Below are positions 1 to 64,000 of a DNA stretch of 64,000 bases, piece after piece (the first letter of the stretch is position 1; each line of letters begins with the position of its first letter). The notes beneath the pieces are model-generated. The model ran no database searches and was not told the DNA's origin. It saw only the letters and a list, made by a program, of their open reading frames with translations. Origin of the DNA: Sistotremastrum niveocremeum HHB9708 (Eukaryota > Basidiomycota > Agaricomycetes > Sistotremastrales > Sistotremastraceae); the NCBI GenBank assembly GCA_001630475.1, contig KV419423.1:62001-126000 (forward strand). Direction: 5' to 3'. The position numbers were made by a program, and so were the translations under genes.

Positions 1-876
1 GAAGGAGTTGGCGAGCCGGTTTTGATCTATCTGGATGTTTGAGCGGCCTGATCCCGGTCGTGTTTCCCGTTCCCGCACCGCGTTCGTGTGTTCCCCTGCA
101 CATGTCGCACGTCTCCCGTGGCTCTTGGGTCAGTCAAGAGAAAACGAGGTCAGTCTACTAACTGCCCTACACAAAAAACCCTTACTGAACAAATCCGTTC
201 AGCCAATGCATTTTGGTTCGTATCGGGTTCATCTCATCGTTTATCACTAGGGTCATATCGTCATCACATCGTCCCTTATATCCCTCCTTCACGTCCATCT
301 TTTGGTTCTCTCGACCTCTCTCACTCGCATTCTCATAATTGCTCTGCATCTTTCATTACCTTGTTCCCATTCCCATTTCTCGTCGCGTCATATCGATATC
401 CTCGAACTGAAAATTTCGTGATAATCCGCTCGTTTACCGTAAAGACATCTGCCATCATCTCTCCTAGCACCTCCGCACAAGCAAGCTTACCTATTATGGT
501 CTCATGGAGACTTTCTGACTACCTGCTTTCTTTCTTCATCTTTCGATTTGTTCGTCCTTTTATAGGTATAAGAGACAGTCGATGGTTTGGATAGAATTGC
601 GAGTCATTGTACAACCTCTTTTTTATGCATTATTCCAATGTCATTTTTCTCAGCGGATGCATGCACTCCAAGAGCAAACTTTCCTTGTCATGTCGCCTTC
701 ATCTGTACGACCTCAACATTCGGGCTCGGGACCGCGTCGCGCGTCTTGTCCTGTGCCACCATCTTGGACTGGCGCCGCTGACTCGCAGAACTCATAATAT
801 GATCATCTTCTCAGCCTGACTATCGTCCGCAACTTGATTCAATTCGTGATTGCAAAGAAGAACACAAGACAAGACA
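1..876. other. Upstream intergenic stretch, no supported gene
   Basis: Only overlapping reading frames rich in Ser, His and Phe are present, with no domain-like segment and no consistent splice pattern. The stretch is pyrimidine-rich on the plus strand, as is common in fungal promoters, and probably carries the promoter and 5' leader of the XPF gene that begins at 877. The 3' end of a gene lying off the window edge cannot be excluded. Confidence 0.5.
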
Positions 877-3800
877 ATGGCAGAAGCCTCGACCTCCAGT
901 TCTAACGGAAACACCAACGGCAACCCCCAAGCACCCACAAGCCATTCACTGGCAGAAAGCACAATGTCAACGCTCCTCGGATTCCAGAAGAAAATCCTCT
1001 CGGAAATCGTCAATCCAGACTCCTCAGATCTCGTCCTTCTAGCCCGTGGTCTTGGTCTTCGCAAGATCATTTGCAGTCTCATGCAGATATATGATTCTCC
1101 ACATTCGTTGATATTGCTTGTCAATGCGAATGCGGATGAGGAGGGTGGTATTGGAGAGGAATTGGGGATCATGGGTGTTGTGAAGCCGGGCTTGAGGATT
1201 GTTGGGCACGAAATGCCCAAGAAAGATCGGTACGTTTGGTTTACTGTGGGATTGCGAAGGAGACTGATTGAAGGTGCCGTGGCGTCCTACAGACAAGTGC
1301 TCTATAAGAAGGGAGGATTGATTTCGATCACGTCCAGGATTTTGGTCGTGGACATGTTGCAGTCCGATATTCCAACGGATATGATTACAGGCATACTCGT
1401 CTTGCATGCGGAGAAGTACGTCCATCATCTTCAATCGACATTTTCATTGACTAATGCCTCGATAGAGTGACTGCACTCTCCTTGGAGGCGTTCATTGTTC
1501 GGCTGTATCGTGAACGAAACGAGAAAGGATTCCTCAAGGCCTTCTCGGACCAACCTGAGCATATCACTTCTGGACTATCTCCCCTGAAAGCCATCATGAA
1601 GGAGCTACAAGTGAGGAAGGTGCATATATACCCTCGGTACATGTTGAGCCTTTTTCATCAAAGCTTGACGCGAACATTGAATCAGATTTCACCAAGACGT
1701 TCAAGAATCGCTCGAGCGAAGAAAAGCGGATGTCGTTGAATTGCATCAACCAATGTCAGAAGCTATGACAGAAATACATCACTCCATTGTGCAGTGTATG
1801 ACGATGACGCTAGCGGAGTTGAAGCGAAGCCACAAGATGGTACAAAGTGTTCCTCCTCATCGCTGTCAACCGAAGACTCATTTCATACAGTTAGATCTGG
1901 ACGATCTCAGTGTCGAGAACGCATACTTCCGGTCTTTTGACGTGACTGTTCGTAAACAATTGGATCCTGTGTGGCACAAGGTCGCACCGAAGACGAAGCA
2001 ACTTGTTGGAGACCTGACTACGCTGCGTCAACTCCTCACGTATGCTTATTGATTATCAACACCTTCGCCGCACTGACACAACGAACTAGTTACCTCCTCA
2101 CTTACGACTCGATCGACTTCTACGCCTATTTAGAAACCATCATCGCAGCGAACACAACGAACGAAAAAGGCGTCGCGAAGGTTCATCAATCGCCTTGGCT
2201 CATGACAGACGCGTCGAACGTGATTTTCTCCGTCGCCAAACGACGTTGTTACATATCCACACCGAAAGGAAAACGACGAGAAGAGGCGATCGATATCGAT
2301 CAGGATGAATGGGACGCTTTGAACGAAGCTGAAGGGTGGACGGAAAATCCTGGGCATAAGCAGAAGAAAAAGAAATGGATGCCTGATAACATCGACCCGG
2401 TGTTAGAGGAATTGCCGAAGTGGGATCTCGTGGCGGAGGTTCTGCAGGAAATCGAGCAGGAAATTATTCAGAGGCCTTTAGCAATCGGTGCGCTTGTGTC
2501 TCGATGTCTTTGTGACGACTGGCTGATGGGCATCGTCCAGGGACCCCTGGAAGTAATACTGTCCTCATCATGACGAGCTCAAATCACTCGGCGAATAGTA
2601 TCCGCCAATACCTCAGCTCTATGGACTACAACAAGCCGAGCGGGAGCCGTGGACGCAAAATGATGGAAGGCAAATTATGGAAGTACCTATTCTGGAAGGG
2701 ATCACTATCGAAGAGGGCCGAGAAGGACAAAGCTGCTGCTGCGAAGGGAGACAAGAACACATTCGAGAAAGCCGACGATGGAATCAGCGAAGCCTTGAGA
2801 ATGAAAGACCGACAACGACAAGAGAAATCCGCGGCCAGGCGGAGAGTGCGAGGTGGTCCGCCAGTTGGGAGCAGTGCGGCCCCGACGAGATTGGATAAAG
2901 CGCAGCAGGCTGCTGTTCCGGAGACAATGGATATTCTGATCAAGGAAGAAGCGGACGATCTTGCACATTTGTAAGTCGAACGCCGAGCTCAAGACATTTA
3001 TGTTGATTATCATCAAGTTTTTCTTCCCGTCAGGCTATCGTTCCTACTACGGGGGGCTCTTCCAATGCACCAGAAGTGATCGATCTAGAGCAAATACCTG
3101 CACATGACGACTTCTCATCCATCCTCGACTCCGATTACGACATTCACTACGGTCTCATTCCCCAAGCTGAGACCGTCCTCGTTCGCGCATATTCCGACGA
3201 CAGCGACGATCAGATATTATCTGAGATTCGACCGCGCTTCATAGTGATGTTTGAACCTAACCCTGACTTTATCAGGAGGATCGAAGTGTACAGGAGTTCG
3301 AATCCTGGGCTTGGGGTTAGGGTTTATTTTATGGTTTATCATTTAAGTTCCGAGGAACATCGATACCTGGCGGCGTTGAGGAAGGAGAAGGAGAGTTTCG
3401 AGAGGTTGATCAAAGAGAGAGCTGTCAGTCTTTCTTCATTCTTCGTGTGAGCCTAACTTACACGTGGAGTTAGAACATGATGATGGTGCTTGAAGAACGA
3501 CGGTCGAATAGGGCCGATACTATCATCAAGACTATCAGCACCCGAATAGGTGGCGGCGGGACGCGGACGTTGAACAATTCCCCATCTCAAGTGATTGTGG
3601 ATATGCGGGAATTTGGATCGACGCTACCGAGCATCATTCATGCCAGTAATTTACTGGTTATTCCTGCCACATTGACGGTCGGAGATTATATCCTGACACC
3701 GGATATTTGTGTTGAGAGGAAGAGTTTGCCAGACTTGATAGCCAGTTTTAATTCAGGAAGATTGTAGGTTTCTCTTATTCTCTGTCAAGAGGATGCTCAC

Positions 3801-4432
3801 GCCCTGTGCGATAAAGGTATACGCAGTGCGAACTCATGTCGGTACACTATAAACACCCTGTATTGCTTATTGAGTTCGAGGAGCACAAGTCCTTCTCGCT
3901 GGAGGTTAGTGGACGTCTGATGTAAATCTTTGTGCCCTTCTCACACCCGTCCTTCAACGAACAGATGGCTGATCATCTGAAGAACTACGTCAAGAACACT
4001 GGGAAGTTCCCCACCAGAAAAGGAGCCACAGCTGGGGAAGTCGATAGCACAAGGAACGTCCAATCGAAGCTAGTGCTGCTCGTGCTCTCCTTCCCTCGTC
4101 TACGAATAATTTGGTCGTCATCGCCGTATGCATCTGCGGAGATCTTCAACGAGCTGAAATTACACAATCCCGAGCCCAATCCATCCAAAGCGATATCGAT
4201 AGGTGCGGAGGAAGATAACGAAGCTGGTGCCGGTATCAATCAGACTGCAGAAGAACTGTTGAGGACGTTCCCTGGTATTACGGCGAAGAATGTGAGGTAT
4301 GTTATGAGCAAGGTCAAGAACATCAGAGAGCTTTGTGAGCTGGATTTGAAGGGTGTTCAGGAGATTTTGGGTATTGATCCGGGGAAGGCCTGCTGGGAAT
4401 TTTTGCACCAGGGGGGCGGCGGCCAGAAGTAA
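877..4432 (+). CDS. RAD1: XPF/Rad1-type structure-specific DNA repair endonuclease
   Basis: This is the catalytic subunit of the XPF-ERCC1 (Rad1-Rad10) nuclease, which cuts 5' of bulky lesions in nucleotide excision repair and trims flaps in recombination. The order is typical. An inactive SF2-like helicase half comes first (segments such as GGLISITSRILVVDML and VHIYPR), followed by a charged Lys/Arg linker around 2700-2950. The ERCC4 nuclease domain follows at about 3590-3900 (VGDYILTPDICVERKSLPDL, matching the GDX(n)ERKX3D signature, then LLIEFEEHKSF). A C-terminal tandem helix-hairpin-helix (GITAKNVRYVMSK...LGIDPGKACWEF) mediates ERCC1 pairing in this family. About eight to ten short introns interrupt the frame; the spliced protein is near 1,000 aa, the usual length. 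The start chosen is the first ATG, in an ACAATGG context. The nuclease signature is intact, so the gene looks functional. MTR4 follows 152 bp downstream on the same strand. Confidence 0.95.
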
Positions 4433-4584
4433 TCTATATACATGTATAATTTCGTAATTCTTTCAATTTTTTTGGATGGACTGGGCGGTGGAATGCACGG
4501 AGGGCGTTGACAAACAAGGATCAACAGCTTCCGAAATCCGGCATTTTCGTAACTTTTCGGTGGCCAACTCTCTCGACCCTCGGC

Positions 4585-7500
4585 ATGGATACAGAAGACC
4601 TTTTCTCGTTTCTGGAGGAGAAGCAGGACGCAGAAGTGGACAATGATGTTGATATTCCAGCTGCCGAGCCAGCCGCGGAGGAACCAGAACCGTCCGTGAA
4701 AGACAGAAGACAAAAACGAAAAGCTCAGGCTGCTCAAGAAATTTCAACAGAGGGAGCTGGTCCATCCAGTGCGAAAACCGACGCCACTGGCGAACCAGCA
4801 CCTAAGAAACCCCGGATGGCATCACCCGTCCCAGTGGTTCTAGATGAGTTCGAGACGGAAGCCAAGAGAGAAGTAGCTGCGAGTGCTGGTCTGACGGGAA
4901 GTCTGGAGACAAGCCAGAGTCTTGAGCTCAGACATCAAGTATGTTTCATCATTTGTACTCTATGACTCTGGCTCATTTCCCTCTAAGGTACGACATCAAG
5001 TGGCCATCCCAGCGGACTTCCCATACGTACCTTTACACCAACATGTTCCCGACCCCAATCCTGCCCGAGAATATCCATTCACTCTCGACCCCTTTCAAAG
5101 ATTATCGATATACGCGATTGAGCGGGATGAATCTGTTTTGGTTTCTGCGCATACCAGTGCCGGAAAGACCGTCGTCGCAGAATATGCCATTGCAAAATGT
5201 CTGAGGGCAAAGCAGAGGGTTATCTACACCAGCCCGATCAAAGCCTTAAGCAATCAGAAATACAGAGAGATGGCAGCAGAATTTGGGGATGTAGGATTGA
5301 TGACAGGCGACGTCACTATCAATCCTACTGCTTCATGTCTCGTGATGACGACTGAGGTGAGCTTTTAGTCTTATTGCCTGAGAATGTTACGTTAAACGTG
5401 TCGGCAGATCTTACGATCCATGTTGTATCGGGGCTCTGAAATTGTTCGCGAGGTAGCGTGGGTCATATTCGATGAAATTCACTACATGCGAGATAAAGGT
5501 ACCCTTGCCACTTTCGTGCCACCCACAGTTCTAATATCGAGCCATAGAGCGGGGTGTCGTTTGGGAAGAAACTATCATTCTCTTACCGAACAAAGTTCAC
5601 TACGTATTCCTCTCCGCCACCATTCCCAACGCCTACGAATTCGCCTCCTGGGTTTGCAAGTCTCACGATCAGCCTTGTCACGTCGTCTACACGGACTTCA
5701 GACCAACTCCCTTGCAACACTATCTATTTCCCGCTGGAGGCGAAGGGATCTATCTTGTCGTCAATGAAAAGGGAGAGTTCAGAGAGGATAATTTCCAGAA
5801 GGCGATGGGTATGTTTACCGAGAAAGCTGGCGAAGACCCGGCCGATCCGGAAAGTGGCAAGAATAAGAAAGGGAAGACAAAGAAGGGTGGCGATAAGAAA
5901 GGTGAGTACTCCCAGGCGATCCTCACCCCTGTGCTGACTCGAGCGGGTGTGCAGGTAACTCAGACATTAGCAAGATTATTCGAATGATCTTGCTAAAGAA
6001 TTATAACCCTGTTATCGTCTTCGCATTTGCAAAGCGCGAATGTGAAAACCTCGCTCTTCAAGTCTCCAAAATTAACTTCAACGACACGAACGAGCAGGAG
6101 CTAGTGGAAGGCATATTCACAAATGCCATCAGTTCGTTGACAGAAGTGGATCGCGAGCTTCCCCAAATCGCCCATCTTAAACCACTTCTCAAGCGAGGCA
6201 TAGGCATCCATCATGGTGGTCTTCTTCCTATCATGAAGGAGTGTATCGAAATTCTCTTCCAAGAGGGTCTCATCAAAGTTCTCTTCGCCACCGAGACGTT
6301 CTCCATCGGTTTGAACATGCCCGCCAAGACTGTCGTCTTCACAAGTGTCCGGAAGTTTGACGGAAAGGATTTCCGAAATCTTTCTTCGGGAGAATATATC
6401 CAGATGTCTGGTAGAGCCGGAAGAAGAGGGCTGGACGACAGAGGAGTTGTCATCATGATGTGTGACGAACAGCTTGAGCCTGGCGCAGCGAAAGGAATGA
6501 TCAAGGGTGAAGCGGATCGGTTGGACTCGGCGTTCCATCTGGGTTACAACATGGTGCTAAACCTGATGAAAGTCGAAGGCATCAGCCCGGAGTACATGCT
6601 GGAGAAATGTTTCTTCCAGTATCAGAATTTGAAGTCCGTCCCGAGCATCGAGGATGGTACGTGTGCCGTTTACGCCTGCAATCTCAAGTCAATTGACCGA
6701 ATATATAGACTTGCGAAAAGAGGAGGAAAAGAGAGATGCAATTGTGATTCAAGACGAAGAAGCAATTGCAGATTATTACAACATTCGCAAGCAGTTGGAG
6801 GTATTACGGTCCGACTTCCAAGAAGTGATCAGTCATCCCAACTACTGTTTGCCATTCTTGCAAAGCGGTCGTATGGCCAAAATCAAGTACAAGGACCACG
6901 ACTTCGGCTGGGGGATCATTGTACATTTCCAGAGACGACATAGTCCTAAGGTCAGTTCCTCTCTTCCTTCATCTCCGATCATTGCTGAAAGCTATCTATT
7001 CAAGAACAAGCCAATACCAGCCGAACTATCTCAACCGCATCACCAATACATCGTCGACGTCCTCTTGAATTGTGCCACGGGCGCCCTGATCCCTAGAGAT
7101 CGTAATAGTATCCTGAACACTCTCCCACCAGGAATCTACCCTGTGGAGCCGGGTCGCAAAGGCGAACCGCAAGTTGTTCCAGTCTTACTCAACGCAATCG
7201 AGACGATCAGCGCTGTACGAATATTCGTCCCGAAGGATCTTCGACCGTTGGCCCAGCGAGAGTTGGCTTTCAAGAGCGTCAAGGAGGTGTTGAAACGATT
7301 CCCCAACGGCCCCGAGGCTCTTGATCCGGTCTCCCATATGCACATCGAAGACGAGAAATTCAAAGTTCTTGTTCAGGTAAGCTTTGCCCTCTATCCATTC
7401 CATTTCTTTTCGGATGTTGATGGGAGAATTAGAAAATTGCAGCATTGGAGAAGCGGTTGTTCACAAGCCCTATGCATAAGGATCCTCGACTTCCGGAACT

Positions 7501-8287
7501 TTTCACGCTGTACTCCAAAAAGGTTGCCTCGCAGGAGGCAATCCGAGCGTATAAGAAGCGACTTCAGGAATCGAATGACGTCATGCAACTTGAGGAGCTC
7601 AAATCTCGTAAACGAGTTCTTCGGCGATTAGGGTTCACCACAAGTAGCGATATCGTTGACATGAAAGGGCGAGTCGCTTGCGAGATTAGCAGTGGAGATG
7701 AACTGTTATTGACGGAGATGATCTTTAATGGCGTGTTTAATTCTTTGGAGCCTGAATACTGTGCTGCTCTTCTTAGCTGCTTCGTATTCGACGAGAAGGT
7801 CCGTGTCTTGCTTGTTTTTGGCCTTGATGACGATATCTGATCGACAACGTCAGAGCGAACAAACAACGCGGCTGAAGGAAGAACTGGCGGCTCCACTGAG
7901 AGTCCTGCAGGAGACGGCGAGGCGCATTGCGACTGTTTGCCGCGAGTCGAATATCACGATGGACGAGAACGAATACCTGCAATCGTTCAAGGTCGAACTC
8001 ATGGATGCCGTTCTGCAGTGGTGTCGAGGAAGTTCATTCACTGAGATATGCAAGGTCCGTCATCTCTTCCCAACTACGCTTTGACCGTTCTAACTCCTCG
8101 GCAGCTCACGGATGTCTTCGAAGGCAGTCTGATTCGCGTCTTTAGACGGTTGCAGGAGCTACTCCGGCAAATGACGAAAGCCGCTAGTGTCATTGGAAAC
8201 GCAGAATTGGAGCAGAAGTTCACAAAATCTTTGGAGATGCTTGATCGTCCGAACTCTGTTATTTTCTGTTCGTCGCTGTACTTGTAG
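4585..8287 (+). CDS. MTR4: Mtr4-type DExH RNA helicase of the nuclear exosome
   Basis: Mtr4 (Dob1) unwinds structured RNAs for the nuclear exosome, within TRAMP or alone, in 5.8S rRNA maturation and nuclear RNA decay. Visible motifs are Walker [30 protein letters not shown], the DEIH box in [19 protein letters not shown], and motif [10 protein letters not shown]. An inserted arch/KOW segment shows [15 protein letters not shown]. The C-terminal helical bundle ends with [23 protein letters not shown]. The N-terminal 130 or so residues are acidic and low in complexity, as in other Mtr4 proteins. Around nine short introns are present, for example near 4938-4988, 5356-5408 and 7377-7442. The protein is roughly 1,050 aa, close to yeast Mtr4. 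The start is the ATG at 4585, just ahead of the acidic N-terminus [15 protein letters not shown]. The related helicase Ski2 would be the only alternative; the fist segment and C-terminus favour Mtr4. Confidence 0.95.
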
Positions 8288-9049
8288 TCCCGGTCATGCA
8301 TTGTTATTGGTAGATCTGTCCATCTTTTGCAGCTTTGTTATATTTAGTACAGTACTAATTCATGCATCGCGAAGTAATTGACTATATCTAGTAGTCTGAT
8401 TTTCGTATCTGGCGGTTTAGTGTCCCTCGAGGTCTGAGATCTGAGTTTCGGCAGGTTGCGGCGTCTCCTAGTGGGTCTTCGGCATCACTGGGAGTTGTTG
8501 CATCTTGGCTCCGTCGTCGTACCTTCTTGTTATTGCCTCGTGCCCAAGGCTCCATGTCTCCGACTCGAGTCAGCGTCTGGACTTCGAAGCGAAGATACCA
8601 CAGTGCACCAACCATGATGATGACTCAGGGCCCTATCGAACTGGAACTAGGGAATGGTGCGGGTTTCATTGAGCTCCGCGCATGAATCAGAAACAATATA
8701 GTCGTTGCGGCAGGGCAGCAAGACTTTGAAACGAGACAAAAGAATTCAAAGCTCGATTATAGTCTTGTCAACGATTCTTCTAGAAGACGGTCGTTATCGG
8801 GGAAAATGCTGGACCGAAGGTCGAAAAGCAATCGTCAAAGGTGGATCCGAATGTCCCAGTCAATTAAGTCGCTCGGGCTCAGGCTACCGTGATTTTCTGC
8901 ACGTTCATTCTGCTCCAAACTTCACCTCTTTGCTCCGCGCTGGCCAGGACTCTTTCCCTTCCAAAACTAGCAATAGGTGACGCAGGCACGGCGTCTTTTT
9001 TTCCTGGCGTCGTGTGATATGGCCGGGTACTCCTTTATATGCCGAGCCA
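8288..9049. other. Intergenic stretch, MTR4 3' region and promoter of next gene
   Basis: No coding sequence is supported. The first 100 bp are AT-rich, consistent with the MTR4 3' untranslated region. Scattered frames here lack any conserved pattern or splice logic. Confidence 0.5.
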
Positions 9050-9961
9050 ATGATGTCTGGATGTTCCGACTTCTGCGGAGTCACTGTATATAAGAACGTT
9101 CCCAAGCCATTCGACGGCAGCCACCTCCTGGGCGATACCGCAACATTGGCTTCCCACACGCAACCAGCAGCATTCAGTGGTCTCAGTGGTCTCAGCTTTG
9201 AGAGACTCTACAACTTCTATCCCAAAGGCTCTCCAACGGGAGATTTTCTCGAAACCCTAGATGTTGACGTCATCTCAAATACTTTGGCGGATGCACTCAC
9301 CCCTTTCGCCGAAATCAAGACTTACAACGACGTCGTTCGAGTAATCTCTTCATGCGAGAGTGCTCGTCATTATCTTCGTGATCTGACGCTTGTATTTCAA
9401 GACATGGTCACGAAAGATTTCGACGTACAAGAAATCTGTAGGGAACTCAATGAGCTGTATCATCAGCTAGGAGAGAAATATCCTGCATTGGTGTCTCTTC
9501 GTAAACAGATGCAGGTCAGACTGGAGAGGCATGAGCAGTATCTGACGGAGGATAACGTTCACGACCACTTCGATATCGAGCCTTCAGGCTCCAGCACTAG
9601 CCGGCGAGTCCGCCATCGCCCTAGCCATTCATCGTTCGGATCACATACATCCTCCTCTACTTATTCCACAACCTCCAACTTCACTTCATCCTCCCCGCCT
9701 CGTTCTCATCACGATCATCACCACATCTCGCAATCCATGCCACGTCGCCATTCTCCAACGTCGAGCTCCGAAAGCCATTCACGGTCTCCTCCAAAGCACA
9801 CGCTCCCCCCACCTTTCCCCGAACCACAAATACCACAATTCCGCTCACACGGCTACACTATGCCTCCTACGCAGGTCGTTGGAGATCAAAGAATGATCAT
9901 GAGTTCAGTCTATGGTGCTGTTCGAGTACCACATAGTACGGGAGATCATCTTCGGCATTAG
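9050..9961 (+). CDS. Hypothetical protein with Ser/His/Pro-rich C-terminus
   Basis: A single uninterrupted frame gives 303 aa from the ATG at 9050 (a second ATG follows immediately). Residues about 40-185 form an ordinary globular, helix-rich region (FERLYNFYPKGSPTG, ALTPFAEIKTYNDVVRV, QEICRELNELYHQLGEKYP). After residue 185 the chain becomes a disordered tail of Ser, Thr, His, Arg and Pro, with runs such as HHDHHH. I do not recognise the family. No signal peptide or membrane segment is evident. A strong TATA-like sequence (TATATAAG, about 9086) lies just inside the proposed start, so either it is incidental or the real start is further in. Codon use looks like that of the neighbours. Treat as a probable real gene of unknown function. 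Confidence 0.6.
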   Translation: MMSGCSDFCGVTVYKNVPKPFDGSHLLGDTATLASHTQPAAFSGLSGLSFERLYNFYPKGSPTGDFLETLDVDVISNTLADALTPFAEIKTYNDVVRVISSCESARHYLRDLTLVFQDMVTKDFDVQEICRELNELYHQLGEKYPALVSLRKQMQVRLERHEQYLTEDNVHDHFDIEPSGSSTSRRVRHRPSHSSFGSHTSSSTYSTTSNFTSSSPPRSHHDHHHISQSMPRRHSPTSSSESHSRSPPKHTLPPPFPEPQIPQFRSHGYTMPPTQVVGDQRMIMSSVYGAVRVPHSTGDHLRH

Positions 9962-10956
9962 CCAAACCTTTGCTGAGAATCTCGGCTCTACCTGCGTCTT
10001 GCGTGGTTATCATTCTTTATCCCACTTTGCTTCGAGGGTTTATCGCGATTCGTAGCCCTTGATTTCAGAATCGCACCATTTCTTCACCGCTTTCGTTGAC
10101 GGCTGATGCATCAATTTGTTCTTGTATTCTTCTGCTGTAGCAGATGTTCGTAAAATTTATTCTCCCCTGTACAGTACATTCCATGCTTTTGATCGTCCAG
10201 CGCTTGAGATAAAAATTTCGAGAGTCTCAGTCTCGAGGCCTGAGGCTCGGAACTATCGTGATGAATTCAGACTATGCCAGCACATCCGCACTTCAAGTTG
10301 CTGAAGCCTCACACTTCAATAGATCGGCTGTTTCGCAAATATGAAATTGAGACAGATAATCGGTGGCTGTGCTGAAGCTCGTCCGAGTCGTCCGAGGCAT
10401 CCGAGGATCCGGAAACCCCGAGCTCGCTGCGACATCCACGATCTTCAAGTTGATTGTCGGTTTCATCTCTTCAAGCTTAAAGCGTTCGCCGTTTCCGAGA
10501 CCTCAATATCCGTCGGGCCCCCCTGAAATCATCGTGACACGTCATCGACTGGATCGTCTTGTTTCATTGAGATGAAGTCGAAGTTGTACACTGTCGACGC
10601 TTGCCACGCTTTAAATATTTGAAGCTGGCCATGATTTTCAATACCTGGCCTCGCCCTGCAGTACCTCGAGTCTTTAATTCTCTGTGTGGCCGGGCTACAC
10701 CCTACTACGTATTCCTATTGATGATCTTCTCGAGAAAAGCACCAATATATGAATGCGGATGCAAGTTTGACTCGGGATCCGACACCTGGTCAAGGGAGCC
10801 TTTCGCATATCCCGCTGATCGACTGTACCACAAGAGGTATATTCCACAGGATGTTCTACCGTCAACCCCTCGAGAATATTGGGTATAAATGCCACCAGAC
10901 GCATTCCAACGTTCGTCAATATTCTCTCATCCAACTCAAAGATCACACTACTTTCC
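9962..10956. other. Intergenic stretch upstream of the small secreted-type gene
   Basis: No supported gene. Short frames on both strands are Arg/Ser/Pro-rich and unstructured. The last 100 bp carry the promoter elements of the next gene. Confidence 0.5.
10884..10890 (+). promoter_or_regulatory. TATA-box candidate
   Basis: TATAAAT lies 67 bp upstream of the ATG at 10957. This spacing suits a fungal TATA promoter with a short 5' leader, and the following sequence is pyrimidine-rich. Confidence 0.4.
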
Positions 10957-11517
10957 ATGTCCTTCAAATCCATCCTGGCTCTTTCATGTGCATTTGCCCT
11001 CGGTGCATATTCAGGCCATCGATACCCTCCCATCGCTCACCATCACGATCCTTCTCCACTTCACACCAATGACGCGGGTGACACTCGCTCACATACCATT
11101 CCGACTCAACCACAAATGGGACATACGAAAACTATCCCAACAGCCGCTGCACCAGTTACGACGACCGTTTCGTGGTACGGTCCTCGTAATCTGAAGAGCC
11201 CCATCCCCGACGTCATCTACGTAACGTTCCCCGACAATCGCAAGGGCAATTCAACTCATCGTCATCATCATGACCTACCGCCCATCTATAACCCTCACAC
11301 CTCTGGAGCAACGAACAACGTTGGGTGCCCCTCTTGTGTTGCACTATTTGAAGAGATGTTATGTCCCAGTCTACCAGACGCGCTCAAGCCTGCATGCTTG
11401 GCACTGCAGGCAAAAACGCCGCTAGCTCAGACTGACGAGAATGCGGTGGACGAGGATGTCCTGGACAATGATTCTGTTTCGTGGAATCACCTACTAGAGA
11501 TTGGTTCGGTCCTTTAG
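10957..11517 (+). CDS. Small secreted or membrane-anchored Cys-containing protein
   Basis: An intronless frame of 186 aa starts MSFKSILALSCAFALGAYSG, a hydrophobic signal-peptide-like start (alternatively a signal anchor). The next 100 residues are His/Pro/Thr-rich and look disordered. A short cysteine-bearing segment near residue 125-150 (CPSCVALFEEMLCPSLPDAL...CLAL) has four closely spaced cysteines including a CPSC pair. The tail is acidic. I do not recognise the family; no catalytic motif is visible. A TATA box sits 67 bp upstream. It converges on the STAND gene, with only 177 bp between the two stop codons. The size, signal and cysteines resemble small secreted proteins of fungi, but that is inference from composition only. 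Confidence 0.6.
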   Translation: MSFKSILALSCAFALGAYSGHRYPPIAHHHDPSPLHTNDAGDTRSHTIPTQPQMGHTKTIPTAAAPVTTTVSWYGPRNLKSPIPDVIYVTFPDNRKGNSTHRHHHDLPPIYNPHTSGATNNVGCPSCVALFEEMLCPSLPDALKPACLALQAKTPLAQTDENAVDEDVLDNDSVSWNHLLEIGSVL

Positions 11518-11694
11518 AGACCTATTTGTCCCGAGTTCTTCGCCTTGGGTCATCCTACTTGTTTGGGGTAGTGCAAGCTGCAAGGTGTTGCGAATTGATT
11601 CCGTGTATCACTGTATGGCTTCGATGATGGGTTGTAACTATCCAAATCAATCGATTAATCGATGAACTCGAGGAGAATTACACAAGTATCACAA

Positions 11695-14600
11695 CTAGGT
11701 CAAGGCGGCTTCATCTGTCTGAAGCGGAAGCTGGCCCACGGCAAGAGATCGATCGAGCGCTGCTATCTTTTCTTCACACATTTTGATCCTGGAAGGACTT
11801 TCCGAGTACAAGGAACAGGCTCTTTGCCAGTGAACTTTCGCCTCGGCTGTATCACCTTCAACGACGTTCAGATCACCAAGACTGATGAGCACATCGGCTA
11901 ACGACTTCTTGACGTCTAGGTGTTGGAGCACCTCGTACGCCGCCAAGTAGCAGGCGCGGGCGACACTATATTCGTGCAGCTTGAGTTGCACATCTCCCAT
12001 TTTCTTGACAATGATGGCGAGGAAGAGCCGATCGCTCGCCTTTCCGAAAATAACGCAAGCAACGATGAGGTGCGACATCGCAGTCTCCGTACGACCTTGG
12101 ACGAGAGCGACGTCCGCCAAACCTATTATCGCTTCAGCATCGCGCGTGCTCCCCCCTTCGTTGCCGGCACGGAACAATTTTCTTGCTTCAGTGAAGTGAG
12201 TCCATGCTGTTATGGGATTCCCGCGGATCAACTCCGCCTCTCCCATAGCTGTGAGGCAGGCTGCTTGCTCACGAGGCCAAGAAAGTTCCGTCCATTGTCG
12301 AAAAGATAGGTGAAAGTCTGTCATGGCACCTTCCACATCTCCCCTCTCCAAGCGCATTTTGCCCATGGCTACGTTGACTACGGTCATCCAATCTTTGAGT
12401 CCACATCTAGCGAAGATCTCGCGGGCTTCGTGGAATGTCTGTTCTGCTAGGCCAAGGCGGGACTGTCGGAAGTAGATCCATGCCATGAAGAATATGTCTA
12501 TCGCGTAAGTATGAGAGCGTCCGGTAATCGCCAGCTTGATCTCAGCAGCTTTCTGAGCGAATTCCGCGGACAGCGAGAACGATGCACGTTTGAAATATAG
12601 CTGCGACAACGTCGAATATGCTCTGCCTTTGATGAGCGGAAAAGAGTAGGATTCGGCGATCGCAATGGCTTGGTAAGCAGCTTCCCGGGTCTCGTTCATC
12701 TGTTCCAACTCGGAATAAATGCTGGACAAGAGAGCCCACAATTCTGCCTGCTCTTTACGAAAAGCGAGAGTCGTGGCGATCGTCAGAGCTTCTTGAAGGA
12801 CGCCACGGGCTCTATAGAGATCTCCGATGCGCCTCCATGTGTCGCCATAGTTCCGAAGACAGCGGATATGATCTCGACGTGAGGTCAATGATTGAAAATT
12901 CTCTTTCTTGTGGATTTCCAAGGCTTCTTCGAGAAGTTGCAGATAGTGCTTCATATCATTTGCACCCATATTCTCGTACAGAGGAGCAAGGCATGCGGCT
13001 TCGAGCTCTTTATCGGATATTTCTTTGGCCGCGTTGAGCGCTGTCTGAAGAAGGGTGTAAATCAAACCCGGTGTGGCATCGTCAGAAAATAATTGCAGGT
13101 TGATAGCGGCTCTGACAAGTTCCCTAATCAGGACGTGCTGTGAAAAGCCATGAGATATGACAACGCATAAGTTGGTCATCTGAGTGCGCATATCACGCAG
13201 TCTTTCAACATTCTCAAAAACATGGCGCTCGACGTCCACAGACTCGATCAGCGCCAGGAAATGTTTCGCGACAGGAAGAAAGGATGAGACGCTGACTGGA
13301 TGATGGGCTTTGATGAATTCCCGAATGGGGGACAACGAGCGCAGACGAGGTGATAGATTGCCTTGCGGGCACGTACCCTGCTGCACCAGAGCTACTTGAC
13401 GCAACGACGTTGTTGCGCCAGGCACAGTCGAAGGATCTTTACTCATCGCGACAAGGTCTTCAGGCAATGCGCCATCCGGGAGCAGAGAGAGAATTTGAAG
13501 GATAGTGAGGCTAGAGGGATTGGAGCGAAGGCGTTCGGAAGATAAGGAGACCTGAATGGACACATCTACACTCGATGTACGGCTATCCCATCCTCTCGTC
13601 AACATAGCCGTTTTCTCTTCTTTCCATTGCTGAAGGAGGTCTCGACAGGAGTGTCCCTGAGCTAGATTCGCCATCAAGGTGACGGCTAGTGGCACATTTT
13701 CTAAAGCGGCCAACAGTTCAGGAAGATCAGCATCATCTTCAGGTACGTCGGAAATAGCGGTGAACGTCCGCTTGGCGGAAATATTATCCAAAGAGGGCAA
13801 CGGGCCCAAAAACGGCCGATGCCACGCGACACCAGATGGCCTTTCTGCACCTCTCATGGTCAACAGCAGATTAACTTGAGGAATGTCAACGAGAGCTTGA
13901 AGAAGCGCTTCAACTCCGGGGCGACTAGAAGCGGCTTCCCAGGGCGTTTCGAAATTATCAAGAACAATCATGATGGGTCTATCCAATATGCCCAGAACGC
14001 GCTTTAGATGACTTTCGAAATGCTTTTGCCTCGCCTGGACACTGATGGTGGTTGGTATAGGAATTCCGAACCGTTTGCCCAGGTGTATGACTAAAGCGTC
14101 GGCGTCCAGCAGCGATTCACAAGGGACAAAGTAGCGGTATGATCCAAAGTAGGACGCGACTTTCGGACTGTGAAGTACAGTCAAAGAAAGGCTGGTCTTC
14201 CCCATTCCTCCAGCTCCAAGTAACACGACGTGAGAGGCCGTTCTTTTAGAATTTTCGGTCACGTTTTCCAAGGTCATGGAGTCCACCACTTCCGCGACCG
14301 GTTCATCGCGACCGAAGAATATCTGGGGCGCTGGGGGTAATACTGATGGGAATCTGCGAGGCCCAAATGAGACAGAAGATTACGACGTTGGGATTAGTAA
14401 AGAGACCAACCTTCCACCAGTCACATCCTGGAATTGAAACATTGACTTTATTGTTCAGATGAGATTCAAAAAACGTCTTACTTCCTTCATGACGCTGGCC
14501 TTTAACAAGTCCTCCTGAGTTCGTTGGGCCGAGTCTATGGTGGTTCGGAGTTCGTCTTGATAGGATCCTAAGACTCGTCTGGACGACGCTGAGATAGACA

Positions 14601-15272
14601 GCGTGTTGAACTTCAAGCTCAACTAGAGCACCATTGAAAATCTGAGTGTAGTTGTTGAAGTATTTTAAACGATCCTTACCGAAAAGAGAGCTAAGCATTT
14701 ATCAAGATCGTCTTCAAATTTCTTCAGATATTCCTCTTTGGTACCCGACAGAAATAGACGGGACAATTTGCTCTTCTGTGCATAATCCTTGACAAACTCG
14801 GCGATGCCTTCGAGGGTTCTACAAGTAGTAAGACGGTCGGAGAAGAAAAATGGCAGACGCCGATGATTTACCTGAGTAACTGAGAACTGCACCTGATTAT
14901 ATCGTCATCGACCTGACTTCCGAGCTCATGAAGAGCGCCGGCGATATTCCAGGCGATATTGAGGATCATTTCGTTCAGAGAGCGAAGGTCAGGTGCACCA
15001 CTGTCTTCTCCCTACATCGCTGTCAAAGTCTATTCTTGATTTATCAATCGATCAACTCCTGCCTCGAAAGTCTTGGGCGCCGAAGTCAGACCATATCAAA
15101 GTGCAGATGTGGATAAATCAATCACCTCGAATATTATAAGCGCCAAAGCAGCTATCGCTTTGGGATATGGGGAATTCGATATGATTGATAACTCTTTCAG
15201 GCCATGATGCAGATACTGCAGTAGAGGTGCCCCTGTTGTGTTATGAGAGACTTCAGGACTTGTCGCAGCCAT
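11695..15272 (-). CDS. NLR-like STAND protein: helical N-terminal domain, NB-ARC, TPR repeats
   Basis: Fungal STAND proteins are oligomerising ATPases thought to act in non-self recognition and programmed cell death. I read six exons: 15272-15126, 15011-14872, 14818-14680, 14622-14482, 14427-14411 and 14353-11695. They sum to 3,243 nt (1,080 aa) in frame. Residues 1-195 are helical (AIAALALIIFE, TLEGIAEFVKDYAQKSKL, EEYLKKFEDDLDKCLALFS) and resemble the MLKL-NTD/HeLo-like N-terminal domains of agaricomycete STAND proteins. The NB-ARC follows: a linker FFGRDEPVAEVVDSM, P-loop LLGAGGMGKTSLS, Walker B IMIVLDNFETPW, LLLTMRGAERP, and a GLPL-like NVPLAVTLMANLAQG. From about residue 550 to 1040 there are tandem TPR-type helices (GDLYRARGVLQEALTIA, GDVQLKLHEYSVARACYLAAYEVL). 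The fifth exon is a 17-nt microexon. The first intron (114 nt) is the least certain join. All NTPase motifs are intact. It converges with the gene ending at 11517. Confidence 0.87.
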
Positions 15273-16534
15273 CGAAGGAGGGCCAACGCGAACGGGGGAG
15301 AAACAGTCATATACTGTGGGAAGTAGAGCTATTAGTAGCCTAGTCTTCAGTCACGCTTTCGTCCGAGTCGAACTACTAGTGCCACTGAGTTTGACAGCTG
15401 AGATTACGACGACGAAATCGAAGACCGTCGTCAGGGACAGTCTCATAGGTTAGGACAGCGCTACACTACTTGAGGGCTTCAAACGCTCAAGTCGCCGCTG
15501 CCACGGCATCCGTGTAATCAGGCAGGCGATGACACAAGGACAGCCAACGGCATTCCGAAATCGAGAGTGAAGGTTCTCAGAATGGAAGTCTCAGGCCTGA
15601 ACATAAAGATCGAATGCCTTGATATATTCCTGTTTTGAATGTCGCCACGAAAAAAGACATTCCTTTCCAAGACGCCGTCTGCCGCCTTCAAACCGTTTCC
15701 TTGTCAATTTGAAGTCACAGAAGGAGATATGACTCACATATCAAGGGACTTCATGAATGGATCCGCGCAAGTCGCAGAGTTAGAGCGCTGATGACTTGAA
15801 AGGGCTTGAATGCGGTATAGTATGCCGAGAGACTTGCCGAGTGCGCAATATTACGTAACCTAAGGTTCCATGCCTAAAACTTGTTCGAAACTCACCTGGT
15901 AGCAGATAATTGCTGCTGGTGCATTCTCATTGAGTGGTGCAAGGCAAAGTAAGTTAGCACATAAAGTAGAGGCGACTATATTGCCATTACCGTATACGAG
16001 CAACTTTCCAAGGAGCGCTTCGGAGATAATTGTTTATGTCCGACGCAATTGAAGCGCCCGTCCTCCGTACAAACACAAGGTTGATGATGGGTGACAAGTT
16101 GGCTTTCCTGATGCAGTGATTCACCGTCAGATTCCTTGTTGCCTTATATTTTATCCAAAAATAACTCAAAGAATCACAATGCGTGTATCAAGCTTCCAAG
16201 CTTATCTCTCAAACCTCCAGTCGGACGACGACGAGTCCACACATTGCGGACGTGGAGATACACAGAAACTTTCATAACTCAAGCTCACCAGTGAACCACG
16301 ACAGATACACGGCTCGAATCTCGAAGGACCTATGCCAGGGTGTCTGGACCCTTCGAGAATCACGAAGAGAATTAATGACACATAACGAGCCTGAGCTCTC
16401 GGGATCAAGTTGAACCGCGCTCACATTAGGGAGCTTGCCCTGATCCCTAACATCCAAAATCATGACTGAACTTAGTTGGTTGGTACCAGCTCCCCAGAAC
16501 TTACAGCCCCAGCTAGTGCACTGAAAGCATCACC
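15273..16534. other. Intergenic stretch, no supported gene
   Basis: Upstream of the STAND gene and before the orphan-family relic. No reading frame with splice support or conserved composition was found, and no match to repeats R or S. It is presumed to hold the STAND promoter. Confidence 0.5.
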
Positions 16535-16760
16535 GAGCCTCAATTCACAACAGGTCGCCCGCTGAATCCTTTCAACATGGTTATCTCCGGGATGGACGTG
16601 CGGCACCCTCATAGCTTCAACTCGGACCACGTTCGGTCGCAAATCATGCCTCCGATTCCCTCCTTCAGCATAGACCAACGACGGCTGAACAATGTGACAA
16701 CCGAAAAAGAACAAACGAACAATCAATCATTGATTGCCCGTCGGTTCTCTGGTAAATGGG
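16535..16760 (+). pseudogene. Exon-1 relic of the orphan gene family (copy D)
   Basis: The plus strand encodes a segment starting EPQFTTGRPLNPFNMVISG and running through IMPPIPSFSIDQRRLNN to SLIARRFSGKW. It aligns with exon 1 of the intact orphan gene 1.1 kb downstream (EPSPSPCGPENPFNMGVLM ... NQPWLNIAS ... NKLPVGPLADAQ) and with copy B (EPEFRLDGPPNPFGTMGPL). The first third of exon 1 is not recognisable, and exons 2-8 are absent before copy A's own 5' flank begins near 17080. The piece lies in the same orientation as copy A, so it looks like a truncated tandem duplicate. Whether it is transcribed is unknown. Confidence 0.6.
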
Positions 16761-17079
16761 TGCAGTGCCGTCGTTGCAGTATATCAAGCATCCGTGGATG
16801 GTTGAGGGTGAGAGTTGGACTCTCCGAAGTAATTCTGAGCCCGCAAAACATCCGCTCGCGCCGAACAGTGATGGGGCCCGGCCAGAGGTTATATTCCTAA
16901 ATCGAAATTACAAAAAGTCAACAGAAAAACTGTCCACTCACGAAAACAATAGGTCAAAGTGGATGACAACTTGACGATAGGGATCGGCAAGAGAAGACTG
17001 TCCACCTGCCACAAGATTTTGAGATGGAACTGGGTCACGATATACTGAATACGTATCTGTAAGCAAACACGATGCTCTC

Positions 17080-17662
17080 ACACCTTGCTAGAGAGTGGCG
17101 GGTCCGCGAGGCTTACCATGTTGTTAGCCTGCTCCATTTCTTTGGGCAGCGATCATAACAACGTGTCCGAGAAAAAGTACAATATGCGTCGTTTCACTTT
17201 GGAAAAATGGTCCAGTAAGTTGGCTGCTCGAGACAATATCGGATGAATTCGAAGAGCAATGCTGCGGGAGCCTTGTGATGGATTGGGGAGGATTCAGCCA
17301 GCCTTCGACGCAGTTTGTTGCTTGAACTCATTTTTGCGTACAAAAACCTCAACAGAGCAGCATGGAGGCACGAATCACGATGAAGAGCGGCAAAATCGAG
17401 CAAGATGCATAAACTTGATCAAGGGTGTCAGAGCCCATGTAACCTGCAGCTGGATATGCCGAAGATAAGCAAACAAAGCAAGAAACAAAGAACACGTTAG
17501 CCGAACGACAACCGAAGCGAAAAGGCAACAACGCAGCCAGGAACAAACATGCGCGCCATGCCACCTCCTATCCAGACTGGGATTCAGTGGCTTTGGAATG
17601 CCTTATAATCTGAACATGCCCATGGCCACCCACTGTGTTCTTCTCTCCCGCACTCCCTCTAG
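17080..17662 (+). promoter_or_regulatory. 5' flank of orphan gene A, shared with copy B
   Basis: Sequence upstream of the start is recognisably the same as the flank of copy B at about 60086-60650 (read on the minus strand). Shared stretches include AGAGTGGCGGGTCC, ACAACGTGTC, GCCTTGTGAT near 17269, CGAAGCGAAAA and CTTATAATCTGAACATG just before the start. Conservation of some 550 bp of non-coding flank shows that the whole unit was duplicated with its promoter. The last block (about 17490-17640) is best conserved and is the most likely core promoter. Confidence 0.55.
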
Positions 17663-19767
17663 ATGGCCCGGGCTGGCCATCATCCCTATCCCCCAATGCT
17701 CGACGATACGCTTGACTTTCATCATCTTGCACCTGTTCCTCCCGACCTGCAGCCACTGCCACTGCACGGACCCGTTCTGGAGCCTTCACCCTCACCATGT
17801 GGCCCAGAAAATCCGTTCAACATGGGTGTCCTCATGTCGCATCCCCGCCGTTTTCACTCGGACCGCATCCAGCCACAAATCAATCCTCCAATTCTCTCCC
17901 CGAACCGAAATCAACCATGGCTGAACATTGCGTCAGCCACCAAACACCACGCAGACAACAAATTGCCCGTCGGTCCTCTGGCCGATGCGCAAATATCCAG
18001 TCTTCGCCATGGGCGAGACACCCCAAGATCTCCATCGCCGAGGGCAGGGCTCCGAACATGTGAGCTCATCACTGTCATCTTATATAGAGACTCGTACTGA
18101 GCTCCGGACTAGCTCAAAGTCGACCACGAGCTGGATTATCAAGTCCTTATCTTCCATCAGTGCCAGTGCGTCTCGAGGTAAGTCCGACGAATCGCCCTGA
18201 CATTCACGTTCAAGTTGTTGAGGCTTGTTTTCTAGAGATCCCGACATGGAGGAGGAGATCGGTTTGAAGGGGACGATGTCCAACGACCTCAGATTAGAGG
18301 AGCAGGTGAACACGACTCGTCAGAGCTCATGATCGCTTCTGAAATCATTAATATTCAGCCGAACGGAATGTCGACAATGTCTCCATTTCCGAGACTTCAA
18401 TTCCGCCTCGTCCTCACGCCGCTAAACTCAACCAGTCATCCCTACTGACCCGGAGCGAGTTGCCTCTCCAAAGGGCCACTCCGAAGAGAGTGATCTTGAA
18501 GCTGGGAGGTCGTGAAATTGCCGTGGCAGAAAGTTACCTGGTAAATTGCCAAAAACGCGCTTTTGAGATCTTTCCTCGGAAGCTTGCTGGCCTCGGCGGG
18601 ACTATCGATGAGGCGGAAGTGCCTCATGTGAAGCATCTCGCAGAAAAGAAACTTTCGCCGGCCAAATCGGCGTTGCTTTTGTTGGTTGTTCACTATGGAC
18701 ATATTAACATGGAGCCTTCGGTGAGTCTTTCAGCGTCATCAGCGCCATCTTTCAATATCTAAACCTCTATTACAACAGCCTGCAAATCCCCCAGGCTTGT
18801 CTGTGGTGCCCGAGGAGTTTACTCAACTCCTCATCGACGGTGCGAGAGATCAACTGTCTGCCGTCGTCTGGACTCGTATTATCAAGTATCCCACCATTGC
18901 GATTCAAGCAACGTACGTCTTCTATCTCCCAGATCTTCCTCGGCTCATCTTCGTCACGTTAGATTGCTCTTAGGATATGATTCACTTCACGACAGTGCTA
19001 AATGGTCTCTGTTCCTACCAATCCTTAAGTCTGCTCTAGCAGCAAATTTCAGAGTGGTTTTAAGCAGACAAGGGCATGGCGAGAGATTTGCCTCCGGCGC
19101 TCGAGGACAAGAGGTCCGTCTTCCGTCGCTAATAATGCGTAGACTATCTCACGTTCTCTCGCAGGCGAGGCGCAGAGCATCCTTTGGTCTAATGGTCCTG
19201 GACGGATATCACAATCCAGCAAATTACGTGCTCAGTGACACCGATTTGGATTCCGTTATGCCGATCGACATCCAATACGACGAAATTGTCGAAGGTGCAC
19301 TCGTTCCAGAACCTGGCGTAAACAACTCCTCGGATATTGGTCTCCTGATCCTGAATGGCCGTCTCCTGTTTGCCAAAACTCGTCTGGTTTGTCTCATTAT
19401 TCGAACACATTATTCTTCGCTTATTCAGTCATGCTCTCGGTACTTTCAGCTTAGCATTCTGGGACAAATTCCGATTGAAGACTGGGAAATCACGCGGTTC
19501 AGAATTTCTAAGAAAGTGCTTACCGCTATCGAATCGTATGCTGAAGAATTGAACACTGCAATCATCTCGAACCAGAATTACGTATCTTTTGGGTTGGAAA
19601 AGGCTCTTGAAAAGATCAACAAAGTGCTGTCTCAGGGGTACGCTCATGTCATGTTCTCCGTTGCAATCGGAGCTCTTCTAATCTCCTTCAATAGTGGGGT
19701 CGATTTAGCAAAATTGATCAAAATAGTTAAAGAAGTCCCCCTCGTCGATCTTGAAGAAGGAAACTGA
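17663..19767 (+). CDS. Orphan family protein, copy A (intact, 8 exons)
   Basis: Eight exons (17663-18059, 18113-18177, 18236-18305, 18359-18720, 18779-18912, 18963-19113, 19165-19386, 19450-19767) sum to 1,719 nt, 572 aa, with no interruption. Residues 1-220 are Pro/Ser-rich and probably disordered (HHLAPVPPDLQPLPLHGP, QSRPRAGLSSPYLPSVPV). A folded part follows, beginning RVILKLGGREIAVAESYLVN and FEIFPRKLAGLGGTIDEAE, then LSPAKSALLLLVVHYGHINM, EEFTQLLIDGARDQL, RRRASFGLMVLDGYHNP, SSDIGLLILNGRLLFAKTRL, ending VPLVDLEEGN. I do not recognise any known domain; there is no signal peptide. Paralogs B (57957-60085) and C (62180-end) share all these blocks and the exon structure. The frames remain open despite strong sequence divergence, which argues for selection. 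Repeat R lies 0.4 kb downstream on the opposite strand, as it does for B and C. Confidence 0.85.
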
Positions 19768-20204
19768 GATAATCAAGAGGCACCAACTTAGGCACCAATT
19801 TTTATCCTATGCGTGGAGAAACTATTCTACTTAATATCACTGTGTAGCCACGTGCCAATTCATATACAATCTCTTGTGTGCGATTTTATAATCGGATTGA
19901 TAATAATACAGGGATATGGGGCAGATGTGATACAAGACGGCGGGCTAAAGGTGTTGGTCAGAATTAGAAAGGGAGTATTGAGTAGGGATGCTATTAAGCT
20001 GCCGAAGGCAATCATGTCAGTGCACAAGGAGACACTTGAGCTCAGCAAACTCACAGATAGAGCGGGCGTACTCTCGTCAGTGCGCAGATCGAAAGAGAAT
20101 ATGCACGATTCTGTCTGTATCATGATTAGCGATTGTAGCAAATGTAGGAGCAGTATCAAACATACGCCACGATCGTGATTTCGAGCTATAAGGTATGGGA
20201 AGCC

Positions 20205-20955
20205 GACACTAGCGTAGTCGGCGATGGCTCGAACGCACAAGGCGAGCTAGGTGGCTTTCATCACTACGTGAAAGACATACTAAGAAAAGCCACTCACCAT
20301 TGAGATGATCCCTCTCTAAAAGCTCGACGAAGAACTGCCGTATTTCTCTCACAACGGTTAAGTGAGAAAAATAGATGATGATGGGGAAACCCAGGCGTCT
20401 CCAAAGGAGAAAGGATCAAACAAGCGAGATCCCGAAAGACCTCAAGCCCGTATCACTTCCACGCCATGACTATATCCGCGTCGCAAGCCCTCCACCACAG
20501 CGGGCAGAGAGTGTCTTGTAAGTCTCGTCTCTCGACTCGACCAACGCTAGTCAGCCCTGCACTTCATATCAGCTCTCTCATACGCGTACGGGACACCTGT
20601 GTTATACACACAGTGCACATCTAAGTGCAGTCCAGTTACCGTAGAGAATTTTGTCCCGAGGGACAGGGAGCCCGTAAACCGCGGTGAAGATGGAGGGGGG
20701 TCTAGAGAGAGAAAGAAAGAGCGGAGCTCCAAATTGAGCTGATACATGTAGGCCTGTCGAGCTTTGGATGTCCGACGACGACGTGTATTCGGGTGAAGGG
20801 GTCGACTGGGAGTTGGACCAGTGTCTGAGGCTATAGCAACGTATTCGTCGACTTGAGGGGAGCGCCTTTGCTGAGTCGGAAATCGGACTGTGCTTCCGAA
20901 TGCGCTTCTTCGCTTAGGCGCTCGCTACCGGAACCAAAGCTCGACTTCAATGTGC
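20205..20955 (-). repeat. Dispersed repeat R, copy 1
   Basis: Read on the minus strand, this matches R copies at 56700-57440 and 61005-61705. Shared landmarks are GGCTCCCTGTCCCTCGGGAC (near 20660), GATATGAAGTGCAGGG (near 20560), the block around GATCTCGCTAGTTTGATCC-like sequence (near 20430), and the TCACTTAACCGTTGTGAGAG block (near 20355). It lies 0.4 kb beyond the stop of orphan gene A, in opposite orientation to it. No intact protein is encoded; composition and lack of coding capacity suggest a non-autonomous element or a duplicated untranslated or regulatory segment. No terminal inverted repeat or target duplication was evident by eye. Confidence 0.75.
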
Positions 20956-21295
20956 TCTTGATGCGCTCATCTCGGCTTGTTCTCTTCGAGGAGTCAGAGT
21001 AAGCTGCATATTCCCGGAATAAGTCCTCATGGTTATTTCCGTTCCGTCCATGGTTACGAACTCCACATAACTCAAGAAATTAGCGACTCCAGACTTGAGC
21101 GCTTGAGCCTGAGATCTAAGAGCGCAAAGGCAATATGGCTTTCAAGACGGCTTCCTCAGAATGCACTGGCACGTCTCAAGGAACTCTCAATGATATTGAA
21201 GCATATCTCTAATACATGTTTCATCACAGACATCACTAGCGCCTCCCTTTGGACATGGTCTTCACATAACCCAACGATTGAATATTGAATACTAG

Positions 21296-21655
21296 TATTA
21301 CCCCCCTTGTCCCATACATACTCTCCCCCCTTCCCTCATCAACCAGCGCATCCGCACCACCCGCGACCTTTCACAATCGAATTTTCATCTCAACCTCACC
21401 CAGATCCTAACATGATAAGTAATGGTGAAGCGGCGACGCTAAGAGGATTGTCCTCTGTGAACATGCAGTATCGGGGTAATTCGAGCGGGTAGCTCGAACC
21501 CCCGGACTACTCCTACCGTCCAGTTGGGTAGAGTAAACGCATAAGTAACCACCTTAGGTTCTCGGAATGATTGTATACATGTAGGTAAGTTGAGTTTGTT
21601 TTTGAGTACATGCTTAATTTTAACTTTTTCGGTTTGAAGATCTCGACGTCTTGAC
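21296..21655 (+). repeat. Dispersed repeat S, copy 1
   Basis: Matches S3 at 56020-56410 (reverse orientation) over its whole length, and S2 at 22400-22720 over most of it. Shared parts include CACCCGCGACCTTTCACAAT, GAGGATTGTCCTCTGTGAAC, TTGGGTAGAGTAAAC and AAGTAACCACCTTAGG. It contains a strong hairpin at 21480-21498 (TTCGAGC, loop GGGTA, GCTCGAA), extended by GGGG upstream and CCCC downstream. No coding capacity. It abuts truncated repeat R copy 2 directly. Confidence 0.7.
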
Positions 21656-22100
21656 AGGGCTCCCTGTCCTCCAGGACTAAATTATTTACAGCACCAGGAC
21701 TTCACTTAGATGTGCACTGTGTGTATGACGCAGTGTCCCGTACGCGTATGAGAGAGCTGATATGAAGTGCAGGGATGGCTGCGTTGGTCGAGTCGAGAGA
21801 TGAGACTTACAAGACACTCTCTACTGTTGTGGAAGAGGGCTTGCGACGCAGATATAGTTAGGGCGGGAAGTGATACGGGCTTGAGGTCTTTCGGGATCTC
21901 GCTAGTTTGATCCCTTTCTCCTTTGGAGACACCTGGGTCTCTCCATCTCCATCTCCATCTATATTTTCTTCACTTAACCGTCGTGAGAGAGGCATGGACG
22001 TTCTTGTTTCAGCTTTTGCAAGAGGGATACTATGAATGGTGTGTGCCTTTCTTAGCATTTCTTACACTCAGAGATCGCGAGTACATTCCAGCATCGCGAA
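21656..22100 (+). repeat. Dispersed repeat R, copy 2 (5'-truncated, solo)
   Basis: Begins inside the R element at GGGCTCCCTGTCC and continues through the conserved GATATGAAGTGCAGGG, CAAGACACTCTCTACTG, GATCTCGCTAGTTTGATCC and TTAACCGTCGTGAGAG blocks. The first 300 bp or so of R (the GCGCC...AAGAAGCG and CTCTCTCTAGACCCCC parts) are missing, replaced by repeat S. Unlike the other three R copies it has no orphan-family gene next to it. Confidence 0.7.
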
Positions 22101-22399
22101 CTGGTGGCATCCACCATATTTCGAAATCGCATCCGTTGGCGCGTGACCAATTCTGCTCGAATCGACTCTCATCACACTAGAGATACCGATACGACCGCAG
22201 TTTTTCTCTTCCAAACAAGATTGACCGTGACAGGCTGGTCCGATTCTATCTGGAAGTTCACTTCCCTTACATGTGTGAACCTCATTCGCCGTTGGTGCGA
22301 TCCTTGAAAGTCGTCACGTACTCCTCACCGATAGAACTGCTAGTGCAACCTACCACTAGCTGTAGTCTAATATGGGAACAGTCAGTTCAGGGCTCGCAG

Positions 22400-22720
22400 A
22401 ACATCAACCACCAAAAGTCACCCCTTTATTCCACCCCTCTTCACCCCTCTCACGGTCTCACCCCCCTTCATCCCCTCATCAATCAATCAACCCACCACCC
22501 GCGACCTTTCACAATCAACTTTCCACCTCTCCCCCTCCCAGACTCGAACACACAAACTAACGGTGAAGCCGAAACGCCAAGAGGACTATCCTTCCAGTAA
22601 TAGTAGTCCTCTGTGAACACGCCTGTATCGAGGTATCTCGAGCGGATAGCTCGGACCTTTGATCAGCTCTACTTGGCATGTTGGGTAGAGCATGGGTGTA
22701 AGTAACCGCCGTACTAGTGT
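22400..22720 (+). repeat. Dispersed repeat S, copy 2 (more diverged)
   Basis: Shares CACCCGCGACCTTTCACAAT, TCCTCTGTGAACA, GTTGGGTAGAG and AAGTAACCGCC with S1, in the same order and orientation. The central hairpin is retained with changed outer pairs (CGAGC, loop GGATA, GCTCG). The C-rich left part is longer and simple in composition. Confidence 0.6.
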
Positions 22721-23954
22721 AAGAGGAGGAGGAGGATACTGGATCTTTTGTTTGTTTTTGACTTTTGACTTGGAGTACGTGAGGGTTTCGTGTTTTGTGT
22801 TTTTGTCGGGACTCGGGTGGCCGAGTTTGTTGATTCGGGCATGTTAATAATGCCCTTAAGCTTCACGTCGCGCCCCGCGGGGCATCAGAATTCAGAATTA
22901 AATCATTCTCTGCGAGAACGACCGTATGCACTATACCAAGTGACAAGTGTGCCATTGCCCAGACCAATCAGCTGATCAGCTGTCAAAGTTCGAAAGATCG
23001 ACTCTAAGCTCCATGTAGTTCTATTTGCCGTCCGTGTTACAACTTGAATGCACCAGGATTCGCAATTTTTAGGCAAGTACTAGTAGTACCAGCATATGTC
23101 AGATCGGGGCCCCGATTTGGGAAGAATCCAAGGAACTTGGGTATTGTATGACTGCCACTGCCCTGCCGATGGAAGCACAATATGTTGATCAGTACTATAT
23201 AGTATCTCAGATTCCGAACTTGCGAGGCTGGGGTCGTATGGGAGATCAACCGTCCTTAAGATTGACAATTGATCTGGATATGGAAATGAATATTGATAGG
23301 ATTGATAGGATTGATATCAGGATCTCCAAAGCTAGTAGCTACTCACAGGACTCACGCAACTCACGCCACAAAAAAGCCGGTGCAGAACGATAAAATCAAT
23401 TGTATATTTAACTATGATAAAGGATAGAGGAATCAAATTATCGATGGGGAGATGGGGTTTATCAATATCGAGATTATGCACGGCGCTTCTAGTGAATTGA
23501 AGTTGCCAGTGCATGAGAAGCTCGAGAAGCTCGAAGGCTGATTGGCTTTGAACGCACTATGTTACTTGTACTAGTATTCCAGATTCAGACTTGATAATGA
23601 TGATGTCGATGTGCAATCATAATGACCCCAGAGAAAGAGAGAGAGCAGATAAAGGATTGGAGGATCGAAGGACTGGGTGATTGAAAGGGAAATCTCATGG
23701 ATGGAATCCAATGGATGACTCATTTGATCCTTGTATCCTTCTTCCCCTCCTCATACTCATCCTTTCAATCGACGAGTCGACGAGTCAACCATTTGATGAT
23801 TTGATGAATTGATGAGTTGATGATGTGTGCCGGACTCGGGGCGTATCTTGCAAAATGCAATATTAATGATGCGTATGATATACCCTGTTCAGTCACGGTC
23901 TTCAAGGCAAAAGGTCCAAACTCCAGTGTTTGGGACTAGTACTATTCGAAGACC

Positions 23955-23998
23955 GATGATATTGATATTGATATTTTCCTATTTTCCTATTTTCCTAG
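23955..23998 (+). repeat. Short tandem repeats
   Basis: About three GATATT units are followed by three TTTTCCTA-like units, ending in CTAGTACTG. Simple microsatellite-type tracts, no function inferred. Confidence 0.6.
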
Positions 23999-24012
23999 TA
24001 CTGTAAGAATCT

Positions 24013-24260
24013 CGGATGACGATGTCGATGTCGGTGTCGATGGTGAGGAAACGTCTGTTTCGCGCATGAATATTAATGTGAGATTGATGATGGATATGAT
24101 ATGGGAGTACTTCTCTCTTCGAGCTTTGAGCTTCGAGCAAAAGGCGAATCGTCCAGTGTAGCGATTATTTGGGGTTGACTCGGATGACGGGTTACTATTG
24201 AAGTTGATGTCGATGGTGAGGAAACGTCCGTCTCGAGGATGAATGAGCGGTATGACATGC
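24013..24260 (+). repeat. Imperfect direct repeat
   Basis: The segment starting near 24013 (CGGATGACGATGTCGATG, then GGTGAGGAAACGT and CGCGCATGAAT) is echoed from about 24180 (CGGATGACGG, GATGTCGATGGTGAGG, AAACGTCCGTCTCG, GATGAATGAG). Two diverged copies of a unit of 70-90 bp. Confidence 0.5.
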
Positions 24261-25893
24261 CAGTGGTCGAACGAATGAAATGGTACCGGTAGCAGCGACA
24301 ATAATCAATAATTCAGATGAAGATAATATTGACGGTCCATCTCCGAACAGAAACGACTCGGCGGGTACTTAAACGTTTGAGAGGATTTCCAACTTTCGAA
24401 TGACTAGTGCAGGCATTGATATTACTGTAGCGTTGGAGTGTTCATCAAACGAGAGACCGATATCACGGTTGTTAGATACTAGACAGGGAGGAGTCCCGGC
24501 AGTGGACCGTGACAAGAACTTGCGTAGAGGAGATGCTGGATCTGCCGTCTGAACAAGCCAGACATGTATGATGGTGACGTAAGGAAAGGAGCATTGTTCT
24601 GGGTGATCGCTTATAAAGGCCTGCCTTCAAGCTGCCTAGGCCTATAGGGGCATGTTATGTGACGATTTCAGACTAATCCTGATTGCGTTCCAAAGATTTT
24701 TGATTTTTGGGTATGAGAACTAGTGACTTCGACATGAGATCTTATCAAGTGTGTGCTATATCAAGAGTTGAATAGACGGGAGAGCTGACGTTAGCCCGAG
24801 TAATTGAGCAGAAGGAAAGTCCTGGTGAAACGAATCAGAATCAAGCCTGAGACTAAGCGGAGATAAACGGAGATAAACGAAAATAGATGACATCTGTCAT
24901 CCGGACAAGGATTGAGCGCTGAGCGAAAACGAAGAGGTGCGGATCCGCAAGTGAGACGAGACGAAAAAGCAGTACCAGTGCGGATCCATCTTCCATCTCG
25001 GCGCCGAACCAGAAGAGGACGAGAAGACGTCTTGGCGTTACATTTAGCAAGGACCGCAAGTAGCGGAATCAAGTGTCTCTCATTCCACATGTACTCCATC
25101 TGCTCAGGAACCGGATGCGAATGTATGAATACTGTGCGAGTATGGTGTTAATGGTGGGTATGGGGAGTGTGGTGAGAGGTCGGTTGAGGGATAGCCGTTG
25201 AGTGCTTGAGTGAGTGACGCTAGCGCTGGTGGAGAGTAGTATGGAAGATGCCGTGGGATGACAGGGGGTGAGAACGTACTCTATACTCTAATAGTAACAT
25301 AAATGGATGAATCACGCGACCTCTCATATATCCCCATTCTCCTTTCTTTTTCAACGGAATAACGAAATAACGAATGGACGAAGAGAGAGAGAGGATGAGA
25401 CACACGTGCAAGATGAGGATGAGTATATGAGGAGGAGGTGACGACGGTCGTTAGCGTTGCGTTGAGATGGGATGGGATGAGATCGGAGCGGCATTCGGAG
25501 AGTTCTTGATCCGGGCTGGTGAGATCTTCAATCTTCTATTTCTTTCCTGATCCGGATCTCTCTCTTCTCCTCCTCTCCTCTAAATAATCCCAATGAGACT
25601 CACCTCCATAATCCAATCCAAGTTCCGATCGGCCGAATCACGAACGAAATAGGAAAGAAATGGACATGTGCCGATGACGTGCTCGAGTTCGGATACGAAT
25701 ACGGATGAGTATGACTGAAGAAAGAAGGCAAAGAAAGAAGGAATGGGGCCATATGGCATCTCCTCTACTCTCACTCGGCTCTCGGTTCTCGGTTCTCCTA
25801 TACCCAGCTCCACAGCACTCAAATACTCCCCATGCCGCCTCCCTTCTCCGCACTCACTAGTACTGGCATACTCGCGGTTGTTAGTGGGAGACG

Positions 25894-26788
25894 ATGGCTT
25901 TACGAACTCAACGACTCGTCGCTTTGATCCTGACGTGGATATTCGCAGTCATTGGATTCTCAACAGGTATCAACGCGCGTGTAAAGTACGTCCCCCCCTC
26001 CTTTTCTTTCTCCCCAAAAACCTAATACTGATGATTGTGGGTGTAGGACAGACCAAAATAAATCATTCGTAAAAGCAAACGTCCCAATCCCCGGCACAAT
26101 AGTAACAATAAACACACACACCCTCGACATCCCAGGCGACATCCTCGTAACAGGCTGTGCAGGCCTCGCATTCTTTTCCTCACTCTTCATCCTCATACAC
26201 CTCATCTTCCCTTCTCCCACCTCTCACTCACACTTTCTGGCCAAGAGGACGACGAGTAGGGCGTTTGAGACACTTGAAGGCGCCGTTTTGCTTTTTTGGA
26301 CGACGTGGACTGCGGCGAGTGGAGCTGCTACGCTTGCTATTGCACGAACGAAGAGTGCTGTGGTATCTGCGACTTTGAATGGGACGCCTTTGCCGCAGAG
26401 TTTTATTGATCAGGAGGCTAAGGCTCTCGGACAGAATCCGGCGTATTGGGCTCAGTCATACGGTGCGCCCTTTTCCCTCTTCGTTTTTTTCCTCCGTATA
26501 TTAAATCGGTGGTGGTTGGCAGTGAGATTGTTTACGATTATAATATGGCCCGCAGTCCTATTCGGCCTCCTCGCAACCCTCCTCACATTCATCGCCGCCT
26601 CCCGCCCCTCATCAAGAACAGACTCAATGGACGGACCCATGACCTCCAATGGAATGGCAGGGGGGATGGGTATGGGAATGAAAGAGAGAGGAATGGGAAG
26701 TAGGATGGGGATGGGACAGGAGGGAAGTGTGAGGAGTGAGAAGATCGATGAGGGGAAGGGGAGTAGTGAGGCTTCTGAACGGGTTTGA
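25894..26788 (+). CDS. Multi-pass membrane protein with Met/Gly-rich tail
   Basis: Starts MALRTQRLVALILTWIFAVIGFSTG, a first membrane helix. After an intron of about 60 nt (near 25988-26046) come a short loop with TDQNKSFVKANVP, a second helix (VTGCAGLAFFSSLFILIHLI), a third (ALEGAVLLFW-like segment through TWTAASGAATLAIA) and a fourth (TIIIWPAVLFGLLATLLTFI). The tail carries MAGGMGMGMKERGMGSRMGM, then a Lys/Ser-rich end. The four-helix layout resembles MARVEL/tetraspan-type fungal membrane proteins, but I see no diagnostic motif. A 63-nt stretch at about 26461-26523 has GT and AG borders and a length divisible by three; it may be an intron or may be retained. About 270-290 aa. Converges with the DUF6534 gene. 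Confidence 0.65.
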
Positions 26789-28220
26789 GCGAGTGCAACG
26801 AGCGCAACTCCAGAGACTGAGCTATGTTTTTTCGTTCGTTCGTTCGCTTTATTTTTTGATACCTGCCTTTCTTCTTCATGTCGTATGTCCTGCGTGGACT
26901 TGTATGAGAAGTAATTCAATCCAACCTTGATGCATCGATGTTAATATCATCTTCGTCAGACAAGTTGTCCAAGTCCTCTGTTCTTTCCCCTCTCGTCGGT
27001 GGTTTGAATGACGTGACATATGTATGCGCACGCATATACTACTGTACGTTCTCACTTCCTCAATCACTTTCAACGCACGCATATGCGCATATATACACCC
27101 TCGTAAAACTTCTAGGCACCTGACGACCTGTTACAACGCTGCTTCTACAAAATTGATTACAAATTGACTACGACGCAGAAGTGACGCACGGAAGAAAATT
27201 CACGCCGATCGTCCCCTCCCTCGATCTAAAGTTCAAACCTTCAATCTTTCAAGGTTCGGCATCTCTGCAACGGCATCTCGAAAGCTTGCCCGGCATCGAT
27301 TTTTCAAACCGGCACGGCCTTTGCACGGCCTCTTGACGGGCCGAGTCTGTCATCTTCGTTGTTCCATGTGGATAACTATATATAGTAGTCGATGTTTGAC
27401 AGGTTGTTTGATGACTGATATGTGCATTTGACGGGCTCTCACAGCTGATTGACGGCTTGCTTGACGGCGTCTTTGATCTTATCTACTCGCATGTATTTAT
27501 CTAATCTTATCTTATTATTCCCATTCCTAGCCTCGGTACATGGAGTGTTGACAGTATCGATGACGTGCTGTTATAGTATACATCGCACGTTACAATCCTT
27601 CACTCAAACTGACATCTCCATACGATCCGTTGTAGTTTTTGATTCATTCTGTTCTGTTCGATTCTGTTCTGAGTTTGGTAGTCTGAAGTACATGCACAAT
27701 GAAAGAGAAAAACTGTGAAAGAAATGGAAGAGATGAAACGAAAGAAAGAGGGAGATGCTATGTATGATATCGAGTCAGGACGTAACCTGCTTTTTGGAGT
27801 GTGATGTATGACAATGTGTAATGTGTCGGTAGTATGAGTTTATGAAAAGGATGTCGGTGGCGGGTGTATGACGGGTGGCGGATAGGTGGGTGGGAAGTCG
27901 ATGAGGATGTGGATGGGTGGCGGGTGGCGGTTGGCGAGCAGTGAGGGTGAGACGAGGTCGAAGTTCGAGATTGGAAGTGGAACGAAAGGGTGAAGGGACG
28001 AGGGGACGAAGGGATAGAATGGACATCCGGCCGAAGCAGATCAAGAAGATCAAGAAACGAAATCAAGAAACCGATCCAAATAATATAACATGAATAAATT
28101 CCTCCCTCACTTCGCCCTCACATATCCTCAGTCCTCTTCTTCACGCCATACAATCTCAATCGCCCTCACATCTCACAGAGAGAAAAAGAGCAAAGGAGCG
28201 AAAAGGTTAGGGATTAAGGA
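26789..28220. other. Intergenic stretch, no supported gene
   Basis: Contains a short GTTC-type tract near 26838 and alternating purine-pyrimidine ATGCGCATATAT-like tracts near 27020-27095. A Ser/Pro/His-rich frame at 27758-28066 (minus) arises from GGTGG-type simple sequence. No gene supported. Confidence 0.55.
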
Positions 28221-30001
28221 TTAAGGAAACTTAGATAAAGCCTCCCCAGGCGGAGCCTTCTGTCCCTCAAGCTCATAACATTCCCCTTCCTCATGTTCCA
28301 TAAAACTCGTATCCGTATCCCCATCACGGTCGTGATGTCTTGATACGCTCGTCGTTGTAATAATATTGATCGGGCCTTTCGCCGCCGTCTACACCCCATA
28401 AACACATCAGCACCCCTTTCGATCCAAACAGAAAAGAAGGAAACGCCCTCGTAGAACGAGAGAGGAAGGGGACTTACACGATCCCAAACAGGCATCTCAG
28501 CACTAGTCTCCAACCCCACCCCTCCTCTCCCTCTCGAACTCGGTATCCGTCCACCGCGTCCACTAGCGGCATTACCTAAACCTTTCATCCAACCCGAAGC
28601 ATCTTTTGAGGCTCCTGTAATCGTATTTCCGGAGTTTTCGGTTACTTGGGGTGTTCGTGCGTTGAGGGTTGACATTAGGGAGTTTGTGTACATTTTTGCG
28701 AGGGGGAAGTTGAAGAGGAGGTGCAGGGAGTTGGCCTGTTTTCGTTTGAGGTTAGGTATGGGGGTTTTTATGGAGAAATGGAGACCTACGAAGTTGAGGA
28801 AGATGATGAGGTCGAGAGTTGCCCATAACGCGGTTATCGCGCCCGTTTGTAACGTCACTACCCAACCCCACATTTATCAGCCCAATGCCACACCCGAACG
28901 AAAGGAAAGACGTACATCGAATGATCTTAGTAACGATATCATTCGTCGAAGGCATCCCGCTCCGATTCTTATGCTACACCCCCCATAAATCTCTTATCAT
29001 ACGAACGGAAGAGGGAGGGGGGACGTACGAGGTACCATGTCAAAGAACCGGTGATGATGAAATCGCACACCATGGAGAGGACGAGCCATAGGATGACGAG
29101 AGCTTGAAATTTGTGGAAGTCGAGGAAGGACTTGACGAGTGTTACGGCTATCGTGACTCCAATGCCACAAACTACAAACACGTCAGTTTTTGTCCCAAAA
29201 AATAGGAAATGTGGAGGGAAGGGACGTACGGAGTTGGATAAATGCAAAGACGGCGATGACGATTCCGAGGAGGAGGGATTCGGTGAGTTTGTAGACGCGC
29301 CATGCGAAGAATGTTTGAGCGGTTGAGGAGATGAGGACTGTCGTAACGGGGACTGTAAAATAGACAAGGGATTAGAATATGATCAAGGGGAGATATCACG
29401 TGGCGAAGCGAGATCAGGGCAAGCGGCATGGCAGGGCGAGAGAAAGGGGAGACGGAGACGGCGTGCTCGGGAAGAAGGTATGGTACGTACTCAATGAGAA
29501 GACTGTCAATTGTGTCAGTTTAGTGTTCTGATGATAGGAGGGAAAGGGTGAGACGTACCCCAGTTTGTGTTTAGGATGTTGACAAAGTCCCCTGCCGAGC
29601 AAGTTAAGTTAGTTGGGAGTTAGTTGATGAGAAGGGGGAGGGCTTACCGAAAAGAGTGACGGTGTATATGTAGACGCAGGCCGTTTCGATGAGGGTATGT
29701 AGGAAATCTGCTACTAGGAAATAGCCGACCATAGCCTTCATCCAAGTTGGATCCCTGCATTTCGCATTAGCACCAAGTCACACGACACGAATTGCGAGAA
29801 AGGGGATGTACCTGGGATAACGAATGAAGTAGAGGTAACATTGAGTAATGAGGATGCCGCAGAGGAGAAGACTGCAGGCTGGAGAGAGATGAACGAGATG
29901 GGTTAGCACGAACAAAAGTCGTAATCGCGGAGGCGGCAGCAAAATTGGTACGTACCTGTGCCTATGACCATGGGTCCAAGAACGAAATCGAGTTCACCCA
30001 T
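28221..30001 (-). CDS. DUF6534-type multi-pass membrane protein
   Basis: DUF6534 proteins are seven-helix membrane proteins expanded in agaricomycetes, of unknown function. The start MGELDFVLGPMVIGT and the early exon (RDPTWMKAMVGYFLVADFLH, then TACVYIYTVTLFG) fit the family pattern, where a GT...LLFG helix is followed by a DP.WMK loop. Later exons give helices ending LQTGAITALWATLDLIIFLN and the conserved cytosolic FPLAKMYTNSLMSTLNARTP block. The last exon, after an intron ending near 28389, encodes an acidic tail that stops at 28221. At least seven short introns are present. The frame remains open where I followed it. It is divergent from the P450 gene, sharing a 774-bp upstream region that contains a MITE. 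Confidence 0.8.
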
Positions 30002-30468
30002 GGTTGCAAGAGAGTGTGAGGGGAGGCTGGGGATGCAAGCAAGTTGAGAGTTGTCCGGGGGCGTTTTATAACGTGACGGGAGTGGTGCTCATAGAGTAAG
30101 GGATGGAGAGAAGGTCAAAGCATCGCAACAATCGAGATGAGAGGAATCGTGCTCGGCTAACGACCGGATGAGCGGAGATCTGGATATGTACGGGACAGGA
30201 TGGAATTCAAATAAAAAGGAGGGAGCAAAAACAAAATGGACCTTGCCTATTTGGGCAAGAAGACAAACAAACTCGGGTCAGGGTCGCGTTTTCATTCCGG
30301 TACGTCCGTTGCATGCTTCGCTTCTGCTTCCGAATCCGAATCCGAATGCTGTATCGAGGCCCATTCGAACTCAGTGGCGAGGAAAAAAGAAGAAAGAAGA
30401 ACGTAATGATCGAAGGAGATGATTTACCGTTCAGTTGGTCGTCCACGTCAAATTCGGCTGTCTGGATA

Positions 30469-30732
30469 CTGTACATACACGACCATAACATACGGCCGTA
30501 ACGCCGTAACGATCTCAGGAACCGGACTTTCAACATACTCACAAAAATATCACCGTAACGTTTGGAATTTTTGACATACAGTGACGCCCGGATATACCAG
30601 CCGGCGTAGCCGGCTCGCCCAAATTTCAAGACTTAACATATTTCGAGAGCATTTGGCGTAACGTTACGCCAATCTCACATACAGATCCCACGATTTCGGC
30701 CGTAACGGTATGTTACGGTCGTGTATGTACAG
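30469..30732. mobile_element. MITE with terminal inverted repeats and TA target duplication
   Basis: A 264-bp non-coding element. The left end CTGTACATACACGACC and the right end GGTCGTGTATGTACAG are perfect reverse complements over 16 nt. The similarity extends inward for about 10 more nt (ATAACATAC against GTATGTTAC). The element is bordered on both sides by TA, the target duplication of Tc1/mariner-type elements. Inside are several CGTAACG motifs and a palindrome GGCGTAACGTTACGCC. No transposase is encoded, so it would need a transposase from elsewhere. It ends 43 bp before the P450 start codon. Confidence 0.85.
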
Positions 30733-30775
30733 TAGTAGATATAGTAAATCCCCCCTTCTTCCCATACGCACAAAC

Positions 30776-32661
30776 ATGATCCTCTTTCTCATCCCCGCCC
30801 TTCTCCTCGTCGCCGCCTTCGCCGTCAAGGCTATCTACCACCTCTACCTCTCCCCTCTAGCTCGCCAGGGCATTCCTGGCCCTTGGTATGCTGCTGTATC
30901 CGATTTATGGTCCACCACTCAGCAGCTGTCCCTCCGTCAATTCCGTGGGGTTGACGCTCTTCTCAAGAAATACGGACCTGTCGTGAGAATTGGCAAGAAT
31001 AAGGTATATTCTATTTCATTTCGGCTCTTATCCCTGCACGTCAGTTTAATCTCCTTTCCCCACTCCCCACAGGTCGTCTTCCTCGATGTCCAGGCTCTCA
31101 AAACTGTCTATGGTGTCACTGCGAAATTCGACAAGAGCGATTTTTATCAGCGTTTCTTGACCAACCATAATCAACACAGCTTCACCTTCATCGACGCCAA
31201 GGATCATGCTAATCGCAAACGATCATATGCCGGTCATTACTCTGTTACCAACCTCGCTCGTTACGCTCCCAAAATCGAAAGAGTCCTCCTTCAGATGGTC
31301 GACGGTCTCCTCAAAAACGGCGGAAAATCGACTTTCGACGTCATGTCGCTTTACAGACATCTTCTCGTCGATAACATTTTCAACGTCGCTTTCGACACCG
31401 ACGTCGGTATCATGGAACGTTGGACTCGCAATGAGTTCAGTCCTTTGGATCAGGCCGTTACTGATTTCCCCAAAGCTCAGACTATGGTGCGTAGCCGCGT
31501 CTTATCGGATTTTATTCTTTTTTTAATGTCTTGGCAGATCGAACTCTTTCCCCGCCCCCTCACATTCCTTCTTTTTTCAATCCCCCACGCTCGCTTACAA
31601 TCGTTCCTGAGGTCCGACGTCATTCTATGCGAGGTACGTTTTTTTCGCGATACCGCTGGATGAGTACTCATTTCAGGTAGGCCGCAACTGGTATCTTCAA
31701 AAAGGCACTCGCGGAATTCGAATCCTCCAAAGCTATTGAGTCCTCAGACGACGAGAAAGCGGACTCCGAGAACGCCGGCCGCGAAGTAGACGGCAAGTCC
31801 CTCATTCGCCGCATGCTCGAATTCAAAATGCCCGACACTGGCCGCCGTATGACCGACCTCGAAATCATCAGCGAGGCCCAGTCTCATCTGTAAGTGACAC
31901 TTTTCCATATCTGACGAAAATGTGGCTCAGTCACGCTTGAATAGTATTGCCGGGTCGGAGACTACTTCTACGACTATGTCATATGCGACTTTCGAGCTAT
32001 CTCGTCGTCCGGATGTCGTTTTCCGTCTGAGACAGGAGATAGATTCTGCTATTCCGGATTTGCGCACTATGGGCGATTTGACTATGTTGCAGAATTTGCC
32101 TTATCTTAACGCGGTCATCAAAGAAGGTTTGTTTCTCGATGTTTTGAAGTGGAGACGCTTGAAGCTTATTCGTAACCGTGGCGTTAGTTCTCCGTCTTTA
32201 TCCGGCTATTCCTGGTCCTCTCCTCCGAAGCGTTCCCGCCCATGCTCCCGACTTTACTATCGGTGGTTACCACATTCCTCCCGGTACTACTCTCGCAACC
32301 CAATGCACGACTCTCCATCGTCAGAAGGAAGTCTGGGGTGAAGACGCGGATGAGTTCAGGCCCGAGCGATGGTTCGAAGAAACTGAAGCTATGCGAACCA
32401 ACTTCATTCCTTACGGTCTCGGAGCCAGGATGTGCTCTGGATGGAAGTAAGTTGCTTTTCATTTTTTAATTGACAATTCATTGATTGCAAAATAGTCTGG
32501 CAAACGTCATGCTCAGAGTCCTGTTGTCAACGTTGACGAGGAACTTTGACATTATCGCCGCGCCCGAAACGACTCAGAGTTCGTTGTACGTTCTCGAGAG
32601 TTTTGCTTCGTTCCCCCTCGCATTGCAGGCCAAGTTTAGGTTTATTCCCAGGACTGAGTGA
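30776..32661 (+). CDS. Cytochrome P450 monooxygenase
   Basis: Seven exons (30776-31003, 31073-31486, 31538-31633, 31681-31889, 31945-32126, 32188-32446, 32496-32661) sum to 1,554 nt, 517 aa, uninterrupted. It begins with a membrane anchor (MILFLIPALLLVAAFAVKAI) and a Pro hinge (GIPGPWYAAVSDLW), as in microsomal P450s. The I-helix oxygen motif is AGSETT; the K-helix ExxR is EVLR in KEVLRLYPAIPG; the PERF-like region is FRPERWF; the heme loop is YGLGARMCSG with the Cys ligand present and Tyr in place of the usual Phe. The substrate cannot be predicted. All landmark residues are present, so it should be an active ER-bound oxidase with a reductase partner. The region around 31740-31850 is acidic and variable. 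The MITE ending 43 bp upstream may affect its promoter. Confidence 0.95.
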
Positions 32662-34451
32662 TCCTGCGGAGTTAGTAGTTGGACTTAGGATTTATCTATG
32701 GAATAGATTTCCGCTGGGACAGAAACTTCATATCTATCTTTACATGCATTACATAGTTTTCAATATCATTTGCAATTGGATCTATTCTATTTGAACACCT
32801 CGAAGGTTGGAACACTTCCAAGCGACTCCATTGCTCTCGCGAAGGGTGGACAAATGTGAAAGCTCGAGCAAGTCTTGTCCACATGCATTGAACAATGATT
32901 GAATGACTTAGCGAAATTTGCATTGAGTGGAATGACACAGTCTCGCTGCTTCCGATAAAAACCGAAGACGGATCACTGAAACTCGAAGAAGTTTTGCTCA
33001 GTCGCACTGTATTGGATTCTCAAATTTCAAAGCTCGCGGTCCAGACCCATCATTCACCATTGAGAGCTGCCCCCTTGTCGAAGGCAGGCGTGAGATCGTT
33101 TGGTAAACATCTCAATGAACATGCTTCTGTTCTCCGCACGTATAGCAAAAAAAGAATCCGTAAGATCTTAGCGTCTCGAAATTCTGCGAAGGAAGCGGAA
33201 GTTTCGAGCTTAGAATTTCGAAGTCGTAATATCGTAAGAACAGGAAGAACCGTCAGGTTAGTTTGATCTTTGATGCGCCGCGCATGGGGTTGGTTGCAAT
33301 CTTGGTCCCTGGAAAAGTCATGCGCGTTGTATGCTACTTGATTGAGCTTGATCTGCCCTGCCTCAATATGTTAGGCGAATGTATGCTACCCTGCTATGAC
33401 CACGACTGGAGGTCATACCTACGTAAACCCTCGCAATTTTTCCCGTTGCACGATCACGGCATCTGATCGGAAAGTCGATCAGGATTTAAGGATTTAGATC
33501 TTGAGTCCGTGCCGAGTGTTCGGCACGCCATTCTGGGCCGGGATACAGGGGCGGAAGTAAATTTGCAGGTTAGCTAGCGTGCGAATGTGCTATATCGGGA
33601 TCCGGGAACCCCGTTGGGTCTTTCATGAAAGGGTCATGCATGGCTAAGATGACAGACGGAGATCACAATCCAGGCACGGAAGAGAATGTTTGACAGCACG
33701 CAGATTTAATGGACCAATAGATTCCAGATGTTACGCTATGCGCTATCACTTGAGCGCTATCGTTCTGCAACACTAAGTGGAGCATACAGCCGCTTCGTAT
33801 TCGTGATTCAGGGAGAATAAACGATACACTTCTCCCGACGAAACCGCCTGCCTACGTATATTGAAACTGGGGAAAGCGGCAGCATCTGACCGTCTAGACC
33901 CTTTGACAACCGGCAACGGTCCGATCGGAATCTGTTCGAGTTTTTCAATTGGATCGGGTCACATTCTTGCTTACCCTTCGGCTAGGCTCTCCGTCATGGG
34001 GAATAAAGAAATGAATTTTTAAATGAGAACTTCTCTTCTCACTCCACTTATTTTGACAGAAGCACTGCTCTTCGTGGTGCTACAACACGATATATTGACA
34101 AACTCGAGATCTATATCAAGGGTCGTCGACAACCCCAGTTGCACTCGATCGGTCGATTCGGTCGACGAAAAAAGTCTTCACGAAATTCCAACAGCTCAAA
34201 CAGAATCCGTACTTTCTCACGCCACGAGGAGGACAACAGAAGAAGTGCGTTTTGCATGCATGGAGAGTGATAGAAATATTCAATGGTGCGCTTGATGGAT
34301 CCTAAGATTTAAAGAGGATGACGAGTGTATAGCGTTTTATCGACAAAGCAAGATATCCAACATAGCAACGAAAAACAAACTGAAGATGTGCAAAGAACAT
34401 TAGAAAGCTCGACTATCAAGTGGAAGTTTTTTTCTGGCCCTCTCAGAGTTC
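32662..34451. other. Intergenic stretch, no supported gene
   Basis: 1.8 kb between the P450 and the 3' end of the F-box gene. A 90-residue frame at 34023 starts with a hydrophobic segment but has no further support. No repeat R or S and no transposon ends were seen. Confidence 0.5.
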
Positions 34452-37400
34452 CTAATACTCCGATGGACCATCACTGTAGTTTCCTGAAATACCGCCGTCA
34501 CTGTCGTCACTGGATCCATCCCTCCCTGGCTGCTGGACCTCTAGATAGTCATTCGTCGTCGCTTCATCCTTTATCGGTCTTGGTTTCTGATACTGATAGC
34601 CTACGAAACTCATAACACTAGCGAGGATAGTCAGCTCCACCGAGGGTCTGCGGTGATAAAGATAAGAGATAACATACTATATCGAACCATCCCCACAGCC
34701 GACGACGACTTCCTCATGACTGAGCGCCATCGACATCGGATTCATACCTGGCGTTGCTAGACCCTTGAAGTCTTTTGGAAGAGGTCCTCTAAGCCCAGAT
34801 AAATCCAAGGCATCAGGACTTTCGCTATCAGCCAAGGCTTCCCAAGCTCCGCCAAGGGCCATAGTAGCGGTATTGAAATCAACAATAGAGTCCGGCTCTA
34901 ACTGTAGAGTAATCCCTGTCGAATTGATATCGTTGTCTTCAGATCCTTCCAAAGTCTTGGGCTGTCGGTCTTGGTGCGTAGACATGAAAATCTTGTTACG
35001 AAAAGCCGTCAGGAACTCTTGGTCAATGTGCGGACAATAGCGTTTAACTCACCCTGCGGTCCGCACCCGCCCTCGTACTAAACCTGGTTGCGGTGACCAC
35101 TCGCCTCTTCCTGGGATCCACAGCTCCGACGGCAACATCTGGCGTTTCGACAACGGCGATGATTTTTGGAGGCGCAGTCAAGACGGCCGCCACCCCTGCT
35201 CTACCCGCCAGACTCACACTTCGGTTCATCACAGGTGCATCGCGCGAGGGACTTAAGGGAGTTGTAGCGTTTCTGGAATAGGCGGACGGAGCAAGCGACG
35301 GGCGTCGATTCGTGCTTTTGCTGAGATTTGGGTATTGAGCGGATGTCTGACGGCGGGAGTTGGCCAGGGAAGAAGTTGAGCGTGAGAGGGAGGAAGATGG
35401 TCGAGATCCGGGTCGTATGGGCGTAGTTGGGGTAGTTGACCCGTTGGTGGGAGACGTAGGAGACAAAGGTAAGTCGTCCGATTCTGACCATTGAAGATGC
35501 AAGATCAAATTCTTGGTGGCACACTATTACTCGCGCGTCAGCTTGGCTTTGAGTTTATGGTAGCACACGTACAGTCATCTGATTGCCATTCGCCGCGAAC
35601 CATCTATTCAAACGTCAGCGAACAGATATGCCAGAACTATATAGACATACTGAAGCATGTTATTAGCCCCTACGCCGACTGTCGAGATTCGATTTGCAAG
35701 TGACACGTCGGCGCCTAGCTCTGACAGCTTGAATTGAGAGATCATCTCCCTGCGCTCTGCCATACAAGACGGAGTCAGCATTTGGCCGACGACCGAGGAT
35801 GGATTGGCTCACTTATGGAGAATACACGAACGACGCCATCAATGGTGACGCTGACAACGCGCTCGCTGGCGCTATCGCTGCCATTGCCAATGATCTGTAC
35901 GCCGATGTTGAGGTTGGTCTGCTGACCAAAACGCACGATCTTGGTGCCTTGTCTCCAGTCCCAACAAACCTGCAGCATAGTACGCCTTGTCAGAGGACAT
36001 TTAATTGAAGTAACAAATTCGCCCACCAACGCCTTATCGGCGCCTGCCGAGACCAAGTGCTTGGATGACAATGCCACCGCCCGTATACCGTATAGATGAC
36101 TATATATGATCATGAGAGAGTGTCGTCGTGATAAAATTCATCACTCTTACCCTTGAAGTTGCTGCAGAGGATTGAATGTGACCGACGAGAACACGTGCAC
36201 TCGTCTGATGGAGACAGTCAAGTGACGAATCTGGGGCTATGAAAGGGGACAAACCCGACATCATGAAAGCCACAGACAAATACCTCTGTACACAGTAAGT
36301 GGCAGCTCAGAATAGCAGATATCGGACATACCCTCATCAGCGAGATAGTCGATACAGCTCACGGGTTTCTTCACATGAAGGCACTTCTTCTCCTCTCCAG
36401 TTGTAATATCCCAGAATCTGATCGTTTCGTCGTAGCTCCCACTGATGAGTCGCTTCCCTATCGTATGCATATGAGAATTTAAATTAAGACGGCTGGGGGT
36501 GTGGGTACCTCGAAGAATCAAAGTTGTGCAGAAATTCGTATGACCTTGAAGGAACCGGATATTCTGAGGTAACGCATAGCGGAAGTTGGATTCTCGATGA
36601 TGAAGGGAACGGTACAGAGGTTCCCATTGCTCGGGCTGTGAAGGCGCGCGTACGGGAACTGGGTCTGTAGCCGTTAGGACCAGACAATGATGGCGCCAGA
36701 TGGCTGGATGATGAACCATATTTTGCCATTTCTTGGAGACCTGTAAAGTGCATGTGTGGGTCCGCTAAGAATATTTGTACTTGCATTGATTGCGCTTACG
36801 ACTTCCACCTCGAGCAGTTCTGACACGGATAGGTGTTTGAGGATCGCGACGGAGACCTCCGGGGGAAGATTGCCCAGGATATCGAAGGTGGATTTAGCGT
36901 ATTTCTCGAGCAATCTGATTTGCTGGGTGATATCGCCTGGCACACATGAATCTAGAATAATTGACAATCTATGAATGATAAGCATGGCGCTGAAGATTAA
37001 GCATGACGAAACTCACAATCTCATGCGGTCAGCAAGCTTGAGGCTGCGGACGGCACGTCGTACTTCTCTCTCGTTGAATTTTCCTTGCCCGTCTCCTCTC
37101 AGCGCTCGCACCAGGTCCCAATCATCTCCCGAAAACTCCTTCCGACTCATCTCCACAGCCTCCTTCGAACGACGTTGTTCTTCATAAAGACCGCGGGCCT
37201 TCTCATCCTCCAATTGCTTCCGAAGAACGCGTACTTCAGCTTGCAGTGCATGCATCTGAGACGCGGTCGATATTTGTGCCTGCTCAAGTAAACGCTTGTA
37301 AGTGGTCAACTGTCCGACATGCTCAGTTTTAACCTGGTCCAATAGGCGTTGCATGTTCTCTGACACGAACGAATCAAGATCCTCTTCGGTCATGACGCCA

Positions 37401-37912
37401 AGAGAGGATCCTTCATCCCAATCCGAGTTGAGATGTGCAACTGGACCGGGCGAGCCTTCAGAAATTCGCCGATAAAGGCTGGCAGGAGACTTTTCCATTA
37501 ACATGACATTTTCGGAGTCTAAGACGCCTTTGGTTGACCATGGCAGTCTAGGTACAGGTTCCAGCGAAGGCTTTCTGAGAGGTGTCGTCTTAGGCGTGGT
37601 TTTAGGCGTAGATCTCTTGCTTGAAGCCGAGGGACGTGTCGGAGTGGATGCTGTTCGAGACCTGACCGCAAATGGATCATGGTGAGCCATCGGTGAGCCT
37701 GCAGGTGAGCTGATGACAGGAGGGGGAGGGGGGCTAGCAATTTCGGAGAGCGGAACACGTGTTGTTGTAACGACGGCAGATGAAGCTCGTCGCGTCCCTG
37801 TCTTAGGCGCCGGCAGACGCGACGGTTGTGCTGCCTGCTTTGAAGTCATTGGAGGAGTCGGGGTCGCGTTTGGTGAGCGCGACCGCGTTGCAATGCTCCT
37901 CGGGGAAGGCAT
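34452..37912 (-). CDS. F-box and WD40-repeat protein (SCF ubiquitin ligase adaptor type)
   Basis: F-box/WD40 proteins recruit phosphorylated substrates to the SCF ubiquitin ligase. The N-terminal 180 residues are a disordered Ser/Pro/Thr-rich part ([14 protein letters not shown] onward). A coiled coil follows ([34 protein letters not shown]), then an EF-hand-like stretch near [17 protein letters not shown], then the F-box at about 36800-36950 ([25 protein letters not shown]). WD40 repeats run to about 35000, with [33 protein letters not shown] and [15 protein letters not shown] visible. The tail ([13 protein letters not shown], then an acidic Ser/Gly stretch) ends at 34452. The start at 37912 has a GACAATG context; an in-frame ATG at 37993 is an alternative. 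It resembles Fbw7/Pof1-type proteins, but the exact orthologue is not clear. It lies 197 bp downstream of the BEACH gene on the same strand. Confidence 0.85.
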
Positions 37913-38109
37913 TGTCTTCAACTCCCGAAACAGGTAAATCAACGCAGCTGACAGTTGTTGACGCGTTGTTTGGCCACTTCCATCTTCGATCATCTTCTCT
38001 TCACAAGCAAGGCATTCAATTTGATCGTGGCAGTCATTATAAAAAAGTGGAAAGATAGATATACAAAGTGGCACGTCGAGCAATACTCTTCATCCATCAT
38101 TTTCGCCCT

Positions 38110-41100
38110 CTAATCAGGCAGATCCCAAGAATACACGCGTCCCATCCAATCACCAGTAAAAAGTGATTCCCTGTCATATCTTTAGGAACCACAGGCATCG
38201 TGATATGCGGAATGAACCACTCACCCTACGAATCTTACCGCCGATATACGACTGGAATCTTCTTTTCGACTCTTAAGCTCGCGCAAAGTCTCAAATCTCC
38301 AGCCGTCATGCCCATTATCATCGCTTCTCCATGCCCACGTTCGAAGAATCACGATGCCGTTGTCACCGCCTGCAGCAAGTACTCCTCGTCGCGAGTATTC
38401 ACGTTCGTGGAATGCGAGACAAGTGATGGGATCGTTCCGGGACAACTTCAGACTCGTGATCAGACGCGCGTTGATCGTGAAGAGTCTCAGAGAATGCGCC
38501 GTGCAGACAGCAATGTGGCCCTATCAATGGCTTCACCATCAGAGAAAATCGCTTGACGAGTTGGGAACGGCTGGAACACGTACCGTTGACTCCATGATAG
38601 CTATCGCTGTTATCTCTCCTTCATCCACGTCTTCACCAAACTGTGCCGACCTAACATGGATGCCTCGATTGAGGTCCCAAATCCGAAGCTTTCCGTCTTC
38701 ACCACCACTGACTACCATACTCCAGGCCCTGCTAGAAACGATTTGAGTGACGCGCCCGTGGTGACCACGCATGACATGGGTCATTGTCAAAGTAGCGTGT
38801 TCGGCGAGATTCGGTCGTGAGCGTCGCCAGAATCGAATGATTCCATCTAGTGATCCAGTGACGAGCACATTTGAATCGGCGAAGTGTGCACAAGAACATT
38901 TTATTTCTTCGAAGGCTTGTGCTGGCTGAGGAGAATAGGTCCAGTCAAGCGTTTGATCAAACATCGTAAGAGCTTACCTTCCGATCGATGTAGAAGCCCA
39001 GCGTGTGGTCTATGCTACCCCACGTTATTTGCTCGTACGAGTTGCCCGGGACGTAGAGCTGTGATGGTGCACACGGGAGGATCTTTGCGTCAACGATATC
39101 CACGGCGATGCTGAAGACAGGAGTGCCGATAACTGAGAGAATATGAACACTTTACAATCGGCGAATGCTCTTCGACCGTACCTTTCACAGGCTTAGCGCA
39201 CTGCACGAGGAGGTGTGGGTCTTCTTCGATGCCGTATAAGTATCCGATGGGAAGGGTGGGGACACCATGGGTGAAGCGAGCGGGATGGGGTTGATGGAAT
39301 ATTTTGCGAGGCGTTTGTCCAACTGATACCTGATAAGGACTCTGCGAGACGGATACTCCAGATCTTAACTCACAATTATGGATAGTGCTAACTGCAGCCT
39401 CTCGTTCCCTCACATCCTGGATGTTATCCAGATCTTCGACGAGAGAACGTTAGAAGTGGCACGCGGCGCTATGTGGGTAATCACCTATTTCGCCCTCATA
39501 ACTGAGTGGATGGAAGCAATTCAAGCTCTCTATATCCCGTTGTTTGCTTCCCCATATCAGGTCTATCCAGGCCGGAAGATTGCGCGATACGTGTTCACTC
39601 TCCAACGCTCGACGATGCAGCGAGATGAACAGGAATGGATCATCATGAGCCCAAGGTGGTAACTTGACGTTGTGCACCTTCTCTCCCGTGTTCTGGTTTC
39701 TTCCGAAGTCCAAGTTGGCAGTATTTTCAAGGAATCTGGGGTATAGCATGTTAGCACCAGATCTGCCTTTAGAAGGATGTTGACATACTCCGGGCAGGTG
39801 AAGAATTCGGGAATCAACTCGCGCACATCGCCTCTGCTATCCCTCGAGGCAGACTCGTACGCGCGGCCCACATCGCTGAAAAGGGTTAGACGAATGACAA
39901 CCGGGAAACAGTAGAACATACCTGAAAAGCCTATCAGGTAGATCCCAATCTCCTCCCTATAGCCTATTGTCAGTCACGTCAATGGTATTGCAAGGCGAAA
40001 CCCCACTTGTAAGGTTTTGAACATATTCGTGAACGGCGCAAGCCGGATGAGGAAGTGACAGACGATCATCGATGAGCTGAAATGTGTGCCATAATGGAAT
40101 GGTTGTTCGTTAACACTCTGCAAGTCGGAATACCGAGACATTGCTGCTTCTCGTCTCGCTTCAGTGAGCGCACCCATGGGGCGTGTGAGACTGGCCGGAT
40201 TCTTAGCGGGAGTAAATGGCACGAGCAAGAAACTCACTCTCGAAAAGAAGACGGCGACTCAAAATCGAGCTCTCCGGAAGTATAATCTTCCAATATCCAA
40301 GCTGACAATACGTGAGTTTAATTTGCGTAATATAATCTTAGTCAGCATACGAAAGACTGGATATTGGGTCGCGTCCTCTGGCGTCCTCCCTGACGCTTGG
40401 TTCAATATACACAGATAAGTAAACTTGAGGGAAAGTCAGAAGAAATATCGATTAAGGATACTCCAGCGACTCACATTGCTGATCTCGCGTGCTTGCCATC
40501 TTCTTTGAGCGGTCGACACTTCATCACTGAAGCTCTCATGCAGTTTAGCACTCATTTTGCCGAAGATAGGTGTCCTTGATAGTGCGCTGGGGGTGACACT
40601 GTCCAAGACCTTATTAAGCCCAGATTGTTGACTGAGTTTGGTATAGATCGACTGTCGCGCTCTCTTATCACCGAAAACGACGAGGACGCTGGTGAAGTCA
40701 CGGAAATACAATTCCAGCCTAACAGACGGCGTGAGGATTATGCGAAGGGGCGGGATGATATGGCCTCACGCAACATCTCTGAAAAGACATGTTCTTTTGC
40801 TGAAAGTGTTTACTTCGTTGTAAGGCCTATGGGGGGAATTAGCCGGGCGACATTGTGCTTATCGGCTGACGCACCATCTTCTTGCTCTCTGTGATCCGCT
40901 GAACTCGAGCACACTCCCGGGCACTGCTATCAAACTCTTCGGCGCATCGCGTGCGTCTATGATCTCGCCGTCCGAATTCTCCACTAAACCGTCCAACATG
41001 TAAATGTGTGTTCGGCCCAATATGAGAAGTCCAGCTGTCGCCTTAGTTCAGCACGGCTCTTGATTATCGAACACCCACGACTTACGGAATGAGTCAATCC

Positions 41101-44100
41101 CAATTATCCGAGTTACGGTTTGGACTGCTTCCACCACATCGCCAGACTCCAGCTCGTGCCTGATTCTTCGATGCTTATCTTCGACGATGTCTTCACGCCA
41201 GACGTCGTTTGCTTGATATGATATCAGACCAGCGTGTGGTGATCAGCTTAAGGAAACTACCTTCGCCATCTACTGATGAAAATTCGTAGGTCTCCGCCCA
41301 AGGGGGAGCCTCAACCATGACTGCAGATTGATCGTCGGTTACGGATTCAACAATATTGCGGCTATCGTCGTGATGCACTTCGGAGACGAGAAATTGAGTG
41401 ACCTCGGGCTCCAGCTTCTTCCTATAGAGAGGTTAATTAACTCAATGCACATGATATTGGTTTGAATTCGAACCGAACGCGGAACGGCCCTTCGGTCAAG
41501 TCAAGCCTCCAATGATGCGGATCCGTCTCGTCTGCCCATAAGCCAGGCTCGGAGACGAGAGGCAGTTGCCACTCGTTTAACGCGTCCGCGCTGCGATGAC
41601 GTTCACGTCTGCAATCCAAAATGATCGTCATGCGATATCCACGAATGTAGAACAGAAGGGCTTACAGATCTGCGACATGCTTCTGTAAGCGTCGCATCTC
41701 CGTTTTCGAGATTATTGCTCTCCATTCTTGAAGACGACTAAGGGTTTTCTGCAACGTGCTATCCACTACCACCTTGAGTCCAAGGCGGCTTCCGGAAAGG
41801 GGCATATCTGTTGATTGAGCTGCGCCAACAACCTTCGCGATGGCACTCGGATCGTTAGCGCCTGCTTGACGCTCGGAAAATTGTAAGACCTGAAGCAACT
41901 GGAAGGGAATCAGCACTCCATGAATTATGGATCAAGGGTACAACGGACTTTCTTCTTCTGAGCAGAGTCAAGGTGGCCTTCTAGAGTGATAGATAAAGTG
42001 AAGTGATTGAGCTTCTCTTGAATGCGGATTAGTGAGGGTCTCGGGTCTGTGAATTCGGAGATCAAGATCGCATAACGTCCGTAGGATGCTGTCAATAAGT
42101 TAATATTTTGATGGGATTTGAGCGCCCGACGGAATGCATGGGATGTTGATTGCAAGTTGATTAGTTCCTCGAGAATTGCTTCACACAGCTGATCCCAATC
42201 TTGGTCCGCATAATGATGTTCTAAGGCTTCGCCAGTACCGACTAGCTCTAAGCCATGCCCGAGTGAAGCCAGGATCGCAGGAAGGATATAAGAGCAAGAT
42301 AAGGCCGAATGTTCTGTATTATTGGTGGCATTCCTTCCTTCATTCTTCTCAGTCCGTCCGAGTAGCAAATCAAAGGCCGCTGCATGAGCAAGAGGATTCC
42401 ATGCGCGGGGTAGGATGGTTCGCAGGGCAAGCCACCCACTAACGAGTTCAAATTTGCGACCAAAGGAAGAGTTGCTCTCGATGAGCAACCTAATGAGAAT
42501 GAGCACTTGTTCGGCAACAGCAGGAGATGGATGCTCTCCAAGGATGAGGAGGCACACGCGAGTGACTGGCAGCGCCGCGATAAATTTGTTGAGATTTGCG
42601 CGCTTGCGTAGTAGGCCGACCAGCATTCTGAACGTGAGCTCAGCTTTCTCACGCTGGTGATACTGATCGATTTTTGAAAGAAACGACGTTGGGGAGGGAG
42701 CTGATGGCGTGGCTACATTGGGTTAGACAAAGGGTAATGAAGGATAGAGGTGAACGCCTTACTATCGTGAAGATGTGCGGCAATATACGAAACCAAGGGC
42801 TTGATTGTAGGACCGGCCGAAAAGTCCGAATCCGCACAGATAGCGATGGCATCGATGAGAGCCGGTATCACTTCCAATTCATACCAAGGTGTTTGCAAGG
42901 CGAACAAGAGACGATTAACCAGCCCAAACTTGGACAATTTCTGCTTCATGTTGAAACGGGCATGAATGTTGTCCTTGAAAAGGAAGGAGAAATGGCCGAG
43001 GTGGGCCAGCTGCACTTCAGTCGGAGTATGTGACCAGATCTCGAAATCAAGGGCAATGAGTGCATATGCCGGCGTGTTGAAGACTGTGGAGTGACTTGAA
43101 CGGGATGAGACCTTGGGACATGTACTACAAAGTTGACAAATTTACCTCAGCCGTCGGAAATTGATGCCGAAAAACTCGAACAACGTGTAGAAGATGGCCA
43201 TGTCAATCAATGCCACCTTTGGACGGAGGAGTTTCGCAAGGATTTCGTATCCATCTAGAGAGAAAAATCCTCAGTATCTGAGTTCGCATAGATGGTGAAA
43301 CTCACGAATATTTTCGACTTCTTCCGAATTCTTCCAGCTAGTTTGGATCGTCTGGGTAAACAGCACCAGGGAATTAAAAAGATCTCGACTGTTCTAGTTT
43401 CGTGCTTAGTGAGTTCTAGAGATTCGTGAATACGATAAGGAGTCGCATACTTCAGAAATCTCGACTAGACGGAGGGTGATGACGGGTCCACCGATTTCCC
43501 AAATAGAATCATCCAAGCAATGCGGTTTCGATACAAAAACATCGCCATGCAGTCGTCCTTTCGGTGAATCTGGACTGCGAGAGCTTCCGCTAACTACGTC
43601 TCGGGTAATATTCGGTAGCAAAGCACCGGCTGGGCTGATGGCGAAAACGATTTGACTCTCGGAAAAGCCGAATCCTTCCGTGAGTGCCTTGATGATAGGC
43701 GAAGCAGCTTTGGGATCTGGCCGAACCAGCGCAACTGCAGCCAAATGGATGTTCAATGACGTGGCTGCCTCGTAAGTCAACAGTTTTATGGGAGAGCGAG
43801 TCTGGAAGTTAGAGCTATATCGCGGGCCCAAGTGTTGTACCAATCGCATCAGTTCGTCATCTGCAGTCCGGGATTAGATTGATGAGCACATGCAGCGAGC
43901 TTATGTACCTAAGGGGGTAGAGAGAAGATATGCAGATGCTAACGACCATTCGCAATCGCTATTCGGGGTCTTATCGCCCAGGAAGTAAATGACGGGTGTA
44001 TTGTTGGCGTCCAGGCGAGGATAACTCCAGTTGAAGGAGTCCGTCAGGATGCCATCCACGAACAACCCTGTACGATTCATTAGCGTCACTCAAGTCTCGC

Positions 44101-45581
44101 AATGAAACGGAGGACGAACGTATTGATGGTTGTACATGCTTTGCTTTATGGTGTACAATCGCAAGATGGGTCCATCTCCCTTTATGGATTGTGGCGTTTT
44201 CGAACGTCGCCGTCTTCCTTTCCGCAACGGAAAAGAAGGTCAGGCGGCCAGTCGGGTTGAGACTCAGATTGATTAGTTCTCTGGCTGCTGACCCCGCACG
44301 AAATAGGGTGTAGGGTTTGGTCTGAGGAAAAGATTCTACGCGAAGCCACATCTGAAAACTCAGTGAACACCTGCCAATTGACAGATGGAAAGCACATACC
44401 ATGAAGCAAAGCCCGTTGGGACATGGCATTCCCTGATCGCCCTCTTGGGGCAATTCTAACGATGCCGTCTTTCGGAAGATAAAGTGTTCCGGCCATTTTG
44501 TTTTGGTGGCTCCTCGCAGAGTCTCCAGTGGTCCCTGGTTAATGAATCTCCCTCCTGGAGCCGATCGCTGCAGCATAATACGAGTCTCCAATGGACTAGC
44601 TCCCATCTCCAACAACCGTTTAATTAATTTGGCGATGATTCCTTCTTCTCTCTCATTATGAGTCACATGGTGACATTGATCGTATCGTAGAAGCATGTTA
44701 GGGATTAGAGAAAGGCTTTGAAGATTGGCAAGATTCCAATGGCTGCTGCTCGCCAGCTGGTCGCACAGACGCCATATCAAATAAGGAAATTGGGTTTCAT
44801 TGCCGTTGAGAAGGGGGATGAAATTGATTAGGACGCCCAATGCACCAGCGCTATGAATTGTGCCCAGCCGAGAAGCGTATCCTTGGATCGATTCTTCCAG
44901 AGAATCGGGTGGGATGTCTCTCAAGGAAGAAAATATTCCAGAAATTGAGAAATCAGAAAGGGACAGGGCCAGCGCGAACCCCAGGATGTGTTCACAAAAA
45001 TTATGGTTGCTGACGAGCGAGGAGACTGCGCTATGGAGATGATCCCAACCTATGTTGCACTAAGGAAATAATTAATACGAAGAAGGTTCATGATGGACGG
45101 ATTATCACTTCAAAGTATTCATTATTCTCCGGGTGATTGAGTAGCGTGTCGTTTAGTAGAACGAAGGAAAGCCGGCATATTTCTAGTACTTCTGCCAGCT
45201 TCTCGGACGAATCTTCATCCTTGGGTAGCTCTAGCGTTAAAAGAGTCGTAATGATCATGAGGAAACCGTCAAGTTCTCTGAATACATCCCGAGTGGCCGG
45301 TTCCTCGGCAAGTATCCTATGAATCTCAGACAAGATCTGCTCTCGTAGCGGTCAGCAGAGCTCACGCTATGGCGTGGAACTGTACGCACTTGAACCTGCA
45401 AAATCGAGTCTTTCGTCTCTTTCACTGCTTCCACATTATAACGCATCAATTGGATCATGGCATCTCGTGCAAAGTCTTCGGGAGTCTCAGTAATGACTGG
45501 ACTCTGTTCGCCGAACCCGGGATCCCTTGGAGACGGCAGAAGAAAGCTGCTCTTCAGTGGGGTGAACAGGCCTCGAAGCAT
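38110..45581 (-). CDS. BEACH-domain WD40 protein (Bph1/LvsA/WDFY3-like)
   Basis: BEACH proteins are very large scaffolds in vesicle fusion, lysosome and autophagy-related traffic. The start [18 protein letters not shown] leads into long helical repeat regions (45.3-41.6 kb). A concanavalin/LamG-like unit lies near 44.4-43.9 kb ([51 protein letters not shown]). A PH-like part is followed by the BEACH domain at about 40.6-39.1 kb: [96 protein letters not shown]40 repeats end the protein ([28 protein letters not shown]), with the last exon encoding [19 protein letters not shown] before the stop. Many short introns; about 2,200 aa, as in yeast Bph1. No break was noticed. It is divergent from the carboxypeptidase gene, 247 bp apart. 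Confidence 0.9.
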
Positions 45582-45828
45582 AGTTGAATAAGTGCCCTAA
45601 ACAGGACAAAGGGTATAATTCAGATGAGCGAGAGACAAAGGAACATAGCAACATCCATCTGACGCTCGCAGCAGAAAGGGTTCACGGAAAGATCCTAGGA
45701 ATCATGATCATCTCGGGACTCGTTTCGGGATAGTCCGATAAGCGTCTCTTCCGCTTTCCCTTCCCCAATTGCTCACGCGACCACCTTTCCCTCGACTCAC
45801 CATCTCTGATTCCGTCTCGCTGTACGAT
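45582..45828. promoter_or_regulatory. Compact bidirectional promoter region
   Basis: Only 247 bp separate the start codons of the BEACH gene (minus) and the ECM14-like gene (plus), so both promoters must lie here. No TATA box is obvious; a pyrimidine-rich tract precedes the plus-strand start. Confidence 0.45.
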
Positions 45829-47754
45829 ATGAAGAGAGCTATCACTACCACAGCACTATGGGCTGCTTTCATACTCATGGCCGAAAGCCTCAAGCTGCCA
45901 GAGCAGGTCGTATTCACCAAGACCCCGACTCAGGGTCAGGGAACTGTTAGGAGATATACCCATGAGCTTGCGCAAGACGTCGACGAACTTCTGAGAATCG
46001 CTCAAGTAAGCATATTTCCGCTTTATATTAATGCGCTTGACCCAGTAGTGCAGGACTTGAATCTCGACATCTGGCACCATGACTCAAAACAGCTCGATAT
46101 CTATTTCCCCACAACGACGACAGCTAGCATGCATCCTGCACTGCACAGAAACACCTCATACTTTGAGCCATACTCAGAGGTGCCTTCGCCGCAGCTCCTA
46201 GCTCAGAACGCTGTCGGTTGGAATATTTCCGACCTCCGCGCCTCCACCTTTCACCTATCATATCATCCGCTCTACGAAATCGATTCATTCCTCGAGGAAA
46301 TGGCCAATGAATGGCCTGATTTGGTCGAGCTCATCGATATCGGTGCCTCGGCGGAAGGTCGCAAGACACTTGCTGTCAAGATCGCGAGGACGGACCTGAA
46401 TAAGAAGGGAAAGCGGGTCAAAAAGTTTGCCTATGTGATTCAGGGTGCACAACACGCCAGAGAGGTACGTATTGGGTGGCGTTCTGTTAGCGGACCTTCT
46501 CTAATCTTGTCCCAGTGGATAGCGACAGCGACAGCGCTATACTTCGCTAACACACTGGTAGTCCAGAAGCCGAAATCTCTCTCCCACCACAAACTTCTCG
46601 ATCACTTCGTCAGAATTCGCGCCGTCCCCCGCTTTACTGCTTCTGACGAACGTGTCTCAGGATTTCTACATCATCCCAACCCCCAATCCAGACGGTTACG
46701 AATACACCTGGACGGAGGACCGCTTTTGGTATTCGTGACTATTTTCGACGTCTACTTGATCTCACCCCAAGCACAGGTACAAGAATCGACAGAGCCTGGG
46801 GTCTGACGAGCGATGTTTCGGGTTAGATCTGAACAGGTAAGCAGCATTTATCACGCCAGGGGCAAGCTGCTAAGCGCTGATCCTCTAACAGAAATTGGGT
46901 AAGTCACAGCGAGTACTCGAGCACCGGACGAATTAAGCTAACGGGTCATTTTATCAGGGTTATCAATGGTCCGAAGAAACCGACTTCGCTGGCAAACCTC
47001 CAAAGAAGAAGCTTCCCAAGGACAAGTGTTCGCATTGGTACCCCGGTTCACGACCCTTTGAGGCGCCGGAAGTTGTCAACGTGGCAACCTTCGTATCTTC
47101 TCTGAAGCGGAAGATGGCTTTCCTCGATCTCAGAAGCTACGGACAGATGTGTACGTAGCGCTCGATGCTTATTCCGGGGGTCTTACCCATGATTTTGAAC
47201 AGTATCGACTCCGTACTCATACTCGTGCCACGATCTGCCTGCTGATGCGGAAGACTTGCTGGAAGCAGCAATGGGTGCTGCTCAAGCGGCTAAGAAGCTT
47301 TACGGAACATCTATCCAGGTATGACGCGCGGCGTTCTCGCACCATGATCTTCTAATATACTCACTTTTCAGACCGGGATGCTTTGTGAGATGTTGTACCC
47401 GTGTGCCACCTCCTTTCGATGTGATACCACTTGACTAATGAATCATCGCAGTGCACCGGGTAACATCATCGACTGGATGTACGGGAGTGCAAATGTAAAA
47501 TTCTCGTTCGCGGCCCACCTCCCTGATACCGGAACCGTAAGCGCCTTCAAACCGAAAATCGTCCATCTTGACATTGATTATTGCTGTATAGTATGGCTTC
47601 TCGCTCCCTCCAACTTGGATCAAACCTGTGGGAGAAGAAGTTGGCAAGATCATTGATTATCTCGCCAAGTTTATTGTGAACCAGGTTTGTTCTGCAGCAA
47701 TCCCCTAACTTAGATCGGTCATTGACACGACATTTTCAGCATCCTCAAGTATAA
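45829..47754 (+). CDS. ECM14-like M14 carboxypeptidase, predicted inactive
   Basis: Peptidase family M14 with a signal peptide (MKRAITTTALWAAFILMAES), a prodomain, and a catalytic-like domain (IDSFLEEMANEWPDLVELI, IGASAEGRKTLAVKIARTD). The zinc motif HxxE is present as HARE in VIQGAQHAREW, split by an intron. However, the position of the third zinc ligand reads DLRSYGQ instead of a His-Ser-Tyr motif, so His is replaced by Arg. The catalytic Glu region reads FAAHLPDTGTYGF where active enzymes have FELRDTG, so that Glu is replaced by His. Fungal ECM14 proteins are described as inactive pseudopeptidases of the secretory pathway or cell wall, and this one fits. The last exon encodes only HPQV before the stop at 47754. 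Several short introns are present. It is convergent with DBR1 (403 bp apart). Confidence 0.87.
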
Positions 47755-48157
47755 ATGACAGCGCGGTAGACGCGAAGATAAACTGTATCATCATGGTATG
47801 TGTACTACCAGCTTGTGTCTGATGTACTCGCTTTGAGGCCCTCCCAGCCATCACTTACCCATAGATCTATTTCTTGGTTATCCCGCTATGTCGTTTATGC
47901 ATTCACGTTAGGATGTCACTGATATTTGTGGCTTATATTTGTATGCTTCAAGTGTATAAACCGTACATGACTCACAACTTTGCTACATTCTCTGGGACCA
48001 ATTCAACAATGCCAACACAATAGCTGAGTTGCTAGGATAGCGCAGAACAACGTGAAGCGAAGATTACGCGAAAAAACATTCAACTTGACAGAATAGGAGA
48101 AAGACGGAGGTTTGGGACGCCGAGAAACAATATGAGGTACCAATACCTGAGACAGCC
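47755..48157. other. Intergenic stretch between convergent genes
   Basis: AT-rich 3' flanks of the ECM14-like and DBR1 genes. No coding or repeat signal seen. Confidence 0.5.
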
Positions 48158-49976
48158 TTAGACGCTCATGGAAGTAGCTGCGTCATCCTTCGAAATCTCC
48201 GGCACTGGAGGAACAGGGGCAGCATGCCCCGCCATTGATGTGTCCCCCGGCGGCACTGTTGAAGATGCAGCCTCTGAAGCAGGATTAGTCTCTTTCTCAG
48301 TCTGGGTACCTGGTGGCGGCGGATTGATTTTATTCGGGATTCCTAACATATCGCAGAACGTTTCCGTTTGCGGATTCGTGTACCAAGGAGCTATAGCGTC
48401 ACATTAGCCACACGGAACGCATGAAAGAAGATTGGCCTTACGCTGCAGGTGTCTTGGACGGTTCTCCTTACCTGGCCCCGGAGCCGTCGGAATAAACTGT
48501 TGCACATCCAATATTCGCTTGCTTGAGCCAACATTGTCTTGAACCCAGCTGAGCGCTTCCGAGATTTTTGATGCCACTTCTAAGTGACCAGGTAAGGGTA
48601 GTTGGGAGCGCGAGATTGAGAGGTATGGATGTAGAGCTCGGGAGATGGCTAGCCATTCGGAGTCGTACATCAGGTCTACGTTTTGCGCATCGTCTAGCGG
48701 ATCGCCAATATCCAGCACCTATCTGAAGTCAGCGATGGGTGTGGCAAGTGATACTGCAATCCGCACCTCGAGGAACGAGCGATGTTGCAGGCATTTATCC
48801 AGAGCGAGGAACCGCGTCTCAGACGCTTTCCGGCTCGTCTGAGGGTCGTCAAGGACAAGTTGTGCTTCCACCTCATCTTCTTCATCCTCCATCTGGATTT
48901 CGTCAGGATTGGAGGCGGGGGTGGCCTCCGGAACGGTCTAGGCGGTCGACATAAGCTTTTACTCTGGGCTGAGAAGCCTAGATGCTTACCTTGCTGGGTG
49001 GCTCTTCGTCAAAGTCATCGTCAATCATGATTTCATCCGGATTTTGGGGGGCAGGCTTCTGAGTCACAAAATTCTGCGGTGCACTTCCGTCGTGCCTCAC
49101 TACAGCTTCAAACTTGACGTGCATATGTGCGGAGAACCACCAACTGGGTTTCAGCTCTTTCAACAAGTCCATCATCGGGGGTGATCCAAGCTCTCCTTTC
49201 TCAATATCGGCCCTAAAGAACGGCTTCTTCTTCAACAGTCCATCCAAGTCTCCGTAATGTGCGATGCCAGTGGGCCAATCATGAGACATGAAGATATCGA
49301 CGGGGTTCGGTGATCTGGCCAGCTGTGATAGTTTGAACGTGGCGTAATCGCGAACATGATATATAGATCGCATGGAGGAGTTGTCGTATGGTATTCGTTC
49401 GTAGTATCCGAGATGACGATGGGCTCGGTTGTAAATCCCTGATGCTCCGGCAATGCGGAGACCGTTGACGTTAATGCACCCTGCTGCTCCCAAGTAGTAA
49501 ATGTTGGGTGCAAGCCATCCGCCATGGTATCTGCGATGTTTCAGGGAAGATCGAGAAGCAAAGGCCGCAAGAAAACGTACAGTTCCCAGAAATAGTTTGA
49601 TGCTTCGTGATTTCCTCCAATGACAATCGTAAGGACAGGCGCAATCTTCTCTCCAGTGTAGTATCTATCCGGGTAGAGATGAATATCACAGCTGGGTCGT
49701 GAGCAACCATCACGCACTTATGAAAGCCACCCAAAGCCCTATACTTGGCCGGTACCGCCATGCATTGTAGATCATTGTGGTTGCGAATGGCTTGGAAGTC
49801 TCCGCCGATGAGGACGAGAGGGACTTTATATTGATTTTTCTTCTCAAGAATTTGTAGGTGTTGGTAAATCTTGTCCAACTCTCCGTGACAACATCCTTGT
49901 ACGGCAATCTAATGACTTTCAGACAGAACATCTCCCTCTGCGATCCCGGCGTGATTTCAATTCGGCGTACCTTCAT
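48158..49976 (-). CDS. DBR1: RNA lariat debranching enzyme
   Basis: DBR1 hydrolyses the 2'-5' bond of excised intron lariats in the nucleus. The first exon is only ATGAAG; after an intron the protein reads [21 protein letters not shown]. Metallophosphoesterase motifs are in order: [46 protein letters not shown], and [11 protein letters not shown] near 49130. The loop [15 protein letters not shown], which recognises the branchpoint in this family, is present. The C-terminal domain includes [20 protein letters not shown] and ends with [15 protein letters not shown] and an acidic/Pro tail. All metal-binding residues appear intact. Several introns of about 50-60 nt. The neighbour 556 bp upstream is the first small acidic gene. 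Confidence 0.93.
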
Positions 49977-50532
49977 TTCAAAAAGATTGGAACAGCGTTT
50001 AGAATCCTCTGGGACAGTGGGACTGCCGCAATACACTCAGGTGGACGGGTCGATATCGAGGATTTGGGTCGAGCCCAATGTTCCAAACCTCGGCCCTGAG
50101 TCCAGTCTCCGACAACTTCAACTTGAACATTCCGAATTGAAACTACCCTACCAGTACACTTTGAAAGATTCTTCGACGTTACAACAAGAGACCAATATCC
50201 GAAAATCGCTAGCTGTACTAGTGTAAAAGCCGACACTAGCTACGCAGCGGATGACTGGCAATTCACAGTGTTCGGCGGGTATGCCATTATAATACAGAAT
50301 ACTTGGCTTTAATCGACGAGAACTGACAATAGTAGAACAGGATATATGTCTGATCTTACATGAGCCTCCATGTCAATCAAGCCCATATCCAAAGAATGCT
50401 GCATCTGACGGAAGTAACCCATATTGAGGATAACGACTAGAAATCAAACAGTCGGTCACACAGCAGCTTTTTCATTCGCTATGATCCTGGCATCAGGTGA
50501 GCAAGGTTTCTTATGCGACTAGTTGCCTTCGC
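49977..50532. other. Intergenic stretch, DBR1 promoter and 3' flank of pair-1 small gene
   Basis: No supported gene. It separates the conserved block from the duplicated divergent pairs. Confidence 0.5.
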
Positions 50533-51007
50533 TCACTGGAGTCTCTGTGCAGCAAATTCCAGGAATTCCGCATCGTCCACAGGCAGATTTTGCTGATCCC
50601 CGAAAGCTATTCGCAAAGCCTGAAAGGCTGCTTTCAGCTCTTCGTCTTGCTCTTGAGGGGTGTCGCTCGCTTGGCCACTAGAATGTGGAGGCACGATACC
50701 GCGGAGGATGTCCACAGTAAATCGCACACCCTCCACGGGAGTCTCTGCTTCGTCTGGCGCCGCCGGTTGCAAATTGGAGATACGAGACTCAGGCGTGCTA
50801 GCCTGCGAGGATGAAGTTCCGGCGTTTTTGTGATGGTCGAACGCAGTACGGAGTCTTTCGATTAGGCGGCCAAACGCATCGACGCGTTCAGGATGTTGCG
50901 ATGCAAGTCTTGAGACGATCGTTTCCAAGTCTGGACGAAAGTGTTAGCGGAGAGTACGCTAAATGTCTGCAATACGCACCTGGTAATGACTGTGCTGGAC
51001 GATCCAT
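50533..51007 (-). CDS. Small acidic protein of divergent pair 1
   Basis: Two exons (51007-50980, 50930-50533) encode 141 aa in frame. The N-terminus MDRPAQSLP is followed by a predicted amphipathic helix (DLETIVSRLASQ, FGRLIERLRTAFD), a Ser/Pro-rich linker, a conserved block VEGVRFTVDILRGIVPP, and an acidic helical C-terminus (EELKAAFQALRIAFGD, DDAEFLEFAAQRLQ). The 135-aa protein at 53507-53962 is its paralog: the C-terminal block AAFQALRIAFGD is identical, and the intron sits at the same place near codon 10. I recognise no known domain. The gene faces a bHLH gene across 941 bp, and the paralog faces the paralogous bHLH, so the two products probably work together. A direct complex is inference from layout and helix content. 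Confidence 0.75.
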
Positions 51008-51948
51008 GTTCTGCGAGATCGCTGTGTCTTTACGCGCGGGAAAAGGCGGGAAGTGATCTTCAATCCGAGGGGTGTAGGGTGAGCGGTGACTTGTCTTATA
51101 GCCTTACATTACTAATACCACCTTTCTTCTCAAAGCAGATGCTACAATAAGCCTGGATCACCCGCGCCGTGTGAGGCTCACGGTAGCATTCGGCGAAAGC
51201 TCCATGGCACCATGGCGTCCAGGGCCTTCTAATCAGAAAATTTCTCGGAAGAGTCAAATCAAGGTACCGTGATGCTCAGTGGAAAGCGGGACGAGTCCAA
51301 AGTAGGACTAGGGTCCAATCATCCTTCCATATCTTCTTGACATCGTACCATTGAGTACCCCGCCATGGCGTCGTGGATATAGCAGTGGCACAACCGTATC
51401 TGCTGACAGGGACGATTTCATGATTGGTCGGGTTTCCTGCTCCCTTGGAGGTATCCCGCTCTCCGAATCGATCTTCAGCTCGCACACTGGAACTCGAACC
51501 CTCAAATGGATATCCCCATGTATGTCGTACTACACTCCTTTCTACTCAAGATATCTGAAAGCTGAAAGACTGCCAGATTACGATCCTCATTCCTCGCAAT
51601 ACAAATCGCTGGCGGTGGAAAGCCGGAAGTCTTGAATTCGTCTCCAGCGCTCGGGATGTTCGAGTTCCGTCAGCCAACAGCATCGTCCCGCCCCGAACGT
51701 CATCCCTGGGAATGGAAGGCTCCATTACCCATCAGGCCATGACACGATGATATATCGAACAGCGCCCGAACAAGCCGATGGTCCAGTCGCAGATTCGGAG
51801 GAGGCGGTGGCCCAACTCCCAAGCCATAGATACGGTTCGGAGGTGGCAAATAAGAGTCGCTGCGAACGCCTTATCAGCCTCCCCACAATCTGTGCGATCT
51901 CTCACGTATCTATATCAACCCGTCAAGATTTGAAGACTTTGCAACTCA
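51008..51948. promoter_or_regulatory. Shared intergenic promoter region of pair 1
   Basis: Divergent promoters of the small acidic gene and bHLH gene 1. It contains CTCCATGGCACCATGGCGTC (about 51203), which resembles CATTGCACCATGGCGGTCTG (about 54161) in the pair-2 spacer, a possible conserved control site. Confidence 0.4.
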
Positions 51949-52707
51949 ATGGCATTCTTCCCTACTCTGGGCTCCGTGCCCAGTTTTCGTGACCCGCCCT
52001 TTCAGATCTCCGCGTCGCATGGTGAGCACAGAGTCTGGGTTTCTCTGATTATCAGTCGTTGACGTCTCCGTCCGTCTAGACGACACCTACGAATATCCTC
52101 TCCCTCATGGGGAACACTTGTACAATCCTGTCGGCGATCCGAACATGATTCACGTCGCAAATCGTACGTGGCAGGATTTGTGGTCATGGTTCTGTCATGC
52201 TCATTGTCTATTAGGTCTCGATGCCGCTTTACCCCAGTATGGCGCCAACGGCGTAGTCAGTCCAAGCGAACTGCAACTTCCGCCTCAGTGGTATCCTCAG
52301 TACCCTCCGGGGCCTACGTTTCCATACGCTTACGCCGGAAACAACATGTCCCCGATGTCTCCGGCGAGAAACACTGGTGGTCGTGGAGACAGAAATGCTC
52401 CCAGATTTTCTCCTCTCGCGGTACAAGATCACGGACTTCAGTTGGCAACACACCCCGCCCCCGGCAACCCGGCATCTCACCAACGGAACATCGAGAAGAG
52501 GGCTCGCGACAAGCTCAACAAGGCGATTCGCACTTTGCGTCAGGCAGTCGGTATGGTACCCGGACCTGTCCCGAAGCACAACGCCGACTTGCTTCTTCGT
52601 GCGGCCGAGATCATAGCGTGAGCTCACTGTGTTCATATACTTCAACCATTCTAACTTCAGCCCCCAGCAACTACGAATCTGAGGAGGTTGAGTTGGACTC
52701 TGAGTGA
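51949..52707 (+). CDS. Basic helix-loop-helix protein, pair 1
   Basis: Four exons (51949-52021, 52080-52163, 52215-52617, 52668-52707) sum to 600 nt, 199 aa. The start is MAFFPTLGSVPSFRDPPFQ; the first 130 residues are Pro/Tyr/Gly-rich and probably disordered (LPPQWYPQYPPGPTFPYAYA). The C-terminal part is a bHLH domain: a basic region HQRNIEKRARDKLN, helix 1 KAIRTLRQAVGMV, a loop with GPVPKH, and helix 2 NADLLLRAAEIIANYE. The pattern E-x-R-x-R-x-x-LN is that of DNA-binding bHLH factors. The last intron interrupts the codon after II in helix 2, and the same intron is found in the pair-2 paralog. A very short acidic tail follows, with no leucine zipper. DNA binding as a homo- or heterodimer is expected of the fold; the target and role are unknown. 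Confidence 0.78.
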
Positions 52708-53506
52708 CGGCGTCATTATAAGAATAAAATATGCGAGGTGGGATGTGGTGGTGTGGATTACTGGTGAGATGATTTTTTTTAAAAAATAAGCTGCTCGTGC
52801 GTGGTGTGTTTGCGAGATGCGTAGTTCAAAATTCATGAATGTATCAGTGTGTAGACTAGCAGTTCGAGTTACGGAACACCTATAAATACATAACTACACT
52901 CCGAGAACAAACTTGAGCTTTACAGCGATTTCGCCTTCATTTGATGACTCTACAATTATGGCACAAGATGCCCGACAAATGCTGAATGACTTTGAATTCA
53001 CACCGACCTATCACAACATATTCTTGCTGTTCATTCGTGTTTCAATCTTCCAAACCTTATTCGGATTTACTATACGACAACAATGTCAAGAGCCTTGGAT
53101 CAGATGATCTCTGAAAATGAATCTCAACAAACAACGGCAAGCGATCGTTTATGATTTTTCCTGAATGTGTCGAATATAACATTGCTCGGGCTGATATCGG
53201 AAACCAAGCCTTTGATGGCTCTTCGTTGGATCCGCGAAAAAAACTGAGGGAGATTCAGATTGATGCAAGCTGTTACAATGTACAATGGGATGAATGGCAT
53301 GGTGGGAACTGGAAACCGAACGGATGAAAACGATCTATGATTATGTTGGGACACAGCATCAAAGTGCATGGCCGCGATACAGCACAATCAGCCCCTCAAG
53401 GTGCTGTTGCCGATGTGATAAGCTGGTTTGTCGATTTACACCTTTCGATAGCTATCTGTCTTCACAGATATCAGAATCAGGTAGCACAAATTCTGGAAAG
53501 CTTCGC
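52708..53506. other. Stretch between the duplicated pairs; small TATA-linked frame
   Basis: No firm gene. A TATAAATA box at 52881 precedes an ATG at 52958 that opens a 49-residue frame (MAQDARQMLNDFEF, ending QQCQEPWIR) with a short hydrophobic stretch. It has no CaaX end, so it is not a pheromone precursor of the usual type. It may be chance. Confidence 0.35.
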
Positions 53507-53962
53507 TTACTGCAGCTTCTGCGCGGTAAACATGAGAAACTCCTCGTCGTCTTCAGGAAGAGTTACGTCATCTCCAAATGCTATCCGTAGGGCTTGAAAA
53601 GCGGCGTCAAGCTCTTCTCCCTTGTCAGAGTCGACCGAGCACGCCTGATGATGCGATTTGACGGGCAACATTCCCTGAAGAATGTCGACGGTGAGACTCA
53701 GCCCTTCTATCGGGGAATTCCCATCGAAGTGAACATTCCGTTCAGGGAGCTGACTTCGCACGAGATCCGCGCAGCTGAGGATATGAGGGTCGATGGCAAG
53801 GCGAAGTCGCTGAATGAGACGATCTAGCGCAAGAATGCCACCCGGATTACAACGTGCGAGTTCGTCGATAATGGAGTTCAAATCTACACAAAAAATGAGA
53901 GATATGCACATTGCATGAAGTGGGTACTGACTCTCGAATGGCTGTGCTGGCATTTGCGACAT
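53507..53962 (-). CDS. Small acidic protein of divergent pair 2
   Basis: Two exons (53962-53932, 53883-53507) encode 135 aa. MSQMPAQPFENLNSIIDELA leads to LDRLIQRLRLAID, a variable linker, IEGLSLTVDILQGMLP, and the acidic C-terminus EELDAAFQALRIAFGD, LPEDDEEFLMFTAQKLQ. Paralogous to the 141-aa protein at 50533-51007: helix motifs and intron position are kept, while the linker between them is unalignable by eye. Strong divergence of linker and N-terminus with conserved helices suggests that specificity has changed while the fold was kept. It is divergent from bHLH gene 2 (827 bp apart). Function is unknown; a partner of the adjacent bHLH is inferred. Confidence 0.75.
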   Translation of the reverse strand: MSQMPAQPFESQYPLHAMCISLIFCVDLNSIIDELARCNPGGILALDRLIQRLRLAIDPHILSCADLVRSQLPERNVHFDGNSPIEGLSLTVDILQGMLPVKSHHQACSVDSDKGEELDAAFQALRIAFGDDVTLPEDDEEFLMFTAQKLQ

Positions 53963-54789
53963 GGCTTAAAGTCCTCGAGTTGCCCTGACACGAATCCCAG
54001 ATTGGACTTCTGAGAGCCTGGCTGTCTGAGCAGATGAGCAGCTCCGTATTTATGATTGCTTTCCATGGCCACACTCATGGCAAATACTCGAATGGAAGAT
54101 ATCAAGGCCTTTCATCAGCTCCGTGACACCATCTGAAGAGTGCCATTGCCATCTCATGCCATTGCACCATGGCGGTCTGAGGCCGAGAGACCAGAAGAAG
54201 CCGAGTTGCGGCATCGTTCAGGCACAAAGAAGCCGGCTAAGTGTATGCTACGGAGCCGGAATTCGGGTCCAACAGATCACCGGAGCCATCATCAGCCCAT
54301 GGTCTTGCAGTGGCTTCCAATGGTTCTATGGCATTTTCAACGAAACCATGGCCTCGTACTTTCTCTCATGACACGGCTTGAACATTACTATACAAGGATC
54401 ACTCTGCTCAAGAGCTGCGTCAATTAATTGACTCTGGATTTTTTACAAGATGACTCTGAATCGGCTAAGCTTGGCACGACTAGGATCAGGAGTCGGACCC
54501 AGTCGATGATGCTGTCAGTACAATGGGATCATGCGCCCCGAATGCTTCCCCCATGCGCCGGGTGTGGCAATTGCCCGGTCCCACCAGAGCGCCCAACGTT
54601 TTTTTTTGGGACTTGGCCATGGCTTGAGTCAATTTTGATGATATAGCACGCACTGCCGTACCATTCAAGCTCTTCAGTTGAGTTGTAGTCCGTCTTACAC
54701 GTTTGGAGTACATCGCAGAACCACCGACCCATCCCGTCTACTCAAGCTCACAAATATTTGGGAATACTCCCAAACTCAATTGTTCCAAA
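53963..54789. promoter_or_regulatory. Shared intergenic promoter region of pair 2
   Basis: Divergent promoters of the second small acidic gene and bHLH gene 2. The CATTGCACCATGGCGGTCTG block near 54161 resembles a block in the pair-1 spacer. Otherwise the two spacers have diverged. Confidence 0.4.
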
Positions 54790-55530
54790 ATGACGGAAAC
54801 ACTTGTGTCCAGTCCTCTGACTAGATCGAGAGCTTTCCATCACTCTTATGGGATGCTGTCTCCTGGATTCGCCAATGTAAATCCATATAGGCCTCCGTCG
54901 GCTGAGATGCATTTCCTTGGGACGTACGGCGAATCTCAGCCGCTTCAGCCTCAAGGGAGAGGCATGGCCGTACCGGAAGTCCCAGCTAGTGCATACCTGA
55001 GCCGTGAGTTATGCCAATCAGTATCATCGGGAAGCTAGCTCATGTTGTGCTCCGTCAACAGCTCCCTTCGAACCAACTGGCATGGCTTCCAATTTTCAAA
55101 GCAGGCCTTATCAAACGTCCGAAGGCCGTGACCACACTCTTTATGCCGGCACCGGATCTACCAACACCGCCAATCCACAACGTCCAATCGGCGAGGCTTT
55201 CAGCCCTGCCCCTTCGGTTCGCTCCATGAGAAGCGGTTATTCCGCTAACGATAGGGGTGGTGGCGTGCATCCCTATTCATCCCAGAAGACGGCCGAGAAG
55301 AAATGTCGGGACAAACTGGCCAGGGCCTATGAAGCTCTCGAGAATGCGGTGAGGAAGTTTACAGGGACCGTGCCCAGAGGCAGGGCTGAACTCCTATCCC
55401 TTGCTGCCGCAATTATCGCGTGAGTGGCATTTGATTTACTGACAGTCGCCGTCCTAAGTCGTGATACAGGGCTTATGTGAGCGAGCAGGAGGAGAATTCA
55501 CAGGGAGGAGCGTCGAGCAGCAATTTTTGA
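54790..55530 (+). CDS. Basic helix-loop-helix protein, pair 2
   Basis: Three exons (54790-55003, 55062-55419, 55470-55530) sum to 633 nt, 210 aa. It starts MTETLVSSPLTRSRAFHHSY; about 140 disordered residues follow, rich in Ser, Gly and Pro (SPAPSVRSMRSGYSANDRGG). The C-terminal bHLH has a basic region SSQKTAEKKCRDKLA, helix 1 RAYEALENAVRKF, a loop TGTVPRG, and helix 2 RAELLSLAAAIIAAYVSEQ. The acidic Ser-rich tail ends SSSNF. Compared with bHLH gene 1, the basic region keeps the E-K-x-x-RDKL core but loses an Arg (KKC for KRA), so DNA contacts may differ. The intron in helix 2 is in the same codon. It belongs to the second divergent pair. Confidence 0.77.
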
Positions 55531-56019
55531 TCCATAGTTGTTGTGTCGTATTTCGAATCCAGGATAGTGAGACTTGCTGGGAGAGGACGAGCGGCTCGAG
55601 CCCCGCACATCCTATTAGTACACAGGCATTTGTAACCGTGCCTGTGAGCCCTGTCTTGCATTCCGAACGATCGAATTGTAGAAATATTTTTCGAGAGCTC
55701 TCAGGTCGGTAAGAGCTTGTCAACTGTACAGAGTCCGATTTTGGGGTTTGAAAGCCTGACGCGGTGGGGCAAGAGCAGAAAGGCAACGGATCATGAGGCT
55801 TATCTCTCATGAATGTTTAGATTGGTAATCTGAGGGGCTGGCAAGGAGTTTCTCTTGCGACCTTATTTCTTGCCCTTTCAGTCGGTCGCCGCCACTGGCA
55901 CATGTCAAACTTGAAAGAGAAGTCCCACATATGTCTATCGTCGATTTTATAGGTAGCATATCAGTACAGTCGTTCTCGTAGATAATGAGCTCACATATGA
56001 TTCTGAGAACCCCCGCGCG
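55531..56019. other. Intergenic stretch, no supported gene
   Basis: 3' flank of bHLH gene 2 up to repeat S3. Nothing coding seen. Confidence 0.5.
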
Positions 56020-56410
56020 GAGTATCGAAGCGAATGGGCAGCAACCCTGGCAAGACGTCGAGATCTTCAACCCGAGAAAAGTTAAAATTAAGCATGTACT
56101 CATGTACAAACTCAACTTACCTATACAAGGATTCCAGGAACCTAAGGTGGTTACTTATGAGTTTACTCTACCCAACTGGACGGTAGGAGTAGTTCGGGGG
56201 TTCGAGCTACCCGCTCGAATTACCCCGATACTGCATGTTCACAGAGGACAATCATCCTCTTAGCGTCGCCGCATCACCATTACTTACCATGGTCGGGTCT
56301 GGGTGAGTGTGAGGTGAAAATTCGATTGTGAAAGAACGCGGGTGGGGCGGATGCGCCAATCGAGTGAAGACGGCAGAGAGGCTCCTATGTGTAGAACAAG
56401 GGGGCGAAAT
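56020..56410 (-). repeat. Dispersed repeat S, copy 3
   Basis: Reverse-complement match to S1 (21296-21655): GAGATCTTCAACCCGAGAAA, CCTAAGGTGGTTACTTATGA, TTTACTCTACCCAACTGGAC, and the same hairpin (TTCGAGC, loop TACCC, GCTCGAA) at about 56202. The two copies appear nearly identical over long blocks, so the duplication is fairly recent. Confidence 0.7.
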
Positions 56411-56699
56411 TTGACCAATTGAATTGTCGGTTTCTGGTGTCCATCATATTGGGAGGAGTCTGCCAGCGATATCTATAGCAGAGTGTGCTTCTGAGCAGGG
56501 TCGTTCACTGAATCCATGAGTCTTCCAGACTGCGTTACGACGTACCAGTGAACTTGGAGGGATTCGAAGCGCACGATCTCAAGTAAGTTACTAGTACTAG
56601 TAGCGAAAGGGATGTGCTATGAAGTATCGCTGAATAAGCACCACGGCACGAAAAAAACGAGGCCGTATACCTCACCGCTTACTCAGACTCGTAAAAGAA

Positions 56700-57440
56700 A
56701 GCTGAGCGCATTGAGGCATGAAGCTGAGCTTTGCTTCCGGTAGCGGGCGCCTGAAAGAAGAAGCGCGCTCTCGGAAGCAAATCCGTACTCCGACTCATCC
56801 AACGCGCTCTCCCCCTCACATCGCGCGTTGCTATAGCTGGCAGATACTGGTCCAGTGCTCTGTCGACCCTCATCCAATAGCATGCTATCGGACATAGAAA
56901 GCTGCAGACAGACAGACATGTACCATCCCAATTTTCCAGCTCCGCTTTCTCTCTCTAGACCCCCCTCCATCTTCACCGCGGTTACGGGCTCCCTGTCCCT
57001 CGGGACTAAATTATCTACGGTACCTGGACTGCACTCAGATGTGCGCTGTGTGTGTAGCACGGTTGTCCCGTACACGTATGAGAGAGCTGATATGAAGTGC
57101 AGGGCTGGCTAGCGTTGGTCGCGTCGAGAGACGAGACTTACAAGACACTCTCTACTGTTGTGGTAGAGGGCTTGCGACGCAGATATAGTCATGGCGTGGA
57201 AGTGATACGTGCTTGAGGTCCTTCGGGATCTCGCTAGTTTGATCCATCCTCCTTTTGGAGACGCCTGGGTTTCCCCATCATCATCCATATTTTTCTCACT
57301 TAACCGTTGTGAGAGGAATGGGCGTTCTCGTTTGAGCTTTCAGGATAGAGATAGCTCCAATGGTGAGTGTTTACCTTACCATCTCTTTCACGCATTGATG
57401 GAAGCCACCTAGCCCGCTTATACATTCGAGCCAGCGCCAA
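56700..57440 (+). repeat. Dispersed repeat R, copy 3
   Basis: Same block order as R4: GGGCGCC...AAGAAGAAGCGCGCTC, CTCTCTCTAGACCCCCCTCC, GGGCTCCCTGTCCCTCGGGA, GATATGAAGTGCAGGGCTGG, TTGCGACGCAGATATAGTCA, GGGATCTCGCTAGTTTGATC, TTAACCGTTGTGAGAG, then a TGATGGAAGCCACCTAG block. It lies 0.5 kb beyond the stop of orphan gene B and in opposite orientation to it. Confidence 0.75.
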
Positions 57441-57956
57441 CTAAGGTAAATCGGCTTCCCGCAACATATACCCTGAAATTACTTCAAGTACTACGTTTAT
57501 TCATCGTGATGCAGAAACAATGCTTCATATCTTCTTCTGGGCTAGATTCGCCGACTGGACAGAGTACGCCCACCCATCGGTGAGTGTACTCAACTCAAGT
57601 GTCTTCTTCGTCACTGACATGACCTCATCAGCCGTTTATATCACCGGGACCCCATATGCCACAGCAGCCCTGCTCAATGCTCCGTGACTGACTCTGAACA
57701 ATATCCTCATATCGACGTATTGTATCAGTGTATCTCTATTATATCCCTGCATCGTTAGAATTCCACGTAAAAAATCAATCGCGAAGGAATGTATATATAT
57801 TCACACGTAGCTACTAGTACAGGACAGTAACAAAATTTGACACCGTAACGTTTGATAGAGACGCGAGCACTACATTTAATACTGGGGTTGCATGTACGAA
57901 TGAACTCTTTTGCGAACAAAAACACGACGAGCGCCATGTCCTGAAGCCACTATCCT

Positions 57957-60085
57957 TTAGGTCCTTTCTTCCAGCTCGACAAGAGGCACCGCATTCACTA
58001 TTGTGACCAGTTTTCGCACATCGAGCTCGCTATCGTAGGACGTTAGAAGAGCAACAGCTGTCACAGATGATGTGGTCTGAACGTACCCATTAAGCATCAT
58101 CACGGTGTTGATCTCCTCGAGAGCCCTTTCCAACAGCGGAAAGGCATAGCCTTTCATTGAGACGATGGCATTGTTCAATTCTCCTGCATACGACTTGATG
58201 GCGGTGAGCACATCCTCGGATACATCGAGCCACCTGATTGGCCTATCATCACTCAGATTTTGTCGCAGAACGCTGAACTGAAAGGGCCAAGAGTATTCAG
58301 TTGAGAATAATTTGCTTCGGTCCAGATGACATACCAGTCGAATTTTAGCAATTAGGAGACGACCATTCAGCATGAGAAGACTAATATCGGAGGAGGTATC
58401 TTCGCCGGCCTCCAGGACGAGTTGACCTTCCGCAATCTCGTCGTAATCGAGATTGATCGGCATGATCGAATCCGATTCTGCGTTGCTGAGTATGTAATTG
58501 TCTGGATTGTGGTATGCATCCAGGACCATCAGACCGAAAGACGCTCGGCGCCTCATCTTCGACAGGGCGTGAGTTAAACTCTGCATCACTAGAAGTAGAA
58601 CACCAACCTCTTGTCCTCGAGCGCCGGAGCCAAATCGTTCGCCATGCTTCTGTCTTGTCAAAACGACCTTTTGATCCGCTTCTAGAGCTTTCCGGAGGAT
58701 TGGCAGGAACGTAGACCATTGCCCTTTTTCATGTAGGGAGTGATATCCTAGGAGTAATCTAGTGTGATGACCATGAGTCTCAGAGAAGATTCCTGAATTA
58801 TGACATACGTCGCTAATATGGCGTAGCTGGGAAACTTGGTACGACCCCAGACGACAGTAGACAGTTTATTTCTGGCGGCCTCAATTGTGAGTTGAGCAAA
58901 CTCCTCACGATCCACGGACAAGCCTGCAGGCTTTTCAGGCTGTCGAGAAAGACACTTAGACACCGAAGCAAGGCACTGGGAATGGCAGAGGAACTCACCG
59001 TCGGCTCCATGTTAATATGTCCATAGTGAATAATCAACAAAAGCAACGCTGATTTGGCGGGCGAGAGTGCTTTATTTGCCAATTGTCTCACATGGGGTAG
59101 TGCTGCCTTATCGATAGCGCCGCCAAATCCAGCAAGCTTCCGAGGGAATATTTCAAGAGCGCAGTCGCGGCATTCTGCCAGATAATTCTCCGAGACCTTA
59201 ATACGACGATCTCCGAGTGTCAGAGTTACTATCAGGATTATCTTCCTGAGCTGTGATGGTTGCGAGGCCAAATCGCTCAGTATCAGCTGCTTGGACGATC
59301 CAACTTTATCAACAGTGGACGGCGGCGAACTTGAAACATCAAAAACACGATCTTCGGCTTCATATTGGAATGAATAATGAAAACAGGCACTAGTGAGTCG
59401 TGCTTACCTGCTCCTTCGATGGAGGGTAGGGTCGCACCATCCTCTTCCAACTGATCTCGTCCATCATGCTCAACTAATTGGGATGCCTGGACAATCGAGA
59501 GCTCAGAAAACAAGCTTCAACAGCGCCAATCTGGCACTGGGTCACTTATCGGACTTACCTCGAGAGGCACTGGCAGCGGATAAGGACTGGATAATCGGAC
59601 TCGTCTTCGACTTTGGGCAGCTGCGGAGATTAGTATGAGTATCTTTCATATAAGACCAGGCGACAGTACTCACTTGCTAGCCCTGACTTCGAAATCGACC
59701 TCCTTGCTGGAGATGGTCTTAGTTCTCGCTTTTTGCGAGAACTAGATCTTTGCGCATCGGTCAGAGGACCGGCGGGCAACTGATTGTTTGCTGGTGATCT
59801 TTTGGCTGACGCAGTATTCAGCCATGGTTGGTGTATGTTGTAAGAGGAAGGGGGAGGACCCTGAGTGATCGGTGGTCGGACGTCCTTCATGTCGATGCTG
59901 CAGGGGTACGAAACAGCGAGGGGTCCCATGGTACCAAAAGGATTTGGTGGACCATCCAGCCTGAATTCAGGCTCGAAGACGAGTCGGTGCGGTGGCTGGG
60001 GCTGCAGGTCAGGCGGAATGGGTGGTAGGTAATGATATTCAATCATATCGCTGAGGACGGGGGGATAGGATTTATGGCTAGCCAT
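57957..60085 (-). CDS. Orphan family protein, copy B
   Basis: Paralog of the gene at 17663-19767, with the same eight-exon plan. Exon 1 (MASHKSYPPVLSDMIEYHY, LPPIPPDLQPQPPHRLVFEP, NQLPAGPLTDAQ) is Pro-rich. The folded part reads VTLTLGDRRIKVSENYLAEC, LEIFPRKLAGFGGAIDKAAL, LSPAKSALLLLIIHYGHINM, RRRASFGLMVLDAYHNPDN, SSDISLLMLNGRLLIAKIRL, and ends VPLVELEERT. Exon 4 stays in frame only if the acceptor near 59345 (GCCGAAG, then ATCGTG) is used, giving DRVFDVSSSPPSTVDK; the more obvious downstream acceptor would break it. With that choice I see no disruption. No recognised domain. Repeat R3 follows 0.5 kb downstream and the promoter region matches that of copy A. Confidence 0.8.
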
Positions 60086-60650
60086 CTGAAGGGAGTGCGA
60101 GTGAGAAGAGCACAGAGGGCGATCACGAACATGTTCAGATTATAAGACATTCCAAAGCTTCTGGTTCCCAATCTGGATAGGAGGTGCGTTGACGCTCTTG
60201 TTTGTTCCTAGCTGCATTGTTCCCTTTTCGCTTCGGTTGTCTCGGCTAACCATCGTGTTCTTCGTTTGCTTATCTTCTGCACATCCAGGTGAATGTGCTC
60301 CCTATCCCGAATATTTTTGATCAAATCAATGCATCAAACTCGATTTTGCCATTTTTCTCGTGGTCCGCGACCCTCGGACCCTGTGCGTCTCTATCAAGGT
60401 TTTCTTGCGCAAGGATTGGATCGAGTAATACAAGCTGGCTGAAACCTTCCCAATCGATCACAAGCCTTGCGCAGCACTGCTCTTCGGATTATCCGAAATC
60501 GTCTCGAGGAGCCAACTCGCTGGACGATTTTTCCAAACTGATACAACGCTGATTGTATTTTTTCTCAGACACGTTGTCATGTCGTCAATGGTTATGGAGA
60601 GGGCTGACAGCCCATTATGCCTCGTGGACCCGCCACTCTCGAAAAAAGAT
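60086..60650 (-). promoter_or_regulatory. 5' flank of orphan gene B, shared with copy A
   Basis: Read on the minus strand, this matches the flank of copy A at 17080-17662, including CTTATAATCTGAACATG near the start and the ACAACGTGTC block further out. It marks the outer boundary of the duplicated unit. Confidence 0.55.
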
Positions 60651-61004
60651 GTCAGAGCATCAACCTGACATGCGGACAGCCTCATGTTTCCGCCACTCTG
60701 TGACGAGGTATCAGAACAGAGCGTTCGCGTGGCCATGAGTGCTCAGTGCTCACCACTCCTTTCAAAGGTTCTGGAAAATGAAACCGTTCTGTGTCAAATC
60801 ATTGTGGCCTATGGTCGCGCTTCTCGCTGGTTCCTTGTCTTGAGGTGCCTTCCGATTTGAGCTACTGCTTCCAAAGAGTTCATGCGTCGAAAGATCTCAG
60901 GCATTTCCATCATGATTTCAGGATCATGCCTCTCGTTGCCTCTGATGATTGCTCTTTGCAAGCGGTGCTCATGCAGTCGTTGTTACTATGCGGTGAAGAG
61001 GATA
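60651..61004. other. Spacer between orphan unit B and repeat R4
   Basis: No gene or known repeat recognised. Confidence 0.4.
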
Positions 61005-61705
61005 ACTTGAAGCTTGAGCGGGCGCCTAAAAGAAGAAGCGCGCTCTCGGAAGCAACTCCGTACTCCGACCCAGCCAACGCGCTCTCCCCCTCACATCGAG
61101 CATTGCTATAGCTAGCAGACACTGGTCGAACTCTCAGTCGAATCGTTGACCCAATAGCATGTTGTCGGACATCAAAAGCTGCAGACAGAGCTACACCTAC
61201 CATCCCAATTTTCCAGCTCCGCTTTCTCTCTCTAGACCCCCCTCCATCTTCACCGCGGTTTACGGGCTCCCTGTCCCTCGGGACTAAATTATCTACGGTA
61301 CCTGGACTGCACTTAGATGTGCGCTGTGTGTGTAGCGCAGTGTCCCGTACGTGTATGAGAGAGCTGATATGAAGTGCAGGGCTGGCTACTAGCGTTCGTC
61401 AAGACACTCTCTACCGTCGAGGTGGAGGGCTTGCGACGCGGATATAGTCATGGCGTGGAAGTGATACGTGCTTGAGGTCCTTCGGGATCTCGCTAGTTTG
61501 ATCCATCCTCCTTTTGGAGACGCCTGGGTCTCCCCCTCCTCATTCATATTTTCCTCACTTAACTGTTGTGAGAGAGACACGATACGTATATACGTTATCG
61601 TTTGATTACGAGGATATAATTGATTGCAATTGTGAGTATCTTATCTTGCACGCGCTGATGAAAGATGTCTAGCCCGCCATATACAATCGAGCCATCGCAG
61701 GTGTT
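61005..61705 (+). repeat. Dispersed repeat R, copy 4
   Basis: Very close to R3 over most blocks (GGGCTCCCTGTCCCTCGGGA, GATATGAAGTGCAGGGCTGG, GGGATCTCGCTAGTTTGATC). It lacks about 24 bp between the GCTGGCTA and CAAGACACTCTC blocks that R1-R3 have, and has a different short stretch after the TTAACTGTTGTGAGAG block. It lies 0.5 kb beyond the stop of orphan gene C, in opposite orientation. Confidence 0.75.
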
Positions 61706-62179
61706 CCGCAATTCCCCAAACTTTGAAATCCAAAACCTTGGTGTGTGTCAATATCACCATCGGTAACTCTATGACCGTGACTAAGTGTGTCTAGCATGTC
61801 GTCGTAAACTTTTCTTCCGCGCAAGATGGGAAGCCAAGAAGCTTTTCGAGTTGTGAGTCATCCCACCTGTGTCTTTATTCTCACTAACGCGTTCCTGGCA
61901 AGTCATAATATCTCATTCTACTTTCCAACCACCAGCACAACAGCTCCGCGAGTCGGACGTTGTTGGCTTGTTTGCTTGTTTGCTCCTGTCTATTCAGCAT
62001 CATCACGCGACTGCCTCAAGCTCGTTTCAACTATCTCTGTATCATATCTCTGTAGTATTACAATCTGCGGATAAAGTCATACCCAAGGTCTTAATGTATC
62101 GGTCCTTGCGAAATTCACTGTGAAGATAAGTTTGCCATCAACGGTCCGTCAAAAATCTGGCATGGACTCATTATATGCC

Positions 62180-64000
62180 TCAAAGTCGTCTCCTTTCTTC
62201 GATATCAACCAGGGGCACTTCTCTCACTATCTCGATCAATATCGCAAGATCAAGCACACTATCAAAGTGCATCGTCAGTGGTAAAGTCCACAACACGCAA
62301 GTGCCATGAACGTACCTATTACACTTCACGTCGCTAATCTTTTTAAGAGCCAGCTCCAGAAGTGGAAACCTATGATTTTTCCTTGACGCAAGGACGCCAT
62401 TCGATTCCCCAACGTACGATCGGACAGCAATGCGAAGTGTTTCGGATACCCGATTTCGCCCGCTTGGGATATCGTCGTTTGAGATTGGTCCTAGCACGTT
62501 AAGCTATAAGATTGAAAGATGTCAAGTTCCGGATAAAGTTGTCCACTATGCATGACATACCAGTCTAATTTTCGAAATAAGTAGACGCCCGTTTATCATC
62601 AACAGACTGATGTCGGAGAAAGTAGTTTCGTCGGTCTTCGGTACGATTGCACCATCCACTATCTCATCGTACTGCACATCAAGCGGCATGAGCGCATCTA
62701 ACTGAGTATCGGTGAGATTATAATCGGCGGGACTGCGATATGCGTCCAAGACCATCAATCCGAACGACGCCCTCCTTCTCATCTACGCCGTACACAAGTC
62801 AGTTCGAGCACGGTTTCGTACCACTAGTAAAGGACGTACTTCATGCTTCCGAGCTCCTACTCCAAATTTTTCGCCATGCTTTTGCCTTCTCAGTCTCATC
62901 ATTTGGTCCACTACCAGGGCACCTCGAAGCATCGGCAAGAATGCGGACCATTTGACATTATCGTAGAGACAGTTATACCCCAGGAGTAACCTAGAGTGAT
63001 CAACGTAAGTTTCATGTTGAACTCTATCCTCGAAACGTACGTGGCCTGGATTACAGTCGTCGGTTCCCTGGTACGACCCAAGTCAGCAGCTCTCAGTCGA
63101 TCTCTAGCCTCATCTATCAACAATTGAGCAAACTCCTCAGACTCTATTGACAAGCCAAGAGGATTCGCAAACTGGAGAGAACCACATTAATATCAGCCGT
63201 CAACGGATGAGCCAATATCGCAAAATGTCTGACCGGATGTTTTGCATTGACATGACCACAATGTATAATCAAAAGGAGTAAAGCCGCTTTGGAAGGGGAA
63301 AGTTTCGGATCCGCTAGACGTCTCACATGGTCTACTGTTTTTCGATCGATAACGCCGCCGAATCCAGCAAACTTGTGGGGAAAGACCTCAAAAGCGCGAT
63401 CACGGCAATTTTCCAGATAATCTTCCGAAACCGTGATATCGCGATGTCCGAGTTTCAGGATGATTGTGTTGGTTGCTCGCGACGCCGAATCACTCGCTCT
63501 CAAAGCTTTCTTGCGTTTGACACTTGACGCAGGAATCTTTGGAGGCCTGCTGATACGAGGTTCGCCTTGATTATGGGTTAGCAAACGATTGCAGATGGAC
63601 AGGCATCGAGAGCTGCTTGCCTTCTCCTTCTCCTTCGAGTGAAGATGTTTGGCCATCTACTGATCCCAACTGATCTCGTCCATTGTGATGAGAAATGCCC
63701 ACTGCCTAGATGAATAAAGGTTTGGAAAACAAGCTTCAACAGCGTCATTCTCGGACTTACATCTGAATCGAGAGGCACTGATGGTCGATGGGGATTTGAT
63801 ACTTGCGCTTGTCGACTCTGGGACGCTGCGGTGGAGGTCAGTGCGGGATTACCTATAAGATGGGAGGAGTATGCTCACCAGTTTCGACCACTCGTGCCTC
63901 GCCTATCCTCGGTGATGGAGATCTTGCAGAGTCTCGCCTCCCGCGAGAACTGCTTTCTTGCGTACTAGTATCGGCCAGAAGACCGACGTGCAAATCGTTG
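62180..64000 (-). CDS. Orphan family protein, copy C (5' end off the window)
   Basis: Third paralog; the start lies beyond the right edge. The visible part of exon 1 (LHVGLLADTSTQESSSRGRR, ARSPSPRIGEARVVETG) matches the end of exon 1 in copy A (ADAQ..., RSPSPRAG). Later blocks are TIILKLGHRDITVSEDYLEN, FEVFPHKFAGFGGVIDRKTV, LSPSKAALLLLIIHCGHVNA, RRRASFGLMVLDAYRSPADY, FSDISLLMINGRLLISKIRL, and the C-terminus VREVPLVDIEERRRL. One intron near 63570-63625 appears to use a GC donor (GAAG, then GCAAGC) with a normal AG acceptor. The visible frame is open. No recognised domain. It is a tandem neighbour of copy B in the same orientation, with R4 between them. Confidence 0.75.

Follow-up and report, generated by a model that had tools for sequence, protein, structure and literature searches.

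Divergent, duplicated gene pairs encoding bHLH-type proteins and putative Id-like HLH partners in Sistotremastrum niveocremeum

The stretch of Sistotremastrum niveocremeum HHB9708 DNA that we analysed (64,000 nucleotides of contig KV419423.1, here C30; hereafter the window) holds two divergent gene pairs, each with a small acidic gene on the minus strand opposite a bHLH-type gene on the plus strand. C30 carries a third pair at a distance of 114 kb, again with a small gene linked to a bHLH-type gene. All three pairs have an intergenic element in common, and the two gene families share the position of an intron and its spacing from a loop proline. We hold with moderate confidence that these are cognate heterodimer pairs of a bHLH protein and an Id-like partner, duplicated as units and probably co-regulated, a function predicted from sequence. 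A first-pass annotation had proposed a two-gene cassette of a bHLH protein and a helical partner. Its duplication was upheld and extends to the third copy, but the partner does not look like an unrelated helical protein and appears to be HLH-like itself.

In the mechanism we propose, each cassette would be a two-gene unit with a common bidirectional promoter, encoding a cognate HLH protein pair. The bHLH-type protein would retain a reduced basic region and the acidic protein the helix-loop-helix only; through its HLH, the latter is predicted to pair with the former into a dimer of which only one half would contact DNA, and it may work as an Id-like, pair-specific titrator or modulator. The CCATGG-rich intergenic element would probably control both genes, and it may be a binding site of the bHLH-type protein itself. 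Whole units would have duplicated and then diverged.

Gene models and the helix-2 intron

Layout, strands, open frames and the paralogy of both members had been described before and were confirmed on re-check, as were the lengths of the bHLH-type proteins (199 and 210 aa). The start codons of pair A are at 51007 and 51949 (941 bp between them), those of pair B at 53962 and 54790 (827 bp between them). Exon 2 of small A and small B is 46% identical, and the HLH region of bHLH A and bHLH B 48%. The three C30 pairs are alike in intron plan: each of their six genes carries a phase-1 intron early on and a phase-2 one in helix 2, and bHLH A has one further phase-1 intron. The features of the window are the following:

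50456..51007, minus strand: small gene A, putative acidic Id-like HLH gene; exons 51007-50980, 50930-50537 and 50486-50456; 150 aa predicted, pI 4.75; modelled on GT-AG introns of phases 1 and 2 and an HLH-like C-terminus without basic region
50487..50536, minus strand: predicted helix-2 intron of small gene A; 50 bases, phase 2, GTGAGC...TGCCAG; contains the TGA formerly read as stop
51008..51948, no strand: intergenic region of pair A, bidirectional; 3 CCATGG sites
51202..51217, plus strand: intergenic element of pair A, CCATGGCACCATGGCG; exact copy, 195 bp upstream of the small gene A start
51949..52707, plus strand: bHLH-type gene A; exons 51949-52021, 52080-52163, 52215-52617 and 52668-52707; 199 aa, pI 6.04 (not basic overall)
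53396..53962, minus strand: small gene B, putative acidic Id-like HLH gene; exons 53962-53932, 53883-53511 and 53459-53396; 155 aa predicted, pI 4.59
53460..53510, minus strand: predicted helix-2 intron of small gene B; 51 bases, phase 2; contains the TAA formerly read as stop
53963..54789, no strand: intergenic region of pair B, bidirectional; 5 CCATGG sites
54159..54174, plus strand: intergenic element of pair B, CCATTGCACCATGGCG; one mismatch, 197 bp upstream of the small gene B start
54790..55530, plus strand: bHLH-type gene B; exons 54790-55003, 55062-55419 and 55470-55530; 210 aa, pI 9.04

In the last intron of bHLH A, the acceptor CCCCAG yields the 199-aa protein, and a nearer acceptor leads to stops. 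The small genes required a larger revision. They had been read as ending at 50533 and 53507, with products of 141 and 135 aa, yet the TGA and TAA at these positions overlap a phase-2 GT donor (CTC CA/GTGAGC and CTG CA/GTAAGC). Small and big genes agree in the helix-2 residue at which such a donor stands, so both stops would fall inside an intron; the reading frame of the small genes probably continues into a third, spliced-on exon, with predicted lengths of 150 and 155 aa. The exon gained in this way contains the motif IA.E[KR] in small A, in small B and in the third copy, as judged by sequence evidence only. The acceptor of the last intron of small B (GTGAAG) is less certain, since it was picked by homology of the downstream peptide.

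We catalogued 22 HLH-like genes in the genome, 7 small and 15 big-type. Of these, 20 (7/7 small and 13/15 big-type) have a phase-2 GT at the homologous codon of helix 2, the exceptions being the two big-type genes on contig C18. Termination of the small proteins at the first in-frame stop was rejected, given the donor-like GT at the homologous codon in all seven small genes. The loop proline lies 15 residues ahead of the helix-2 donor codon in every gene that has it, small or big (16/16), and is absent in genes d1-d3 and k.

HLH character of the two families

The big family was compared by hhalign with five canonical bHLH segments of the same genome and scored 31.8, a value reached by none of 300 shuffles (best 16.4). 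Together with the AlphaFold2 model of bHLH A (helices 85-112 and 120-133, low confidence), this score places in the big family the two helices, loop and sequence likeness to known bHLHs that characterise the superfamily. Mean pLDDT was poor (57 for bHLH A and 47 for small A), and a Foldseek search started from the bHLH A model retrieved no HLH protein. bHLH A matched Pfam HLH in helix 1 only (E 0.15; 12.3 bits vs a cut-off of 20.7), the other 13 of the 14 family members scanned from the catalogue of 22 had no HLH match, and none of the 22 is among the nine genome-wide Pfam HLH matches. Nine Pfam matches against 22 further catalogued genes means that Pfam-based surveys can overlook a whole HLH-like gene set.

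The bHLH basic region is marked by E9, R12 and R13, position 12 being R in E-box binders. In the three C30 bHLH-type genes it is reduced to Q-[RK]-x-x-E-x-x-[AC]-R; the alignments show E9 and R13 retained and R12 replaced by A or C. Since position 12 is not the R of E-box binders, DNA binding by these proteins is uncertain.

The C-terminus of the small proteins is most likely a diverged, Id-like helix-loop-helix without basic region. We read it so because helix-2 intron position and phase, loop-proline spacing and profile comparison all agree with the big family. Small and big profiles scored 19.5 over 39 columns, and none of 500 column shuffles reached this score (best 16.3; reversed 7.1). 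The score fell to 16.7 with the helix-2 extension and was 9.5 for small against canonical bHLH. The small motif with its halves swapped still scored 16.0, so the signal partly reflects generic helix composition. The segment ahead of helix 1 has a net charge of 0 to -3 in all seven small proteins, and the HLH itself one of -4 to -8, compared with +1 to +4 in the three C30 bHLH-type partners. An HLH without basic region, as expected of Id-like proteins, is what the small family displays, with moderate profile support. AlphaFold2 placed helices in small A at 92-109 and 120-130, with low confidence.

An unrelated acidic helical family that converged on amphipathic helices would fit the generic signal of the swapped-halves control, as well as the outcome of the searches: PDB profile searches with the small and big families found no HLH protein, and Nro1_C, the sole Pfam family that the small proteins matched repeatedly, was matched weakly (E 0.037 and 0.043, both under the cut-off), with no HLH match. 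Such convergence, however, is at odds with a helix-2 intron residue and phase and a 15-residue loop-proline spacing that are identical in both families, and we consider it very improbable.

Relatives in the genome and the intergenic element

Searching the genome with the small family returned the neighbouring copy (E 1.6e-23) and the third copy (E 1.5e-16), both beyond chance. Within 20 kb around the third copy, only the gene pair convincingly matches the window. On C30 every small gene lies opposite a bHLH-type gene (3/3). Related HLH genes also cluster on two further contigs, C18 and C50: on C18, two of four small genes have an HLH-type gene opposite, and on C50 no small-type gene was found within the 50 kb examined. 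Relatives were also sought in viral contigs, where nothing useful was found.

The intergenic regions cannot otherwise be aligned, and their best local match is a 16-mer. It has two exact copies in the 34.7 Mb genome, both in C30 pairs, and the remaining pair has a copy with one mismatch. Allowing up to two mismatches, we obtained 16 matches genome-wide (2 exact, 2 with one and 12 with two mismatches) vs 3 for the backwards control. A looser pattern, CCATGGNNCCATGG, occurs in 7 places, as does its backwards control, and is uninformative alone. A one-mismatch copy on C54, with no HLH gene recognised in the surrounding 5.5 kb, may be a target or a chance match.

The five CCATGG sites between the genes of pair B were not reached in any of 2000 dinucleotide shuffles. 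For pair A, three sites were reached by 8/2000 shuffles and are present in two further 941-bp stretches of the window as well; taken alone, the three sites of pair A are not exceptional. Six intergenic stretches of C18 and C50 contain 1, 0, 0, 1, 0 and 0 sites, making CCATGG richness a feature of C30.

These data also bear on a simpler account, in which an ordinary lineage-specific bHLH expansion included a truncated, independent paralogue, linkage resulted from tandem duplication and the products do not cooperate. The tandem origin is plain, the relatives on C18 and C50 are often unpaired, and structure models and searches give a complex no support. Against this, it is the whole pair, not single genes, that recurs 114 kb away (with dS saturated in 3/6 C30 comparisons), and the same intergenic element was retained by all three pairs. 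We regard the independent expansion as unlikely. Cognate pairs duplicating as a unit with a common operator-like element would offer a natural system for the evolution of HLH pairing specificity.

Known systems and a possible recognition role

Animals and plants are known to have HLH-only partners of bHLH factors: the Id proteins of animals, and similar proteins of plants, are small HLH proteins that have no basic region and pair with bHLH partners. The small family resembles Id proteins as a predicted small HLH protein without basic region. What differs is that the HLH-only gene here adjoins one bHLH-type gene in divergent orientation and duplicates together with it, and that dimerisation is only predicted. 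A search of the fungal literature for an HLH-only partner of a bHLH protein gave no title naming one among the matches listed, and within this limited search we know of no fungal precedent. For divergent bHLH/HLH pairs in basidiomycetes there was likewise no such title among the matches listed, from a search covering few subscription journals.

A mating-type-like or allorecognition role had been suggested for the cassettes, i.e. multi-allelic pairs in which a non-self signal arises when products of different pairs or nuclei dimerise. Basidiomycete HD1/HD2 mating-type loci are, in the excerpted account of PMC8305134, divergent transcription-factor gene pairs, duplicated and diverged outside the core domain, and the cassettes resemble them in this, diverged N-termini included (PMC8305134, excerpt). 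The members are also arrayed in several clusters. All three C30 pairs are divergent, but the domain is HLH and not homeodomain, and multi-allelism is unsupported by this single genome. The homeodomain search, made with Homeobox_KN (PF05920) only, gave three matches in the genome, on C14 and C69, and none on C30, C18 or C50; STE3 receptor genes are found on C13 and C35 and on none of these three contigs. Location in a known kind of mating-type locus was rejected on these grounds. The strong divergence had been taken to suggest selection for specificity, yet dN was lower than dS in all eight of 14 comparisons in which dS could be estimated; synonymous sites were saturated, and dS not estimable, in 3/6 C30 comparisons. 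With Homeobox_KN and STE3 genes located on other contigs, and with dN below dS wherever measurable, neither a mating-type role nor diversifying selection receives positive support, and we judge the recognition cassette quite unlikely. Highly doubtful, too, is the idea that the homeodomain heterodimer code has an HLH-based counterpart in this genome, in which cognate bHLH/Id-like pairs and arrays on three contigs would distinguish own from foreign nuclei or cells by the specificity of HLH pairing, each group of pairs reading its own operator (CCATGG-type on C30).

Among fungal regulators, Neurospora NUC-1 and NUC-3 are two bHLH proteins of one circuit that possibly form a heterodimer, and the promoter of NUC-3 contains a site for NUC-3 itself (PMC12506109, excerpt). 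The cassettes would be alike in combining two HLH-type proteins; both Neurospora proteins, however, have their own DNA-binding motifs, and the excerpt describes no divergent pair (PMC12506109). Aspergillus UrdA (371 aa, predicted DNA-binding HLH) is likewise a lineage-restricted fungal HLH-type regulator; unlike the small family it is not HLH-only, and the excerpted text does not describe it as paired (PMC6316066).

The SREBP mark, according to the excerpt of PMC5053422, is a Tyr at basic-region position 12. One gene of the genome appears SREBP-like, as assigned from this Tyr and a hydrophobic stretch. In the big family the Tyr is found only in the b7, c and d genes of C50; the three C30 bHLH-type genes have A or C there. 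The big family also differs from fungal SREBPs (Sre1/SrbA type) in its short proteins, in which no membrane part was seen. Profile scores do not single out the SREBP-like gene: against the whole big family it ranks first only with its loop cut out (26.1 vs 19.3-22.1 for the rest). Its helix 2 ends at the same phase-2 donor as that of the family.

Layout and extent of the gene pairs

The layout claimed in the first-pass annotation, two divergent pairs of a small acidic gene and a bHLH-type gene on opposed strands, was recovered in the window, and a third pair was found on the same contig:

Pair A: 50456-52707, small gene (-) facing bHLH-type gene (+), 941 bp between them
Pair B: 53396-55530, small gene (-) facing bHLH-type gene (+), 827 bp between them
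Pair 3: C30, 226.5-228.8 kb, divergent as in pairs A and B, start codons 1167 bp apart

The genome comprises 34.7 Mb in 111 contigs, the window being positions 62001-126000 of C30; its short introns, its STE3 receptors and a homeodomain pair in divergent orientation give it a basidiomycete look. When the 20 kb around pair 3 were compared with the 64 kb window, the pair alone gave a convincing match, two further matches (E 4e-4 and 6e-4) looking incidental. The pairs make up an unusual, well-delimited family, predicted to encode a bHLH-type protein and an Id-like HLH partner under a common control region; the sequence supports their architecture and homology, and their mechanism is one that we infer.

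Contig C18 (90-142 kb examined) carries four small genes and two HLH-type genes, with an HLH-type gene placed divergently before two of the small ones. The stretch of C50 examined (136-186 kb) yielded ten HLH-type genes or exons, of which one forms the tail of a kinase-like gene, but no gene of the small type. This census is a lower bound, since figures come from the best candidates of single-protein queries against the own genome, which left out several subtypes (b5, b6, b7, d).

Between 148 and 162 kb of C50 (loci L025, L045 and L046), HLH-type genes of the b6, c and d types are arrayed in repeated order; the b6, b7 and d types have a common ending, G-x-x-P-x-A-stop, 3' of the helix-2 intron. 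Tandem kinase-like exons, in which two kinase-type regions were read by eye, occupy L046:2917-5491 (-), i.e. C50:163.9-166.5 kb. One region has HGN in place of the usual HRD, and the last exon, a weak kinase match (E 0.0097), continues into a tail that is HLH-like and has the phase-2 GT of the HLH genes. Within the window, 11698-14379 (-) holds an NLR-like 894-aa open frame (TPR matches clear, STAND/AAA NTPase matches weak), and exons at 48978-49908 (-), adjoining pair A, give weak calcineurin-like phosphoesterase matches, below cut-off.

Gene structure and probable kinship of the two families

The lengths of 141 and 135 aa first given to the small proteins probably need revising, because their stop codons overlap a GT donor at a shared helix-2 codon. 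A phase-2 GT lies at this codon in 7/7 small genes found and 13/15 big-type (bHLH- or HLH-type) genes, the exceptions being the two HLH-type genes of C18. Splicing would yield small proteins of 150 and 155 aa in the window and 141 aa in pair 3, with similar added exons (IIANEKAAV, QIAIERCKSTNQ..., EIAAEKASQ...); the last acceptor of small B, picked by this likeness, is the least certain part of the models. The 199 aa of bHLH A stood: the nearer acceptor leads to stops and the next gives that length. The basis of every intron is sequence alone.

In the small proteins, the C-terminal 40 residues align with the facing protein's helix 1, loop and helix 2. The small-versus-big profile comparison scored 19.5, attained by 0/500 column shuffles; as swapped halves still scored 16.0 and adding the helix-2 extension lowered the score to 16.7, profiles alone argue moderately for kinship. 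Gene structure argues more strongly: from loop proline to interrupted codon there are 15 residues in all 16 proline-bearing genes (7 small, 9 big), with phase 2 throughout. We take this spacing and phase as a sign of common descent. Small proteins have no basic region, and their HLH net charge is -4 to -8, whereas that of the three C30 partners is +1 to +4.

Compared with five canonical bHLH segments from this genome, the big family scored 31.8, attained by 0/300 shuffles. Genome-wide, Pfam HLH gave nine matches, on C3, C4 (2), C5, C6, C8 and C21 (3), and none on C30, C18 or C50; none of the 14 diverged genes (of 22) scanned singly attained the cut-off. Since published counts for other mushrooms are 9 to 12 bHLH genes (PMC11855202), the Pfam-found number looks normal, with the diverged family on top.

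The SREBP-like gene L004 (C4:531349-531573) has its helix-2 donor at the position and phase of the diverged family; the donor lies earlier in helix 2 in canonical genes L002, L005 and L006, and L001 reads through. This shared donor is a hint that the family descends from an SREBP-type domain, but the SREBP-like gene does not stand out in profile scores.

Structure models from two-sequence alignments were weak (mean pLDDT 57 for the bHLH A exon, 47 for small A), with helices predicted at the expected places. Foldseek, queried with the bHLH A model alone given the low confidence of the small one, returned no HLH match.

Mating-type loci and selection

Mating-type-like recognition, proposed earlier, is not supported: Homeobox_KN matches lie on C69 and on C14 (two, separated by 3.6 kb and on opposite strands), and STE3 matches on C13 and C35. 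Nor was the suggested selection for specificity seen, as dN < dS in 8/14 comparisons, all those with estimable dS; nothing favours diversifying selection. Judged from one genome, the pairs could be multi-allelic.

The intergenic CCATGG element

The three C30 intergenic regions, cut to 936, 829 and 1216 bp, hold 3, 5 and 5 copies of CCATGG, compared with 36 in 142,800 bp elsewhere. Among 64 palindromic hexamers it comes first in every one of these regions, and its count is attained by 8, 0 and 0 of 2000 dinucleotide shuffles (regions cut at start codons). The pair A count by itself is not exceptional, because three sites also occur in each of two further 941-bp segments of the window. As CCATGG is not a CANNTG site, its binding by the bHLH-type protein would be a guess.

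The top local match between these regions, which otherwise hardly align, is the 16-mer CCATGGCACCATGGCG, located 195, 197 and 255 bp from the small-gene start in pairs A, B and 3, and inverted in pair 3. The genome contains it twice without mismatch (pairs A and 3), twice with one mismatch (in pair B and on C54) and twelve times with two mismatches, 16 matches in all versus 3 for the backwards control. The homeodomain pair has a two-mismatch copy (C14:510224-510239) at a distance of 1.6 kb, which may be chance given the twelve such copies.
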